Source: Bacteroides sp.
GTDB lineage: Bacteria; Bacteroidota; Bacteroidia; Bacteroidales; Bacteroidaceae
Direction: 5' to 3'
Length of the DNA: 40,777 nucleotides
Assembly (NCBI GenBank): GCA_015060735.1
Contig: SUXX01000016.1
Span: 1-40,777, forward strand
This document shows positions 1 through 40,777 of this stretch, piece by piece. The translations under genes were made by a program, and so were the position numbers. A model generated the notes under the pieces. The model saw nothing but the letters and a program-made list of their open reading frames with translations. It was not told the DNA's origin and searched no databases. Each line of letters starts with the position of its first letter. Within the stretch, counting starts at the first letter, position 1.

Positions 1-57
1 ACAGGGCACAATTCAAGCTGCAAAGTAACATATAAATTTCCCGAATATATGGCTTAA
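1..57 (+). CDS. Possible 3' end of an upstream gene (partial)
   Basis: Frame 1 is open from the window edge to a TAA at 55-57 and encodes 18 residues ending KFPEYMA. The other two forward frames close earlier. The product cannot be recognised from so short a tail, and an open stretch this short could arise by chance. If real, it ends about 80 bp before the promoter of the next gene, so it would be a separate transcription unit. Confidence 0.25.
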   Translation, partial: TGHNSSCKVTYKFPEYMA

Positions 58-137
58 TAGTAAAACAGGCTTACAATTTAAGAGGGTGTGAAAATAGCTT
101 GGGGTACTTGTTTGCGTCAATCAGAGTGGCTGTTTTC

Positions 138-168
138 TTGGAAGGATGGAAAACAAATTGTATCTTTG
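138..168 (+). promoter_or_regulatory. Bacteroidetes-type promoter for the PqqD-like gene
   Basis: A TTG at 138-140 is followed after 20 nt by TATCTTTG at 161-168, a full match to the TAnnTTTG -7 consensus of Bacteroides. The start codon lies 26 bp downstream, so the leader would be short. Confidence 0.6.
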
Positions 169-193
169 TCCAATCAATTAAATAGACAAAAAA

Positions 194-460
194 ATGAAGA
201 TTAAATCAATGTATAAAGTTCGTCAGGTAGCTGGCGAAAATTTGGTAGTGGGTCAAGGGCGACTGAATGCAGATATGACCAAGGTAATTTCACTGAATGA
301 CACTGCGGTGTTGTTGTGGAAAGAATTGGCAGGTAAAGATTTTACTTGCGAAGATGCAGCAGAGGTGCTTGTAACAACTTATGGTATAGATAAGGAACGT
401 GCCATGGCTGATGCGAACCATTGGATTGAAAAAATGAAAGAATGCAATATCGTTGAATAA
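194..460 (+). CDS. PqqD-family peptide-binding protein
   Basis: An 88-residue protein with the PqqD fold signature: an N-terminal beta-rich part (a LNADMTKVISLNDTAVLLW-like core, residues about 25-43) followed by helices with a 'C.DAAEVL...YGID...A..D...WI..M' pattern. PqqD proteins bind precursor peptides and present them to radical-SAM or other modifying enzymes, and free-standing copies also occur in Bacteroidetes. No precursor peptide or radical-SAM gene is visible here, but upstream sequence is cut off. The ATG at 194 sits a short distance after a good promoter. It is followed by a terminator-like hairpin and a convergent gene, so it seems monocistronic or last in its unit. Family call is good; its partner is unknown. 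Confidence 0.75.
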   Translation: MKIKSMYKVRQVAGENLVVGQGRLNADMTKVISLNDTAVLLWKELAGKDFTCEDAAEVLVTTYGIDKERAMADANHWIEKMKECNIVE

Positions 461-466
461 TGTGAG

Positions 467-495
467 AGGGGGACGGCGTGATGTCGTTCCCTTTT
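467..495 (+). terminator. Likely terminator after the PqqD-like gene
   Basis: The arms AGGGGGACGGC and GTCGTTCCCTT pair over 11 positions (8 Watson-Crick, 3 G-U on the plus-strand RNA) around a short loop and run into a T-rich stretch. It lies between convergent genes. Confidence 0.5.
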
Positions 496-990
496 CTATT
501 TCTCTGCCAACTCAATTACTTCCAAATCCTTAAACTCACCCTTATCAATAGCCAAACGGATAAGTGTCCGCACTTTGTGGAAACCATAAATACCTGCCGC
601 TCCAGGATTGATGTAGAGCATGTTCAGGGTTTTATCATACTGTACCTTTAATATATGCGAGTGTCCGCACACGAATAGTCGGGGTGGACGAACAAACAAC
701 CTCTGACGAATGGAAGCATCGTAACGACCAGGGTAGCCACCGATATGTTTGATAAGTACATCCGTTTCTTCAACGGTAAATCGGTCGAGTTGAGGATAAA
801 GGCGTCGGACATCGCCACCGTCAATATTGCCGTGTACGGCATGTAGGGGACGAAAAGCAGCCAATCGTTCGGCCACTTCCCAAGAACCAATGTCGCCAGC
901 ATGCCAAATCTCATCGCATTTGTCAAAATGCTTCAAATAGCGGTCATCCCAATAACCGTGGGTGTCAGAGAGAATACCAATTCTTGTCAT
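496..990 (-). CDS. YfcE/MJ0936-type metallophosphoesterase
   Basis: A 164-residue calcineurin-like phosphoesterase. The family's metal-binding motifs appear in order: SDTH (D9, H11), GD at residue 33, GNID (N55) and CGHSH near residue 110, followed by NPGA. The length is usual for the small YfcE/MJ0936 group, which are Mn-dependent phosphodiesterases of mostly unknown physiological substrate. No signal peptide, so cytoplasmic. It diverges from ppk1; its own -7 element (TATCTTTG on the minus strand, 1011-1018) almost abuts the -7 of ppk1. Family is certain, substrate is not. Confidence 0.9.
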   Translation of the reverse strand: MTRIGILSDTHGYWDDRYLKHFDKCDEIWHAGDIGSWEVAERLAAFRPLHAVHGNIDGGDVRRLYPQLDRFTVEETDVLIKHIGGYPGRYDASIRQRLFVRPPRLFVCGHSHILKVQYDKTLNMLYINPGAAGIYGFHKVRTLIRLAIDKGEFKDLEVIELAEK

Positions 991-997
991 AAAATGC

Positions 998-1028
998 TTG
1001 TTTGTTTCCGCAAAGATAGTTATTTTTG
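998..1028 (+). promoter_or_regulatory. ppk1 promoter with a back-to-back divergent -7 element
   Basis: Plus strand: TTG at 998-1000, 20 nt, then TATTTTTG at 1021-1028, 17 bp before the ppk1 ATG. Minus strand: TATCTTTG occupies 1011-1018, inside the plus-strand spacer, for the phosphoesterase gene; no convincing -33 was seen on that side. Two polymerases could not use these elements simultaneously. Confidence 0.55.
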
Positions 1029-1045
1029 AGCAAAACTAGCGAATC

Positions 1046-3097
1046 ATGGAAAGCAACTACAGATATTTCAATCGCGACATCAGCTGGTTGTCGTTTAACC
1101 ATCGGGTGTTGATGGAGGCTGCCGACCCTACTGTTCCCCTGTACGAACGGATTCACTTCATTGCGATTTATTCTAGCAATTTGGAGGAATATTATAAGGT
1201 ACGTGTGGCCGAACATAAGGCAGTAGCTCGCGGAGGGTATAGCGAAGATATGACTCAGGATGAGGCTGCCGAACTGATAGCTCGTATCACCGATGAAGTA
1301 AACCGTCAGTTGGAGGATCGTATCGGTATTTTTCAACATAGTATATTACCCGAACTTCGTCGCAATCGGATTGTTTTTTATCAGAGTAGACAGGATGTGG
1401 AACCAGCTCACGATAAGTTTATTGTGAACTATTTTCGTGAGGAGATTTTTCCGTATTTGCAGCCTGTCCCCGTAAGTAGAACCCGTGTGAAAGTCTTTTT
1501 AAGAGCCGACCGTTTATATCTTTGTACTCGCTTGATTAGAAAAGATAATGGGGCTACGGAATATTACATTATGAAGTTGCCGTACAGTAAAGTGCCTCGC
1601 TTCGTAGAATTGCCTATGTTGGACGGATACTATTACTTAATGTATATGGAGGATATCATCAAAACTAATATTGGAATGATGTTCCCCGGCTATGAGGTGG
1701 ATTGTAGTTATTGTTGTAAGATTTCGCGTGACGCTGATGTAATGGTAGACGATGCCCCCACAGATGAAGTGATGGTAGAGCAACTGAAGGAGAAGGTGAA
1801 ACGGCGTAAGATTGGAGCTGTAAGCCGGTTTGTGTACGATCGTAATATGCCTACTGACTTTTTAAACTATTTGACCGATGCCTTTGGAATTAGTCCCGAT
1901 GAATTGGTGCCTGGTGACAAGCATCTCAACTTGGAGGATTTGGCTAAACTGCCGAATCCTAATCCGAACTTGATAAAGTCATCTAAACCAGTGCCCATGA
2001 AGCTAGAGTGTTTAGGGAAGAAACAGAACGTGATGAAATATGTGGCCAAACATGACTTGCTGTTACATTATCCTTATCATTCGTTCGATCACTTCTTACA
2101 CTTCTTGTATGAGGCTGTTCACGACCGTTCAGTGGACGAAATCATGATTACGCAATACCGTGTGGCACCTCATTCCGAAGTAATCAACACATTGATAGCT
2201 GCCGCACAAAACGGGAAGCGGGTGACTGTATTCGTGGAGTTGAAAGCTCGTTTTGACGAGGAAAACAATCTGGCTACGGCCGAGCGGATGCGAAGAGCCG
2301 GTATCCATATCATTTATAGTATGAAGGGCTTGAAAGTACACGCTAAGGTGGCTCTTGTACTTCGTCGTTCGAAAGATGGGAAGCCTAAGACGAGTTATGC
2401 CTATATCAGTACCGGTAATTTTAACGAGAAGACGGCCACGGTATATGCCGATACTGCTATTGTGACTTCGAATGCAGAGGTGGTAGATGATTTACACACA
2501 CTTTTTGGTCTACTTCGTCGTGAGGTGAATGAACCGGAATTTCGCCATTTGTTAGTGCCGCGTTTTAATTTGCTTCCAAGGCTTATGAAATTGCTGGAAT
2601 TCGAGAAGGCCGAAGCTTTGGCTGGCCGAAAGGCTTACATCATCCTCAAAATGAATGCTTTGCAAGACCCTGCAATGATAGACGAACTTTATCGGGCTAG
2701 TCAGGCAGGAGTGAAGATTGATTTGATCGTACGTGGAATTTGCTGTCTAATTCCTGGCCAACCTTACAGTCGGAACATTCGCATTACCCGTATCGTGGAT
2801 GGTTATTTGGAACATGCTCGCGTATGGTATTTTCATCATGGAGGTGAGCAACTAGTTTTCCTTGGCTCACCCGATTGGATGAAACGGAACCTTTACCGAC
2901 GTATTGAGGCGGTAACACCTATACTTGACTCAGACTTAAAACAAGAGATATTGGATATGCTCCATATCCAATTGGCTGATAATCGTAAGGCTGTTTGGGT
3001 AGATGCTGAATTGCGGAACGTCTATAAGAAAAATGATGAAAAACCAGTACAGGCTCAAAGAACATTCTTTGAGTATCTGAGGACGAAGAATCGATGA
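1046..3097 (+). CDS. ppk1: Polyphosphate kinase 1
   Basis: A 683-residue PPK1, which reversibly transfers the ATP gamma-phosphate to inorganic polyphosphate. The N-terminal domain starts with the typical YFNRDISWLSFNHRVL segment and continues with SSNLEEYYKVRVAEHK. The C-terminal half holds the two PLD-like catalytic modules, with the expected phosphorylated histidine in GLKVHAK (H432) and the second conserved histidine in LEHARVW (H590). Length is close to the family norm, and the ATG is well placed after a consensus promoter. It ends 12 bp before a strong inverted repeat that probably terminates it. Polyphosphate is linked to stress survival. No ppx gene is adjacent. Confidence 0.96.
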   Translation: MESNYRYFNRDISWLSFNHRVLMEAADPTVPLYERIHFIAIYSSNLEEYYKVRVAEHKAVARGGYSEDMTQDEAAELIARITDEVNRQLEDRIGIFQHSILPELRRNRIVFYQSRQDVEPAHDKFIVNYFREEIFPYLQPVPVSRTRVKVFLRADRLYLCTRLIRKDNGATEYYIMKLPYSKVPRFVELPMLDGYYYLMYMEDIIKTNIGMMFPGYEVDCSYCCKISRDADVMVDDAPTDEVMVEQLKEKVKRRKIGAVSRFVYDRNMPTDFLNYLTDAFGISPDELVPGDKHLNLEDLAKLPNPNPNLIKSSKPVPMKLECLGKKQNVMKYVAKHDLLLHYPYHSFDHFLHFLYEAVHDRSVDEIMITQYRVAPHSEVINTLIAAAQNGKRVTVFVELKARFDEENNLATAERMRRAGIHIIYSMKGLKVHAKVALVLRRSKDGKPKTSYAYISTGNFNEKTATVYADTAIVTSNAEVVDDLHTLFGLLRREVNEPEFRHLLVPRFNLLPRLMKLLEFEKAEALAGRKAYIILKMNALQDPAMIDELYRASQAGVKIDLIVRGICCLIPGQPYSRNIRITRIVDGYLEHARVWYFHHGGEQLVFLGSPDWMKRNLYRRIEAVTPILDSDLKQEILDMLHIQLADNRKAVWVDAELRNVYKKNDEKPVQAQRTFFEYLRTKNR

Positions 3098-3108
3098 TAA
3101 ATTGTTTA

Positions 3109-3143
3109 AAATAGCGGGAACTTTGCAAAGGATCCCGCTATTT
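3109..3143. terminator. Inverted repeat between convergent genes, probable bidirectional terminator
   Basis: The perfect 11-bp arms AAATAGCGGGA and TCCCGCTATTT flank a 13-nt loop that is itself partly palindromic (CTTTGCAAAG). The U-tract is short (TTT) on both sides, but the site lies exactly between the stops of ppk1 and the cytidylate-kinase-like gene. Confidence 0.55.
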
Positions 3144-3160
3144 GACTATAATCAAGGAGC

Positions 3161-3790
3161 TTACAATCCCAATTTATGTTTCACGAACTGAAGAATATAT
3201 TCCACTGTTCGGTCGATACCCATTACCGATGAATCCACACATAGATGATAGGTCGAAGCTGCTCCCCAAGTTTTGTAACTATAATAGTTATAGTATGCCG
3301 AACGCTTCTTATCCGCTTTCTCTATCATTTCTTCGGCTTGTTCTTCGGAGATGTCATGTAGACCCATCAACCGTTCGATGCGGGCTTCCTTTGATGCGGA
3401 AATGAAGATGTTGACATGTCTCGGATGATCTCGCAGGATGTAGTCGGCACATCGTCCAACGAACAAACACGATTGGTTTTCAGCCAATTGTCGGATGACA
3501 TCACTTTGGATTTTGAACAACGAATCGTTATTCAAGAACGATCCGTAGGGCAGAGTTCCATCGCTGATGAACGGGAAACGTCCGCCGAATAGTCCACCGA
3601 GCATGGTCTGTTGTGCTCGCTCATCGGCCTTTTCAAAGAATTCCTTGCACAGACCACTTTCGTCAGATGCCAGCTTGATAAGCTCTTTGTCGAAGAAGGC
3701 GATGTTCAGGGCTTTGGCGAGCTTTTCGCCGATTTCTTTACCGCCGCTGCCTAGCTGGCGGCCTAGGTTGATAACATAATGGTCGTTCAT
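3161..3790 (-). CDS. Cytidylate kinase-like family protein
   Basis: A 209-residue P-loop kinase-like protein. The N-terminus carries GRQLGSGGKEIGEKLA, the modified Walker A loop of the cytidylate-kinase-like family (PF13189), followed by FFDKELI. Later segments include LFVGRCADYIL and VNIFISASKEARIERL, matching the NMP-kinase core and LID region. This family is distinct from genuine Cmk and its substrate is not firmly established. It starts 55 bp downstream of the MATE gene, with a palindromic repeat between them, so it may be the last gene of a unit with the MATE exporter and the PHP lipoprotein. Confidence 0.85.
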   Translation of the reverse strand: MNDHYVINLGRQLGSGGKEIGEKLAKALNIAFFDKELIKLASDESGLCKEFFEKADERAQQTMLGGLFGGRFPFISDGTLPYGSFLNNDSLFKIQSDVIRQLAENQSCLFVGRCADYILRDHPRHVNIFISASKEARIERLMGLHDISEEQAEEMIEKADKKRSAYYNYYSYKTWGAASTYHLCVDSSVMGIDRTVEYILQFVKHKLGL

Positions 3791-3811
3791 GGTGTGTAAT
3801 TTATTTTTTCA

Positions 3812-3881
3812 TCACCGAATACACAGAGTTTCACCATTTTTTTATTTAAAACTTTGTGTGACTCCGTATACTCTGTGGTGA
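3812..3881. repeat. Dispersed palindrome, CACAGATTACACAG family (diverged copy)
   Basis: Runs from TCACCGAATACACAGAG to ACTCTGTGGTGA with inverted arms and an A/T loop. It is a degenerate relative of the near-perfect element at 10826-10898. It covers the last codons and stop of the MATE gene. Confidence 0.6.
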
Positions 3882-5234
3882 GTTATTATAATTCATTTTA
3901 AACGCTTTCATCTGTTTGTATAGCAATACTGCAGCTACGATACTTGCCACCAAGTCGCTGATAGGCATGCTCCACCAGATACCTGCCGCTCCCATAAAGC
4001 GAGGCAGGAAGATGAGACACGGAAGCAGGAACAACAACTGACGGGTAAGCGAAAGGAAGATGGCCTTGTTCGCCATACCGATACTCTGGAAGAAATTCGA
4101 CGTCACCATCTGAAAGCCCACGATAGGGAAGAACAATACAACGATGCGGAATCCATCGGCCGCTCGGCTTATGAGCCCTTCATCTGTGGTAAACAATCGT
4201 ACAGCTATTCCCGGCATCAATTCGCCTACCAAAAAAGTTAGTGTGGTAATGGCCGTAGCTCCCCAAATGGAGAGTTTCAGCACTCGGGTTACACGGTCAA
4301 ATTGTTGTGCCCCGAAATTGTACCCGGCAATGGGTTGCATGCCTTGGGTAATACCCATTACAATCATCACGCAGATGAATACCAGCCGGTTTACAATGCC
4401 ATAGGCCCCGATGGCTAAGTCACCGTCATATTCCTTTAATCCTTTATTGATAAAAATAACGATGAAACATGAAGCTACGTTCATGCAGAATGGTGACAAC
4501 CCGATGGCGATGATATTCTTCACTATCTTGCTTTGCAGATGATAGATACCCCTTCGCAAATGTAACAATTCGTTCTTGTCCATCAAAATTCTCAGTTGCC
4601 AAATCAAAGAAATGACTTGTGCAATAACGGTGGCTATGGCTGCTCCTCGGATGCCCCATCCAAAACCATAAATGAAAATCGGGTCGAGGATGGTATTGAT
4701 GACCACGGTATTAATCGTTGCATACATCGCCTTTTGTGGATGTCCCGAAGCACGGAGTACGGCATTTAATCCGAAGTACATGTGCGAAAAGACATTCCCG
4801 AACAAGATGATTTCCATGTAATCACGGGCATATCCGACGGTGTCGGCACTTGCTCCGAAGAAGTATAGAATCGGGTTAAGGAATATCAACGTAATAATGG
4901 AGAAAGCGATACCGATAATAAGATTTAAGGTGATGACATTGCCCAACACTGTTTGTGCTGTGGAGTAGTCACGTTGTCCCAGCTTGACAGAGATGAGTGT
5001 GGAGGCTCCCACACCCACCATTGCTCCGAATGCCGCTCCTAAGTTCATGAACGGGAAGGTGATGGCCAAACCGGAAATGGCGAGCGGACCTACACCTTGC
5101 CCAATGAAAATACTGTCCACCATATTATATATAGAGGATGCGGTCATTGCGATGATGGCCGGTATGGCATACTGCATCAGCAGCTTGCCAATGGGTTGCG
5201 TACCCAGTTCGGTAGCGTTTCTTTTCTGTGCCAT
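3846..5234 (-). CDS. MATE family efflux transporter
   Basis: A 462-residue polytopic protein with about 12 hydrophobic segments arranged as two six-helix halves. The first begins PIGKLLMQYAIPAIIAM, with MVDSIFIGQGVG, GVGASTLISVKLGQ and NTILDPIFIYGFGWGIRGAA, all typical of the MATE/DinF-like drug and metabolite:cation antiporters. It lies 13 bp downstream of the PHP lipoprotein gene, so the two are probably co-transcribed. The last 11 residues (452-462, SPQSIRSHTKF) are encoded by the palindromic repeat at 3812-3881, so the native C-terminus probably ended near MNYNN and the tail is an acquired extension. Substrate cannot be inferred. Confidence 0.93.
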   Translation of the reverse strand: MAQKRNATELGTQPIGKLLMQYAIPAIIAMTASSIYNMVDSIFIGQGVGPLAISGLAITFPFMNLGAAFGAMVGVGASTLISVKLGQRDYSTAQTVLGNVITLNLIIGIAFSIITLIFLNPILYFFGASADTVGYARDYMEIILFGNVFSHMYFGLNAVLRASGHPQKAMYATINTVVINTILDPIFIYGFGWGIRGAAIATVIAQVISLIWQLRILMDKNELLHLRRGIYHLQSKIVKNIIAIGLSPFCMNVASCFIVIFINKGLKEYDGDLAIGAYGIVNRLVFICVMIVMGITQGMQPIAGYNFGAQQFDRVTRVLKLSIWGATAITTLTFLVGELMPGIAVRLFTTDEGLISRAADGFRIVVLFFPIVGFQMVTSNFFQSIGMANKAIFLSLTRQLLFLLPCLIFLPRFMGAAGIWWSMPISDLVASIVAAVLLYKQMKAFKMNYNNSPQSIRSHTKF

Positions 5235-5247
5235 ATAAGTTTATTCG

Positions 5248-6624
5248 TTAATCGAAATGGTTATAGATGACCACGGGGCGTGTCTTGCGGATGCTCATCG
5301 TAGGGAACCAAAGGTCGTCTTTGGTAATACCGCATTGATTGATGGCTTCGATGCAATATTCTAGTTTGCCGAAGTTAGCATCTACATTGTTTGTCCCGAA
5401 AGTAAACTTCAAACCACGATCCTTGGCCATTTGGATAATTTTCAGGCTAGGAATCTTGTAACGTGGATTAATTTCGAGAGCTATCTGATGTTTCTCCATG
5501 ACATCCAGCACACGATTGATACGTTCGTCAGTCCAATATTTATCATAGTCGGTCTGCATGTCTTCAGGGATGTAGGTAGGGTTAGCAAAGATGTCGGCCG
5601 GTTCATTGGTTAGAATCTTAACGGTTTGATCAACAATTTGTTCCATGTATTGTTCCTTGCTTACACCGTCATAATGCACTTCTTCGGCTCGATAGATGCG
5701 TGAATTTCGGTTTTTATGGTCCATGATAGTCATTGCATCCGTAAAAAGATAGTCAAAAATACCGAGTGCTTCTTGCGAGAAGGTGGCAGTCCATTTTCGA
5801 CCTTCGCCTTGTACACCGCAAAGGAACGGTAAGGGTTTTACTTCGTCGTAGTATTCGTACACTTCCTTATCGTCGGCAAGCATGCGTCCTACACCTCCTT
5901 CACCGGCATTCGGAGCTACACCGTAGTTGATACCGTAGTTCATGGAGAGGGCATGGGCAATCTCTTTGGTCAAACCACCCTTCAAGTGAACGTGGTAATC
6001 AATCACCGGGAAATTCTGTTGCTGTAAACGGATGATGGCATCGGTTTGTTCATTAACCGGTGGCAGGGTATCGTTTGGATTCACGGCATCGGCTTCCAAT
6101 GGAGTAATGGTTACGTTACGGAATTGTACCGTTCCTTGTTTTCCCTTCATTACGATGTCACCTTTGCCCAACAACCGCTTGGCGTATGCTTCGATACGGT
6201 AAGGGTTAGCTGGTTCTGTGTAGCACACCACGTCTGTTCCATTGATTTTTACGGCGATGTTCTGCTTTCGTACAGCCACTTCAAAATCAAACCATTGGCC
6301 ATCTTCAGCTAGCGAACGATAGAGGTTGCGGACAGATGAAAGACTACCTGTCTTTGGAGTGCCGTCGATGGCTCCGTTGCGGAACAATACTTCATAGCCA
6401 CTCTCCCCGTCAGTGTGGAAAAGAAGTGCTGCTTCAGCTCCTTCTTCGGTCATAGCCTGTCCTGTCAGGATAAAGTTTTGGAATTCTTCTCTGGCTTTCC
6501 ATGAGTCACCGGGAGTAAGGGTGAATTCTTGGTTCTTGTTAGAAGAACAAGAAAGGAGTGTCATGCTGATGCATAAACAGGCTGCAAAGCGTGTCAGCCA
6601 ACCATTGATAATGTGAGTCTTCAT
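5248..6624 (-). CDS. Lipoprotein with DUF1080-like and PHP-like domains
   Basis: 458 residues. An N-terminal signal with lipobox TLLSC marks an SPII lipoprotein. Residues about 35-180 look like a DUF1080/concanavalin-type sugar-binding or hydrolase domain (AEAALLFHTDGESGYEVLFRNG, GQWFDFEVAVRKQNIAVKING, VQFRNVTITPLE). Residues about 205-458 resemble a PHP phosphoesterase-type barrel, with an HVH metal motif in DYHVHLKGGLT and later LEINPRYKIPS, FTFGTNNVD and a terminal YNHFD. The combination suggests an enzyme acting outside the cytoplasm; substrate and activity are unknown. A -7 element TATATTTG lies on its strand at 6656-6663. The MATE gene follows after 13 bp, suggesting a functional link. 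Confidence 0.75.
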   Translation of the reverse strand: MKTHIINGWLTRFAACLCISMTLLSCSSNKNQEFTLTPGDSWKAREEFQNFILTGQAMTEEGAEAALLFHTDGESGYEVLFRNGAIDGTPKTGSLSSVRNLYRSLAEDGQWFDFEVAVRKQNIAVKINGTDVVCYTEPANPYRIEAYAKRLLGKGDIVMKGKQGTVQFRNVTITPLEADAVNPNDTLPPVNEQTDAIIRLQQQNFPVIDYHVHLKGGLTKEIAHALSMNYGINYGVAPNAGEGGVGRMLADDKEVYEYYDEVKPLPFLCGVQGEGRKWTATFSQEALGIFDYLFTDAMTIMDHKNRNSRIYRAEEVHYDGVSKEQYMEQIVDQTVKILTNEPADIFANPTYIPEDMQTDYDKYWTDERINRVLDVMEKHQIALEINPRYKIPSLKIIQMAKDRGLKFTFGTNNVDANFGKLEYCIEAINQCGITKDDLWFPTMSIRKTRPVVIYNHFD

Positions 6625-6655
6625 AAATTGTAAGATTAAAGTTGATTTCGTAGTA

Positions 6656-6682
6656 CAAATATAGTAATTTTATCTATCTTTG
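6656..6682. promoter_or_regulatory. Divergent -7 elements between the PHP lipoprotein and the subtilase
   Basis: The minus strand has TATATTTG at 6656-6663 (upstream of the lipoprotein gene). The plus strand has TATCTTTG at 6675-6682, 24 bp before the subtilase ATG. Both match TAnnTTTG; no clear -33 element was seen for either. Confidence 0.4.
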
Positions 6683-6706
6683 TTCTAATTCTTAAAATAG
6701 ATATAT

Positions 6707-8077
6707 ATGATGAAGCTAAAATTAATCTCATTAGGATGCTTGATGGCCCTCGCAATGGGGCAGGTTTCTGCTGAAAAGACCTACAAGTATCGTGTAAACT
6801 TGAAAGATAAGGAAGGTACTGCCTTCACAGTTGATAAACCTCAGAAGTTTTTGTCCGAACGGGCTTTGGAACGTAGAAAACGCCAAAACCTGCCGATAGA
6901 CGAGACCGATTTGCCGGTGAGCCGTGTGTATGTAAAAGAATTAACGGGTACGGGTGCCAAATTAATCACTACCAGCAAATGGAACAATACGGTGGTGCTC
7001 GAGGTTTCTGATACCACATTGATGGATAAGGTTGCCGATATGTCTTTTGTGACGGGTGTAAAGAAGGTGTGGACTTCTCCTGACAGTATTCCACCTCGTA
7101 ATGCTGATCGCAAGAAGGATGTGACGAACGAAATTGAAAAGACCGATGGCTATTACGGAAAGGCTCTCCAACAGATTGCCATCCACGGTGGCGATAGTCT
7201 TCATGCGGCAGGATTTGCCGGTAAAGGCATGCATGTGGCCGTTATTGATGCCGGTTTTTATAATGTCGATGCCATCAAACTATTCGAAGAAATGGATTTG
7301 CTTGGTACTCGTGACTTTGTGAACCCCGCTTCGGATATCTATGCTGAGAACGGTCACGGCATGATGGTACTTTCGTGTATGGCAGCCAATGCCAAGGAGG
7401 CTTTTGTTGGAACTGCTCCCGAGGCTTCGTTTTGGTTGCTTCGTAGTGAGGATGCTGATACCGAACAGCCTGTGGAAGAGGATTATTGGGCAGCAGCCAT
7501 CGAATTTGCTGATAGTGTTGGAGTAGACGTGGTGAATACTTCATTAGGTTACCATTCCTTTGATGAAGGTTTTGGGGGTTATCGTTACCGCGACCTCGAT
7601 GGTCATACTTCATTGATGTCACACTCTGCTTCCATGGCAGCCGATAAGGGTGTGATTGTCGTGTGCAGTGCCGGTAACTCCGGTCGCGACTCGTGGAAGA
7701 AGATGACTCCTCCGGGCGATTCAGAAAATGTATTGACGGTCGGTGCTTTGAACAAGGAACTGGTAAATGCCGAGTTCTCGTCCATCGGTCACACTTCAGA
7801 CGGTCGTATCAAGCCCGATGTAATGGCGATTGGTGTCGGTTCGGTGGTTTCTGGTCGGAAGGGAAATGTATCGAAGGGTAACGGTACTTCTTTCGCTTCG
7901 CCTATTATGTGTGGCATTGTGGCCTGTTTCTGGCAATCTTGTCCGTGGCTCACCGCCAAGGAAGTTATCAAGGCTGTTCAGCAAGCCGGTGACCGGGTGG
8001 ATTTCCCGGATAATATTTATGGTTATGGTGTGCCGAATCTTTGGAAGGCGTATCAAGAACAATTGAAAAATAAATAA
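6707..8077 (+). CDS. Secreted S8 family serine peptidase (subtilase)
   Basis: 456 residues. The N-terminus (MMKLKLISLGCLMALAMGQVSA) is a cleavable signal peptide. Residues about 24-130 look like an N-terminal prodomain. The catalytic triad of the subtilisin family is visible: D181 in VAVIDAGF, H217 in NGHGMMV and S395 in GTSFASP, with an oxyanion-type Asn in SAGNSG. It ends shortly after the catalytic domain (NIYGYGVPNLWKAYQ), with no secretion C-terminal sorting domain, so it is probably periplasmic or exported by another route. Downstream are a palindromic repeat and xseA. The substrate cannot be predicted. Confidence 0.92.
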   Translation: MMKLKLISLGCLMALAMGQVSAEKTYKYRVNLKDKEGTAFTVDKPQKFLSERALERRKRQNLPIDETDLPVSRVYVKELTGTGAKLITTSKWNNTVVLEVSDTTLMDKVADMSFVTGVKKVWTSPDSIPPRNADRKKDVTNEIEKTDGYYGKALQQIAIHGGDSLHAAGFAGKGMHVAVIDAGFYNVDAIKLFEEMDLLGTRDFVNPASDIYAENGHGMMVLSCMAANAKEAFVGTAPEASFWLLRSEDADTEQPVEEDYWAAAIEFADSVGVDVVNTSLGYHSFDEGFGGYRYRDLDGHTSLMSHSASMAADKGVIVVCSAGNSGRDSWKKMTPPGDSENVLTVGALNKELVNAEFSSIGHTSDGRIKPDVMAIGVGSVVSGRKGNVSKGNGTSFASPIMCGIVACFWQSCPWLTAKEVIKAVQQAGDRVDFPDNIYGYGVPNLWKAYQEQLKNK

Positions 8078-8083
8078 TTGTAA

Positions 8084-8163
8084 GTGTCATTCTGAGCATC
8101 GCGAAGAATCTGCATACATAAACGTGATTGTATTCAGATCCTTCACTTCGTTCAGGATGACAC
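8084..8163. repeat. Dispersed palindrome, TGTCATTCTGA family (copy 1)
   Basis: The left arm GTGTCATTCTGAGC...GAAGAATCTG and right arm CAGATCCTTCACTTCGTTCAGGATGACAC are imperfect inverted copies around a loop of about 20 nt. It fills almost the whole gap between the subtilase and xseA. Confidence 0.85.
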
Positions 8164-8178
8164 AATATTGATTATATA

Positions 8179-9501
8179 ATGGAACAACAAGCATTATCTC
8201 TGCACGAACTCAACGGATTGGTAAAACGAAGCATCCGTTCTTGTCTGCCCGATACGTATTGGGTACAGGCTGAGTTGAGTGACGTCCGGACGAATTACTC
8301 CGGCCATTGCTACCTTGAGTTCGTGCAGAAAGATGCTGGTGGAAATAACCTTATCGCCAAGGCGAGAGGTACTATTTGGAGCAACATCTTCAAGATGTTG
8401 AAACCCTACTTCGAACAGGAAACGGGACAAGCATTCACCTCAGGTATCAAGGTTTTGGTGGAAGTGTCGGTAGAGTTTCACGAACTCTATGGATTTTCGC
8501 TCACCGTACTCGATATCGACCCTACTTATACGGTGGGCGATATGGAACGAAAGCGTCGTGAAATTCTTCGCCAACTCGAAGAAGAAGGAGTGATTGACCT
8601 TAATAAAGAATTGGAAATGCCCGTCTTGCCCCAACGCATTGCGGTTATTTCCTCGGCTACGGCAGCTGGTTATGGTGACTTCTGTAATCAGTTGACGAAC
8701 AATTCCCGTGGCTATGGTTTCCGCGTCGAACTTTTTCCGGCCATCATGCAGGGCGAGCGGGTGGAAGAAAGCATCTTATCTGCTCTTGATACCATATATA
8801 ATAGGATGGAAGAATTCGATGTGGTGGTCATCATCCGTGGGGGTGGGGCTACTTCCGACCTCTCAGGTTTCGATACTTATCTGTTGGCGGCATCGTGTGC
8901 CCAGTTCCCTTTACCCATCATTACGGGTATTGGTCATGAACGGGATGATACGGTGCTGGACAAAGTGGCACATACCCGGGTGAAGACTCCTACGGCCGCG
9001 GCCGAATTTCTCATCGCGAAGTTGGACAGATGTGCTGACGTTTTGGATGAAACGTCTTCGCGTTTAGTGCAAAGCGTACGAAATCGTTTGTTGTGGGAGC
9101 ATCGTCGAATGGAGAATTTGAAGCAACGTATTCCTTCGGTGGTGTATAAGCGGATAACTGATGCCAAATATGATTTGCTCTCTGCACAAAGGGATTTGCA
9201 GATGGTTTCCCGTCAGTTTCTTTCCGTCAAGAAACATCGATTGGAACTCATGCAACAACGCTTGAACGATGCTTTGCCCGAGAAGCAGTTGGCTCGTGGA
9301 TATAGTATTACGCTAAAGGATGGCAAGGCGGTAAAGGATGCATCTGCTTTGAGGGAAGGAGATGAAGTGGTAACGGTATTATATCGAGGTAAGATTAATT
9401 CTATCATTTGTCATTCAGAGCATCTGTGTCATTCTGAACGTAGTGAAGAATCTGAAAACATAAAGTGGATGTCTTCGGATTCTTCGCGATGCTCTGAATG
9501 A
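8179..9501 (+). CDS. xseA: Exodeoxyribonuclease VII large subunit
   Basis: A 440-residue XseA, the catalytic subunit of the ssDNA exonuclease VII. An N-terminal OB-fold (residues about 5-105; YWVQAELSDVRTNYSGHCYLEF) precedes the catalytic domain with RIAVISSATAAGYGDF, VVVIIRGGGATSDLSGFD, PIITGIGHERDDTVLDKVAH and KTPTAAAEFL, then a coiled-coil arm and the C-terminal LARGYSIT segment. Residues 411-440 (starting CHSEHLCHSERSEESE) are encoded by a dispersed palindromic repeat that has replaced the native stop, giving a 30-residue tail of non-family sequence. xseB follows 34 bp downstream, consistent with an xseAB operon. Confidence 0.95.
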   Translation: MEQQALSLHELNGLVKRSIRSCLPDTYWVQAELSDVRTNYSGHCYLEFVQKDAGGNNLIAKARGTIWSNIFKMLKPYFEQETGQAFTSGIKVLVEVSVEFHELYGFSLTVLDIDPTYTVGDMERKRREILRQLEEEGVIDLNKELEMPVLPQRIAVISSATAAGYGDFCNQLTNNSRGYGFRVELFPAIMQGERVEESILSALDTIYNRMEEFDVVVIIRGGGATSDLSGFDTYLLAASCAQFPLPIITGIGHERDDTVLDKVAHTRVKTPTAAAEFLIAKLDRCADVLDETSSRLVQSVRNRLLWEHRRMENLKQRIPSVVYKRITDAKYDLLSAQRDLQMVSRQFLSVKKHRLELMQQRLNDALPEKQLARGYSITLKDGKAVKDASALREGDEVVTVLYRGKINSIICHSEHLCHSERSEESENIKWMSSDSSRCSE

Positions 9502-9503
9502 CA
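9409..9503. repeat. Dispersed palindrome, TGTCATTCTGA family (copy 2, inside xseA, with an extra half-arm)
   Basis: A full element runs from TGTCATTCTGAACGTAGTG (from 9427) to CGATGCTCTGAATGACA (to 9503). An additional half-arm TGTCATTCAGAGCATC sits at 9409-9424 and matches the reverse complement of the right end, so the site looks like an element next to or inserted into another copy. The xseA stop codon (9499-9501) lies in the right arm. Confidence 0.8.
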
Positions 9504-9535
9504 CACGATGGAGAATGACATAATTTATATAGCTT

Positions 9536-9745
9536 ATGGCGAAGAAAAAAGAAACATATTCTCAAGCAATGGCTCGTTTGGAAACCATCGTCCGACAGGT
9601 AGATAGTAACGAATTGGAGATTGACGAATTGGTGGAGAAAATCAAAGAAGCTAACGAAATCATTGCCTTTTGTAGTGAGAAACTGAAGAAAGCGGATACC
9701 GAAATCGAAAAATTACTGGCGGATAAGCTGGAAAGTGAAGAATAA
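9536..9745 (+). CDS. xseB: Exodeoxyribonuclease VII small subunit
   Basis: A 69-residue, charged, helical protein with the XseB pattern: TYSQAMARLETIVRQVDSNE, then ELDELVEKIKEANE-like and CSEKLKKADTEIEKLL segments. XseB subunits bind the helical arm of XseA to form the multisubunit exonuclease VII. Length is normal for the family. It follows xseA after a gap of 34 bp holding the end of the palindromic repeat. Confidence 0.93.
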   Translation: MAKKKETYSQAMARLETIVRQVDSNELEIDELVEKIKEANEIIAFCSEKLKKADTEIEKLLADKLESEE

Positions 9746-9794
9746 AGTGTATTTTTGCCTAAAACAGGAAAATAACAAGTTAAAACATCTAGAT

Positions 9795-10817
9795 ATGAAA
9801 GAAATTGATTGGTCAAGTCTGTCTTTCGGCTATATGAAGACCGACTACAACGTGCGTTGCTGGTATCGCAACGGTGCGTGGGGTGAAATCGAAGTCAGTT
9901 CAGAAGAAACGCTGAACATCCACATGGCAGCTACATGCTTGCACTATGGCCAGGAAGCGTTCGAAGGCTTGAAGGCTTATCGTTGTCCGGATGGCAAGGT
10001 TCGTGTGTTCCGTATGGACGAAAACGCAGCCCGTCTGCAAAGCTCTTGCCGTGGTATCATGATGCCGGAACTCCCTACTGAACTTTTCGAAGCGATGGTA
10101 ACAAAAGTAGTTCGCATGAACGAACGCTTTATCCCTCCTTACGAAAGCGGTGCAAGCCTTTACATCCGTCCGTTGCTCATCGGTACAGGTGCTCAAGTAG
10201 GTGTGAAACCGGCCAACGAATATTTGTTCTTGATTTTTGTAAGTCCGGTAGGTCCTTACTTCAAGGGTGGCTTCTCGGCCAATCCGTATGCCATCACTCG
10301 TAAGTACGACCGTGCAGCTCCGCTTGGTACAGGTACTTATAAGGTAGGTGGTAACTATGCAGCCAGCCTTTGTGCAAGCAAGGAAGCTCACGATGCCGGC
10401 TATTCAGCAGAATTCTATCTCGATGCCAAGGAAAAGAAGTACATTGACGAATGTGGTGCTGCTAACTTCTTCGGTATCAAGGATAATACCTACATCACAC
10501 CGGCATCTACTTCCATTCTTCCGTCTATCACCAACAAAAGTTTGATGCAGTTGGCCGAAGATTTGGGCTTGAAGGTAGAACGTCGCCCGATTGCAGAAGA
10601 AGAACTTGCAACCTTCGAAGAAGCAGGTGCTTGTGGTACTGCTGCGGTTATCTCTCCAATCCAACGCATCGACGACCCTGAAAACGGTAAGAGCTATGTC
10701 TTCAGCCAGGATGGCAAGCCGGGTCCTATCAGCACCATGCTTTACAACAAGTTGCGTGGTGTGCAATACGGCATCGAACCGGATGTACACGGCTGGACAA
10801 AGGTAGTGATCGAATAA
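9795..10817 (+). CDS. ilvE: Branched-chain amino acid aminotransferase
   Basis: A 340-residue fold-type IV PLP aminotransferase that interconverts Val/Leu/Ile with their 2-oxo acids. Motifs include HYGQEAFEGLKAYR, RMDENAARLQSS, SLYIRPLLIGTG, the PLP lysine in GTYKVGGNYAAS (K183) and YIDECGAANFF. The start is placed at 9795 (MKEIDWSSL), because the frame's earlier ATG at 9735 overlaps the xseB end and adds 20 residues unlike the family. The gap to xseB is 49 bp and the gene may be co-transcribed with it. A near-perfect inverted repeat follows, which could terminate or attenuate transcription. Confidence 0.95.
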   Translation: MKEIDWSSLSFGYMKTDYNVRCWYRNGAWGEIEVSSEETLNIHMAATCLHYGQEAFEGLKAYRCPDGKVRVFRMDENAARLQSSCRGIMMPELPTELFEAMVTKVVRMNERFIPPYESGASLYIRPLLIGTGAQVGVKPANEYLFLIFVSPVGPYFKGGFSANPYAITRKYDRAAPLGTGTYKVGGNYAASLCASKEAHDAGYSAEFYLDAKEKKYIDECGAANFFGIKDNTYITPASTSILPSITNKSLMQLAEDLGLKVERRPIAEEELATFEEAGACGTAAVISPIQRIDDPENGKSYVFSQDGKPGPISTMLYNKLRGVQYGIEPDVHGWTKVVIE

Positions 10818-10825
10818 TTTTTTTC

Positions 10826-10898
10826 TCACCACAGATTACACAGATTAACACAGATAAATAATTAAAAAATCTGTGCTAATCTGTGTAATCTGTGGTGA
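10826..10898. repeat. Dispersed palindrome, CACAGATTACACAG family (near-perfect copy)
   Basis: The 30-nt arms, beginning TCACCACAGATTACACAG and ending CTGTGTAATCTGTGGTGA, pair with one mismatch around an A/T-rich 13-nt loop. It occupies nearly the whole ilvE-trmB gap. Confidence 0.9.
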
Positions 10899-10912
10899 AA
10901 ACTTTAATAATT

Positions 10913-11671
10913 ATGGGAAAAGGAAAATTAGCGAAGTTTGCAGATATGGCGGATTATCCGCACGTGTTCGAATACCCTTACTCGGTGGTCGATAATGTGC
11001 CTTTCGAGATGAAGGGAAATTGGAATCGGGACTTCTTCAAGAACGATCATCCGATAGTTCTCGAATTGGGATGCGGACGTGGCGAATACACCGTAGGCTT
11101 GGGACGCATGTACCCCGACAAGAACTTCATCGGTGTCGATATCAAGGGTGCCCGTATGTGGACAGGAGCTACCGATGCCTTGAACGAAGGCATGAAGAAT
11201 GTGGCTTTCCTCCGCACGAACATCGAAATCATCGACCGTTTCTTTGCCGAAGGCGAAGTGAGCGAAATTTGGCTCACCTTCTCCGACCCGCAGATGAAGA
11301 AGGCCACCAAGCGACTCACCTCGACGTACTTTATGAACCGTTATCGCAAGTTCTTGACACCCGATGGCTTGATTCACCTCAAGACGGACAGTAACTTCAT
11401 GTTCACCTACACCAAGTACATGGTGGAAGAAAACAAGTTCCCCGTGGAGTTCTGCACCGACGACCTCTATCATTCGGGTTTGGTGGACGACATCCTCGGC
11501 ATTCGTACCTATTACGAACAACAATGGATCGACCGTGGCTTGAACATCAAGTACATGAAGTTCCGCCTCCCGCAAGAAGGTGAACTCCGTGAGCCGGATG
11601 TGGAAATCGAACTCGATGAATACCGTAGCTACAACCGAAGCAAACGTAGCGGATTGAAAACAAGCAGATGA
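10913..11671 (+). CDS. trmB: tRNA (guanine-N7)-methyltransferase
   Basis: A 252-residue TrmB, which methylates G46 in the variable loop of tRNAs using S-adenosylmethionine. The SAM-binding motif [15 protein letters not shown] is followed by [12 protein letters not shown], the family's [17 protein letters not shown] segment (usual form TFPDPxxKxxHxKRR) and [11 protein letters not shown]. The start is placed at 10913 (MGKGKLAKF). A GTG at 10892 in frame lies inside the palindromic repeat and would add seven repeat-encoded residues. The gene sits between two members of that repeat family. Confidence 0.94.
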
Positions 11672-11679
11672 AAATTGAC

Positions 11680-11708
11680 TCACCACAGATTTGTGTAATC
11701 CGTGGTGA
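11680..11708. repeat. Dispersed palindrome, CACAGATTACACAG family (short copy)
   Basis: TCACCACAGATT joined directly to TGTGTAATCCGTGGTGA: both outer ends of the element with the centre deleted. It lies in the 51-bp gap between trmB and the Mrp gene. Confidence 0.75.
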
Positions 11709-11722
11709 AAAAAAAGATAATT

Positions 11723-12826
11723 ATGACATTATATCCGAAACTTATACTCGACGCACTGGCAACCGTGCGTTATCCCGGCACCGGTAAGAACCTCGTTGAG
11801 GCTGATATGGTGGCCGACAATATCCGTATTGACGGAATGACCGTTAGCTTCTCCTTGACTTTCGAGAAGCCGACCGACCCGTTTATGAAATCCATGGTGA
11901 AGGCGGCCGAAACCGCTATCCATACCTATATTTCTCCCGATGTACAAGTGACCATCAGCACTGAAAGTCGTCAGGCTGCTCGTCCGGAACCGGGCAAGAT
12001 GCTTCCGCAAGTGAAGAATGTCATTGCCGTTTCATCCGGTAAGGGTGGGGTAGGCAAATCTACTGTATCGGCCAATTTGGCGGTGGCTTTGGCGAAGCTG
12101 GGCTACAAGGTGGGCTTGCTTGATGCCGACATCTTCGGCCCTTCCATGCCGAAAATGTTCCAGGTGGAAGATGCCCGTCCGTATGCCGAACTCATCGATG
12201 GTCGTGACTTGATTGTTCCTATCGAAAAGTATGGCATCAAGATGCTTTCCATTGGTTTCTTTGTAGACCCCGACCAACCCACTTTGTGGCGTGGCGGTAT
12301 GGCCAGCAATGCCTTGAAACAACTTATCGGCGATGCCAACTGGGGCGACTTGGATTACTTTATCCTCGATACACCTCCGGGCACCAGCGACATTCATTTG
12401 ACCTTGGTACAGACGTTGGCCATTACAGGAGCCGTGATTGTCAGCACACCGCAACAAGTGGCCTTGGCCGATGCTCGCAAGGGTATCAACATGTACACCA
12501 ACGACAAGGTGAATGTGCCTATCCTCGGTTTGGTGGAAAACATGTCGTGGTTCACCCCGGCCGAATTGCCGGAAAACAAGTACTACCTCTTCGGCAAGGA
12601 AGGAGCAAAGCAGTTGGCTGAAGAAATGAACGTGCCATTGCTCGGTCAGATTCCTATCGTGCAGAGCATCTGCGAGAATGGCGACAAGGGTACCCCGGCT
12701 GCTCTCGATGAAAACTCCATCACCGGTCAGGCTTTCCTTGCCTTGGCTGAAAATGTGGTGAAGCAAACGGAAATCCGCAATGCCGGGCAAGCTCCGACAC
12801 GCATCGTGGAGCTGAAGAAGCAATAA
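11723..12826 (+). CDS. Mrp/NBP35-type P-loop ATPase (Fe-S cluster carrier-like)
   Basis: 367 residues. The N-terminal domain (about 1-80) is MIP18/DUF59-like. It is followed by a MinD/Mrp ATPase domain with the deviant Walker A SSGKGGVGKSTVSANLA, LLDADIFGPSMP, DYFILDTPPGTSDIH and STPQQVALADARKG. Mrp/ApbC proteins are thought to carry Fe-S clusters to target enzymes. The usual CxxC after 'ENMS' is absent: here it reads ENMSWFTPAELPENKYYLFG, and the only cysteine seen in the protein is in QSICENG near the C-terminus. The start at 11723 (MTLYPKL) is preferred to an upstream in-frame start (11702) within the repeat. A gene-free region of about 650 bp follows. Confidence 0.9.
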   Translation: MTLYPKLILDALATVRYPGTGKNLVEADMVADNIRIDGMTVSFSLTFEKPTDPFMKSMVKAAETAIHTYISPDVQVTISTESRQAARPEPGKMLPQVKNVIAVSSGKGGVGKSTVSANLAVALAKLGYKVGLLDADIFGPSMPKMFQVEDARPYAELIDGRDLIVPIEKYGIKMLSIGFFVDPDQPTLWRGGMASNALKQLIGDANWGDLDYFILDTPPGTSDIHLTLVQTLAITGAVIVSTPQQVALADARKGINMYTNDKVNVPILGLVENMSWFTPAELPENKYYLFGKEGAKQLAEEMNVPLLGQIPIVQSICENGDKGTPAALDENSITGQAFLALAENVVKQTEIRNAGQAPTRIVELKKQ

Positions 12827-13010
12827 TGAGAGTTTAAGGTGAAGTCATCTTCACTTACCTGTTATCGTCATACTTGTTGATAACCAGGATGATAGAGTGA
12901 ACTTTCCTGTTTCTTTCCGGTGAAGTTCCTCGTTCTAAAAAATGCTTGCAGGAGCATGTCGATACGCTTCATGTCTCGTGTGCCGATGGATGCTGTTTCA
13001 TTCACAAAAT

Positions 13011-13079
13011 CATGCTAGATGACGAAGCTTGGTCATGCTAGAAGACCAAGCCCCGTCATGCTAGAAGATTTTTTTGAAT
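13011..13079. repeat. 23-bp tandem direct repeat, three copies
   Basis: CATGCTAGA begins at 13011, 13034 and 13057, an exact 23-bp period. Units 1 and 2 also share the GAC.AAGC part; unit 3 diverges into a T-run after CATGCTAGAAGA. Confidence 0.75.
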
Positions 13080-13117
13080 CTTCTGCAATATCTGCAACGG
13101 ATACTTAAAGTGTTGAT

Positions 13118-13178
13118 ATTCAAGGTGATTATGGTGGCAGATGTGTTGTCACCATTATTAAAATCTGCCACCTTGAAT
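13118..13178. repeat. Inverted repeat ATTCAAGGTGGCAGAT with a 9-nt insert in one arm
   Basis: The right arm ATCTGCCACCTTGAAT (13163-13178) is the exact complement of a left arm interrupted by ATTATGGTG, which re-creates the GGTG motif. The same GTGGCAGAT word recurs about 30 bp downstream. Confidence 0.65.
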
Positions 13179-13268
13179 TTCTTGTAAATCAAATATTTAG
13201 ATGCTCTTGTGGCAGATGTGGCAGATTTTTTTCACTTTTGGGAAAACAGGTGATTGTGGAAAAATGAT

Positions 13269-13353
13269 TAGGCGTTTGATGGAAAACACCAAGGCGTTTT
13301 ACCTAAAACGACAAGGCGTTTTTTTTAAACGTGAAGGTGTCTTTTGAAAAAAC
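13269..13353. repeat. Array of 20-22-bp AAGGCGTTTT repeats
   Basis: Units start at 13269, 13291, 13313 and 13334 (lengths 22, 22, 21, 20), each opening with (A/T)AGGCGTTT or AAGGTGTCTTTT and ending in an A-rich AAAAC-type segment. A fifth weak unit starts at 13354. Confidence 0.65.
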
Positions 13354-13481
13354 AAGGTTATTTTATCATTTCCATGAATGGGGCAAATCACTATTTTCAA
13401 GTGGTGGTTTTATGAAATTTAACACGGTGTCTTTTGATATAAACGGAAAAAATATTTCCTTTGTCACTAAATTTGTTAGTC

Positions 13482-13973
13482 ATGAAAACATTTTTCCTCA
13501 TTATCCTGTGCAATTTGTTTGTAGTATTATCTATGCAGGCACAACAGACTCCCAAAATTGAATTAGGAGAACTTTATATAGGCAATGAACTCTTTGATAT
13601 AAATGGAAGGGCGTTTCGTTTGGAAGATTTTCGTGGTAAATATATTTTATTGGGATTCTGGTCACAATCCAGTAACGAAAGTATAGCTGATTTTAAGCAA
13701 TTAAAGAAGCTTAAAGAACAACATGCTGATAAGTTGACTATTGCCAGCATTTGTGTAGATAAAATAGACAATTGGAAAACATCCTTCAAACAGAAGGAAA
13801 TTACGTGGTATAATTTGAGTAATGGAACTCAGAAAAAAGAAGGAATTGCTAAAGATTTTTATATAGAGAAATTGCCTACATATATTCTGATAGCTCCCGA
13901 TGGAACTTATTATGCACGTTTGGTTAGTGCGGCTCTTTATATAGCGAATTGGGAGAACCTACCAATGCCTTAA
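13482..13973 (+). CDS. Secreted TlpA/thioredoxin-like protein lacking CxxC
   Basis: A 163-residue protein with an N-terminal signal peptide (MKTFFLIILCNLFVVLSMQA) and a thioredoxin/AhpC-TSA fold: FDINGRAFRLEDFRGKYILLGFW, a central beta-alpha unit, and the cis-proline region KLPTYILIAPDG. The active-site position reads W60-S-Q-S-S instead of W-C-x-x-C, so no dithiol chemistry is possible there. It may be a binding or structural relative of TlpA. The start at 13482 is chosen because it begins the signal peptide; the frame opens at 13461. It converges on the five-propeller operon (stop-to-stop gap 87 bp). Codon use is A/T-rich, unlike the Mrp gene upstream. Confidence 0.75.
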   Translation: MKTFFLIILCNLFVVLSMQAQQTPKIELGELYIGNELFDINGRAFRLEDFRGKYILLGFWSQSSNESIADFKQLKKLKEQHADKLTIASICVDKIDNWKTSFKQKEITWYNLSNGTQKKEGIAKDFYIEKLPTYILIAPDGTYYARLVSAALYIANWENLPMP

Positions 13974-13998
13974 TTATTGGTCTTTGAAAACGGAGAGC

Positions 13999-14032
13999 AC
14001 GCAGAAGGCAGCCCTATTTCTGTCTTCTGCGT
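13999..14032. terminator. Hairpin between convergent genes, possible terminator
   Basis: The arms ACGCAGAAGGCAG and CTGTCTTCTGCGT pair with one mismatch around an 8-nt loop. It lies between the TlpA-like stop and the last propeller gene's stop. It has no long U-tract, so the assignment rests mainly on stem quality and position. Confidence 0.45.
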
Positions 14033-14060
14033 TATAAATAGGATTTCAATTAGCTAATGC

Positions 14061-15323
14061 TTATTCAATGAGCACTATTACCGGATTATCATCGTCTTTC
14101 AAGTTTTTCAGCCAGTCGGGTTGTTGCTCGGTTGGGATGTTCTCGCGAGCCTCTATCAGCTCTTGGATTTGATAGACCCCGACCCAAGCTCCATCGGTGG
14201 CAAGGGTGTTGATGCAAACACCAGGCATCGCTTCGTTGGGATGTTTAAGGAGCAAAGATTCTTTTTGAAGCTTTACTACCCCTGTTTGCTGATTGTAAAT
14301 ACCGCAACTCGGACTTAAGACAACACCTCCTGAAGTCAATTTTTTCATCATGCCTTGTATGTCGTACAAGTCGGTGAAGAGGGTGAAGTAAATGTGCTTG
14401 CCGTTGTGCAAGATGCGTGGGATTACATATCGCCCGGTCATGCTGCTTGACGTTTCGTATCGTCCGTATCCGCCCAAGCTTCCCAGTTGGAAAGCCGCTA
14501 CGGGCTCTTGTCTTTGCAAGTCCTTCATCTGGAAGATGGTGTCGCAGAAGATGTCTTTGTGATAGAGTGTGTGGTTGCTTGTCCAGAAGGTATTGTTTTG
14601 GTAGTTTCCACCTGTCCATGTACCGTCTTCGTGTTCTACCATCATAAACATGCCTCCATACACTTCCTGACTTCTGAGCGGAGCGATGCTTCGGGTCTTC
14701 TTGGCTTGCATGTCAGTCAATGGAATGGAGTCCAAAAGTTCACCCGATGCTAAATCGTAACAATAAGCCTCGGCAGTGGTCTTTTCGTTGGCTACATTGC
14801 AATAGCCATATGCTTTGTTATGAGAAAAATGATGTCCTCCCATCATGAAGTTTTGCTCGCCGGGCAGGGTGACAGGTGCCAAGGCATTCCCTTCGAAATC
14901 GAAGCAAACATAATTCCCCGGTGTGTTTCTTACATAGATGCGTTTTGTTTCGCTATCCACCTCTAGCGATCCGTTCAGGTATTCGTTAGGACCTTGTCCG
15001 AAGCGTCCGATGGTGCGGAGAAACTTTCCCGTTTTCCGGTCGAAGCATAGAATGGATGCTTTGGTATTTCCAATAAAGATGAATTCGTGGGTTACGACCA
15101 CTTTCGTCATGGGATTGATATCCGTAATCGATGCTTCGTTTGTTTCCAAAGGGATGTAAGTCAAGGTCTCACCGAGGTCGGTCAATGATAGTTCTACCGG
15201 ATTTTGAAAAGCTGTTTCAACCTCGATGATAGGGAGATTGCTTGTTGTATCGGATGCCTTTTCTTTACAGGCATTCAATAACATGATTGAGCATAGGATG
15301 CTGAAGGTAATGTATTTTCTCAT
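14061..15323 (-). CDS. 6-bladed beta-propeller lipoprotein (propeller 1, distal gene)
   Basis: 420 residues. The signal MRKYITFSILCSIMLLNAC is an SPII lipobox (LNAC), so it is membrane-anchored outside the cytoplasm. The body has repeated beta-strand blades and the family hallmark RTIGRFGQGPNEYLNG, then IYVRNTPGNYVCFDFEGN. The C-terminus NLKDDDNPVIVLIE matches the acidic-hydrophobic tail of its four neighbours. This Bacteroidetes propeller family (NHL-like, 6-bladed) has no well-defined biochemical role. The start at 15323 is preferred over an in-frame ATG at 15350, because that extension is encoded by a fossil tail sequence in the spacer. It is the last gene of the BlaI-M56-propeller operon and the most divergent of the three distal copies. 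Confidence 0.82.
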   Translation of the reverse strand: MRKYITFSILCSIMLLNACKEKASDTTSNLPIIEVETAFQNPVELSLTDLGETLTYIPLETNEASITDINPMTKVVVTHEFIFIGNTKASILCFDRKTGKFLRTIGRFGQGPNEYLNGSLEVDSETKRIYVRNTPGNYVCFDFEGNALAPVTLPGEQNFMMGGHHFSHNKAYGYCNVANEKTTAEAYCYDLASGELLDSIPLTDMQAKKTRSIAPLRSQEVYGGMFMMVEHEDGTWTGGNYQNNTFWTSNHTLYHKDIFCDTIFQMKDLQRQEPVAAFQLGSLGGYGRYETSSSMTGRYVIPRILHNGKHIYFTLFTDLYDIQGMMKKLTSGGVVLSPSCGIYNQQTGVVKLQKESLLLKHPNEAMPGVCINTLATDGAWVGVYQIQELIEARENIPTEQQPDWLKNLKDDDNPVIVLIE

Positions 15324-15333
15324 AGGGAAATAT

Positions 15334-15360
15334 TTATTTAAAAGTGGCAATCAACAATTG
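15334..15360 (-). pseudogene. Fossil of a propeller gene's C-terminal codons (copy 1)
   Basis: Read on the minus strand it encodes QLLIATFK followed by a stop, then 10 nt, then the ATG of propeller 1. This copies the real end of propeller 4 (ILLIATLK, stop, 10 nt, ATG of propeller 3) at codon-level detail. No longer open frame precedes it. Confidence 0.6.
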
Positions 15361-15415
15361 TTTTTTTAGTTTTAATTTAATAATATGTTAACTATATACA
15401 CCGATGTATTTATCA

Positions 15416-16621
15416 TTAAATTTTTCCATAAAGTATAAAAGCGTTGTCATCCTCCGTAATGCCATCCAGTAATTCCTGCAAGTTTTGTTTTTCTTCCAGA
15501 GTAAGTTTTTCGGGATGTGCTAACAATTCTTCGCAAGTTTCTGCTATTTGATGAGGTTCCAGGCCCATTGTAAAATAACGGTCCTTAAGATACATCCATT
15601 GGTGGGTAATGGAAAAGTCACCATATCCGTCCAGAACGATATCAACGTAGGCACCTTTAAGCGTTTTCTTGTCTATCAGAATACGTTTGGTAGGATTAAA
15701 GGGATTGCTCATCTCCACTTCACTAAGTAATGTTACCAAATAAAAGTCAGAAGAATCTTCATATTGATGGTTGGGTATTTCGCTTCCAAAGTCGACCGTG
15801 AAATTGGGTTTCAATCGGCTGTTCCGAATGTCATAATGATACAATGTATCTTTTCTGCCGGGAAGATTATAGTCGAAGAACACAACTTCGTCATTTCTGC
15901 TCCATAGCCAGAAGTCATGCCAATACACATGCGTATAATCATAGGTTGTCTGAGGAAGTTTTTGCAAAATGTTTCCTTGAAAATCCTGCTCCCAAATCCA
16001 AGGAACCCCATCGTCTATTCTTCGATGAGGTATACTGGTTACAACCAAAGTTTTATCCTTAGAATTAAGTAGGAACTCGAATGATCGCGAATAACAAAGC
16101 GGAATATCTGTGAGATATTCACCTGTACTTAGCCGAAACTTCAATATTCTGGATGGTTTGAGGTCTTTGATATAGACACAATCGTTATTTTCGTCCATCT
16201 CTATATCTGCTATATCTCTGACCATTTCCCCAGGGCCATTCCCTCTTCGCCCAATGTCAAAAAGGTATTTTCCTGTTTTGTCGAACAACATGGTTTCTCG
16301 ATTATATTCTGCCGGATGTATCAAGATGTAGTTTTCAGAAGGATAGATTATGGCCGGTTGAACCATAACCTCTTTCGAACTGTTTTCCAGTTTCAGCAGC
16401 TTCCAGTCTTTCACCAAGGTGCTTAAAGGGAGTTTGATATGCTGTTCTATTTTACTTACGTCGCAAACTATCAAGGTGTCTCCGCCTGTAATCACTCTAG
16501 AAGCGACGACATTACATTGATTCAACGTATCTTGTTTTTCAATAGAAGAACAAGCGTGTAGGTTACTGGCTATCAATATTATGATTGTACTAAGAAGAAT
16601 GAGGCTGAAATTCTTACTCAT
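15416..16621 (-). CDS. 6-bladed beta-propeller lipoprotein (propeller 2)
   Basis: 401 residues with an SPII signal (ASNLHAC lipobox). Family hallmarks: FDIGRRGNGPGEMVRDIADIEMD and DCVYIKDLKPSRILKFRL, then blade strands, and a C-terminus LDGITEDDNAFILYGKI. It is a recent tandem paralogue of propeller 3 (next gene upstream on the strand): N- and C-terminal parts are nearly identical by eye, while the region around residues 195-265 differs clearly. Such a pattern fits diversification of one exposed face with gene conversion of the rest, though simple drift is possible. Ligand unknown. The spacer to the gene before it in the operon (93 bp) carries a fossil tail. Confidence 0.85.
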   Translation of the reverse strand: MSKNFSLILLSTIIILIASNLHACSSIEKQDTLNQCNVVASRVITGGDTLIVCDVSKIEQHIKLPLSTLVKDWKLLKLENSSKEVMVQPAIIYPSENYILIHPAEYNRETMLFDKTGKYLFDIGRRGNGPGEMVRDIADIEMDENNDCVYIKDLKPSRILKFRLSTGEYLTDIPLCYSRSFEFLLNSKDKTLVVTSIPHRRIDDGVPWIWEQDFQGNILQKLPQTTYDYTHVYWHDFWLWSRNDEVVFFDYNLPGRKDTLYHYDIRNSRLKPNFTVDFGSEIPNHQYEDSSDFYLVTLLSEVEMSNPFNPTKRILIDKKTLKGAYVDIVLDGYGDFSITHQWMYLKDRYFTMGLEPHQIAETCEELLAHPEKLTLEEKQNLQELLDGITEDDNAFILYGKI

Positions 16622-16631
16622 AGGGATAAGT

Positions 16632-16658
16632 TTATTTTAAAGTGGCAATCAATAATTG
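16632..16658 (-). pseudogene. Fossil of a propeller gene's C-terminal codons (copy 2)
   Basis: The minus strand encodes QLLIATLK then a stop, and 10 nt later the ATG of propeller 2. The encoded LLIATLK and the distance to the next ATG are the same as at the true end of propeller 4. Confidence 0.6.
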
Positions 16659-16714
16659 TTTTTTTAAGTTTTAATTTAATAATATGTTAACTATATACAC
16701 CGATGTATTTATCA

Positions 16715-17914
16715 TTAAATTTTTCCATAAAGTATAAAAGCGTTGTCATCTTCCGTAATGCCATCCAGTAATTCCTGCAAGTTTTGTTTTTCTTCCAGAA
16801 TAAGTTTTTCGGGATGTGCTAACAATTCTTCGCAAGTTTCTGCTACTTGGTGAGGGTACAGACTCATTGTAAAATAATAATCTTTGAGATACATCCATTG
16901 GTGGGTGATGGAAAAGTCACCATATCCGTCCAGAACGATATCAACGTAGGCACCTTTAAGCGTTTTCTTGTCTATCAGGATACGTTTGGTAGGATTAGAG
17001 GACTTGCCTATTCCTACCTCACTAAGTAATGTTACCAAATAAAAGTCTGAAGTATCTTCATATTGATGGTTGGGGATTTCGCTTCCAAAATCGACCGTGA
17101 AATGTGGTTTCAATCGGTTACTCGGAATGTCGTAATGATACAATGTATCTTTTATGCTAGGAATATTGTAGTCAAAGAAAGTTATTTTGTCATTTCTGTT
17201 CCATAACCAAAATTCATACCAAAACTCCTTGTTAAAAGCCTTCTTGGGAAGCTTCTGCAAAATGTTTCCTTGAAAATCCTGCACCCAAATCCAAGGAATC
17301 CCTAGGTCTATTCTCTTATGAGGCCAACAACTTACAATTAAGGTCTCATCCTTTGGATTGAGAAGGAAATCAACTGCATTTGAATAGCTAAGTGGAATAT
17401 CTGTAAGATACTCACCGGTACTTAATCGATATTTCAAAATTCTGGATGGTTTGAGGTCTCGGATATAGACGCAATCGTTGTCTTCATCCATCTCTATATC
17501 TGCCATACTGCTGACTATTTCTCCCGGTCCATTCCCTTTTTTCCCAATGTCAAAAAGGTATTTCCCTGTTTTGTCAAACAACATCGCCCCTCGGTTGTAT
17601 TCTACCGGATGTATCAAGACATAGTTTTCAGAAGGATAAATATAGACTGGGTTAACCATGACTTCTTTGGAACTGTTTTCCAACTTCAGCAGTTTCCAAT
17701 CTTTCACCAAGGTGCTTAAAGGGAGTTTGATATGTTGTTCTATTTTACTTACGTCACAAACTATTAAGGTGTCTCCGCCTGTAATCACTCTAGAAGCGAC
17801 GATATTACATTGTTCTAACGTTCCTTGTTCCTTTATGGAAGTACAAGCGGATAGGTTACTGGCAATCAATATTATGATTGTACTAAGAAGAATGAGGCTG
17901 AAATTCTTACTCAT
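16715..17914 (-). CDS. 6-bladed beta-propeller lipoprotein (propeller 3)
   Basis: 399 residues with an SPII signal (ASNLSAC lipobox). It shares with propeller 2 the N-terminal 'LPLSTLVKDWKLLKLENSS' segment, a FDIGKKGNGPGEIVSSMADI hallmark and an identical LDGITEDDNAFILYGKI end. The ATG is only 10 nt after the stop of propeller 4, so co-translation is likely. It is the probable parent or sister of propeller 2 by tandem duplication. It is predicted to sit as a lipid-anchored propeller in the periplasm or on the surface; its binding partner is unknown. Confidence 0.85.
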   Translation of the reverse strand: MSKNFSLILLSTIIILIASNLSACTSIKEQGTLEQCNIVASRVITGGDTLIVCDVSKIEQHIKLPLSTLVKDWKLLKLENSSKEVMVNPVYIYPSENYVLIHPVEYNRGAMLFDKTGKYLFDIGKKGNGPGEIVSSMADIEMDEDNDCVYIRDLKPSRILKYRLSTGEYLTDIPLSYSNAVDFLLNPKDETLIVSCWPHKRIDLGIPWIWVQDFQGNILQKLPKKAFNKEFWYEFWLWNRNDKITFFDYNIPSIKDTLYHYDIPSNRLKPHFTVDFGSEIPNHQYEDTSDFYLVTLLSEVGIGKSSNPTKRILIDKKTLKGAYVDIVLDGYGDFSITHQWMYLKDYYFTMSLYPHQVAETCEELLAHPEKLILEEKQNLQELLDGITEDDNAFILYGKI

Positions 17915-17924
17915 AGGGAAAGAT

Positions 17925-19277
17925 TTATTTTAAGGTGGCAATCAACAAAATAGGACTACTGTCTTCATTCATGCCTTTCAGTTGTTCGAGCAATTCGGAA
18001 GCTTTGGCATCATTGGCTTTTTCCAATTCTTCAATCATGGACTCGGTTTCTTTAGTGCCGGACTCAAATACATCTATCCAATATTTACCCGATGAAGCAT
18101 GGCGAATATGGAATGTACCCGCCTGAAAATCGTTAATGAAGGCAAATGGAAGATTATCAATACCGTTGGCATATCCGTATGTTGTATAATGAGGAGTCCT
18201 TCGTTCCACAATTTTTACACTTTGTTCTGCCATTCTTACCTTACCGGTAGCTTTTTCGTATGCAAAAGTTAAAACCGATTCTCCCTTGGTAGCTCTCAAA
18301 TAAATGAATTCTTTGGAAGGCCAATAATTACGGATTGCAAAATAATTCAAATCGGAACGTTTTCTGTAAAGTTGGTGTGTATCTCCGTAACTTCCTTTAT
18401 CCTCATTTGAGGAAATGGCATACTGAGGGAGGAATGTTTCGGTAGCAATATCATAACGATAAATGGTATCCGTATCGGGATATTTCAATGTGAATTCATC
18501 TAAATAAAAATCAGAGATAACAGGAGTCGTTTCTACCCATTGATTTTTCCAACCTGTATTTTCTCCACCATTTTCTACAATCTGTGTTTCCAAACCTATA
18601 TGAGTAGGATTTTTATATAGTTTTTTCTTGTTAAACGAATTATCCACTAAAGCGACAGACCATAAAGAATCGACGGGGTTGGATATAACAGGTTTCAAAG
18701 CCGGCAAACTCTGTAAAAGAAAAAAGTTCTCTGCATGTTGAATAAACCAAGAATCACCACCACAATTGTACATAGCATCCATGGTTAGAGAAGACAATTT
18801 TTCTATAAAATTACCATCAAAGTCATAAGCCAATACCCCCGATAAAGTAGACATAATATATATTTTCTTCTCTTGGTTATTCACCTCAAAGTATGCACAT
18901 CGGGTATATTCTCCCGAGCCTTGTCCCACTTTTCCTACTCTATTCAGGAATTTTCCGTTCCGATCGAAGCGAAATATTTGTTTATCTCTAAATGACGCAA
19001 TCCAAATATCTGTTTCTGTAATTTTAATCTGGTCTATTCTTGAAAACAAAGCTTCATCGGAGTTGTCCAAAGAAACAATGTCGATTTTCTTTACGGCGTC
19101 ACTTAATGGGATGGACTCACAACGCTCAATGTTTTGCGATAGGTTGATGACTGGAAGTTCCTCTGCTTCTTCCACAATGTCTATTTGTTGCTTCTTGTTT
19201 GATTGGCAACTTAAAAAGACACTAAGAGCTACGAAAAGATAGAAATGTTTCATAAAAGTAATATGTTGGGTTTTCAT
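17925..19277 (-). CDS. 6-bladed beta-propeller lipoprotein (propeller 4)
   Basis: 450 residues from the ATG at 19277, which overlaps the stop of propeller 5 by one base (TAATG), a coupling arrangement. An alternative start at 19253 gives a more standard signal, MKHFYLFVALSVFLSC. The lipobox is FLSC. The hallmark reads NRVGKVGQGSGEYTRCAYFEVN, followed by IYIMSTLSGVLAYDFDGN. The end KGMNEDSSPILLIATLK is the source of the fossil tails in the two distal spacers. A propeller of the same family as its neighbours but not a close copy. Function unknown. Confidence 0.83.
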   Translation of the reverse strand: MKTQHITFMKHFYLFVALSVFLSCQSNKKQQIDIVEEAEELPVINLSQNIERCESIPLSDAVKKIDIVSLDNSDEALFSRIDQIKITETDIWIASFRDKQIFRFDRNGKFLNRVGKVGQGSGEYTRCAYFEVNNQEKKIYIMSTLSGVLAYDFDGNFIEKLSSLTMDAMYNCGGDSWFIQHAENFFLLQSLPALKPVISNPVDSLWSVALVDNSFNKKKLYKNPTHIGLETQIVENGGENTGWKNQWVETTPVISDFYLDEFTLKYPDTDTIYRYDIATETFLPQYAISSNEDKGSYGDTHQLYRKRSDLNYFAIRNYWPSKEFIYLRATKGESVLTFAYEKATGKVRMAEQSVKIVERRTPHYTTYGYANGIDNLPFAFINDFQAGTFHIRHASSGKYWIDVFESGTKETESMIEELEKANDAKASELLEQLKGMNEDSSPILLIATLK

Positions 19278-20467
19278 TATTTTTTCTTTAGATAAACCAA
19301 GACCAGTACGCCATTGTCGTCATCTTTCAGGTCCTTCACGTTATCCGGTAGCTTTACGCCTTTCTCTGCCAGTTCTATCAATTCGGGTGCTTCCCACCAT
19401 TCTGCCAATACATTCTCTGCCACACGCACATCCGGTTGGAAAGGTAGATTACCCATCATATCGTTCACGAAGGCACCATCCTTTACCTTGATGCATTCCT
19501 TACTTTTCCGGTCATAAATCATCAGCTCGGGAAGTAAATCCCTGTTTGTCAGATTCCAGGTAGTATAAGGCATCACAATGTAACGGTCATTTTCAAGGAT
19601 AGTGGGGCGAAGATAGTTTTCCGCCTCTTTCAGCATGGCATCCATTTCGCTTCCACCCTTGGCATAAGCTACTTCCAAACGTAAGTCTTTGGGTAAATGA
19701 TATTTCCCCATGTCCAGTAAGTAGCGGGGAAGCAAGGAATCGCGGGTTACCGTATAAATGGTGTCGGTGTTATAGTCGCGATAGACGACTTCTTGCTTGT
19801 AGGAATACAAATAATCTTCTTTCTGATTGAAATAGAGCCAGTTCCCCCCGTTCGGTATTTCAAAGCGGTCGTATTGAGGGAAGGCCTTCAATGTATCCTG
19901 TTGATGGTTGGTCATTAAAAGACGGAATGGTCTTTTCCCCGTACTATTCATATAGGCCGTAAAGGTTAGACTGTCGTCCACGACCATTGTCTCAAAAGTT
20001 GGTCCTGTTGGAATTCGATACTCTCTAATGAATGTTCCATCGGGTTTAAATGTTCTCATTTTAATGTGATCCTGTAAATACAATAGTCCCAATTCTTCGT
20101 TAGCTGAAAGACAACGCACAAAAACATATTCTCCTGGTCCTTGCCCTTTGCGAGAGATTACCTTTATAAATTTACCGCTTTCGTCAAAAGCAAGTATACC
20201 TTCCGTGCATGGAATCATGATTTTCTCGTCTATATAGACTATGCTCATGATTTTTGGGCTGGCAACCAGTGAAGCGTCTGTCATTTCTAACGGGATAAAA
20301 CTTATTTTCTCGGCAATGTCGCTCAACTTGATTTCCTGAATGTTTTCCATACCTTTCTCGAAAGGGATAACTGTATATGGGGATGTATTGGTCTCTGGTT
20401 GGTTGGATGAGCAAGCTGTAAGCAAAACACAAGCAACCAACCCTATTAGTGATTTAGGGTAAGTCAT
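19277..20467 (-). CDS. 6-bladed beta-propeller lipoprotein (propeller 5, proximal gene)
   Basis: 396 residues. The signal MTYPKSLIGLVACVLLTAC has lipobox LTAC. The hallmark reads KVISRKGQGPGEYVFVRCLS. The N-terminal IKLSDIAEKISFIPLEMTD segment parallels the other propellers, and the C-terminus VKDLKDDDNGVLVLVYLKKK carries the shared acidic-hydrophobic tail. It lies 50 bp downstream of the M56-TonB gene and is one-base coupled to propeller 4, so it ties the lipoprotein set to the BlaI/M56 regulators. Function unknown. Confidence 0.85.
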   Translation of the reverse strand: MTYPKSLIGLVACVLLTACSSNQPETNTSPYTVIPFEKGMENIQEIKLSDIAEKISFIPLEMTDASLVASPKIMSIVYIDEKIMIPCTEGILAFDESGKFIKVISRKGQGPGEYVFVRCLSANEELGLLYLQDHIKMRTFKPDGTFIREYRIPTGPTFETMVVDDSLTFTAYMNSTGKRPFRLLMTNHQQDTLKAFPQYDRFEIPNGGNWLYFNQKEDYLYSYKQEVVYRDYNTDTIYTVTRDSLLPRYLLDMGKYHLPKDLRLEVAYAKGGSEMDAMLKEAENYLRPTILENDRYIVMPYTTWNLTNRDLLPELMIYDRKSKECIKVKDGAFVNDMMGNLPFQPDVRVAENVLAEWWEAPELIELAEKGVKLPDNVKDLKDDDNGVLVLVYLKKK

Positions 20468-20517
20468 AAGAATTGAGATTTGAATGTGATATTTATTCGT
20501 CTTTCAAGCGATAGTAC

Positions 20518-22164
20518 TTAAATACTGAATACCACGGGCATGACAAATTGGGAGACAACGGGTTCTCCTTTCACCTTGCCCGGATTCCATTTAGGCATAG
20601 TATTTATAACGCGGAGTGCTTCTTGATCAAGTGAAGGATGTATACCACGGAGAATCTTTGCTTCTTTGATGCTACCATCCTTGTCTATCAGGAATTTTGT
20701 AATCACCCTTCCTCCAATTTTTTCTTTTTTACAATCGTCCGGATATTGAATGTTGGCTTGTAGCCATTTGATGAGTTCATTGAAACCACCGGGATAGTTT
20801 GCCGAATCTTCAACAATAGCGTAAATTCCGTTTTCATCAGGTAGGATTTCAGCTTGATGGTGTTGGATTGTTTCTTTGTAATTCTTTTTAAGGCTGAACT
20901 TGACAGGTAGGGTGTAACGCACACGGACGGCCTGTCCTTTCACTTTACCCGGTGTCCATTTAGGCATGGATTCGACCACCCGAAGGGCTTCTTGATCGAG
21001 TAACGGATGCACGCTTCTGACTATTTTTGCATTGCTGATACTACCGTCTTTTTCAATAATCATTTGTGTTACAACTCTTCCTTCGATTTCCTTTGCCATA
21101 GCTTCAGCAGGATAGTTGATGTTTCGACCGAGAAACTTCATGCATTCTCCCATACCTCCCGGAAATTCCGGAGTTTCGTCGCATATCATGACGATGGGTT
21201 CTTGCTTAGGTTTGTCTTGCGGTACGGTGGTAGTAGGAGAGGGCAATTCTTTGATTGCCTTCTCCACCGTACGTGCCACAGCTTCGATGTTGCTGACCAA
21301 AAGTAGAGCGGTGGCCAGCGGTGCAAACAGGGCGTATTTGATGCGTCCTGCTGTGCGGGTTCTTTTCTTGTTCATCATAATAATGCGGCATTTTAAATGT
21401 GATACATTAAAATTATTGTATAGTCCGGTTTGTCTGTTTGTATGAGCAAGTCCCAACAGGTGGTATTGGTATTGTTTGCAATCAGCCGTATTTTCAATCA
21501 CTTTATGATCGGCCAGGTATTCCAGGTTCAAACGGATTTCGGTCTTCATGAGCCACATGAAGGGGTTGAACCAACAGATGATATTAATGATTTCGCTGAT
21601 AATCACATCTATCGAATGCCATTGTCGGGCATGTGTCTGTTCGTGTGTTAGGATTTCGTTCTGGCTTTCTTTGTTCAACTGAGGCAGATAAATAAATATC
21701 CAGCCAAAGAAGGAGAAAGGATTGGTTTCGACCGGAAGGCTGATGATACGTTGTCCGTTCAGGTGGGTGGCTTTCCCTATCCATCGCATTCGGAGAATGC
21801 TAAGTAGCTGGATGAGGAAGCGAAGGCTGAGGGCGATGACTCCAATAAGGTAGATGTATCCGGCGAGAGTCATCAGGCTAGGTATCTTGGCGGTAGAAGA
21901 CAGGGAAGACACCGTTGGCTCGTCAAGTGCTATGAAAGTGGCATAATAGTTTGCCAGTTCGTACATGGTCGGTTGTTCCTTTACCCAGTGTTGGATATTG
22001 AGCAACGGATATAGAAAGGATATGCCCAAGAAACAGAGTAGAGCTGTACGACGCCATTGGAAGAAGGTGTCGCGTTGGCAAAACAGTTTGTAGAAGGCAT
22101 AAAACAAGGCAATGCCGGTATTCACTTTCAGCAGATATATCCATTCGGGTGTCATAGTTGTCAA
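20518..22164 (-). CDS. M56 family (BlaR1/MecR1-type) membrane metalloprotease with two TonB C-terminal domains
   Basis: 548 residues. Hydrophobic segments at about 8-26, 40-56, 99-122 and 277-298 form the membrane part. The zinc motif HEQTH (H174, E175, H178) with the third ligand E215 in LEYLADH matches BlaR1/MecR1 proteases, which cleave BlaI-type repressors on signal. No penicillin-binding sensor domain is present. Instead residues about 333-425 and 455-548 are two similar TonB-C domains (EFPGG...YP...GRV...DG.I..A.I......LD.EALRV...MPKW.PGKVKG), apparently an internal duplication. The gene starts 14 bp after blaI, giving a regulator pair. Sensing may occur through the periplasmic TonB-like modules; the signal is unknown. 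Confidence 0.9.
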   Translation of the reverse strand: MTTMTPEWIYLLKVNTGIALFYAFYKLFCQRDTFFQWRRTALLCFLGISFLYPLLNIQHWVKEQPTMYELANYYATFIALDEPTVSSLSSTAKIPSLMTLAGYIYLIGVIALSLRFLIQLLSILRMRWIGKATHLNGQRIISLPVETNPFSFFGWIFIYLPQLNKESQNEILTHEQTHARQWHSIDVIISEIINIICWFNPFMWLMKTEIRLNLEYLADHKVIENTADCKQYQYHLLGLAHTNRQTGLYNNFNVSHLKCRIIMMNKKRTRTAGRIKYALFAPLATALLLVSNIEAVARTVEKAIKELPSPTTTVPQDKPKQEPIVMICDETPEFPGGMGECMKFLGRNINYPAEAMAKEIEGRVVTQMIIEKDGSISNAKIVRSVHPLLDQEALRVVESMPKWTPGKVKGQAVRVRYTLPVKFSLKKNYKETIQHHQAEILPDENGIYAIVEDSANYPGGFNELIKWLQANIQYPDDCKKEKIGGRVITKFLIDKDGSIKEAKILRGIHPSLDQEALRVINTMPKWNPGKVKGEPVVSQFVMPVVFSI

Positions 22165-22178
22165 TAAGGTTTATGAGG

Positions 22179-22544
22179 TTATTCTTCCTTTCCTTTTTCA
22201 ATCAGGCTGATGATATCTTTCAAATCGTCGGTAGAGAGTTTCTGTTCTTTGGCGAAGAAAGATACCATTTCTTTGTACGAGTTGGCGAAATAGTTTTTCA
22301 CTACACCATGAATGAAGGTGCTTTTGTACTCACCTTGTTTGATGAGCGGGAGATACATGTAGGTGTTTCCATAACGCTTGGCTTCTACGTATCCTTTCCG
22401 TTTCAGGTTGTTCACTATCGAGGCGATTGTGGTATAGGGTGGTTGAGGCTCGGGGAACTTGGCTACGATGTCTTTAACAAAACAACTTCCCAAACTCCAG
22501 ATATGGAGCATCACTTCTTCTTCTTGTTGTGTGAGTTTGTTCAT
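22179..22544 (-). CDS. BlaI/MecI/CopY family transcriptional repressor
   Basis: A 121-residue winged-helix protein: MNKLTQQEEEVMLHIWSLGS, then VKDIVAKFPEPQPPYTTIAS (recognition-helix area) and IVNNLKRKGYVEAKRYGNTY, followed by a helical dimerisation tail. Homologues bind dyads as dimers and are inactivated by proteolysis by their cognate M56 partner, here the next gene. The start at 22544 is chosen because it aligns with the family; the frame opens at 22601, within the operator. Upstream are two 15-bp dyads on a consensus promoter, so autoregulation of the whole operon is likely. Confidence 0.93.
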   Translation of the reverse strand: MNKLTQQEEEVMLHIWSLGSCFVKDIVAKFPEPQPPYTTIASIVNNLKRKGYVEAKRYGNTYMYLPLIKQGEYKSTFIHGVVKNYFANSYKEMVSFFAKEQKLSTDDLKDIISLIEKGKEE

Positions 22545-22558
22545 GATAATTAGTTTAT

Positions 22559-22592
22559 TACGAATACTTCGCAAAACTACGAAAGTTTCGTA
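22559..22592. promoter_or_regulatory. Paired BlaI-like operators
   Basis: Site 2 (22578-22592) is a perfect 7-1-7 palindrome, TACGAAAGTTTCGTA. Site 1 (22559-22573), TACGAATACTTCGCA, matches it at 11 of 15 positions. The centres are 19 bp apart, close to two helical turns, so two dimers would bind the same DNA face. Confidence 0.7.
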
Positions 22593-22602
22593 ATAAAACA
22601 AA
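22572..22602 (-). promoter_or_regulatory. Promoter of the BlaI-M56-propeller operon
   Basis: On the minus strand TTTG (22602-22599) is followed after 19 nt by TAGTTTTG (22579-22572), a full consensus match. Operator site 2 fills most of the spacer and touches the -7; site 1 overlaps the expected transcription start. Confidence 0.7.
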
Positions 22603-22650
22603 TGCCGGAGAGTTAAAGAAGATTAAAGGAAGGGAAAGGGTGGAAAAAAA

Positions 22651-22681
22651 GTGTCATTCTGAACGAAGCTCAGGATGACAC
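22651..22681. repeat. Dispersed palindrome, TGTCATTCTGA family (copy 3, short)
   Basis: GTGTCATTCTGA and its inverted partner GCTCAGGATGACAC lie close together with the internal half of the element missing. It sits between the ABC gene's stop and the blaI promoter and could act as a terminator for the ABC gene. Confidence 0.75.
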
Positions 22682-22691
22682 GACATTTTGA

Positions 22692-24524
22692 TTAGTTCAT
22701 CTGTTGCATGTCGCAAAGGCGTTTGTAGTAGCCGTTCAGAGCCAACAGTTCATCGTGTTTGCCTCGTTCTACAATCTGTCCTTCGTGAAGCACACAAATT
22801 TCATCGGCATGACGGATGGTAGACAGGCGGTGGGCAATGGCGATGGTGGTACGGTTCTTCATTAATTTTTCAAGAGCATCTTGTACCATGCGTTCACTTT
22901 CTGTATCGAGGGCCGAGGTGGCTTCGTCAAGAATCAGGATAGGAGGGTTCTTCAAGATAGCACGGGCAATGCTGATGCGTTGGCGTTGTCCACCGGAGAG
23001 TTTTCCTCCACGGTCGCCAATCATGGTGTCGTATCCGTTCTCGCTGGCCATGATGAAATCGTGAGCATTGGCTATCTTGGCTGCTTCGATGACTTGTTCC
23101 ATGGTGGCATTTTCTACACCGAAAGCAATGTTGTTGAAAAAAGTATCGTTGAATAAGATAGCCTCTTGGTTGACATTCCCCATGATGCTACGAAGATCGT
23201 GCAAGGTCGTGTTTTTTACATTGACCCCGTCAATCAATACTTCGCCTTCCTGGACATCGTGATAACGGGGAATCAAATCTACCATGGTCGATTTGCCGGA
23301 ACCAGATTGACCGACCAGGGCAATGGTCTTTCCCTTTTCGATGGTCAGATTGATGTCTTTCAAAATCCATTTGGTGTCGTATTTGAAAGATACATGCTTG
23401 AATTCAATCTTTTCTTTCAGCGAACCGATGTGAATAGGATTGGCTACTACCGGCATTTTGTTCTCCGCTTTCAGAATCTTGTCTACACGTTCCATGCTGG
23501 CCAGTCCTTTCGGGATGTTGTAGCTGGCTTTCGAAAAATCCTTCAATGGATTGATGAGGCTGTAAAGCATCACCAAATAGAAAATGAAGGATGGAGCAGT
23601 GATGGTACTGTTGTTTTGTAGAATCAAAGTACCTCCAAACCACAATACAACTACAATCAATACAGTACCCAAAAACTCACTCATCGGGTGAGCCATCTGC
23701 TGACGGGTGTTTACCCGGCTGATGGTGTCTCTATATAGATTGTTGGAGTCCAAAAAACGCTTGTTCATCTTGTGCTCAGCAATGAAGGCTTTGATGATAC
23801 GCAATCCTCCCAAGGTTTCTTCGACTTGCGACATAAGGTCGCTCCATTGGTTTTGGGCGACCAATGATTTGCGTTTCAGCATTCGGCCTATTCTACCCAT
23901 AAACCATCCCATGAAGGGAAGCACGGTAATTGTAAATAAGGTCAGCTCCCAACTGGTGACAATCAAAGTGCCGAAATAGAAGAGTATCAGAATCGGGTTC
24001 TTGAACAACATGTCGAGCGATGACATGATGCTGGATTCGATTTCGTTCACATCACCACTCATACGGGCAATAATGTCGCCTTTTCGCTCTTCGGAAAAAA
24101 ATCCTAAGGGAAGGCTTAATATTTTTTTGTAAAGAGCCACCCTGATGTCGCGGACAACACCGGTGCGGATAGGAATCATGGTAGCCGAAGAAAGGAAATA
24201 ACTGGCTGTTTTCAAGAAGGTCATGAAAGCCAGGAATAATCCTAATAGTAATAAGGTAGTGCTGGCACCATGGGTTTCAATCAGCCGGGTAACATAATAG
24301 TAGAAGTTGTTGATGGCTATGTCCTTGATAGAGCCTTCAGCTCCCCATGGGATGAAACTATAATTAGCTTCCTGCATCTTGAACAAGATTTGCAGAATGG
24401 GGACAATCAGCATAAATGAAAAGATGTTCAATATAGCTGAAAGGATATTGAATAGGATATGTAAAATCAGGTATTTTTTATAGGGTGGAACAAAACGGCG
24501 GAGTACTTGAATGAATTCTTTCAT
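22692..24524 (-). CDS. MsbA-like ABC exporter (fused permease and ATPase)
   Basis: A 610-residue half-transporter that would work as a homodimer. Residues about 15-330 hold six membrane helices of the ABC exporter fold. The ATPase domain has Walker A GQSGSGKSTMVDL, signature LSGGQRQRISIARAIL, Walker B PILILDEATSALD and H-loop IAHRLSTIRHAD. Closest in type to MsbA and lipid or drug exporters of Bacteroidetes. The substrate cannot be set from sequence alone. It is followed by a short palindromic repeat and preceded by a full-length one. Confidence 0.93.
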   Translation of the reverse strand: MKEFIQVLRRFVPPYKKYLILHILFNILSAILNIFSFMLIVPILQILFKMQEANYSFIPWGAEGSIKDIAINNFYYYVTRLIETHGASTTLLLLGLFLAFMTFLKTASYFLSSATMIPIRTGVVRDIRVALYKKILSLPLGFFSEERKGDIIARMSGDVNEIESSIMSSLDMLFKNPILILFYFGTLIVTSWELTLFTITVLPFMGWFMGRIGRMLKRKSLVAQNQWSDLMSQVEETLGGLRIIKAFIAEHKMNKRFLDSNNLYRDTISRVNTRQQMAHPMSEFLGTVLIVVVLWFGGTLILQNNSTITAPSFIFYLVMLYSLINPLKDFSKASYNIPKGLASMERVDKILKAENKMPVVANPIHIGSLKEKIEFKHVSFKYDTKWILKDINLTIEKGKTIALVGQSGSGKSTMVDLIPRYHDVQEGEVLIDGVNVKNTTLHDLRSIMGNVNQEAILFNDTFFNNIAFGVENATMEQVIEAAKIANAHDFIMASENGYDTMIGDRGGKLSGGQRQRISIARAILKNPPILILDEATSALDTESERMVQDALEKLMKNRTTIAIAHRLSTIRHADEICVLHEGQIVERGKHDELLALNGYYKRLCDMQQMN

Positions 24525-24570
24525 GTTGCAGGATTTAGAAAAAGAAGTGCGTGTAATGTTCTAAATTAAA

Positions 24571-24648
24571 GTGTCATTCTGAGCATCGCGAAGAATCTGT
24601 AAACGCATTCTTTGTGAATACAGATCCTTCACTGTGTTCAGGTGACAC
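24571..24648. repeat. Dispersed palindrome, TGTCATTCTGA family (copy 4)
   Basis: GTGTCATTCTGAGCATCGCG...GAATCTG pairs with CAGATCCTTCACTGTGTTCAGGTGACAC; the right arm has lost bases relative to copy 1. Located between the coiled-coil protein gene and the ABC gene. Confidence 0.8.
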
Positions 24649-24668
24649 GATATTAAAGATTTGTGGCA

Positions 24669-25541
24669 TTATTTCATGCTAAATGATTGTTCACCAATCA
24701 TGGTTCCATCGGCAAAGATGTATACATTGTAAGTTCCGGCAGGGAGGTATTCTTCCACATCCCAGTATACGGTAACCGTTTGTTCTTCGCCAGTGTACTC
24801 AATGTATTTTTTGATGGAGTAAGACAATTCCCGGTTTTCGTATGGGAACGTATCGGATGCACTCTTAGTCAATACTTCATTGTCGGGCTTGGCAATGCGA
24901 ATATACAAGGTGCGTTCGCCTGTCTTGGCCGTGATGTTCTTGACAATGGTAAAGGAAACGGCGATTTTCTTCACATCCTTTACTCTCTTAGCTGTCTTGC
25001 CACGCTTGTTCTTAGGTTGAATGCTGATGTTGGTAGCATCCAACTGGGCTGCTAATGTCACCTTGGCGTTTAGGTTTTTCTTTTCTTGAGCCAACGTGTT
25101 GATTTGACGGGTGGCTTCTGTATATTTCTGTTTCACTTCCTTATTTTCGGTAGTCAAGGCTTCGTTGATGCGGTTCAAGGAGTCGATTTGCATCACATAG
25201 CTCCGTAATACAGCACGAACGGTTTTTAATTCTTTCTTCAGACGAGTAATTTCGGCTGCATTGCTAGTCTTTACCTGGCGGAGTTCTTCCAACAGGCGTT
25301 GGGTTTTCAGTTTTTCACTTTCCAGTTTCTGGCGGAGTGAGTCGTTATTGATTTGTACTTGCAGTTCATCGTATTGAGTGGCAAATGTAGTATATTCATT
25401 TTCCATCTCTTCTTTTTCAATTTCGAACAGTTCAGCCATTTCCTTATTCTCTTGTGTCTGTCGGAAGGCATAGAACGAAACTCCACCGATAATGATAATC
25501 AGTAGGATGATAATGATAATCAGATTTTTGCTCTTGTCCAT
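24669..25541 (-). CDS. Membrane-anchored coiled-coil protein, function unknown
   Basis: 290 residues. A single N-terminal membrane segment (about 7-26, very Ile/Leu-rich) is followed by a long charged coiled coil (about 30-170, repeated LEELRQVK/LKKELKTVR heptads), a short basic linker, and a beta-rich C-terminal domain (about 195-290; SFTIVKNITAKTGERTLYIRI, EEQTVTVYWDVEEYLPAGTYNVYIFADG). The domain looks like an Ig-type or accessory fold facing the periplasm if the anchor is N-in. A -7 TACTTTTG lies on its strand at 25561-25568. I do not recognise a named family; similar conserved hypothetical proteins are common in Bacteroidales. Confidence 0.75.
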   Translation of the reverse strand: MDKSKNLIIIIILLIIIIGGVSFYAFRQTQENKEMAELFEIEKEEMENEYTTFATQYDELQVQINNDSLRQKLESEKLKTQRLLEELRQVKTSNAAEITRLKKELKTVRAVLRSYVMQIDSLNRINEALTTENKEVKQKYTEATRQINTLAQEKKNLNAKVTLAAQLDATNISIQPKNKRGKTAKRVKDVKKIAVSFTIVKNITAKTGERTLYIRIAKPDNEVLTKSASDTFPYENRELSYSIKKYIEYTGEEQTVTVYWDVEEYLPAGTYNVYIFADGTMIGEQSFSMK

Positions 25542-25560
25542 AGTCTACGTTAATTTCCCG

Positions 25561-25641
25561 CAAAAGTACAACATTTTATGTATTCAGCCCGAAATTTAAT
25601 ACGGATTTTTTTCTTTAAATCGGAATAAGATTGTAAATTTG
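25561..25641. promoter_or_regulatory. Divergent promoters between the coiled-coil gene and mdh
   Basis: Minus strand: TACTTTTG at 25568-25561, 20 bp from the coiled-coil gene start. Plus strand: TAAATTTG at 25634-25641, 51 bp before the mdh ATG. Both fit TAnnTTTG; the -33 elements are weak by eye. Confidence 0.4.
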
Positions 25642-25692
25642 CCGAATAAGTATGAATTTTTAATTATCAACCTAAATAAAATTATTGAGATT

Positions 25693-26634
25693 ATGTCAAA
25701 AGTAACCGTAGTTGGTGCCGGTAACGTAGGTGCCACATGTGCAAATGTTCTTGCTTTCAACGAAGTAGCTGACGAAGTGGTAATGCTCGACGTTAAGGAA
25801 GGTGTTTCTGAAGGTAAAGCAATGGATATGATGCAGACAGCTCAGTTGTTGGGCTTTGACTCTACTTTGGTAGGCTGCACAAATGATTATGAAAAGACTG
25901 CAAACTCTGACGTAGTAGTTATTACTTCAGGTATTCCTCGTAAGCCGGGTATGACTCGCGAAGAATTGATCGGTGTAAATGCCGGTATCGTGAAGTCTGT
26001 AGCTCAAAATATCTTGAAGTATTCTCCAAACGCTATCATCGTGGTTATTTCTAACCCAATGGATACCATGACTTACTTGGCACTTAAGTCTTTGGGCTTG
26101 CCAAAGAACAGAATCATTGGTATGGGTGGTGCATTGGATAGCTCACGTTTCAAGTATTTCTTGTCACAGGCTTTGGGTTGCAATGCTAACGAAGTAGAAG
26201 GTATGGTTATCGGTGGTCACGGTGATACTACTATGATTCCTTTGACTCGCTTCGCTACATACAAGGGCTTGCCGGTTTCTAACTTCTTGTCTGCTGAAAA
26301 GTTGGAAGAAATCGCTGCTGCTACTATGGTAGGTGGTGCTACATTGACTAAGTTGCTCGGTACTTCTGCATGGTATGCTCCGGGTGCAGCTGGTGCTTAC
26401 GTAGCTGAAGCTATCATCCACAACCAAAAGAAGATGATTCCTTGCTCTGTATTGTTGGAAGGTGAATATGGTGAATCAGACATCTGCTGCGGTGTTCCTG
26501 TAATCTTGGGTAAGAACGGTATCGAAGAAATCATTGAGTTGCCGTTGAACGAAGACGAAAAGGCTAAGTTCGCTGCTAGTGCTGCTGCTGTTCGCAAGAC
26601 TAACGCTGCTTTGACAGAAGTTGGTGCTCTTTAA
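25693..26634 (+). CDS. mdh: Malate dehydrogenase (LDH-like type)
   Basis: A 313-residue NAD-dependent enzyme. It has the Rossmann motif VTVVGAGNVGATCAN, VVITSGIPRKPGMTRE (mobile loop with R residues for dicarboxylate binding), VVISNPMDTMTYLAL, GMGGALDSSRFKYFLSQ and the catalytic histidine in GGHGDTTMIPL. It interconverts malate and oxaloacetate in the reductive branch to fumarate and succinate used by Bacteroidales. The start at 25693 (MSKVTVVG) is family-typical; the frame opens at 25639, within the promoter leader. Codon use is strongly biased, consistent with high expression. A strong terminator follows. Confidence 0.96.
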   Translation: MSKVTVVGAGNVGATCANVLAFNEVADEVVMLDVKEGVSEGKAMDMMQTAQLLGFDSTLVGCTNDYEKTANSDVVVITSGIPRKPGMTREELIGVNAGIVKSVAQNILKYSPNAIIVVISNPMDTMTYLALKSLGLPKNRIIGMGGALDSSRFKYFLSQALGCNANEVEGMVIGGHGDTTMIPLTRFATYKGLPVSNFLSAEKLEEIAAATMVGGATLTKLLGTSAWYAPGAAGAYVAEAIIHNQKKMIPCSVLLEGEYGESDICCGVPVILGKNGIEEIIELPLNEDEKAKFAASAAAVRKTNAALTEVGAL

Positions 26635-26656
26635 TAGATTCTATTAGTATGATATA

Positions 26657-26695
26657 AAATGGCTGCTTCCAATCTGGAAGCAGCCATTTGTTTTT
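26657..26695. terminator. Strong bidirectional terminator after mdh
   Basis: The 14-bp perfect arms AAATGGCTGCTTCC and GGAAGCAGCCATTT surround a 5-nt loop and are followed by GTTTTTT. The gene on the opposite strand ends at the same place. Confidence 0.85.
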
Positions 26696-28416
26696 TATTG
26701 TTGGAAAATAGCGGGAGAGTTATTGTCTATACTTGTCCAAGTTCTGAATGTGAAATCCGGGTAAGTTTTAGGTTCTGTGTTTTGTTGGTTCACCCAATCG
26801 TTTAAAAGGGTGCTGATGTGCTTTTCGTTTACATTGAAGTTGGCATCGTATATTTGAGCATTTTTTGAGGTCTCTTGCAGTGTATTGTATACGATATAAT
26901 CGCTTCCGTTATATAAAAAATGTGTCATAGTAATTCCGCCATTTTTACCAAGAGCTGCTCCGAAATATTCCGGATTATTTTCCTGAAATAAGTAGCAATT
27001 ATGAATTTGTCCTTTGTTACTTTGCCCTGCAATGCCACCATTATAAGAAGTGGATGTGATATTATAAGTATTGTTATAAGCATAGCAGTTTAGAATATGA
27101 CCTGCTATATCGCCTACTATGCCACCGTTAGAAGATGATTTTTTGATATGGAATTTATTGTTAGCAGTATAACAATTGGTTATATATCCTGTAGAACTTA
27201 CAAAACCACATATACCTCCAGTTCTTTCGACACTATAAAATTGTGAACTTTGTACGGAGCAGTTATCTATCAGTCCATAGTTTTTGGCTACTATACCTCC
27301 AGTTGGTGTACTAATGGGATTTGTTATCGTATTAGTATTGATAATATGCAAGTTTTTAACAATACCATCAGAACTAATGCCTCCAAATAATCCTGAAAAG
27401 TCTTTTGTTATTTGAGTATTGATACTTTTATCCGGTATGATTAAATTAGAAATGGTATGGCCTTCTCCATCAAAAATATGTTGAAAAGCTTTTGCTTCGC
27501 TATATCCTATTGGAAGCAAATCATAGCTTAGCTCCTCTGTAAAGGTAATATCAGCTAATAATCGATATACTGTACGTTCATTAACAGTTTCTCCAAAGTC
27601 TTTTAGTGTATAACCCTGATAGTCTTTAGGTGGTTCTTTCCCGTTGATTAGATAACTAAAAGCTATTAATTCCTTTGCAGTTCTAATCCCAGGTCGTGTA
27701 TCTTCATCAATCACATTACATTCATATTTAAAACCGCTTTTAAAATCATGGGTGAGTGTATGTGAGGTTTGTTCTTCTCCGAAGTTGAAGATAAGGGTTA
27801 ATGGGCAGTTGTCGATAGATGGGATGATAAAAGAATATTCACCGGTGGTGTTCTTATCCAATGTAGTGGTGTGTGTTTGATTATCCGATGTTTCGAAACT
27901 TCCGTTATTACCCTTTATTGAGGTTACTTTGGGAGCTTCTACAGCAATGTCGGTTAAGGAAGCATTAAGAGAAGTCTCTACATGGATAGTCAGCATGGCA
28001 AATAGATGACTAAATTCTAATTCGATGTTTGTTTGACCGCTCCATGTCTTTTGGGCAATCAAAACATCCTCTAATGCATTTTCGATGTATGGGTTTTGAG
28101 TGATGAGATTGTTTTCATCGTTGTATGCCGGACATAAGACTGTCAGTAAATTTTCGGATGCATGGTCGGATATAGTAAGTTCTTCGTCTATTCCCCACGA
28201 TGTTCCGTCAAAGGTGATGATTTTATTGATGAGTGTCATATCACCGGAAAGGTTGAACAATGCTTTGCTTCCTATGGGTAGCGAACTGTCTTTGATAATA
28301 CCTCTTGACCGAATATTGCTCATTGTTCCAGGAAGCTTGGAAGGGATGGATTGCGAGTCGCAACTGTATAAAAGAATCCCTACTAACAGAAGGATAAATA
28401 TTCGGAATGTTTTCAT
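26695..28416 (-). CDS. Fimbrillin-like lipoprotein with GLUG repeats
   Basis: 573 residues from the ATG at 28416. The signal MKTFRIFILLLVGILLYSC has lipobox LYSC. The N-terminal half (about 30-250) is a fimbrillin/Mfa-like beta domain (GSKALFNLSG, AYNDENNL, FSHLFAMLTIHVE). The rest is Asn/Thr/Ser-rich with GLUG-type repeats: FSGLFGGISSDGIVKNL, TGGIVAKNYGLIDNCSV, TGGICGFVSSTGYITNCY, GGIVGDIAGHILNCYAY, GGIAGQSNKGQIHNCYLF. Such proteins are adhesin-like surface components. The frame opens at 28482, but the signal peptide sets the start. Low G+C and Asn-rich codon use set it apart from mdh and the gdh genes around it, so it may be more recently acquired. Confidence 0.8.
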   Translation of the reverse strand: MKTFRIFILLLVGILLYSCDSQSIPSKLPGTMSNIRSRGIIKDSSLPIGSKALFNLSGDMTLINKIITFDGTSWGIDEELTISDHASENLLTVLCPAYNDENNLITQNPYIENALEDVLIAQKTWSGQTNIELEFSHLFAMLTIHVETSLNASLTDIAVEAPKVTSIKGNNGSFETSDNQTHTTTLDKNTTGEYSFIIPSIDNCPLTLIFNFGEEQTSHTLTHDFKSGFKYECNVIDEDTRPGIRTAKELIAFSYLINGKEPPKDYQGYTLKDFGETVNERTVYRLLADITFTEELSYDLLPIGYSEAKAFQHIFDGEGHTISNLIIPDKSINTQITKDFSGLFGGISSDGIVKNLHIINTNTITNPISTPTGGIVAKNYGLIDNCSVQSSQFYSVERTGGICGFVSSTGYITNCYTANNKFHIKKSSSNGGIVGDIAGHILNCYAYNNTYNITSTSYNGGIAGQSNKGQIHNCYLFQENNPEYFGAALGKNGGITMTHFLYNGSDYIVYNTLQETSKNAQIYDANFNVNEKHISTLLNDWVNQQNTEPKTYPDFTFRTWTSIDNNSPAIFQQ

Positions 28417-28440
28417 GACTTTGTCTAAAAAAATGATGGG

Positions 28441-28448
28441 CAAAGATA
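28441..28448 (-). promoter_or_regulatory. -7 element for the fimbrillin-like gene
   Basis: TATCTTTG on the minus strand, 24 bp before the ATG. Its -33 region would overlap the stem of the upstream terminator; no good -33 was seen. Confidence 0.35.
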
Positions 28449-28450
28449 GT

Positions 28451-28485
28451 AAAAAAACATTGCCCGCCATAAAGGCAGGCAATGT
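28451..28485 (-). terminator. Terminator of the NAD-type glutamate dehydrogenase gene
   Basis: On the minus strand ACATTGCCTGCC and GGCGGGCAATGT pair with one mismatch around a 5-nt loop, followed by a run of seven T. Confidence 0.75.
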
Positions 28486-28514
28486 AAATAATGAAACGAA
28501 TAATAAATGTGATG

Positions 28515-29852
28515 TTATACGATTCCTTGTGCCATCATGGCGTGGGCAACCTTCATGAAGCCGGCGATGTTTGCACCCTTTACATAGTTGATGTAACCAT
28601 CGGCTTCAGTTCCATACTTCACGCATTGTTCGTGGATGCCGAGCATAATGCCATGCAGTTTTTCGTCCACTTCGGCGGCACTCCAACTTAAGTGCATAGC
28701 GTTCTGGCTCATTTCGAGACCTGAGGTAGCTACACCACCGGCGTTGACAGCCTTACCAGGAGCATAGAGTTTCTTGTGAGCAATGAATGCGTCAATAGCT
28801 TCCGGAGTACATCCCATGTTCGAGATTTCGCCGATACACAATGTACCGTTGTTAATCAGGTTCATGGCATCTTCACCGTTCAATTCGTTTTGAGTGGCAC
28901 AAGGCAAAGCAATATCTACCTTTACTTCCCAAGGACGACGACCCGGAACAAATGTTGCATTCGGATATTCTTCGGCATAAGGAGCTACGATGTCATTACC
29001 GGAAGCACGGAGTTCGAGCATATAATCAATCTTGTCGCCACTGATACCGTCTGGGTCATAAACATAACCGTCAGGACCGGAAATGGTAACCACCTTGGCA
29101 CCGAGTTCGGTTGCCTTGGTAACAGCTCCCCAAGCCACATTACCGAAACCGGAAACGGCTACTGTTTTGCCCTTGATGTCGTGGCCTGCATTTTGTAGCA
29201 TTTGGTTAACGAAATACAAACCACCGAAACCGGTTGCTTCCGGACGAATCAATGAACCACCGAATTCCAAGCCCTTACCAGTGAATGTTCCGGTAAATTC
29301 GCGAGTCAGCTTCTTGTACATACCAAACATGTAACCTACTTCGCGACCGCCTACGCCGATGTCACCGGCCGGTACATCCATATCCGGACCTACGTGACGC
29401 CACAATTCGAGCATGAAAGCTTGACAGAAACGCATCACTTCAGCGTCGCTCTTACCGCGTGGAGAGAAGTCAGAACCGCCCTTGCCACCGCCCATTGGCA
29501 ATGTAGTCAAAGCATTCTTGAATGTTTGTTCGAAGCCTAAGAACTTCAATATGGAAAGGTTAACAGATGCGTGAAAACGAATGCCGCCCTTATAAGGACC
29601 AATGGCATTGTTGAATTGTACGCGATAACCTAAGTTTACTTGTACTTTACCTTTATCGTCTACCCAGGGCACTTTGAATGTAAAAATGCGGTCGGGCTCA
29701 ACCAGTCTCTCAATCAGAGAGGCTTTTTCGAATTCCGGATGCTGGTTGTAGATATCTTCAATGGAGTGCAACACTTCCTTTACAGCCTGCAAGTATTCAG
29801 ATTCACCAGGATGCTTGGCTTCCAAAGAAGCCATAATTTGATTAATATCCAT
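28515..29852 (-). CDS. gdhB: Glutamate dehydrogenase, NAD-type coenzyme site
   Basis: 445 residues from 29852. Family motifs: PYKGGIRFHASVNLSILKFL, LPMGGGKGGSDFSPRGKS (catalytic Lys), DVPAGDIGVGGREVGYMFG, then the coenzyme domain. The nucleotide-binding residues are F236 in SGFGNVAWG and P260 in SGPDGYVYDPDG, the pair present in NAD-dependent clostridial GDH, so NAD specificity is inferred. The upstream frame to 30113 is not native. A consensus promoter lies about 50 bp upstream. Catalyses oxidative deamination or reductive amination of 2-oxoglutarate. It is paired with an NADP-type copy 3.2 kb away on the same strand. The symbol follows Bacteroides usage and is tentative. Confidence 0.93.
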   Translation of the reverse strand: MDINQIMASLEAKHPGESEYLQAVKEVLHSIEDIYNQHPEFEKASLIERLVEPDRIFTFKVPWVDDKGKVQVNLGYRVQFNNAIGPYKGGIRFHASVNLSILKFLGFEQTFKNALTTLPMGGGKGGSDFSPRGKSDAEVMRFCQAFMLELWRHVGPDMDVPAGDIGVGGREVGYMFGMYKKLTREFTGTFTGKGLEFGGSLIRPEATGFGGLYFVNQMLQNAGHDIKGKTVAVSGFGNVAWGAVTKATELGAKVVTISGPDGYVYDPDGISGDKIDYMLELRASGNDIVAPYAEEYPNATFVPGRRPWEVKVDIALPCATQNELNGEDAMNLINNGTLCIGEISNMGCTPEAIDAFIAHKKLYAPGKAVNAGGVATSGLEMSQNAMHLSWSAAEVDEKLHGIMLGIHEQCVKYGTEADGYINYVKGANIAGFMKVAHAMMAQGIV

Positions 29853-29898
29853 AATAAAAGTATTTAAGGTTTTGACAAAATGATATTCATTCTTCGTG

Positions 29899-29929
29899 CA
29901 AAGGTATGCTTTTATGTGGATTGCCCAAA
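29899..29929 (-). promoter_or_regulatory. Promoter of the NAD-type GDH gene
   Basis: On the minus strand TTTG (29929-29926), 19 nt, then TACCTTTG (29906-29899): a full consensus match. Confidence 0.65.
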
Positions 29930-29959
29930 TGTTTCGGCAGATTTTTTGGATAAAATTAG

Positions 29960-29990
29960 TTGCGTACGTCAATAATAATAACGACTTTTG
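29960..29990 (+). promoter_or_regulatory. Possible promoter of the receiver/PPDK-like gene
   Basis: TTG at 29960-29962, 20 nt, then GACTTTTG at 29983-29990 (one mismatch to TAnnTTTG). It is divergent from the gdh promoter, with 30 bp between the two -33 elements. Confidence 0.35.
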
Positions 29991-30015
29991 TATATGGCAA
30001 ATTAAATAAATAGGT

Positions 30016-32976
30016 ATGTTGAGTAAATTAAAATTAAACCAATTATATTTTAAAGATACTTCGTTTGTTAATTTGATGACTAAACGAATATTCAATGTCT
30101 TGTTGGTTGCCAATCCTTATGATGCTTTCATGTTGGAGGATGACGGACGAATCGATGAGAAAATATTCATGGAATATATGAATCTGAGCCTTCGTTATCC
30201 GCCCCGTTTTACGCAGGTTTCTACCGAAGCTGAAACTTGGAAGCAGTTGGCTAACACGATGTTCGACCTGGTAATCGTTATGCCGGGTACGGATAATAGT
30301 GATACGTTTGATATTGCTCGTACCATCAAACAAAAGTACAGTTATATTCCTTTGGTGGTGCTTACACCGTTTTCGCATGGCATTACGGCTCGTATGGAGC
30401 ATGAAGATTTGAGTATCTTTGAATATGTGTTCTGTTGGTTGGGAAATACCGATTTGTTGGTTTCCATCATTAAACTGATAGAGGACAAGATGAATCTGGA
30501 ACACGACATTAAGGAAGTGGGGGTACAGATGATTCTGTTGGTAGAAGACTCCATTCGTTTTTATTCGTCTGTTCTTCCTAATTTATATAAGTTTGTATTG
30601 AAGCAAAGTCAGGAGTTTGCAACAGAGGCGTTGAATGCTCATCAACGGACTTTGCGTATGCGTGGACGTCCCAAGATTGTGTTGGCTCGAAGCTATGAAG
30701 AGGCGATGCATTTATATAATAGGTATGAGAAAAATGTGTTGGGGGTAATTACCGATGCCCGTTATCCGCGAGAAGGAATTGTAGATTCCATGGCCGGTAT
30801 CAAGCTGATGGCTGAGATTCGCAAGCGAGATCCTTTTATCCCATTGATTCTCCAGTCTTCTGAAGTGGATAATGAGCGTTTCGCCCGTTGTTACGATGCT
30901 AGTTTTGTGGACAAGAACTCCAAAAAGATGAATGTGGATTTGCGGGATATTGTATCGGAGCATTTTGGCTTTGGTGACTTTATTTTCCGCAATCCGGATA
31001 CGTTCGAGGAAGTGGCCCGTGTGCGTAATTTGAAGGAACTACAGAATATCATTTTCTCTATTCCCAAGGAGTCGTTGTTATATCACATTAGTCATAATCA
31101 TGTATCGCGATGGTTGTATTCGCGTGCCATGTTCCCGCCTGCAGAGTTTTTGAAGCAAATTACTTGGGAAGAATTTCAGGATATTGATGCCCATAGAAGG
31201 ATTATCTTTGAGGCTATTGTGAAGTACCGAAAAATGAAGAATCAGGGGGTCGTAGCGATATTCCAACGTGATCGGTTTGACCGTTATTCCAATTTTGCTC
31301 GTATCGGTGAAGGTTCTTTGGGAGGAAAAGGTCGCGGTTTGGCTTTCATAGATAATATGGTGAAGCGTCATGCCGAGTTTGAGGATTTTGAAAATGCATC
31401 GGTAGCTATTCCTAAAACAGTGGTGCTTTGTACGGACATCTTTGACGAATTCATGGATACGAACGGTTTGTATCAGGTGGCACTGAGCGATGCTTCCGAT
31501 GAAACGATACTGAAAACCTTCTTGCGTGCCCGATTGCCGGAGCGTTTGATGGAGGATTTCTTTGCATTCTTTAATGTCGTGAAATCACCGATAGCCATAC
31601 GTTCTTCTAGTTTATTGGAAGATTCTCATTATCAGCCGTTTGCGGGAATTTATTCCACTTACATGATTCCGTATCTGGAAGATAAGTATGAAATGTTACG
31701 AATGCTGAGTGATGCAATAAAGGGGGTTTATGCTTCGGTTTATTATAAGGATAGCAAGGCATACATGCAGGCAACCAGTAATGTCATTGATCAGGAAAAG
31801 ATGGCAGTCATTCTTCAAGAGGTGGTGGGTACACAATATGGAGATCGATTCTATCCTTCCATTTCGGGGGTAGCACGTTCGTTGAATTATTATCCGATAG
31901 GGGATGAGAAGGCTGAAGAAGGAACGGTTAGCTTGGCTTTAGGATTGGGAAAATACATTGTCGATGGAGGCTTGACCTTACGGGTATGTCCTTATCATCC
32001 TTGTCAGGTTTTACAGACGAGTGAGGTGGAAATCGCTTTGCGTGAGACACAAACTCGTTTTTATGCTTTGGACTTGAAAAATGATGGACATGATTTTTCA
32101 TTGGATGACGGTTTTAACTTGTTGAAACTTCCGGTACGTGAAGCCGATAAAGACGGGGCGTTGCAATTTATTGCTTCTACATATGACCCCTACGATATGG
32201 TTATTCGGGATGGTATTTATCCGGGTGGGCGTAAGGTGATAACCTTCGCCAATATCTTGCAACACGAAGTTTTTCCTTTGGCAAAGATTTTGCAGTTGGT
32301 GCAGAAATATGGACAGGAGGAAATGCGTCGTCCAGTGGAAATCGAGTTTGCGGTGTTACTGAATCAAGCAAAGAAGACTGGTACCTTCTATCTGCTTCAG
32401 ATTCGTCCGATGGTGGATGTAAAGGCCGACTTGTCTGAAGATTTGAATCTGATAACTGATGATAAGTTATTATTGAAAAGCTTCAATTCATTGGGACATG
32501 GAATCATGGAAGACATCCATGATGTGGTTTATGTGAAGACTGATGGGTATTCAGCATCCAATAATCCGACAATAGCCGATGAAATCGAAAAGATAAATCG
32601 TAAGTTCCTGGATGAAGGAAAGAATTACGTGCTGGTAGGTCCGGGACGTTGGGGAAGTAGTGACTCTTGGTTGGGAATTCCGGTTAAGTGGCCTCATATA
32701 TCAGCTGCTCGTGTCATTGTGGAAGCTGGTTTGACGAACTATCGGGTAGATCCGAGCCAAGGAACTCATTTCTTTCAGAATCTGACTTCGTTTGGAGTGG
32801 GTTATTTCACTATTAATGCCTATATGGATGATGGTGTATATAATCAAGCTTATTTGGATGAACAACCAGCTGTTGAGGAAACACAATTCTTACGGCATGT
32901 GCGTTTTGAACGTCCGGTAAAGGTAAAGATGGATGGCAAGAAGAAAATCGGTGTTGTGATGATGCCGGAGGAATAA
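30016..32976 (+). CDS. Receiver-like plus PEP/pyruvate-binding (PPDK_N) protein, PEP-synthase-related
   Basis: 986 residues. Residues about 20-165 form a degenerate receiver-like domain. Residues about 172-320 form a second one with the receiver residues intact: E177-D178 (LLVEDS), D247 (ITDARYP), S281/S282 (LQSSE) and K300 (VDKNS). Residues about 425-800 are a PPDK_N/ATP-grasp region (GEGSLGGKGRGLAF, AIRSSSLLEDSHYQPFAGIY, LGLGKYIVDGG, YLLQIRPMVD). A unique C-terminal domain follows (GPGRWGSSDSWLGIPVKW, THFFQNLTSFGVGYFTINAY). The phosphohistidine swivel and TIM-barrel domains of PEP synthase are absent, so a full PpsA reaction is unlikely. An alternative start is 30076. It lies between the two GDH genes. 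Confidence 0.82.
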   Translation: MLSKLKLNQLYFKDTSFVNLMTKRIFNVLLVANPYDAFMLEDDGRIDEKIFMEYMNLSLRYPPRFTQVSTEAETWKQLANTMFDLVIVMPGTDNSDTFDIARTIKQKYSYIPLVVLTPFSHGITARMEHEDLSIFEYVFCWLGNTDLLVSIIKLIEDKMNLEHDIKEVGVQMILLVEDSIRFYSSVLPNLYKFVLKQSQEFATEALNAHQRTLRMRGRPKIVLARSYEEAMHLYNRYEKNVLGVITDARYPREGIVDSMAGIKLMAEIRKRDPFIPLILQSSEVDNERFARCYDASFVDKNSKKMNVDLRDIVSEHFGFGDFIFRNPDTFEEVARVRNLKELQNIIFSIPKESLLYHISHNHVSRWLYSRAMFPPAEFLKQITWEEFQDIDAHRRIIFEAIVKYRKMKNQGVVAIFQRDRFDRYSNFARIGEGSLGGKGRGLAFIDNMVKRHAEFEDFENASVAIPKTVVLCTDIFDEFMDTNGLYQVALSDASDETILKTFLRARLPERLMEDFFAFFNVVKSPIAIRSSSLLEDSHYQPFAGIYSTYMIPYLEDKYEMLRMLSDAIKGVYASVYYKDSKAYMQATSNVIDQEKMAVILQEVVGTQYGDRFYPSISGVARSLNYYPIGDEKAEEGTVSLALGLGKYIVDGGLTLRVCPYHPCQVLQTSEVEIALRETQTRFYALDLKNDGHDFSLDDGFNLLKLPVREADKDGALQFIASTYDPYDMVIRDGIYPGGRKVITFANILQHEVFPLAKILQLVQKYGQEEMRRPVEIEFAVLLNQAKKTGTFYLLQIRPMVDVKADLSEDLNLITDDKLLLKSFNSLGHGIMEDIHDVVYVKTDGYSASNNPTIADEIEKINRKFLDEGKNYVLVGPGRWGSSDSWLGIPVKWPHISAARVIVEAGLTNYRVDPSQGTHFFQNLTSFGVGYFTINAYMDDGVYNQAYLDEQPAVEETQFLRHVRFERPVKVKMDGKKKIGVVMMPEE

Positions 32977-33009
32977 AAAAAGAGGAGCGAAAATCGCTCC
33001 TCTTTTTTT
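32975..33009. terminator. Bidirectional terminator between convergent genes
   Basis: AAAAAAAGAGGAGCG, a 5-nt loop, CGCTCCTCTTTTTTT: perfect complementary arms with U-tracts in both directions. Confidence 0.92.
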
Positions 33010-33010
33010 A

Positions 33011-34345
33011 TTATACAATACCTTGTGCCATCATGGCTTTGGCTACTTTCATGAAACCGGCAATGTTTGCACCCTTTACGTAGTTAACGTAACCGTCAGG
33101 TTCAGTGCCGTACTTCACACAGTTTTCGTGGATGTTTTCCATGATGTAATGGAGTTTGTTGTCCACTTCCTCAGCACTCCAAGAGATACGTTCGGAGTTC
33201 TGGCTCATTTCGAGACCGGATACCGATACACCACCGGCATTGGCTGCCTTACCCGGTGCATACAGAATCTTGGCTTCCTGGAAGATACGGATGGCTTCTG
33301 GAGTAGAAGGCATGTTTGCACCCTCAGAAACAGCAATGACACCGTTTTCTACCAACATCTTGGCATGTTCGCCATTCAATTCGTTCTGAGTGGCCGATGG
33401 AAGAGCAATGTCTGCCTTTTCACCCCAAGGTTTTGCTCCCGGTACATATTTCACACCGTATGTTTCTGCATATTCGCGGATACGTCCACGGTAGAGGTTC
33501 TTCAATTCCATGATGTAATCCAGTTTTTCACGATCGATGCCGTCCGGGTCGTAGATGTAACCGTCAGAGTCGGACATGGTCAAGACCTTACCTCCCAACT
33601 GAAGAACTTTTTCTGCTGTATATTGAGCTACGTTGCCCGAACCGGAAATCAAGACGGTCTTGCCTTTCAGGTCCATACCTTTAGTCTTCAGCATTTCCAT
33701 GAGGAAGTAGACGTTGCCGTAGCCGGTAGCTTCCGGACGAACCAATGAACCACCGAATTCGCGACCCTTACCGGTAAATGTACCTGTAAATTCGCGAGTC
33801 AGCTTCTTGTACATGCCGAACATGTAGCCTACTTCGCGTCCGCCTACACCAATGTCGCCGGCCGGAACGTCAGTGTCCGGGCCAATGTGACGCCACAATT
33901 CGAGCAAGAAGGCTTGACAGAAACGCATTACTTCAGCGTTTGACTTGCCACGTGGAGAGAAGTCGGAGCCGCCCTTGCCACCACCCATTGGGAGGGTAGT
34001 CAATGAATTCTTGAATGTTTGTTCGAAGGCCAGGAACTTCAAGATACTCAGATTTACAGAGGCATGGAATCGGATACCGCCTTTGTAAGGACCGATGGCG
34101 TTGTTGTGCTGGATACGATAACCCATGTTGGTTTGCACATTGCCTTTATCGTCCATCCATGTTACACGGAATTGGTATACTCGGTCGGGAATGCACAAGC
34201 GTTCGATCAAGTTTGCCTTGTCGAATTCCGGATGCTTGTTGTATTCTTCTTCAATGGTTCCCAAAACTTCTTCTACTGCCTGATGATATTCAGGTTCGTT
34301 AGGAAATCTTCTTTTTAAATCTTCTAATACCTTTGATGCATTCAT
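33011..34345 (-). CDS. gdhA: Glutamate dehydrogenase, NADP-type coenzyme site
   Basis: 444 residues with the same catalytic landmarks as the other copy (LPMGGGKGGSDFSPRGKS, DVPAGDIGVGGREVGYMFG, KYGTEPDGYVNYVKGANIAG). The coenzyme site differs at precisely the specificity positions: S236 in SGSGNVAQ and S260 in SDSDGYIYDPDG, as in NADP-dependent enterobacterial GdhA, so an anabolic ammonia-assimilation role is inferred. The upstream region has a TTG and a TATATTTT -7-like element at roughly the right distance. The N-terminal 200 residues are close to the partner copy by eye, the coenzyme domain much less so. Confidence 0.93.
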   Translation of the reverse strand: MNASKVLEDLKRRFPNEPEYHQAVEEVLGTIEEEYNKHPEFDKANLIERLCIPDRVYQFRVTWMDDKGNVQTNMGYRIQHNNAIGPYKGGIRFHASVNLSILKFLAFEQTFKNSLTTLPMGGGKGGSDFSPRGKSNAEVMRFCQAFLLELWRHIGPDTDVPAGDIGVGGREVGYMFGMYKKLTREFTGTFTGKGREFGGSLVRPEATGYGNVYFLMEMLKTKGMDLKGKTVLISGSGNVAQYTAEKVLQLGGKVLTMSDSDGYIYDPDGIDREKLDYIMELKNLYRGRIREYAETYGVKYVPGAKPWGEKADIALPSATQNELNGEHAKMLVENGVIAVSEGANMPSTPEAIRIFQEAKILYAPGKAANAGGVSVSGLEMSQNSERISWSAEEVDNKLHYIMENIHENCVKYGTEPDGYVNYVKGANIAGFMKVAKAMMAQGIV

Positions 34346-34490
34346 AATTTACTATGTTATCAGTTTGTAATTTCCTTATTTTGACGTCGCGAAAATATAG
34401 ATAATATTTGAAGTGTGCAACGCTTTATAAATAAAAACACGATAAAAATATCAAATTGTTTCTTTTATGCATAAATATAGGGTAAAAAGT

Positions 34491-34670
34491 TTATTTTTCC
34501 TTGTTTTTGATGGATTTTGTTATAGGGATAAACACCAACGCTCCGGAGATGAGGATGGTTAATATCAGTGGCCCGTCTATTTGTTGGCTTCCTGTAAGGA
34601 TGAGGAAGCAAATGGCTACCCAAAGTAGGGCAAGGATGACGGATTGTGTGGTAGTTAATGGTCTTCTCAT
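34491..34670 (-). CDS. Small two-helix membrane protein, unknown
   Basis: 59 residues from the ATG at 34670 (MRRPLTTTQS). Two hydrophobic segments (SVILALLWVAICFLILTG and LILTILISGALVFIPI) are joined by a short polar loop and followed by a Lys-rich tail. The frame opens further up at 34808, but the added residues have no membrane protein character and the RRP... start is the natural one. It does not resemble a named family I can identify. It lies between gdhA and the efflux operon, on the gdhA strand. Confidence 0.55.
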   Translation of the reverse strand: MRRPLTTTQSVILALLWVAICFLILTGSQQIDGPLILTILISGALVFIPITKSIKNKEK

Positions 34671-35017
34671 AATCTTTTTCCCCTTGAATAATGGTCTATG
34701 TAATTCGGTGGCGAAAATACGAATAATATTATGAAATCTTGTTGGTGAGACTGAAAAAATGCGAAGACGTTTTTTGAAAACGCTTTCATGTCTGTCGGAA
34801 AACGCCATCGCGTATGGCTATAGCCGCTTTATATAACGCTCTAAAAGTATGATTTTATAGTAAATAGGTGTTATTTATGTTTAAAGGTGTTCTCGTATTG
34901 TTTACTATTAGGAAAAAAAAGAATAATTTTGCATGTCGAATACAAAAACTGACGAAGATGTTTTATTTATATAATAAAAACACAAGAAACAATAACATAA
35001 TTAATAGGTATAAATCA
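34671..35017. other. Divergent intergenic region upstream of the efflux operon
   Basis: 347 bp without a convincing gene. It holds a -7 element TAATTTTG at 34924-34931 for the TolC gene (a TTG lies 23 nt before it, longer than ideal), giving a leader of about 80 nt, and a 10-bp palindrome GGCTATAGCC at 34816-34825. No regulator gene is adjacent. Confidence 0.45.
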
Positions 35018-36352
35018 ATGAAATTCTTTTTGAAACCCGTGTTGACACTTGCGTTGTTTGCCATAGCAGCAACAAGTGTACAAGCTCAAGACACGCTGAG
35101 GATATCTTTGCAGGAAGCTGTCCGTATTGCGTTGAGCGAAAACCCGACTATTAAGGTAGCCGATCAGGAGATTCAGTTAAAGAAAGAAGCCAACCGCGAA
35201 GTAATCTGGGGATTGCTTCCTGAAGTGAGTATGGTGGGAAACTTCAATCACACGATTGAAAAGCAGACAATGGCCTTGATGGGACAGACTTTCAAGGTGG
35301 GTACGATGAACAATGCCAGTGGTGGTATTACGGCCAGTCTGCCTGTTTTTGCTCCAGCTTTGTATCAAAGCATGAAGTTAACCAAGACTGATGTGAAACT
35401 GGCCATGGAAAAGGCCCGTTCTTCTCGCTTGGACATGATTAATCAAGTAACCAAGGCTTTCTATCAGTTGTTGTTGGCTCAAGATAGCTACAATGTGTTG
35501 CAGAAAAGCTATAAGCAAAGTGAAGATAATTTCAATGTAGTCAATGCCAAGTATGAACAAGGTTCGGTCAGCGAATACGATAAGATTAGTGCCGATGTTC
35601 AGATGCGTTCGTTGAAGCCAAGTGTTGTTTCTGCCGGAAATGGTGTGAACTTGGCAATGCTTCAGCTGAAGGTGTTGTTGGGCATGGAAAGCAACATCCC
35701 AGTTGCCGTAACTGGTAACTTGAAAGATTATGAAATGGCCATGTTCACTCGTCAGGCACAACCTCGTCCGGATGACATCATCGCTGGTAATACCACGTTG
35801 CGTCAGTTGGATTTGAACAAGGACATGCTTCAACGCAACTTGAAGTTGAAGTATGCTAGTTTCATGCCGACCATCGCTTTCTCGGCTCAATACATGTATA
35901 CTACCTTGAGTGAAAACTGGCGTATCGGTCATTACCAATGGAACCCGTATGCAACAGTGGCCTTGAGCCTTTCCGTTCCTTTGTTTAAAGGTGGAAACAT
36001 TTCGCAAGTGAAGCAAGCCAAGTTGCAACTGAAGCAGTTGGATATGAACCGCATTAACACTGAACGTCAGCTCAAGATGCAGGCTCAAAGCTATTTGGAC
36101 AATATGTCTGCCAGCACCGAACAGGTAGTCAGCAACAAGGAAGCCGTGCTTCAAGCCGAAAAGGGACGCACCATTGCCGAAAAGCGTTACGAAGTAGGTC
36201 GTGGAACCATCCTCGAACTCAATAGCTCGGAAGTCGCTTTGACTCAAGCTCAATTGACTTACAACCAATCCATCTACGACTATTTGGTGGCTAAGGCCGA
36301 CCTCGACCTCGTGATGGGTGTGGAAGACATGATTACTATCGAAGAAGAATAA
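35018..36352 (+). CDS. TolC-family outer membrane efflux protein
   Basis: 444 residues from 35018; the frame opens at 34868 but the signal peptide MKFFLKPVLTLALFAIAATSVQA fixes the start. It contains two OEP repeats of the TolC fold: ISLQEAVRIALSENPTIKVADQEIQLKKEA and a second helical pair (QAKLQLKQLDMNRINTERQL, EKRYEVGRGTILELNSSEVALTQAQLTYNQ). It forms the outer-membrane channel of the tripartite pump whose adaptor and permease follow (26 bp and 29 bp gaps). Substrate unknown. Confidence 0.93.
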   Translation: MKFFLKPVLTLALFAIAATSVQAQDTLRISLQEAVRIALSENPTIKVADQEIQLKKEANREVIWGLLPEVSMVGNFNHTIEKQTMALMGQTFKVGTMNNASGGITASLPVFAPALYQSMKLTKTDVKLAMEKARSSRLDMINQVTKAFYQLLLAQDSYNVLQKSYKQSEDNFNVVNAKYEQGSVSEYDKISADVQMRSLKPSVVSAGNGVNLAMLQLKVLLGMESNIPVAVTGNLKDYEMAMFTRQAQPRPDDIIAGNTTLRQLDLNKDMLQRNLKLKYASFMPTIAFSAQYMYTTLSENWRIGHYQWNPYATVALSLSVPLFKGGNISQVKQAKLQLKQLDMNRINTERQLKMQAQSYLDNMSASTEQVVSNKEAVLQAEKGRTIAEKRYEVGRGTILELNSSEVALTQAQLTYNQSIYDYLVAKADLDLVMGVEDMITIEEE

Positions 36353-36378
36353 AATAACAGAATAAATAGAACAACAGT

Positions 36379-37404
36379 ATGAAAAAAAGTTTTCAGTTAG
36401 CTGCTTTTTTAGTTGCAGCTATGTTGGTCGCCTGCTCTGGCGGTGAAGATAAGAAGGTAGAAAGCACAGCAGCTGTAGTTGAGAAACCGGCTGTAAAGCT
36501 GTCAACCGTTTCCTCTCGTGAAGTGGAACAAATTGAAGAATATACAGCAACGGTTGAGGCCAAGGCAAAGAACAACATTGCTCCGACAGCCCCGGGACGT
36601 ATCAGCAAGATTTTTGTGGAAGTAGGTGACTATGTTCGCAAAGGTCAGAAGTTGGTGCAGATGGATGCTGCCAACCTCACTCAGTTGAAGCTCCAATTGG
36701 ATAATCAGGAAACAGAATTCAAGCGTATCGACGAATTGTATAAGGTAGGTGGTGCATCAAAGTCTGAATGGGATGCTGCTAAGACCAATTTGGATGTTCG
36801 TCGTTCTTCTTATAACAACTTGTTGGAAAACACTCAGTTGGTAAGCCCGTTGAACGGTGTGGTTACAGCCCGTAACTTTGATAACGGTGACTTGTATTCT
36901 TCTACTCAGATGCCGGTATTGGTGGTTGAGCAAATCACTCCGGTAAAATTGATGGTAAACGTATCTGAACCTAACTTCCCGAAGGTGACTAAGGGCATGC
37001 CGGTAACGATTAAGCTTGATGTATATGGTGACGAAGTATTTGAAGGCAAGGTAAGCTTGGTTTATCCTACTATCGATGCATCAACACATACTTTCCCGGT
37101 AGAAGTAGAATTGACCAATACAAACCAACGTGTACGCCCGGGTATGTTTGCTCGTGCTACCATGAACTTCGGTACTAAGAACCACGTAGTAGTGCCTGAT
37201 ATGGCCGTAGTGAAGCGTGCAGGTTCGGGTGACCGTTTTGTTTATGTGTACAACAATGGTAAGGTATCTTATAATAAGGTAGAGTTGGGTCGTCGCATGG
37301 GCACTGAATACGAATTAATTTCGGGTGTAGACAACAACTCACAAGTAGTAGTTGCCGGTCAGACTCGTTTGGCCGATGGCGTAGAAGTAGAAGTTATTCA
37401 ATAA
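36379..37404 (+). CDS. RND efflux periplasmic adaptor (MFP) lipoprotein
   Basis: 341 residues. The lipobox VAC (C19) in MKKSFQLAAFLVAAMLVAC makes it an inner-membrane-anchored lipoprotein. Standard HlyD/AcrA architecture: beta-barrel strand, lipoyl halves (APGRISKIFVEVGDYVRKGQKLV and LVSPLNGVVTARNFDNGDLY) around a short helical hairpin, then the membrane-proximal domain. The short hairpin is typical of Bacteroidetes adaptors. It bridges the permease and TolC. Confidence 0.94.
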   Translation: MKKSFQLAAFLVAAMLVACSGGEDKKVESTAAVVEKPAVKLSTVSSREVEQIEEYTATVEAKAKNNIAPTAPGRISKIFVEVGDYVRKGQKLVQMDAANLTQLKLQLDNQETEFKRIDELYKVGGASKSEWDAAKTNLDVRRSSYNNLLENTQLVSPLNGVVTARNFDNGDLYSSTQMPVLVVEQITPVKLMVNVSEPNFPKVTKGMPVTIKLDVYGDEVFEGKVSLVYPTIDASTHTFPVEVELTNTNQRVRPGMFARATMNFGTKNHVVVPDMAVVKRAGSGDRFVYVYNNGKVSYNKVELGRRMGTEYELISGVDNNSQVVVAGQTRLADGVEVEVIQ

Positions 37405-37433
37405 TCATTTAACCACTTTTTAAATAGCATATT

Positions 37434-40400
37434 ATGAGTTTATACGAAGGAGCGGTTAAACGACCGATTATGACCTCGCTTGCTTTCCTTGCGGTGGCAA
37501 TCTTTGGTCTCTTCTCTTTGTCGAAGCTGCCTATCGACTTGCTTCCGGACATTGAGACAAATACGATTATGGTCATGACATCCTATCAGGGTGCCAGTGC
37601 CTCGGATATTGAAAACAACGTGACCCGTCCGTTGGAAAATACTTTGAACTCGGTAGAAAACTTGAAGCATATCACTTCTACATCTTCCGAAGGTATTTCG
37701 GTGATTACCTTGGAATTTGAATTCGGAAATGATATCGACGTATTGACCAATGACGTACGCGACAAATTGGATATGGTGACTTCGGCACTTCCTGATGAAG
37801 TGAATACTCCGATTATCTTCAAGTTCAGTACCGATATGATTCCTATCTTGATGTTGTCCGTGCAGGCTGATGAAAGCCGCCCGGCACTTTACAAGATTTT
37901 GGACGATGCGGTAGTGAACCCGTTGGCTCGTGTGCCGGGTGTAGGTACTGTGTCTATTGCCGGTGCCCCTCAACGTGAAATCAACGTCTATTGTGACCCG
38001 AACAAGCTGGATGCCTATAACCTTTCTATCGAAACTATCAGTAGCATCATCAGTGCGGAAAATCGTAACACCCCGGGTGGTACTTTCGATATCGGTAGCG
38101 ATACATACTCTCTCCGTGTAGAAGGTGAATTCGACGACCCGAAGGAAATGGAAAACATCATCGTGGGCACTCACAACGGTGCTGCTGTATACTTGCGTGA
38201 TGTAGCAACGGTTGTAGACTCTGTTCAAGAACGTGCCCAACGTACATTCAACAACGGTGTGGAAGGTGCGATGATTATCGTTCAGAAGCAGACCGGTGGT
38301 AACTCGGTAGAAATCTCTAACCGAGTAATGGAAATGCTTCCGGAACTTCAGAAGACACTTCCGAGTGACGTGAAGTTGGGTATCATTGTGAATACTTCCG
38401 ACAATATCTTGAATACTATCAACAGTTTGGCGGAAACCATTGCGTACGCCATGTTGTTCGTAATCATCGTGGTGTTTGTGTTCTTGGGTCGTTGGCGTGC
38501 AACAGTGATTATCTGTATCACCATCCCGATGTCTTTGGTTGGTTCCTTTATTTATTTGGGAATCATCGACGGCGGTTCGTTGAATATCATCTCGTTGTCG
38601 TGTCTTTCTATCGCGATTGGTTCGGTAGTGGACGATGCCATCGTAGTATTGGAAAACGTGACTACTCACATCGAGCGTGGTGCCGAACCGAAACAAGCTG
38701 CCGTATTGGCAACCAATGAAGTGGCGATTTCCGTAATTGCATCTACGTTGACCATGATTGCCGTGTTCTTCCCATTGACCATGGTGACCGGTATGGCCGG
38801 TGTGTTGTTCAAGCAGTTGGGTTGGATGATGTGTGTGATTATGACCATTTCTACTATTTCGGCCTTGTCGTTCACTCCGATGATGTGTGCTTACTTCCTG
38901 AAGTTACAGAAGAAGCCAAGCAAGATTTTCTTGGCATTCTACAAGCCGATTGAACGTTCGTTGGATAAGTTGGATGACTGGTACAAGAATCGTTTGGATT
39001 GGGCTGTTCGTCATCGTACTTCTGTATTTATGGGTTGTGTCGGTTTGTTTGCGTTGAGTTGTTTGTTTGCAACAACTATCGGTACCGAGTTCTTCCCATC
39101 ACAGGATAATGCCCGTATTGGTGTAACCTTGAAGTTGCCTATTGGTGCCCGCGTGGAACGTGCACAAGAATTGGCTGCTGAATTGACCGACAAGTGGTTA
39201 GGCCGTTACCAGGGTGTAATGAAGGTATGTAACTACCGTGTGGGTCAGGCTGACTCCGACAATACTTTTGCTTCGATGCAAGATAACGGTAGCCACATTA
39301 TCTCGTTCAATATCAGTTTGGTGAGTGTCGAAGAACGTGAAGTTGGCCTTGAACAGGTATGTAACGAGATGCGTGAAGATTTGAAACTGTATCCAGAACT
39401 CGACGAAGCACAAGTCCTGATGGGCGGTGGCGGAGGTGGTATGGGCGGTCAGTCCACTGCCGACTTCGAAATCTATGGCTATGACTTCGAAACGACCGAC
39501 CGTCTGGCTTCAGAATTGCAGAATGAACTTCTGAAGATTAAGGGTGTAAGTGAAGTAAATATCAGCCGTGAAGACTATCAACCGGAATATCAGGTGGACT
39601 TCGACCGCGAAAAGTTGGCCCTCCATGGCTTGAATCTTTCTACTGCTTCTACTTACTTACGTAACCGTGTGAACGGTGCCTTGGCCTCTTACTATCGTGA
39701 AGACGGTGACGAATACGACATTAAGGTACGTTATGCTCCCGAACACCGTACCAGCGTGGAAGATTTGGAAAACATCCTGATCTATTCACCTGTAACCGGT
39801 AAGGGTGTCCGTGTGAAGGACTTGGGTCAGGTTGTGGAACGTTCTAACCCGCCGACAATCGAACGTAAGGACCGTGAACGTATTGTGACTGTATCGGCCG
39901 TAATCTCTGGTGCTCCGTTGGGTGATGTGGTAACAGCTGGTGAAGCTGTGATTGACCAGATGGATATTCCTTCGGGTGTAACTATCCAGATTGCCGGTTC
40001 GTACGAAGACCAGCAAGAATCATTTGCCGACCTCAGTGTGTTGGGCGTCTTGATTATCGTATTGGTATTCATCGTGATGGCGGCTCAGTTCGAATCGATG
40101 ACTTATCCGTTCATCATCATGTTCTCCATTCCGTTTGCATTCAGCGGTATTTTGATGGCTTTGGCTCTCACAGGTACTACACTTAACGTAATGAGTATGC
40201 TTGGTGGTATCATGTTGATTGGTATTGTAGTAAAGAACGGTATCGTGCTTATCGACTATACGATGCTTTGTCGCGAACGCGGTATGTCCGCTCTTCGTGC
40301 AGCGGTAGTGGCCGGTCGTAGCCGTCTCCGTCCGGTATTGATGACTACCTTTACAACCATCCTTGGTATGGTGCCGATGGCTATCAGTCAGGGTGAAGGT

Positions 40401-40607
40401 TCGGAAATGTGGCGTCCACTCGGTGTATCTGTTATTGGTGGTTTGACCATTTCTACCATTTTGACTTTGATTCTTGTTCCGGTGCTTTACTGTTCGTTTG
40501 CCGGTACTGGCATTAAGCGTACTCGTAAGGCTTTGCGTAAGCAACGTATGCTGAACGAATACTATCAGAGTCATAAGGATAAGATGACTAAGGAAAAGAA
40601 ACAATAA
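37434..40607 (+). CDS. RND family efflux permease (AcrB-like)
   Basis: 1057 residues, near the AcrB length. Twelve membrane segments occur with two large periplasmic loops. The proton-relay aspartates are present in TM4 (D400, D401 in GSVVDDAIVVLENV). A Gly-rich loop (MGGGGGGMGGQS) lies in the second porter region. The C-terminal tail is basic (RTRKALRKQRML). It pumps substrates out together with the adaptor and TolC. The gene is followed by a palindromic repeat and a PG0541-like gene, the same set as in Porphyromonas. Substrate unknown. Confidence 0.95.
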   Translation: MSLYEGAVKRPIMTSLAFLAVAIFGLFSLSKLPIDLLPDIETNTIMVMTSYQGASASDIENNVTRPLENTLNSVENLKHITSTSSEGISVITLEFEFGNDIDVLTNDVRDKLDMVTSALPDEVNTPIIFKFSTDMIPILMLSVQADESRPALYKILDDAVVNPLARVPGVGTVSIAGAPQREINVYCDPNKLDAYNLSIETISSIISAENRNTPGGTFDIGSDTYSLRVEGEFDDPKEMENIIVGTHNGAAVYLRDVATVVDSVQERAQRTFNNGVEGAMIIVQKQTGGNSVEISNRVMEMLPELQKTLPSDVKLGIIVNTSDNILNTINSLAETIAYAMLFVIIVVFVFLGRWRATVIICITIPMSLVGSFIYLGIIDGGSLNIISLSCLSIAIGSVVDDAIVVLENVTTHIERGAEPKQAAVLATNEVAISVIASTLTMIAVFFPLTMVTGMAGVLFKQLGWMMCVIMTISTISALSFTPMMCAYFLKLQKKPSKIFLAFYKPIERSLDKLDDWYKNRLDWAVRHRTSVFMGCVGLFALSCLFATTIGTEFFPSQDNARIGVTLKLPIGARVERAQELAAELTDKWLGRYQGVMKVCNYRVGQADSDNTFASMQDNGSHIISFNISLVSVEEREVGLEQVCNEMREDLKLYPELDEAQVLMGGGGGGMGGQSTADFEIYGYDFETTDRLASELQNELLKIKGVSEVNISREDYQPEYQVDFDREKLALHGLNLSTASTYLRNRVNGALASYYREDGDEYDIKVRYAPEHRTSVEDLENILIYSPVTGKGVRVKDLGQVVERSNPPTIERKDRERIVTVSAVISGAPLGDVVTAGEAVIDQMDIPSGVTIQIAGSYEDQQESFADLSVLGVLIIVLVFIVMAAQFESMTYPFIIMFSIPFAFSGILMALALTGTTLNVMSMLGGIMLIGIVVKNGIVLIDYTMLCRERGMSALRAAVVAGRSRLRPVLMTTFTTILGMVPMAISQGEGSEMWRPLGVSVIGGLTISTILTLILVPVLYCSFAGTGIKRTRKALRKQRMLNEYYQSHKDKMTKEKKQ

Positions 40608-40621
40608 TATTAAACTTCTAT

Positions 40622-40697
40622 TGTCATTCTGAACGAAGTGAAGAATCTGAAAGCGTTTTGCTTATGTATCAGATTCTTCGCATTGCTCAGAATGACA
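40622..40697. repeat. Dispersed palindrome, TGTCATTCTGA family (copy 5, full length)
   Basis: TGTCATTCTGAACGAAGTG...GAATCTGA pairs with TCAGATTCTTCGCATTGCTCAGAATGACA around a loop of about 20 nt. It lies between the RND permease and the PG0541-like gene. Confidence 0.85.
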
Positions 40698-40715
40698 GAT
40701 AAAAACTTTAAGATT

Positions 40716-40777
40716 ATGAAATCAGTAATGATAACTTTCGACCAGGCCTTCTACGAACGTATCATCAAGACGCTCGA
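40716..40777 (+). CDS. PG0541-like transporter-associated protein (5' end only)
   Basis: The first 20 codons read MKSVMITFDQAFYERIIKTL before the window ends. This matches the start of the PG0541 family, small proteins resembling the PII-like fold and encoded after RND pumps in Bacteroidales. It lies 108 bp after the permease stop, with a palindromic repeat in between. The call rests on 20 residues plus context. Confidence 0.65.
   Translation, partial: MKSVMITFDQAFYERIIKTL

Follow-up and report, generated by a model that had tools for sequence, protein, structure and literature searches.

A BlaI–M56 operon with TonB_C tails and DUF5128 propellers in Bacteroides suggests a BlaR1-like relay with variable envelope cargo

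Results

Gene content of the locus

The window analysed is a stretch of 40,777 nucleotides from Bacteroides sp. (contig SUXX01000016.1). Seven genes on its minus strand, all with intact open reading frames, occupy positions 14061-22541 as one co-directional run with the repressor first: a BlaI/MecI-type repressor (22179..22541, 120 aa), a BlaR1-type M56 metalloprotease whose C-terminus carries two TonB_C domains (20518..22158, 546 aa) and five propellers of the DUF5128 family (PF17170). The close same-strand spacing described in an earlier sequence-only reading of this DNA was recovered, with one proviso: the gap between blaI and the M56 gene is 20 bp to the ATG, and the 14 bp given before applies only if M56 starts at TTG. 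The later junctions are, in order, 50 bp, a 1-nt overlap, 10, 93 and 92 bp. The run is probably transcribed as a single unit. A weak terminator-like hairpin (13999..14032, z -1.73) lies in the interval between propeller 5 and a convergent thioredoxin-like gene; because 12 of 200 shuffled sequences folded as stably, a terminator is only suggested, and the hairpin was absent from the output of the terminator scan.

Propellers 1 to 5 lie at 19277..20467, 17925..19277, 16715..17914, 15416..16621 and 14061..15323, with propellers 1 and 2 sharing the 1-nt overlap. They scored 62.4 to 107.6 bits against PF17170 (cut-off 22.9; E 5e-17 to 9e-31), and their common membership of the DUF5128/NHL-type family predicts six blades for each. 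Profile matches were found to the NHL propellers of TRIM2, TRIM71, Thin and Brat and to the putative exported protein 4raa. The GxGPGEY motif by which the five had been named is literal in propeller 1 only, the other four carrying GQGSGEY, GNGPGEI, GNGPGEM and GQGPNEY. Their description as five lipoproteins stood for four, in which a simple pattern indicated a lipobox-like cysteine (LTAC, LSC, LSAC and LNAC in propellers 1, 2, 3 and 5; in propeller 1 the pattern halted at LVAC and LTAC was assigned by eye), whereas propeller 4 has only a weaker NLHAC. We regard the products as putative envelope lipoproteins. Propellers 3 and 4 are tandem duplicates (82% identity), propeller 1 shares 61% identity with other propellers of this genome (L025, L026), and an orthologue 94% identical to propeller 5 immediately follows the M56 gene of G108. 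Compared with G108, propellers 5 and 3/4 evolve under purifying selection (dN/dS 0.14-0.15; 0.14 for propeller 5).

Promoter and operator dyads

Upstream of blaI, a TTTG element at -33 (22599..22602, minus strand) lies 19 bp upstream of a -7 box, TAGTTTTG (22572..22579, minus strand); together the two correspond to a promoter of the Bacteroidales type. The -7 box is at the same place across the M56 clade and sits between two dyads. Dyad 1, TACGAAACTTTCGTA (22578..22592), overlaps the box and is an exact instance of TACGAANNNTTCGTA, and dyad 2, TGCGAAGTATTCGTA (22559..22573), overlaps the downstream end of the box with 1 mismatch. This inverted repeat over blaI's own promoter is a candidate operator. 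Of the 29 clade members for which 90 bp or more of upstream sequence was available, 28 had the combination of TACG-N7-CGTA and TTTG, in agreement with the single promoter with two dyads proposed earlier. Dyad 1 is conserved in the clade. L072 and L144 have only a weak dyad 2 or have lost it. The clade upstream alignment showed the TTTG element to be less constant than the dyads. The same operator was found in none of 73 distinct BlaI upstreams elsewhere in the genus, a set that leaves out L075 (identical to clade member L058) and L052 (from another genus). Other dyads occur in those non-clade upstreams, AACTA..TAGTT in 43 and TACTA..TAGTA in 8 of 76 entries, and BlaI upstreams from other genera carried the operator of the window in 7 of 39 cases. 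The contrast between 28/29 in the clade and 0/73 outside it makes autoregulation of blaI through the promoter dyads likely.

The weight given to the dyads comes from this conservation and not from pattern counts, since the three dyad patterns found in the window against 1.7 expected are not unusual. A whole-genome pattern search returned dyad 1 as the sole exact copy of TACGAANNNTTCGTA. One-mismatch sites numbered 13 in the genome against 21 for the backward control, with only the promoter pair standing out, so the dyad was rejected as a regulon-wide operator and we claim no regulon beyond the operon.

Inside the operon, neither a TAnnTTTG box nor the operator was present in the five spacers read, in line with a single promoter; on the other side, four TAnnTTTG boxes lie on the coding strand within coding sequence, so internal promoters may exist. 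The 93-bp spacer before propeller 4 (16622..16714) and the 92-bp spacer before propeller 5 (15324..15415) are near-copies of each other, and both contain TACATCGGTGTA. As an internal BlaI site this sequence is unsupported, being unlike the conserved dyads of the promoter.

Repressor and protease

The repressor scored 110.3 bits against Penicillinase_R (PF03965, 9e-32; curated cut-off 22.6) and matched MecI/BlaI structures at 6e-7 to 2e-5. The residue aligned to the P1' position of BlaI cleavage (Phe102) is also Phe, and among 141 relatives this position is Phe in 83, Leu in 57 and Cys in 1. P1 is Phe in the window protein versus Asn in MecI; the cleavage-site residues differ from those of S. 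aureus.

The N-terminal half of the M56 protein is the protease (PF05569, 1e-15), with HExxH at residue 172. An alignment of 86 M56 C-terminal parts showed no variation in this motif, E65 or D69. Two strongly hydrophobic segments were identified on a simple hydrophobicity scale. The C-terminal tail consists of two TonB_C domains (PF03544, 1.6e-39; 134.7 bits, cut-off 24.6) in place of a penicillin-binding sensor domain. TonB energy transducers have the C-terminal TonB_C in common with this protein; its N-terminal half is protease, which makes ExbBD energy transduction unlikely, and takes the place of a single N-terminal ExbBD-binding anchor helix. The tails of 86 M56 proteins contained TonB_C (64), CarboxypepD_reg (30), CarbopepD_reg_2 (29) and Plug (16) in overlapping sets, and a penicillin-binding family in none (Pfam tally, E 1e-3). 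The earlier reading of a BlaI/BlaR1-like pair lacking a penicillin-binding sensor is supported. The M56 proteins of the genus with TonB_C, CarbopepD_reg or Plug tails share one architecture, of which the window protein is one member. These tails look like the sensor, drawn from the interface of TonB with TonB-dependent transporters.

Cargo behind M56 in the genus

BlaI–M56 pairs are abundant, with 99 found in 50 of 61 genomes. A propeller was the next gene after M56 in 10 of 95 such pairs against 0.39 expected, with a nominal P of 4e-12 from a test that treats related genomes as independent. The expectation was calculated from per-genome propeller counts (a lower bound for G087, where no more than 29 candidates were scored) assuming 870 genes per Mb. 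It replaced a control of twenty arbitrary 20-kb regions, which gave one propeller match in 400 kb, located in a 7.5-kb ORF and not stand-alone, because just five genomes had contributed these regions and four of the five were propeller-poor (0–5). The linked propellers are on the same strand as M56, at gaps of -13 to 179 bp, and four M56 lineages have them, the tree implying a minimum of 7 changes. Two further cases are truncated by contig ends (G108 L156 and G113 L238), and none was found among 38 BlaI–M56 pairs sampled from other genera. TonB_C is not needed for the link, as shown by M56 proteins that precede propellers and have either CarbopepD_reg (L125) or no tail match at E 1e-3 (L082, L087 and L095). 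Judged by gene neighbourhood, the linkage that the sequence-only reading anticipated in other genomes is real but not universal, and chance adjacency of an expanded family was rejected as its whole explanation, given the per-genome expectation.

The idea of the five propellers as a fixed set had to be abandoned. The gene runs of the 99 pairs contained thioredoxin-like genes in 26, TPR genes in 23 and propellers in 11. In other species the interval between M56 and mrp is empty or filled by a thioredoxin-like gene or by different propellers, the cargo being often non-orthologous between species, and in the syntenic loci of G105, G088 and G136 the switch is present and same-strand cargo is absent. 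A conserved five-propeller array was rejected on these grounds. By this comparison the interval behind M56 is a cargo slot whose propeller set is interchangeable. Propeller cargo is a lineage-level feature among M56 proteins with transport-type tails.

Discussion

BlaR1/BlaI is known above all as a switch for antibiotic resistance, and in staphylococci it turns on penicillin resistance. Comparison of gene content, promoter and operator conservation, protease motif, tail domains, recurrence of the link and cargo turnover leads us to read the present operon, with a probability of about 60%, as a relay of this kind rewired to outer-membrane transport, with propellers as a variable output. BlaI would occupy the two promoter dyads and repress its own operon. 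M56 would cross the inner membrane, its zinc-protease domain facing the cytoplasm and its tail, made of two TonB_C domains, reaching into the periplasm. The tail would meet a ligand, for which some state of a TonB-dependent transporter is the best candidate; M56 would then cleave BlaI in the manner of BlaR1, switching the operon on. The resulting envelope propeller lipoproteins would probably serve the same transport or envelope process.

For the S. aureus pairs BlaR1-BlaI and MecR1-MecI, repressor cleavage is proposed as the switch in two papers (PMC9834060, PMC7593790), and with these systems the operon has in common a repressor–protease pair, Penicillinase_R, the M56 HExxH and dyads over the promoter. 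The sensor differs, with two TonB_C domains here versus a class-D-lactamase-like domain in BlaR1/MecR1, and so does the output, propellers versus lactamase or PBP2a. The layout is a repressor-first co-directional run and not a divergon. Operators of bla/mec are of the TACA/TGTA type, whereas those found here are TACGA..TCGTA. In sigma/anti-sigma signalling of the FecR type, a regulator in the inner membrane responds to the state of a TonB-dependent transporter in the outer membrane. The logic proposed here is alike; unlike FecR-type systems, the operon has no anti-sigma factor and the relay is a protease–repressor pair.

An unlikely alternative is that the slot behind M56 is an insertion site collecting lineage-expanded propellers, transcribed separately and unrelated to BlaI–M56. 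The variation of cargo between syntenic loci, down to its absence, would agree with this, as would the abundance of the family, which reaches 17-45 members in each of seven genomes (none were found in 26 of the 61) and occurs in many other contexts; the 92-93 bp spacers could also house promoters. Against it, propellers follow M56 far above numerical expectation, closely and on the same strand in four lineages, a promoter would hardly fit into the spacers of 50, -1 and 10 bp that precede propellers 1-3, and the internal spacers read held no TAnnTTTG box or operator.

Somewhat less probable is that, as the sequence-only reading proposed, the propellers are themselves the sensors, binding an envelope ligand and relaying it to the M56 tail, so that output equals input in a feedback loop. 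In G062 the propeller occupying this slot carries a fused TonB_C domain, and G004 encodes two similar propeller–TonB_C fusions, which indicates that propeller and TonB_C can form one unit; M56 lineages without a recognised TonB_C still carry downstream propellers. However, no BlaI or M56 gene was found near the two G004 fusions on stretches of 7.0 and 8.1 kb, and clade members without propellers retain the same operators. A system of the bla/mec kind that responds to beta-lactams or cell-wall stress through an unrecognised sensor is very improbable: BlaI and M56 are homologous to the bla/mec pair, but the 86 tails contain no penicillin-binding family, the proteins fall far below the NCBIfam cut-offs (BlaR1 equivalog 31.5 of 400 bits, BlaI 39.7 of 180), and no lactamase or PBP was recognised by eye among the downstream genes listed.

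The rewired relay, if correct, would represent a widespread, uncharacterised way of sensing outer-membrane transporter activity, with BlaR1/BlaI-type pairs abundant in one Bacteroides-like genus and endowed with transport-interface tails and envelope-protein output. It would also give the large DUF5128 family a regulatory and physical context, and the conserved operator and the propeller–TonB_C fusions make it directly testable. A doubtful, more general version is that BlaR1-type proteases form a Bacteroides signalling class reading the TonB/transporter interface: tails would imitate TonB (TonB_C) or the N-terminal and plug domains of transporters, each sensing free or engaged transporters, and induced propellers would dock on the same TonB_C to close a feedback loop, of which the fusion would be the merged form. 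Among openly licensed PMC papers we recognised none, from titles and abstract starts, on BlaI–M56 with propellers or on DUF5128 function, and found no characterised M56 with a TonB_C, CarbopepD_reg or Plug tail. In P. gingivalis W50 (PMC10470040), the BlaI-family gene RS08150 showed lower expression when hemin was in excess (LFC -1.74), and RS08155, the next tag and an M56 gene, is marked 'No' in a column that we take to denote differential expression.

BlaI, an M56 protease and five propellers form one gene run

Seven intact genes occupy the minus strand of 14061-22541. One encodes a repressor of the BlaI type and the next an M56 protease bearing two TonB_C domains; each of the other five encodes a six-bladed DUF5128 propeller. 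The gene content proposed in the sequence-only reading (blaI, M56-TonB and five propellers on one strand) was correct, with ORFs intact and domains matched. Gaps between consecutive genes were 20 bp (to the M56 ATG), 50, -1, 10, 93 and 92 bp. A simple pattern search found a lipobox-like cysteine in four of the five propellers (1, 19277-20467; 2, 17925-19277; 3, 16715-17914; 4, 15416-16621; 5, 14061-15323), with NLHAC in propeller 4. Propellers 3 and 4 are tandem duplicates (82% identical), and the spacers that precede propeller 4 (93 bp) and propeller 5 (92 bp) are almost copies of one another. This repeated AT-rich spacer (16622-16714 and 15324-15415, respectively) carries TACATCGGTGTA.

The propeller link recurs across the genus

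Analysis of 98 BlaI neighbourhoods from a search of 61 genomes of the genus, together with the window and three other loci of its own genome, yielded 99 distinct BlaI-M56 pairs, spread over 50 genomes; for 95 of the pairs the sequence continued for 400 bp or more past M56. One edge-truncated match and eleven weak or partial ones were left out, and two loci represented twice (L001/L072 and L003/L061) were each counted once. A propeller was the next same-strand gene after M56 in 10 of the 95 pairs and lay anywhere in the run in 11. With one label per pair (precedence propeller, TPR, thioredoxin-like), 11 pairs were labelled propeller, 22 TPR and 11 thioredoxin-like; 15 had other genes and 36 none. 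Without precedence, the 99 pairs gave 26 thioredoxin-like, 23 TPR and 11 propeller. With per-genome propeller counts and a gene density taken as 870 per Mb, 0.39 propeller-next pairs were expected against the 10 observed; the nominal P of 4e-12 makes the enrichment look too strong, since the genomes include relatives that are not independent of one another and the propeller count of genome G087 is a lower bound. All ten propeller-next pairs sit in genomes with at least 10 propellers (10 of the 31 pairs there). DUF5128 number is very uneven among the 61 genomes, with no match at E 1e-5 in 26 and at least 10 in 12.

On a tree of the 99 M56 proteins, which carries a long-branch warning and on which G108 is grouped under 'other' since its contig breaks off within M56, the propeller label required 7 changes and fell into four lineages: the window's clade, L125/L127, L018/L082/L084 and L087/L095. 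The linkage anticipated in related genomes was thus recovered, and the BlaI-M56-propeller link is real and recurrent; no description of it was found in the openly licensed PMC literature searched. Outside the 95 pairs, two loci cut by contig ends showed M56 followed by two propellers (G108; identities of 94% with propeller 5 and of 73-77% with propellers 4 and 3) and M56 followed by a DUF4221 gene and a propeller (G113). Among the best-scoring 40 loci of other genera, 0 of 38 BlaI-M56 pairs had a propeller, which speaks against a general link; six of these genomes were checked and held 0 to 7 propellers each.

The window's own genome (G000; draft, 81% complete, 2.45 Mb) has 28 DUF5128 matches and four BlaI-M56 pairs. 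In the second pair (L018) a propeller follows M56 with one FGE-type gene between, in the third (L019) a propeller lies about 2.5 kb off and not in the same-strand run, and a TPR gene is present at the fourth (L020). By eye, two further DUF5128 propellers of this genome lie within a ribosomal-peptide-like cluster (L025, 1-12000; G000:C39) containing a C39-type peptidase exporter as well as dehydratase-like proteins and a leader-like peptide of 88 aa.

Other arrangements were also seen. At L240, L241 and L082, BlaI or M56 has same-strand propellers on either side, which gives the look of BlaI-M56-propeller modules repeated head to tail. At L107, L114 and L063 (the last in partial view), BlaI precedes a run of RND-efflux-like genes, by eye, with no M56 directly behind. 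Directly behind propellers in two genomes lies a small 115-aa protein (L156, 1055-1402; L021, 2788-3135); the L156 copy has a sigma-70 region 4-like match whose 22.9 bits fall short of the 25.7 cut-off, and the L021 copy is alike by eye.

The putative operator is conserved within the clade

Upstream of blaI, TTTG is followed after 19 bp by TAGTTTTG, and the dyads TACGAAACTTTCGTA and TGCGAAGTATTCGTA flank this second promoter box. Exact TACGAANNNTTCGTA occurs in the G000 draft at the first dyad only. The dyad pattern count within the window alone was unremarkable; despite this, clade conservation makes the dyads and promoter meaningful. Among 29 clade BlaI genes for which 90 bp or more of upstream sequence was available (14 of them aligned), TACG-N7-CGTA followed by TTTG was present in 28, the remaining one (L074) having one change; none of the 73 distinct upstream regions of other BlaI genes in the genus had it. 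The second dyad varies more than the first, being weak or missing in L072 and L144. Non-clade BlaI upstreams of the genus (76 entries including duplicates) carried AACTA..TAGTT (43) or TACTA..TAGTA (8) dyads. Different BlaI lineages thus differ in the dyads over their own promoters, as expected under autoregulation. The clade layout was also found in 7 of 39 BlaI upstreams from other genera (L178, L180, L183, L197, L198, L208 and L212), and this type of operator therefore probably predates the genus. No operator-type site or TAnnTTTG box was seen in the internal spacers read.

The cargo between M56 and mrp varies

In ten genomes (the window, G080, G062, G107, G088, G136, G105, G108, G113 and that of L002), mrp is situated beyond M56; for most remaining clade loci the stretch covered did not include it. 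Five of the ten intervals hold propellers: five in the window, five plus a TPR gene in G107, two in G108, one plus a DUF4221 gene in G113 and one in G062. The L002 interval holds a thioredoxin-like gene, by eye, and G080, G088, G136 and G105 have no same-strand cargo. The G107 propellers are not orthologous to those of the window; among 52 compared, their best matches were one another and other loci. The notion of a fixed propeller array therefore found no support: with the same switch and differing or absent cargo at syntenic loci, the switch is conserved and its output turns over. Propellers common to the window and G108 are evolving under purifying selection, with dN/dS of 0.14-0.15.

Convergent to propeller 5, a plus-strand gene at 13461-13973 encodes a thioredoxin-fold protein (Thioredoxin_8) that looks catalytically dead because FWSQSSNES occupies the expected CxxC position. 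It is possibly a remnant of thioredoxin-like cargo like that at L002.

M56 tails and a few propellers carry TonB-related domains

We surveyed 86 M56 C-terminal parts (the 99 minus near-duplicates and short ones) at E 1e-3. The HExxH motif was invariant in all 86 aligned parts, as were one E and one D farther along. Overlapping matches comprised TonB_C (64), CarboxypepD_reg (30), CarbopepD_reg_2 (29) and Plug (16), and no penicillin-binding family was matched at this threshold. The tails are therefore mostly pieces of the TonB/TonB-dependent-transporter interface and represent its two sides, TonB's own C-domain versus the transporters' N-terminal and plug domains; PMC12204202 links the carboxypeptidase-like domain to TonB. 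Among propeller-linked M56 proteins, TonB_C was found in those of the window, L060, L062, L068, L018 and L084 (scanned as L241) and a CarbopepD_reg tail in L125; L082, L087 and L095 had no tail domain match, the L082 tail being plug-like by eye.

The propeller between M56 and mrp in G062 is a 556-aa fusion of DUF5128 and then TonB_C (32.1 bits, cut-off 24.6; NCBIfam TonB model 26.7, cut-off 27.1). Scoring the best candidates (up to three each) in 399 family genomes gave at least two further full-length relatives, both in G004, a genome of another genus, one above the Pfam TonB_C cut-off of 24.6 (25.9) and one just below (22.6); neither BlaI nor M56 was present on the 7.0 and 8.1 kb read around them. 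The fused TonB_C domains are closer to one another (34-45%) than to M56 tails (25-39%), so the fusion probably arose before it took its place in the operon. It demonstrates that a propeller and TonB_C can form one unit; in the window's operon the two may or may not bind each other.

The anatomy (BlaI, an M56 protease with a TonB_C tail, and propellers) supports the proposed protease-relayed envelope system, in which the propellers might act as sensing parts. According to PMC9834060, BlaI is cut by BlaR1 itself, at the bond joining Asn101 to Phe102. By analogy, engagement of the M56 tail would lead the protease to cut BlaI and relieve repression, and our best guess for the engaging signal would be the state of a TonB-dependent transporter. 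At the aligned cleavage site, the window BlaI has Phe at P1' and Phe rather than Asn at P1; among 141 relatives, P1' was Phe in 83 cases and Leu in 57. Although the two systems may work alike, the window protease lacks BlaR1's defining sensor and is therefore not a BlaR1. The system is a variant of the BlaR1/BlaI-type switch not previously described in the literature searched. In P. gingivalis, a gene of the blaI family, with an M56 gene at the adjacent tag number, was lower in excess hemin (PMC10470040), a response that fits transporter-state sensing loosely.
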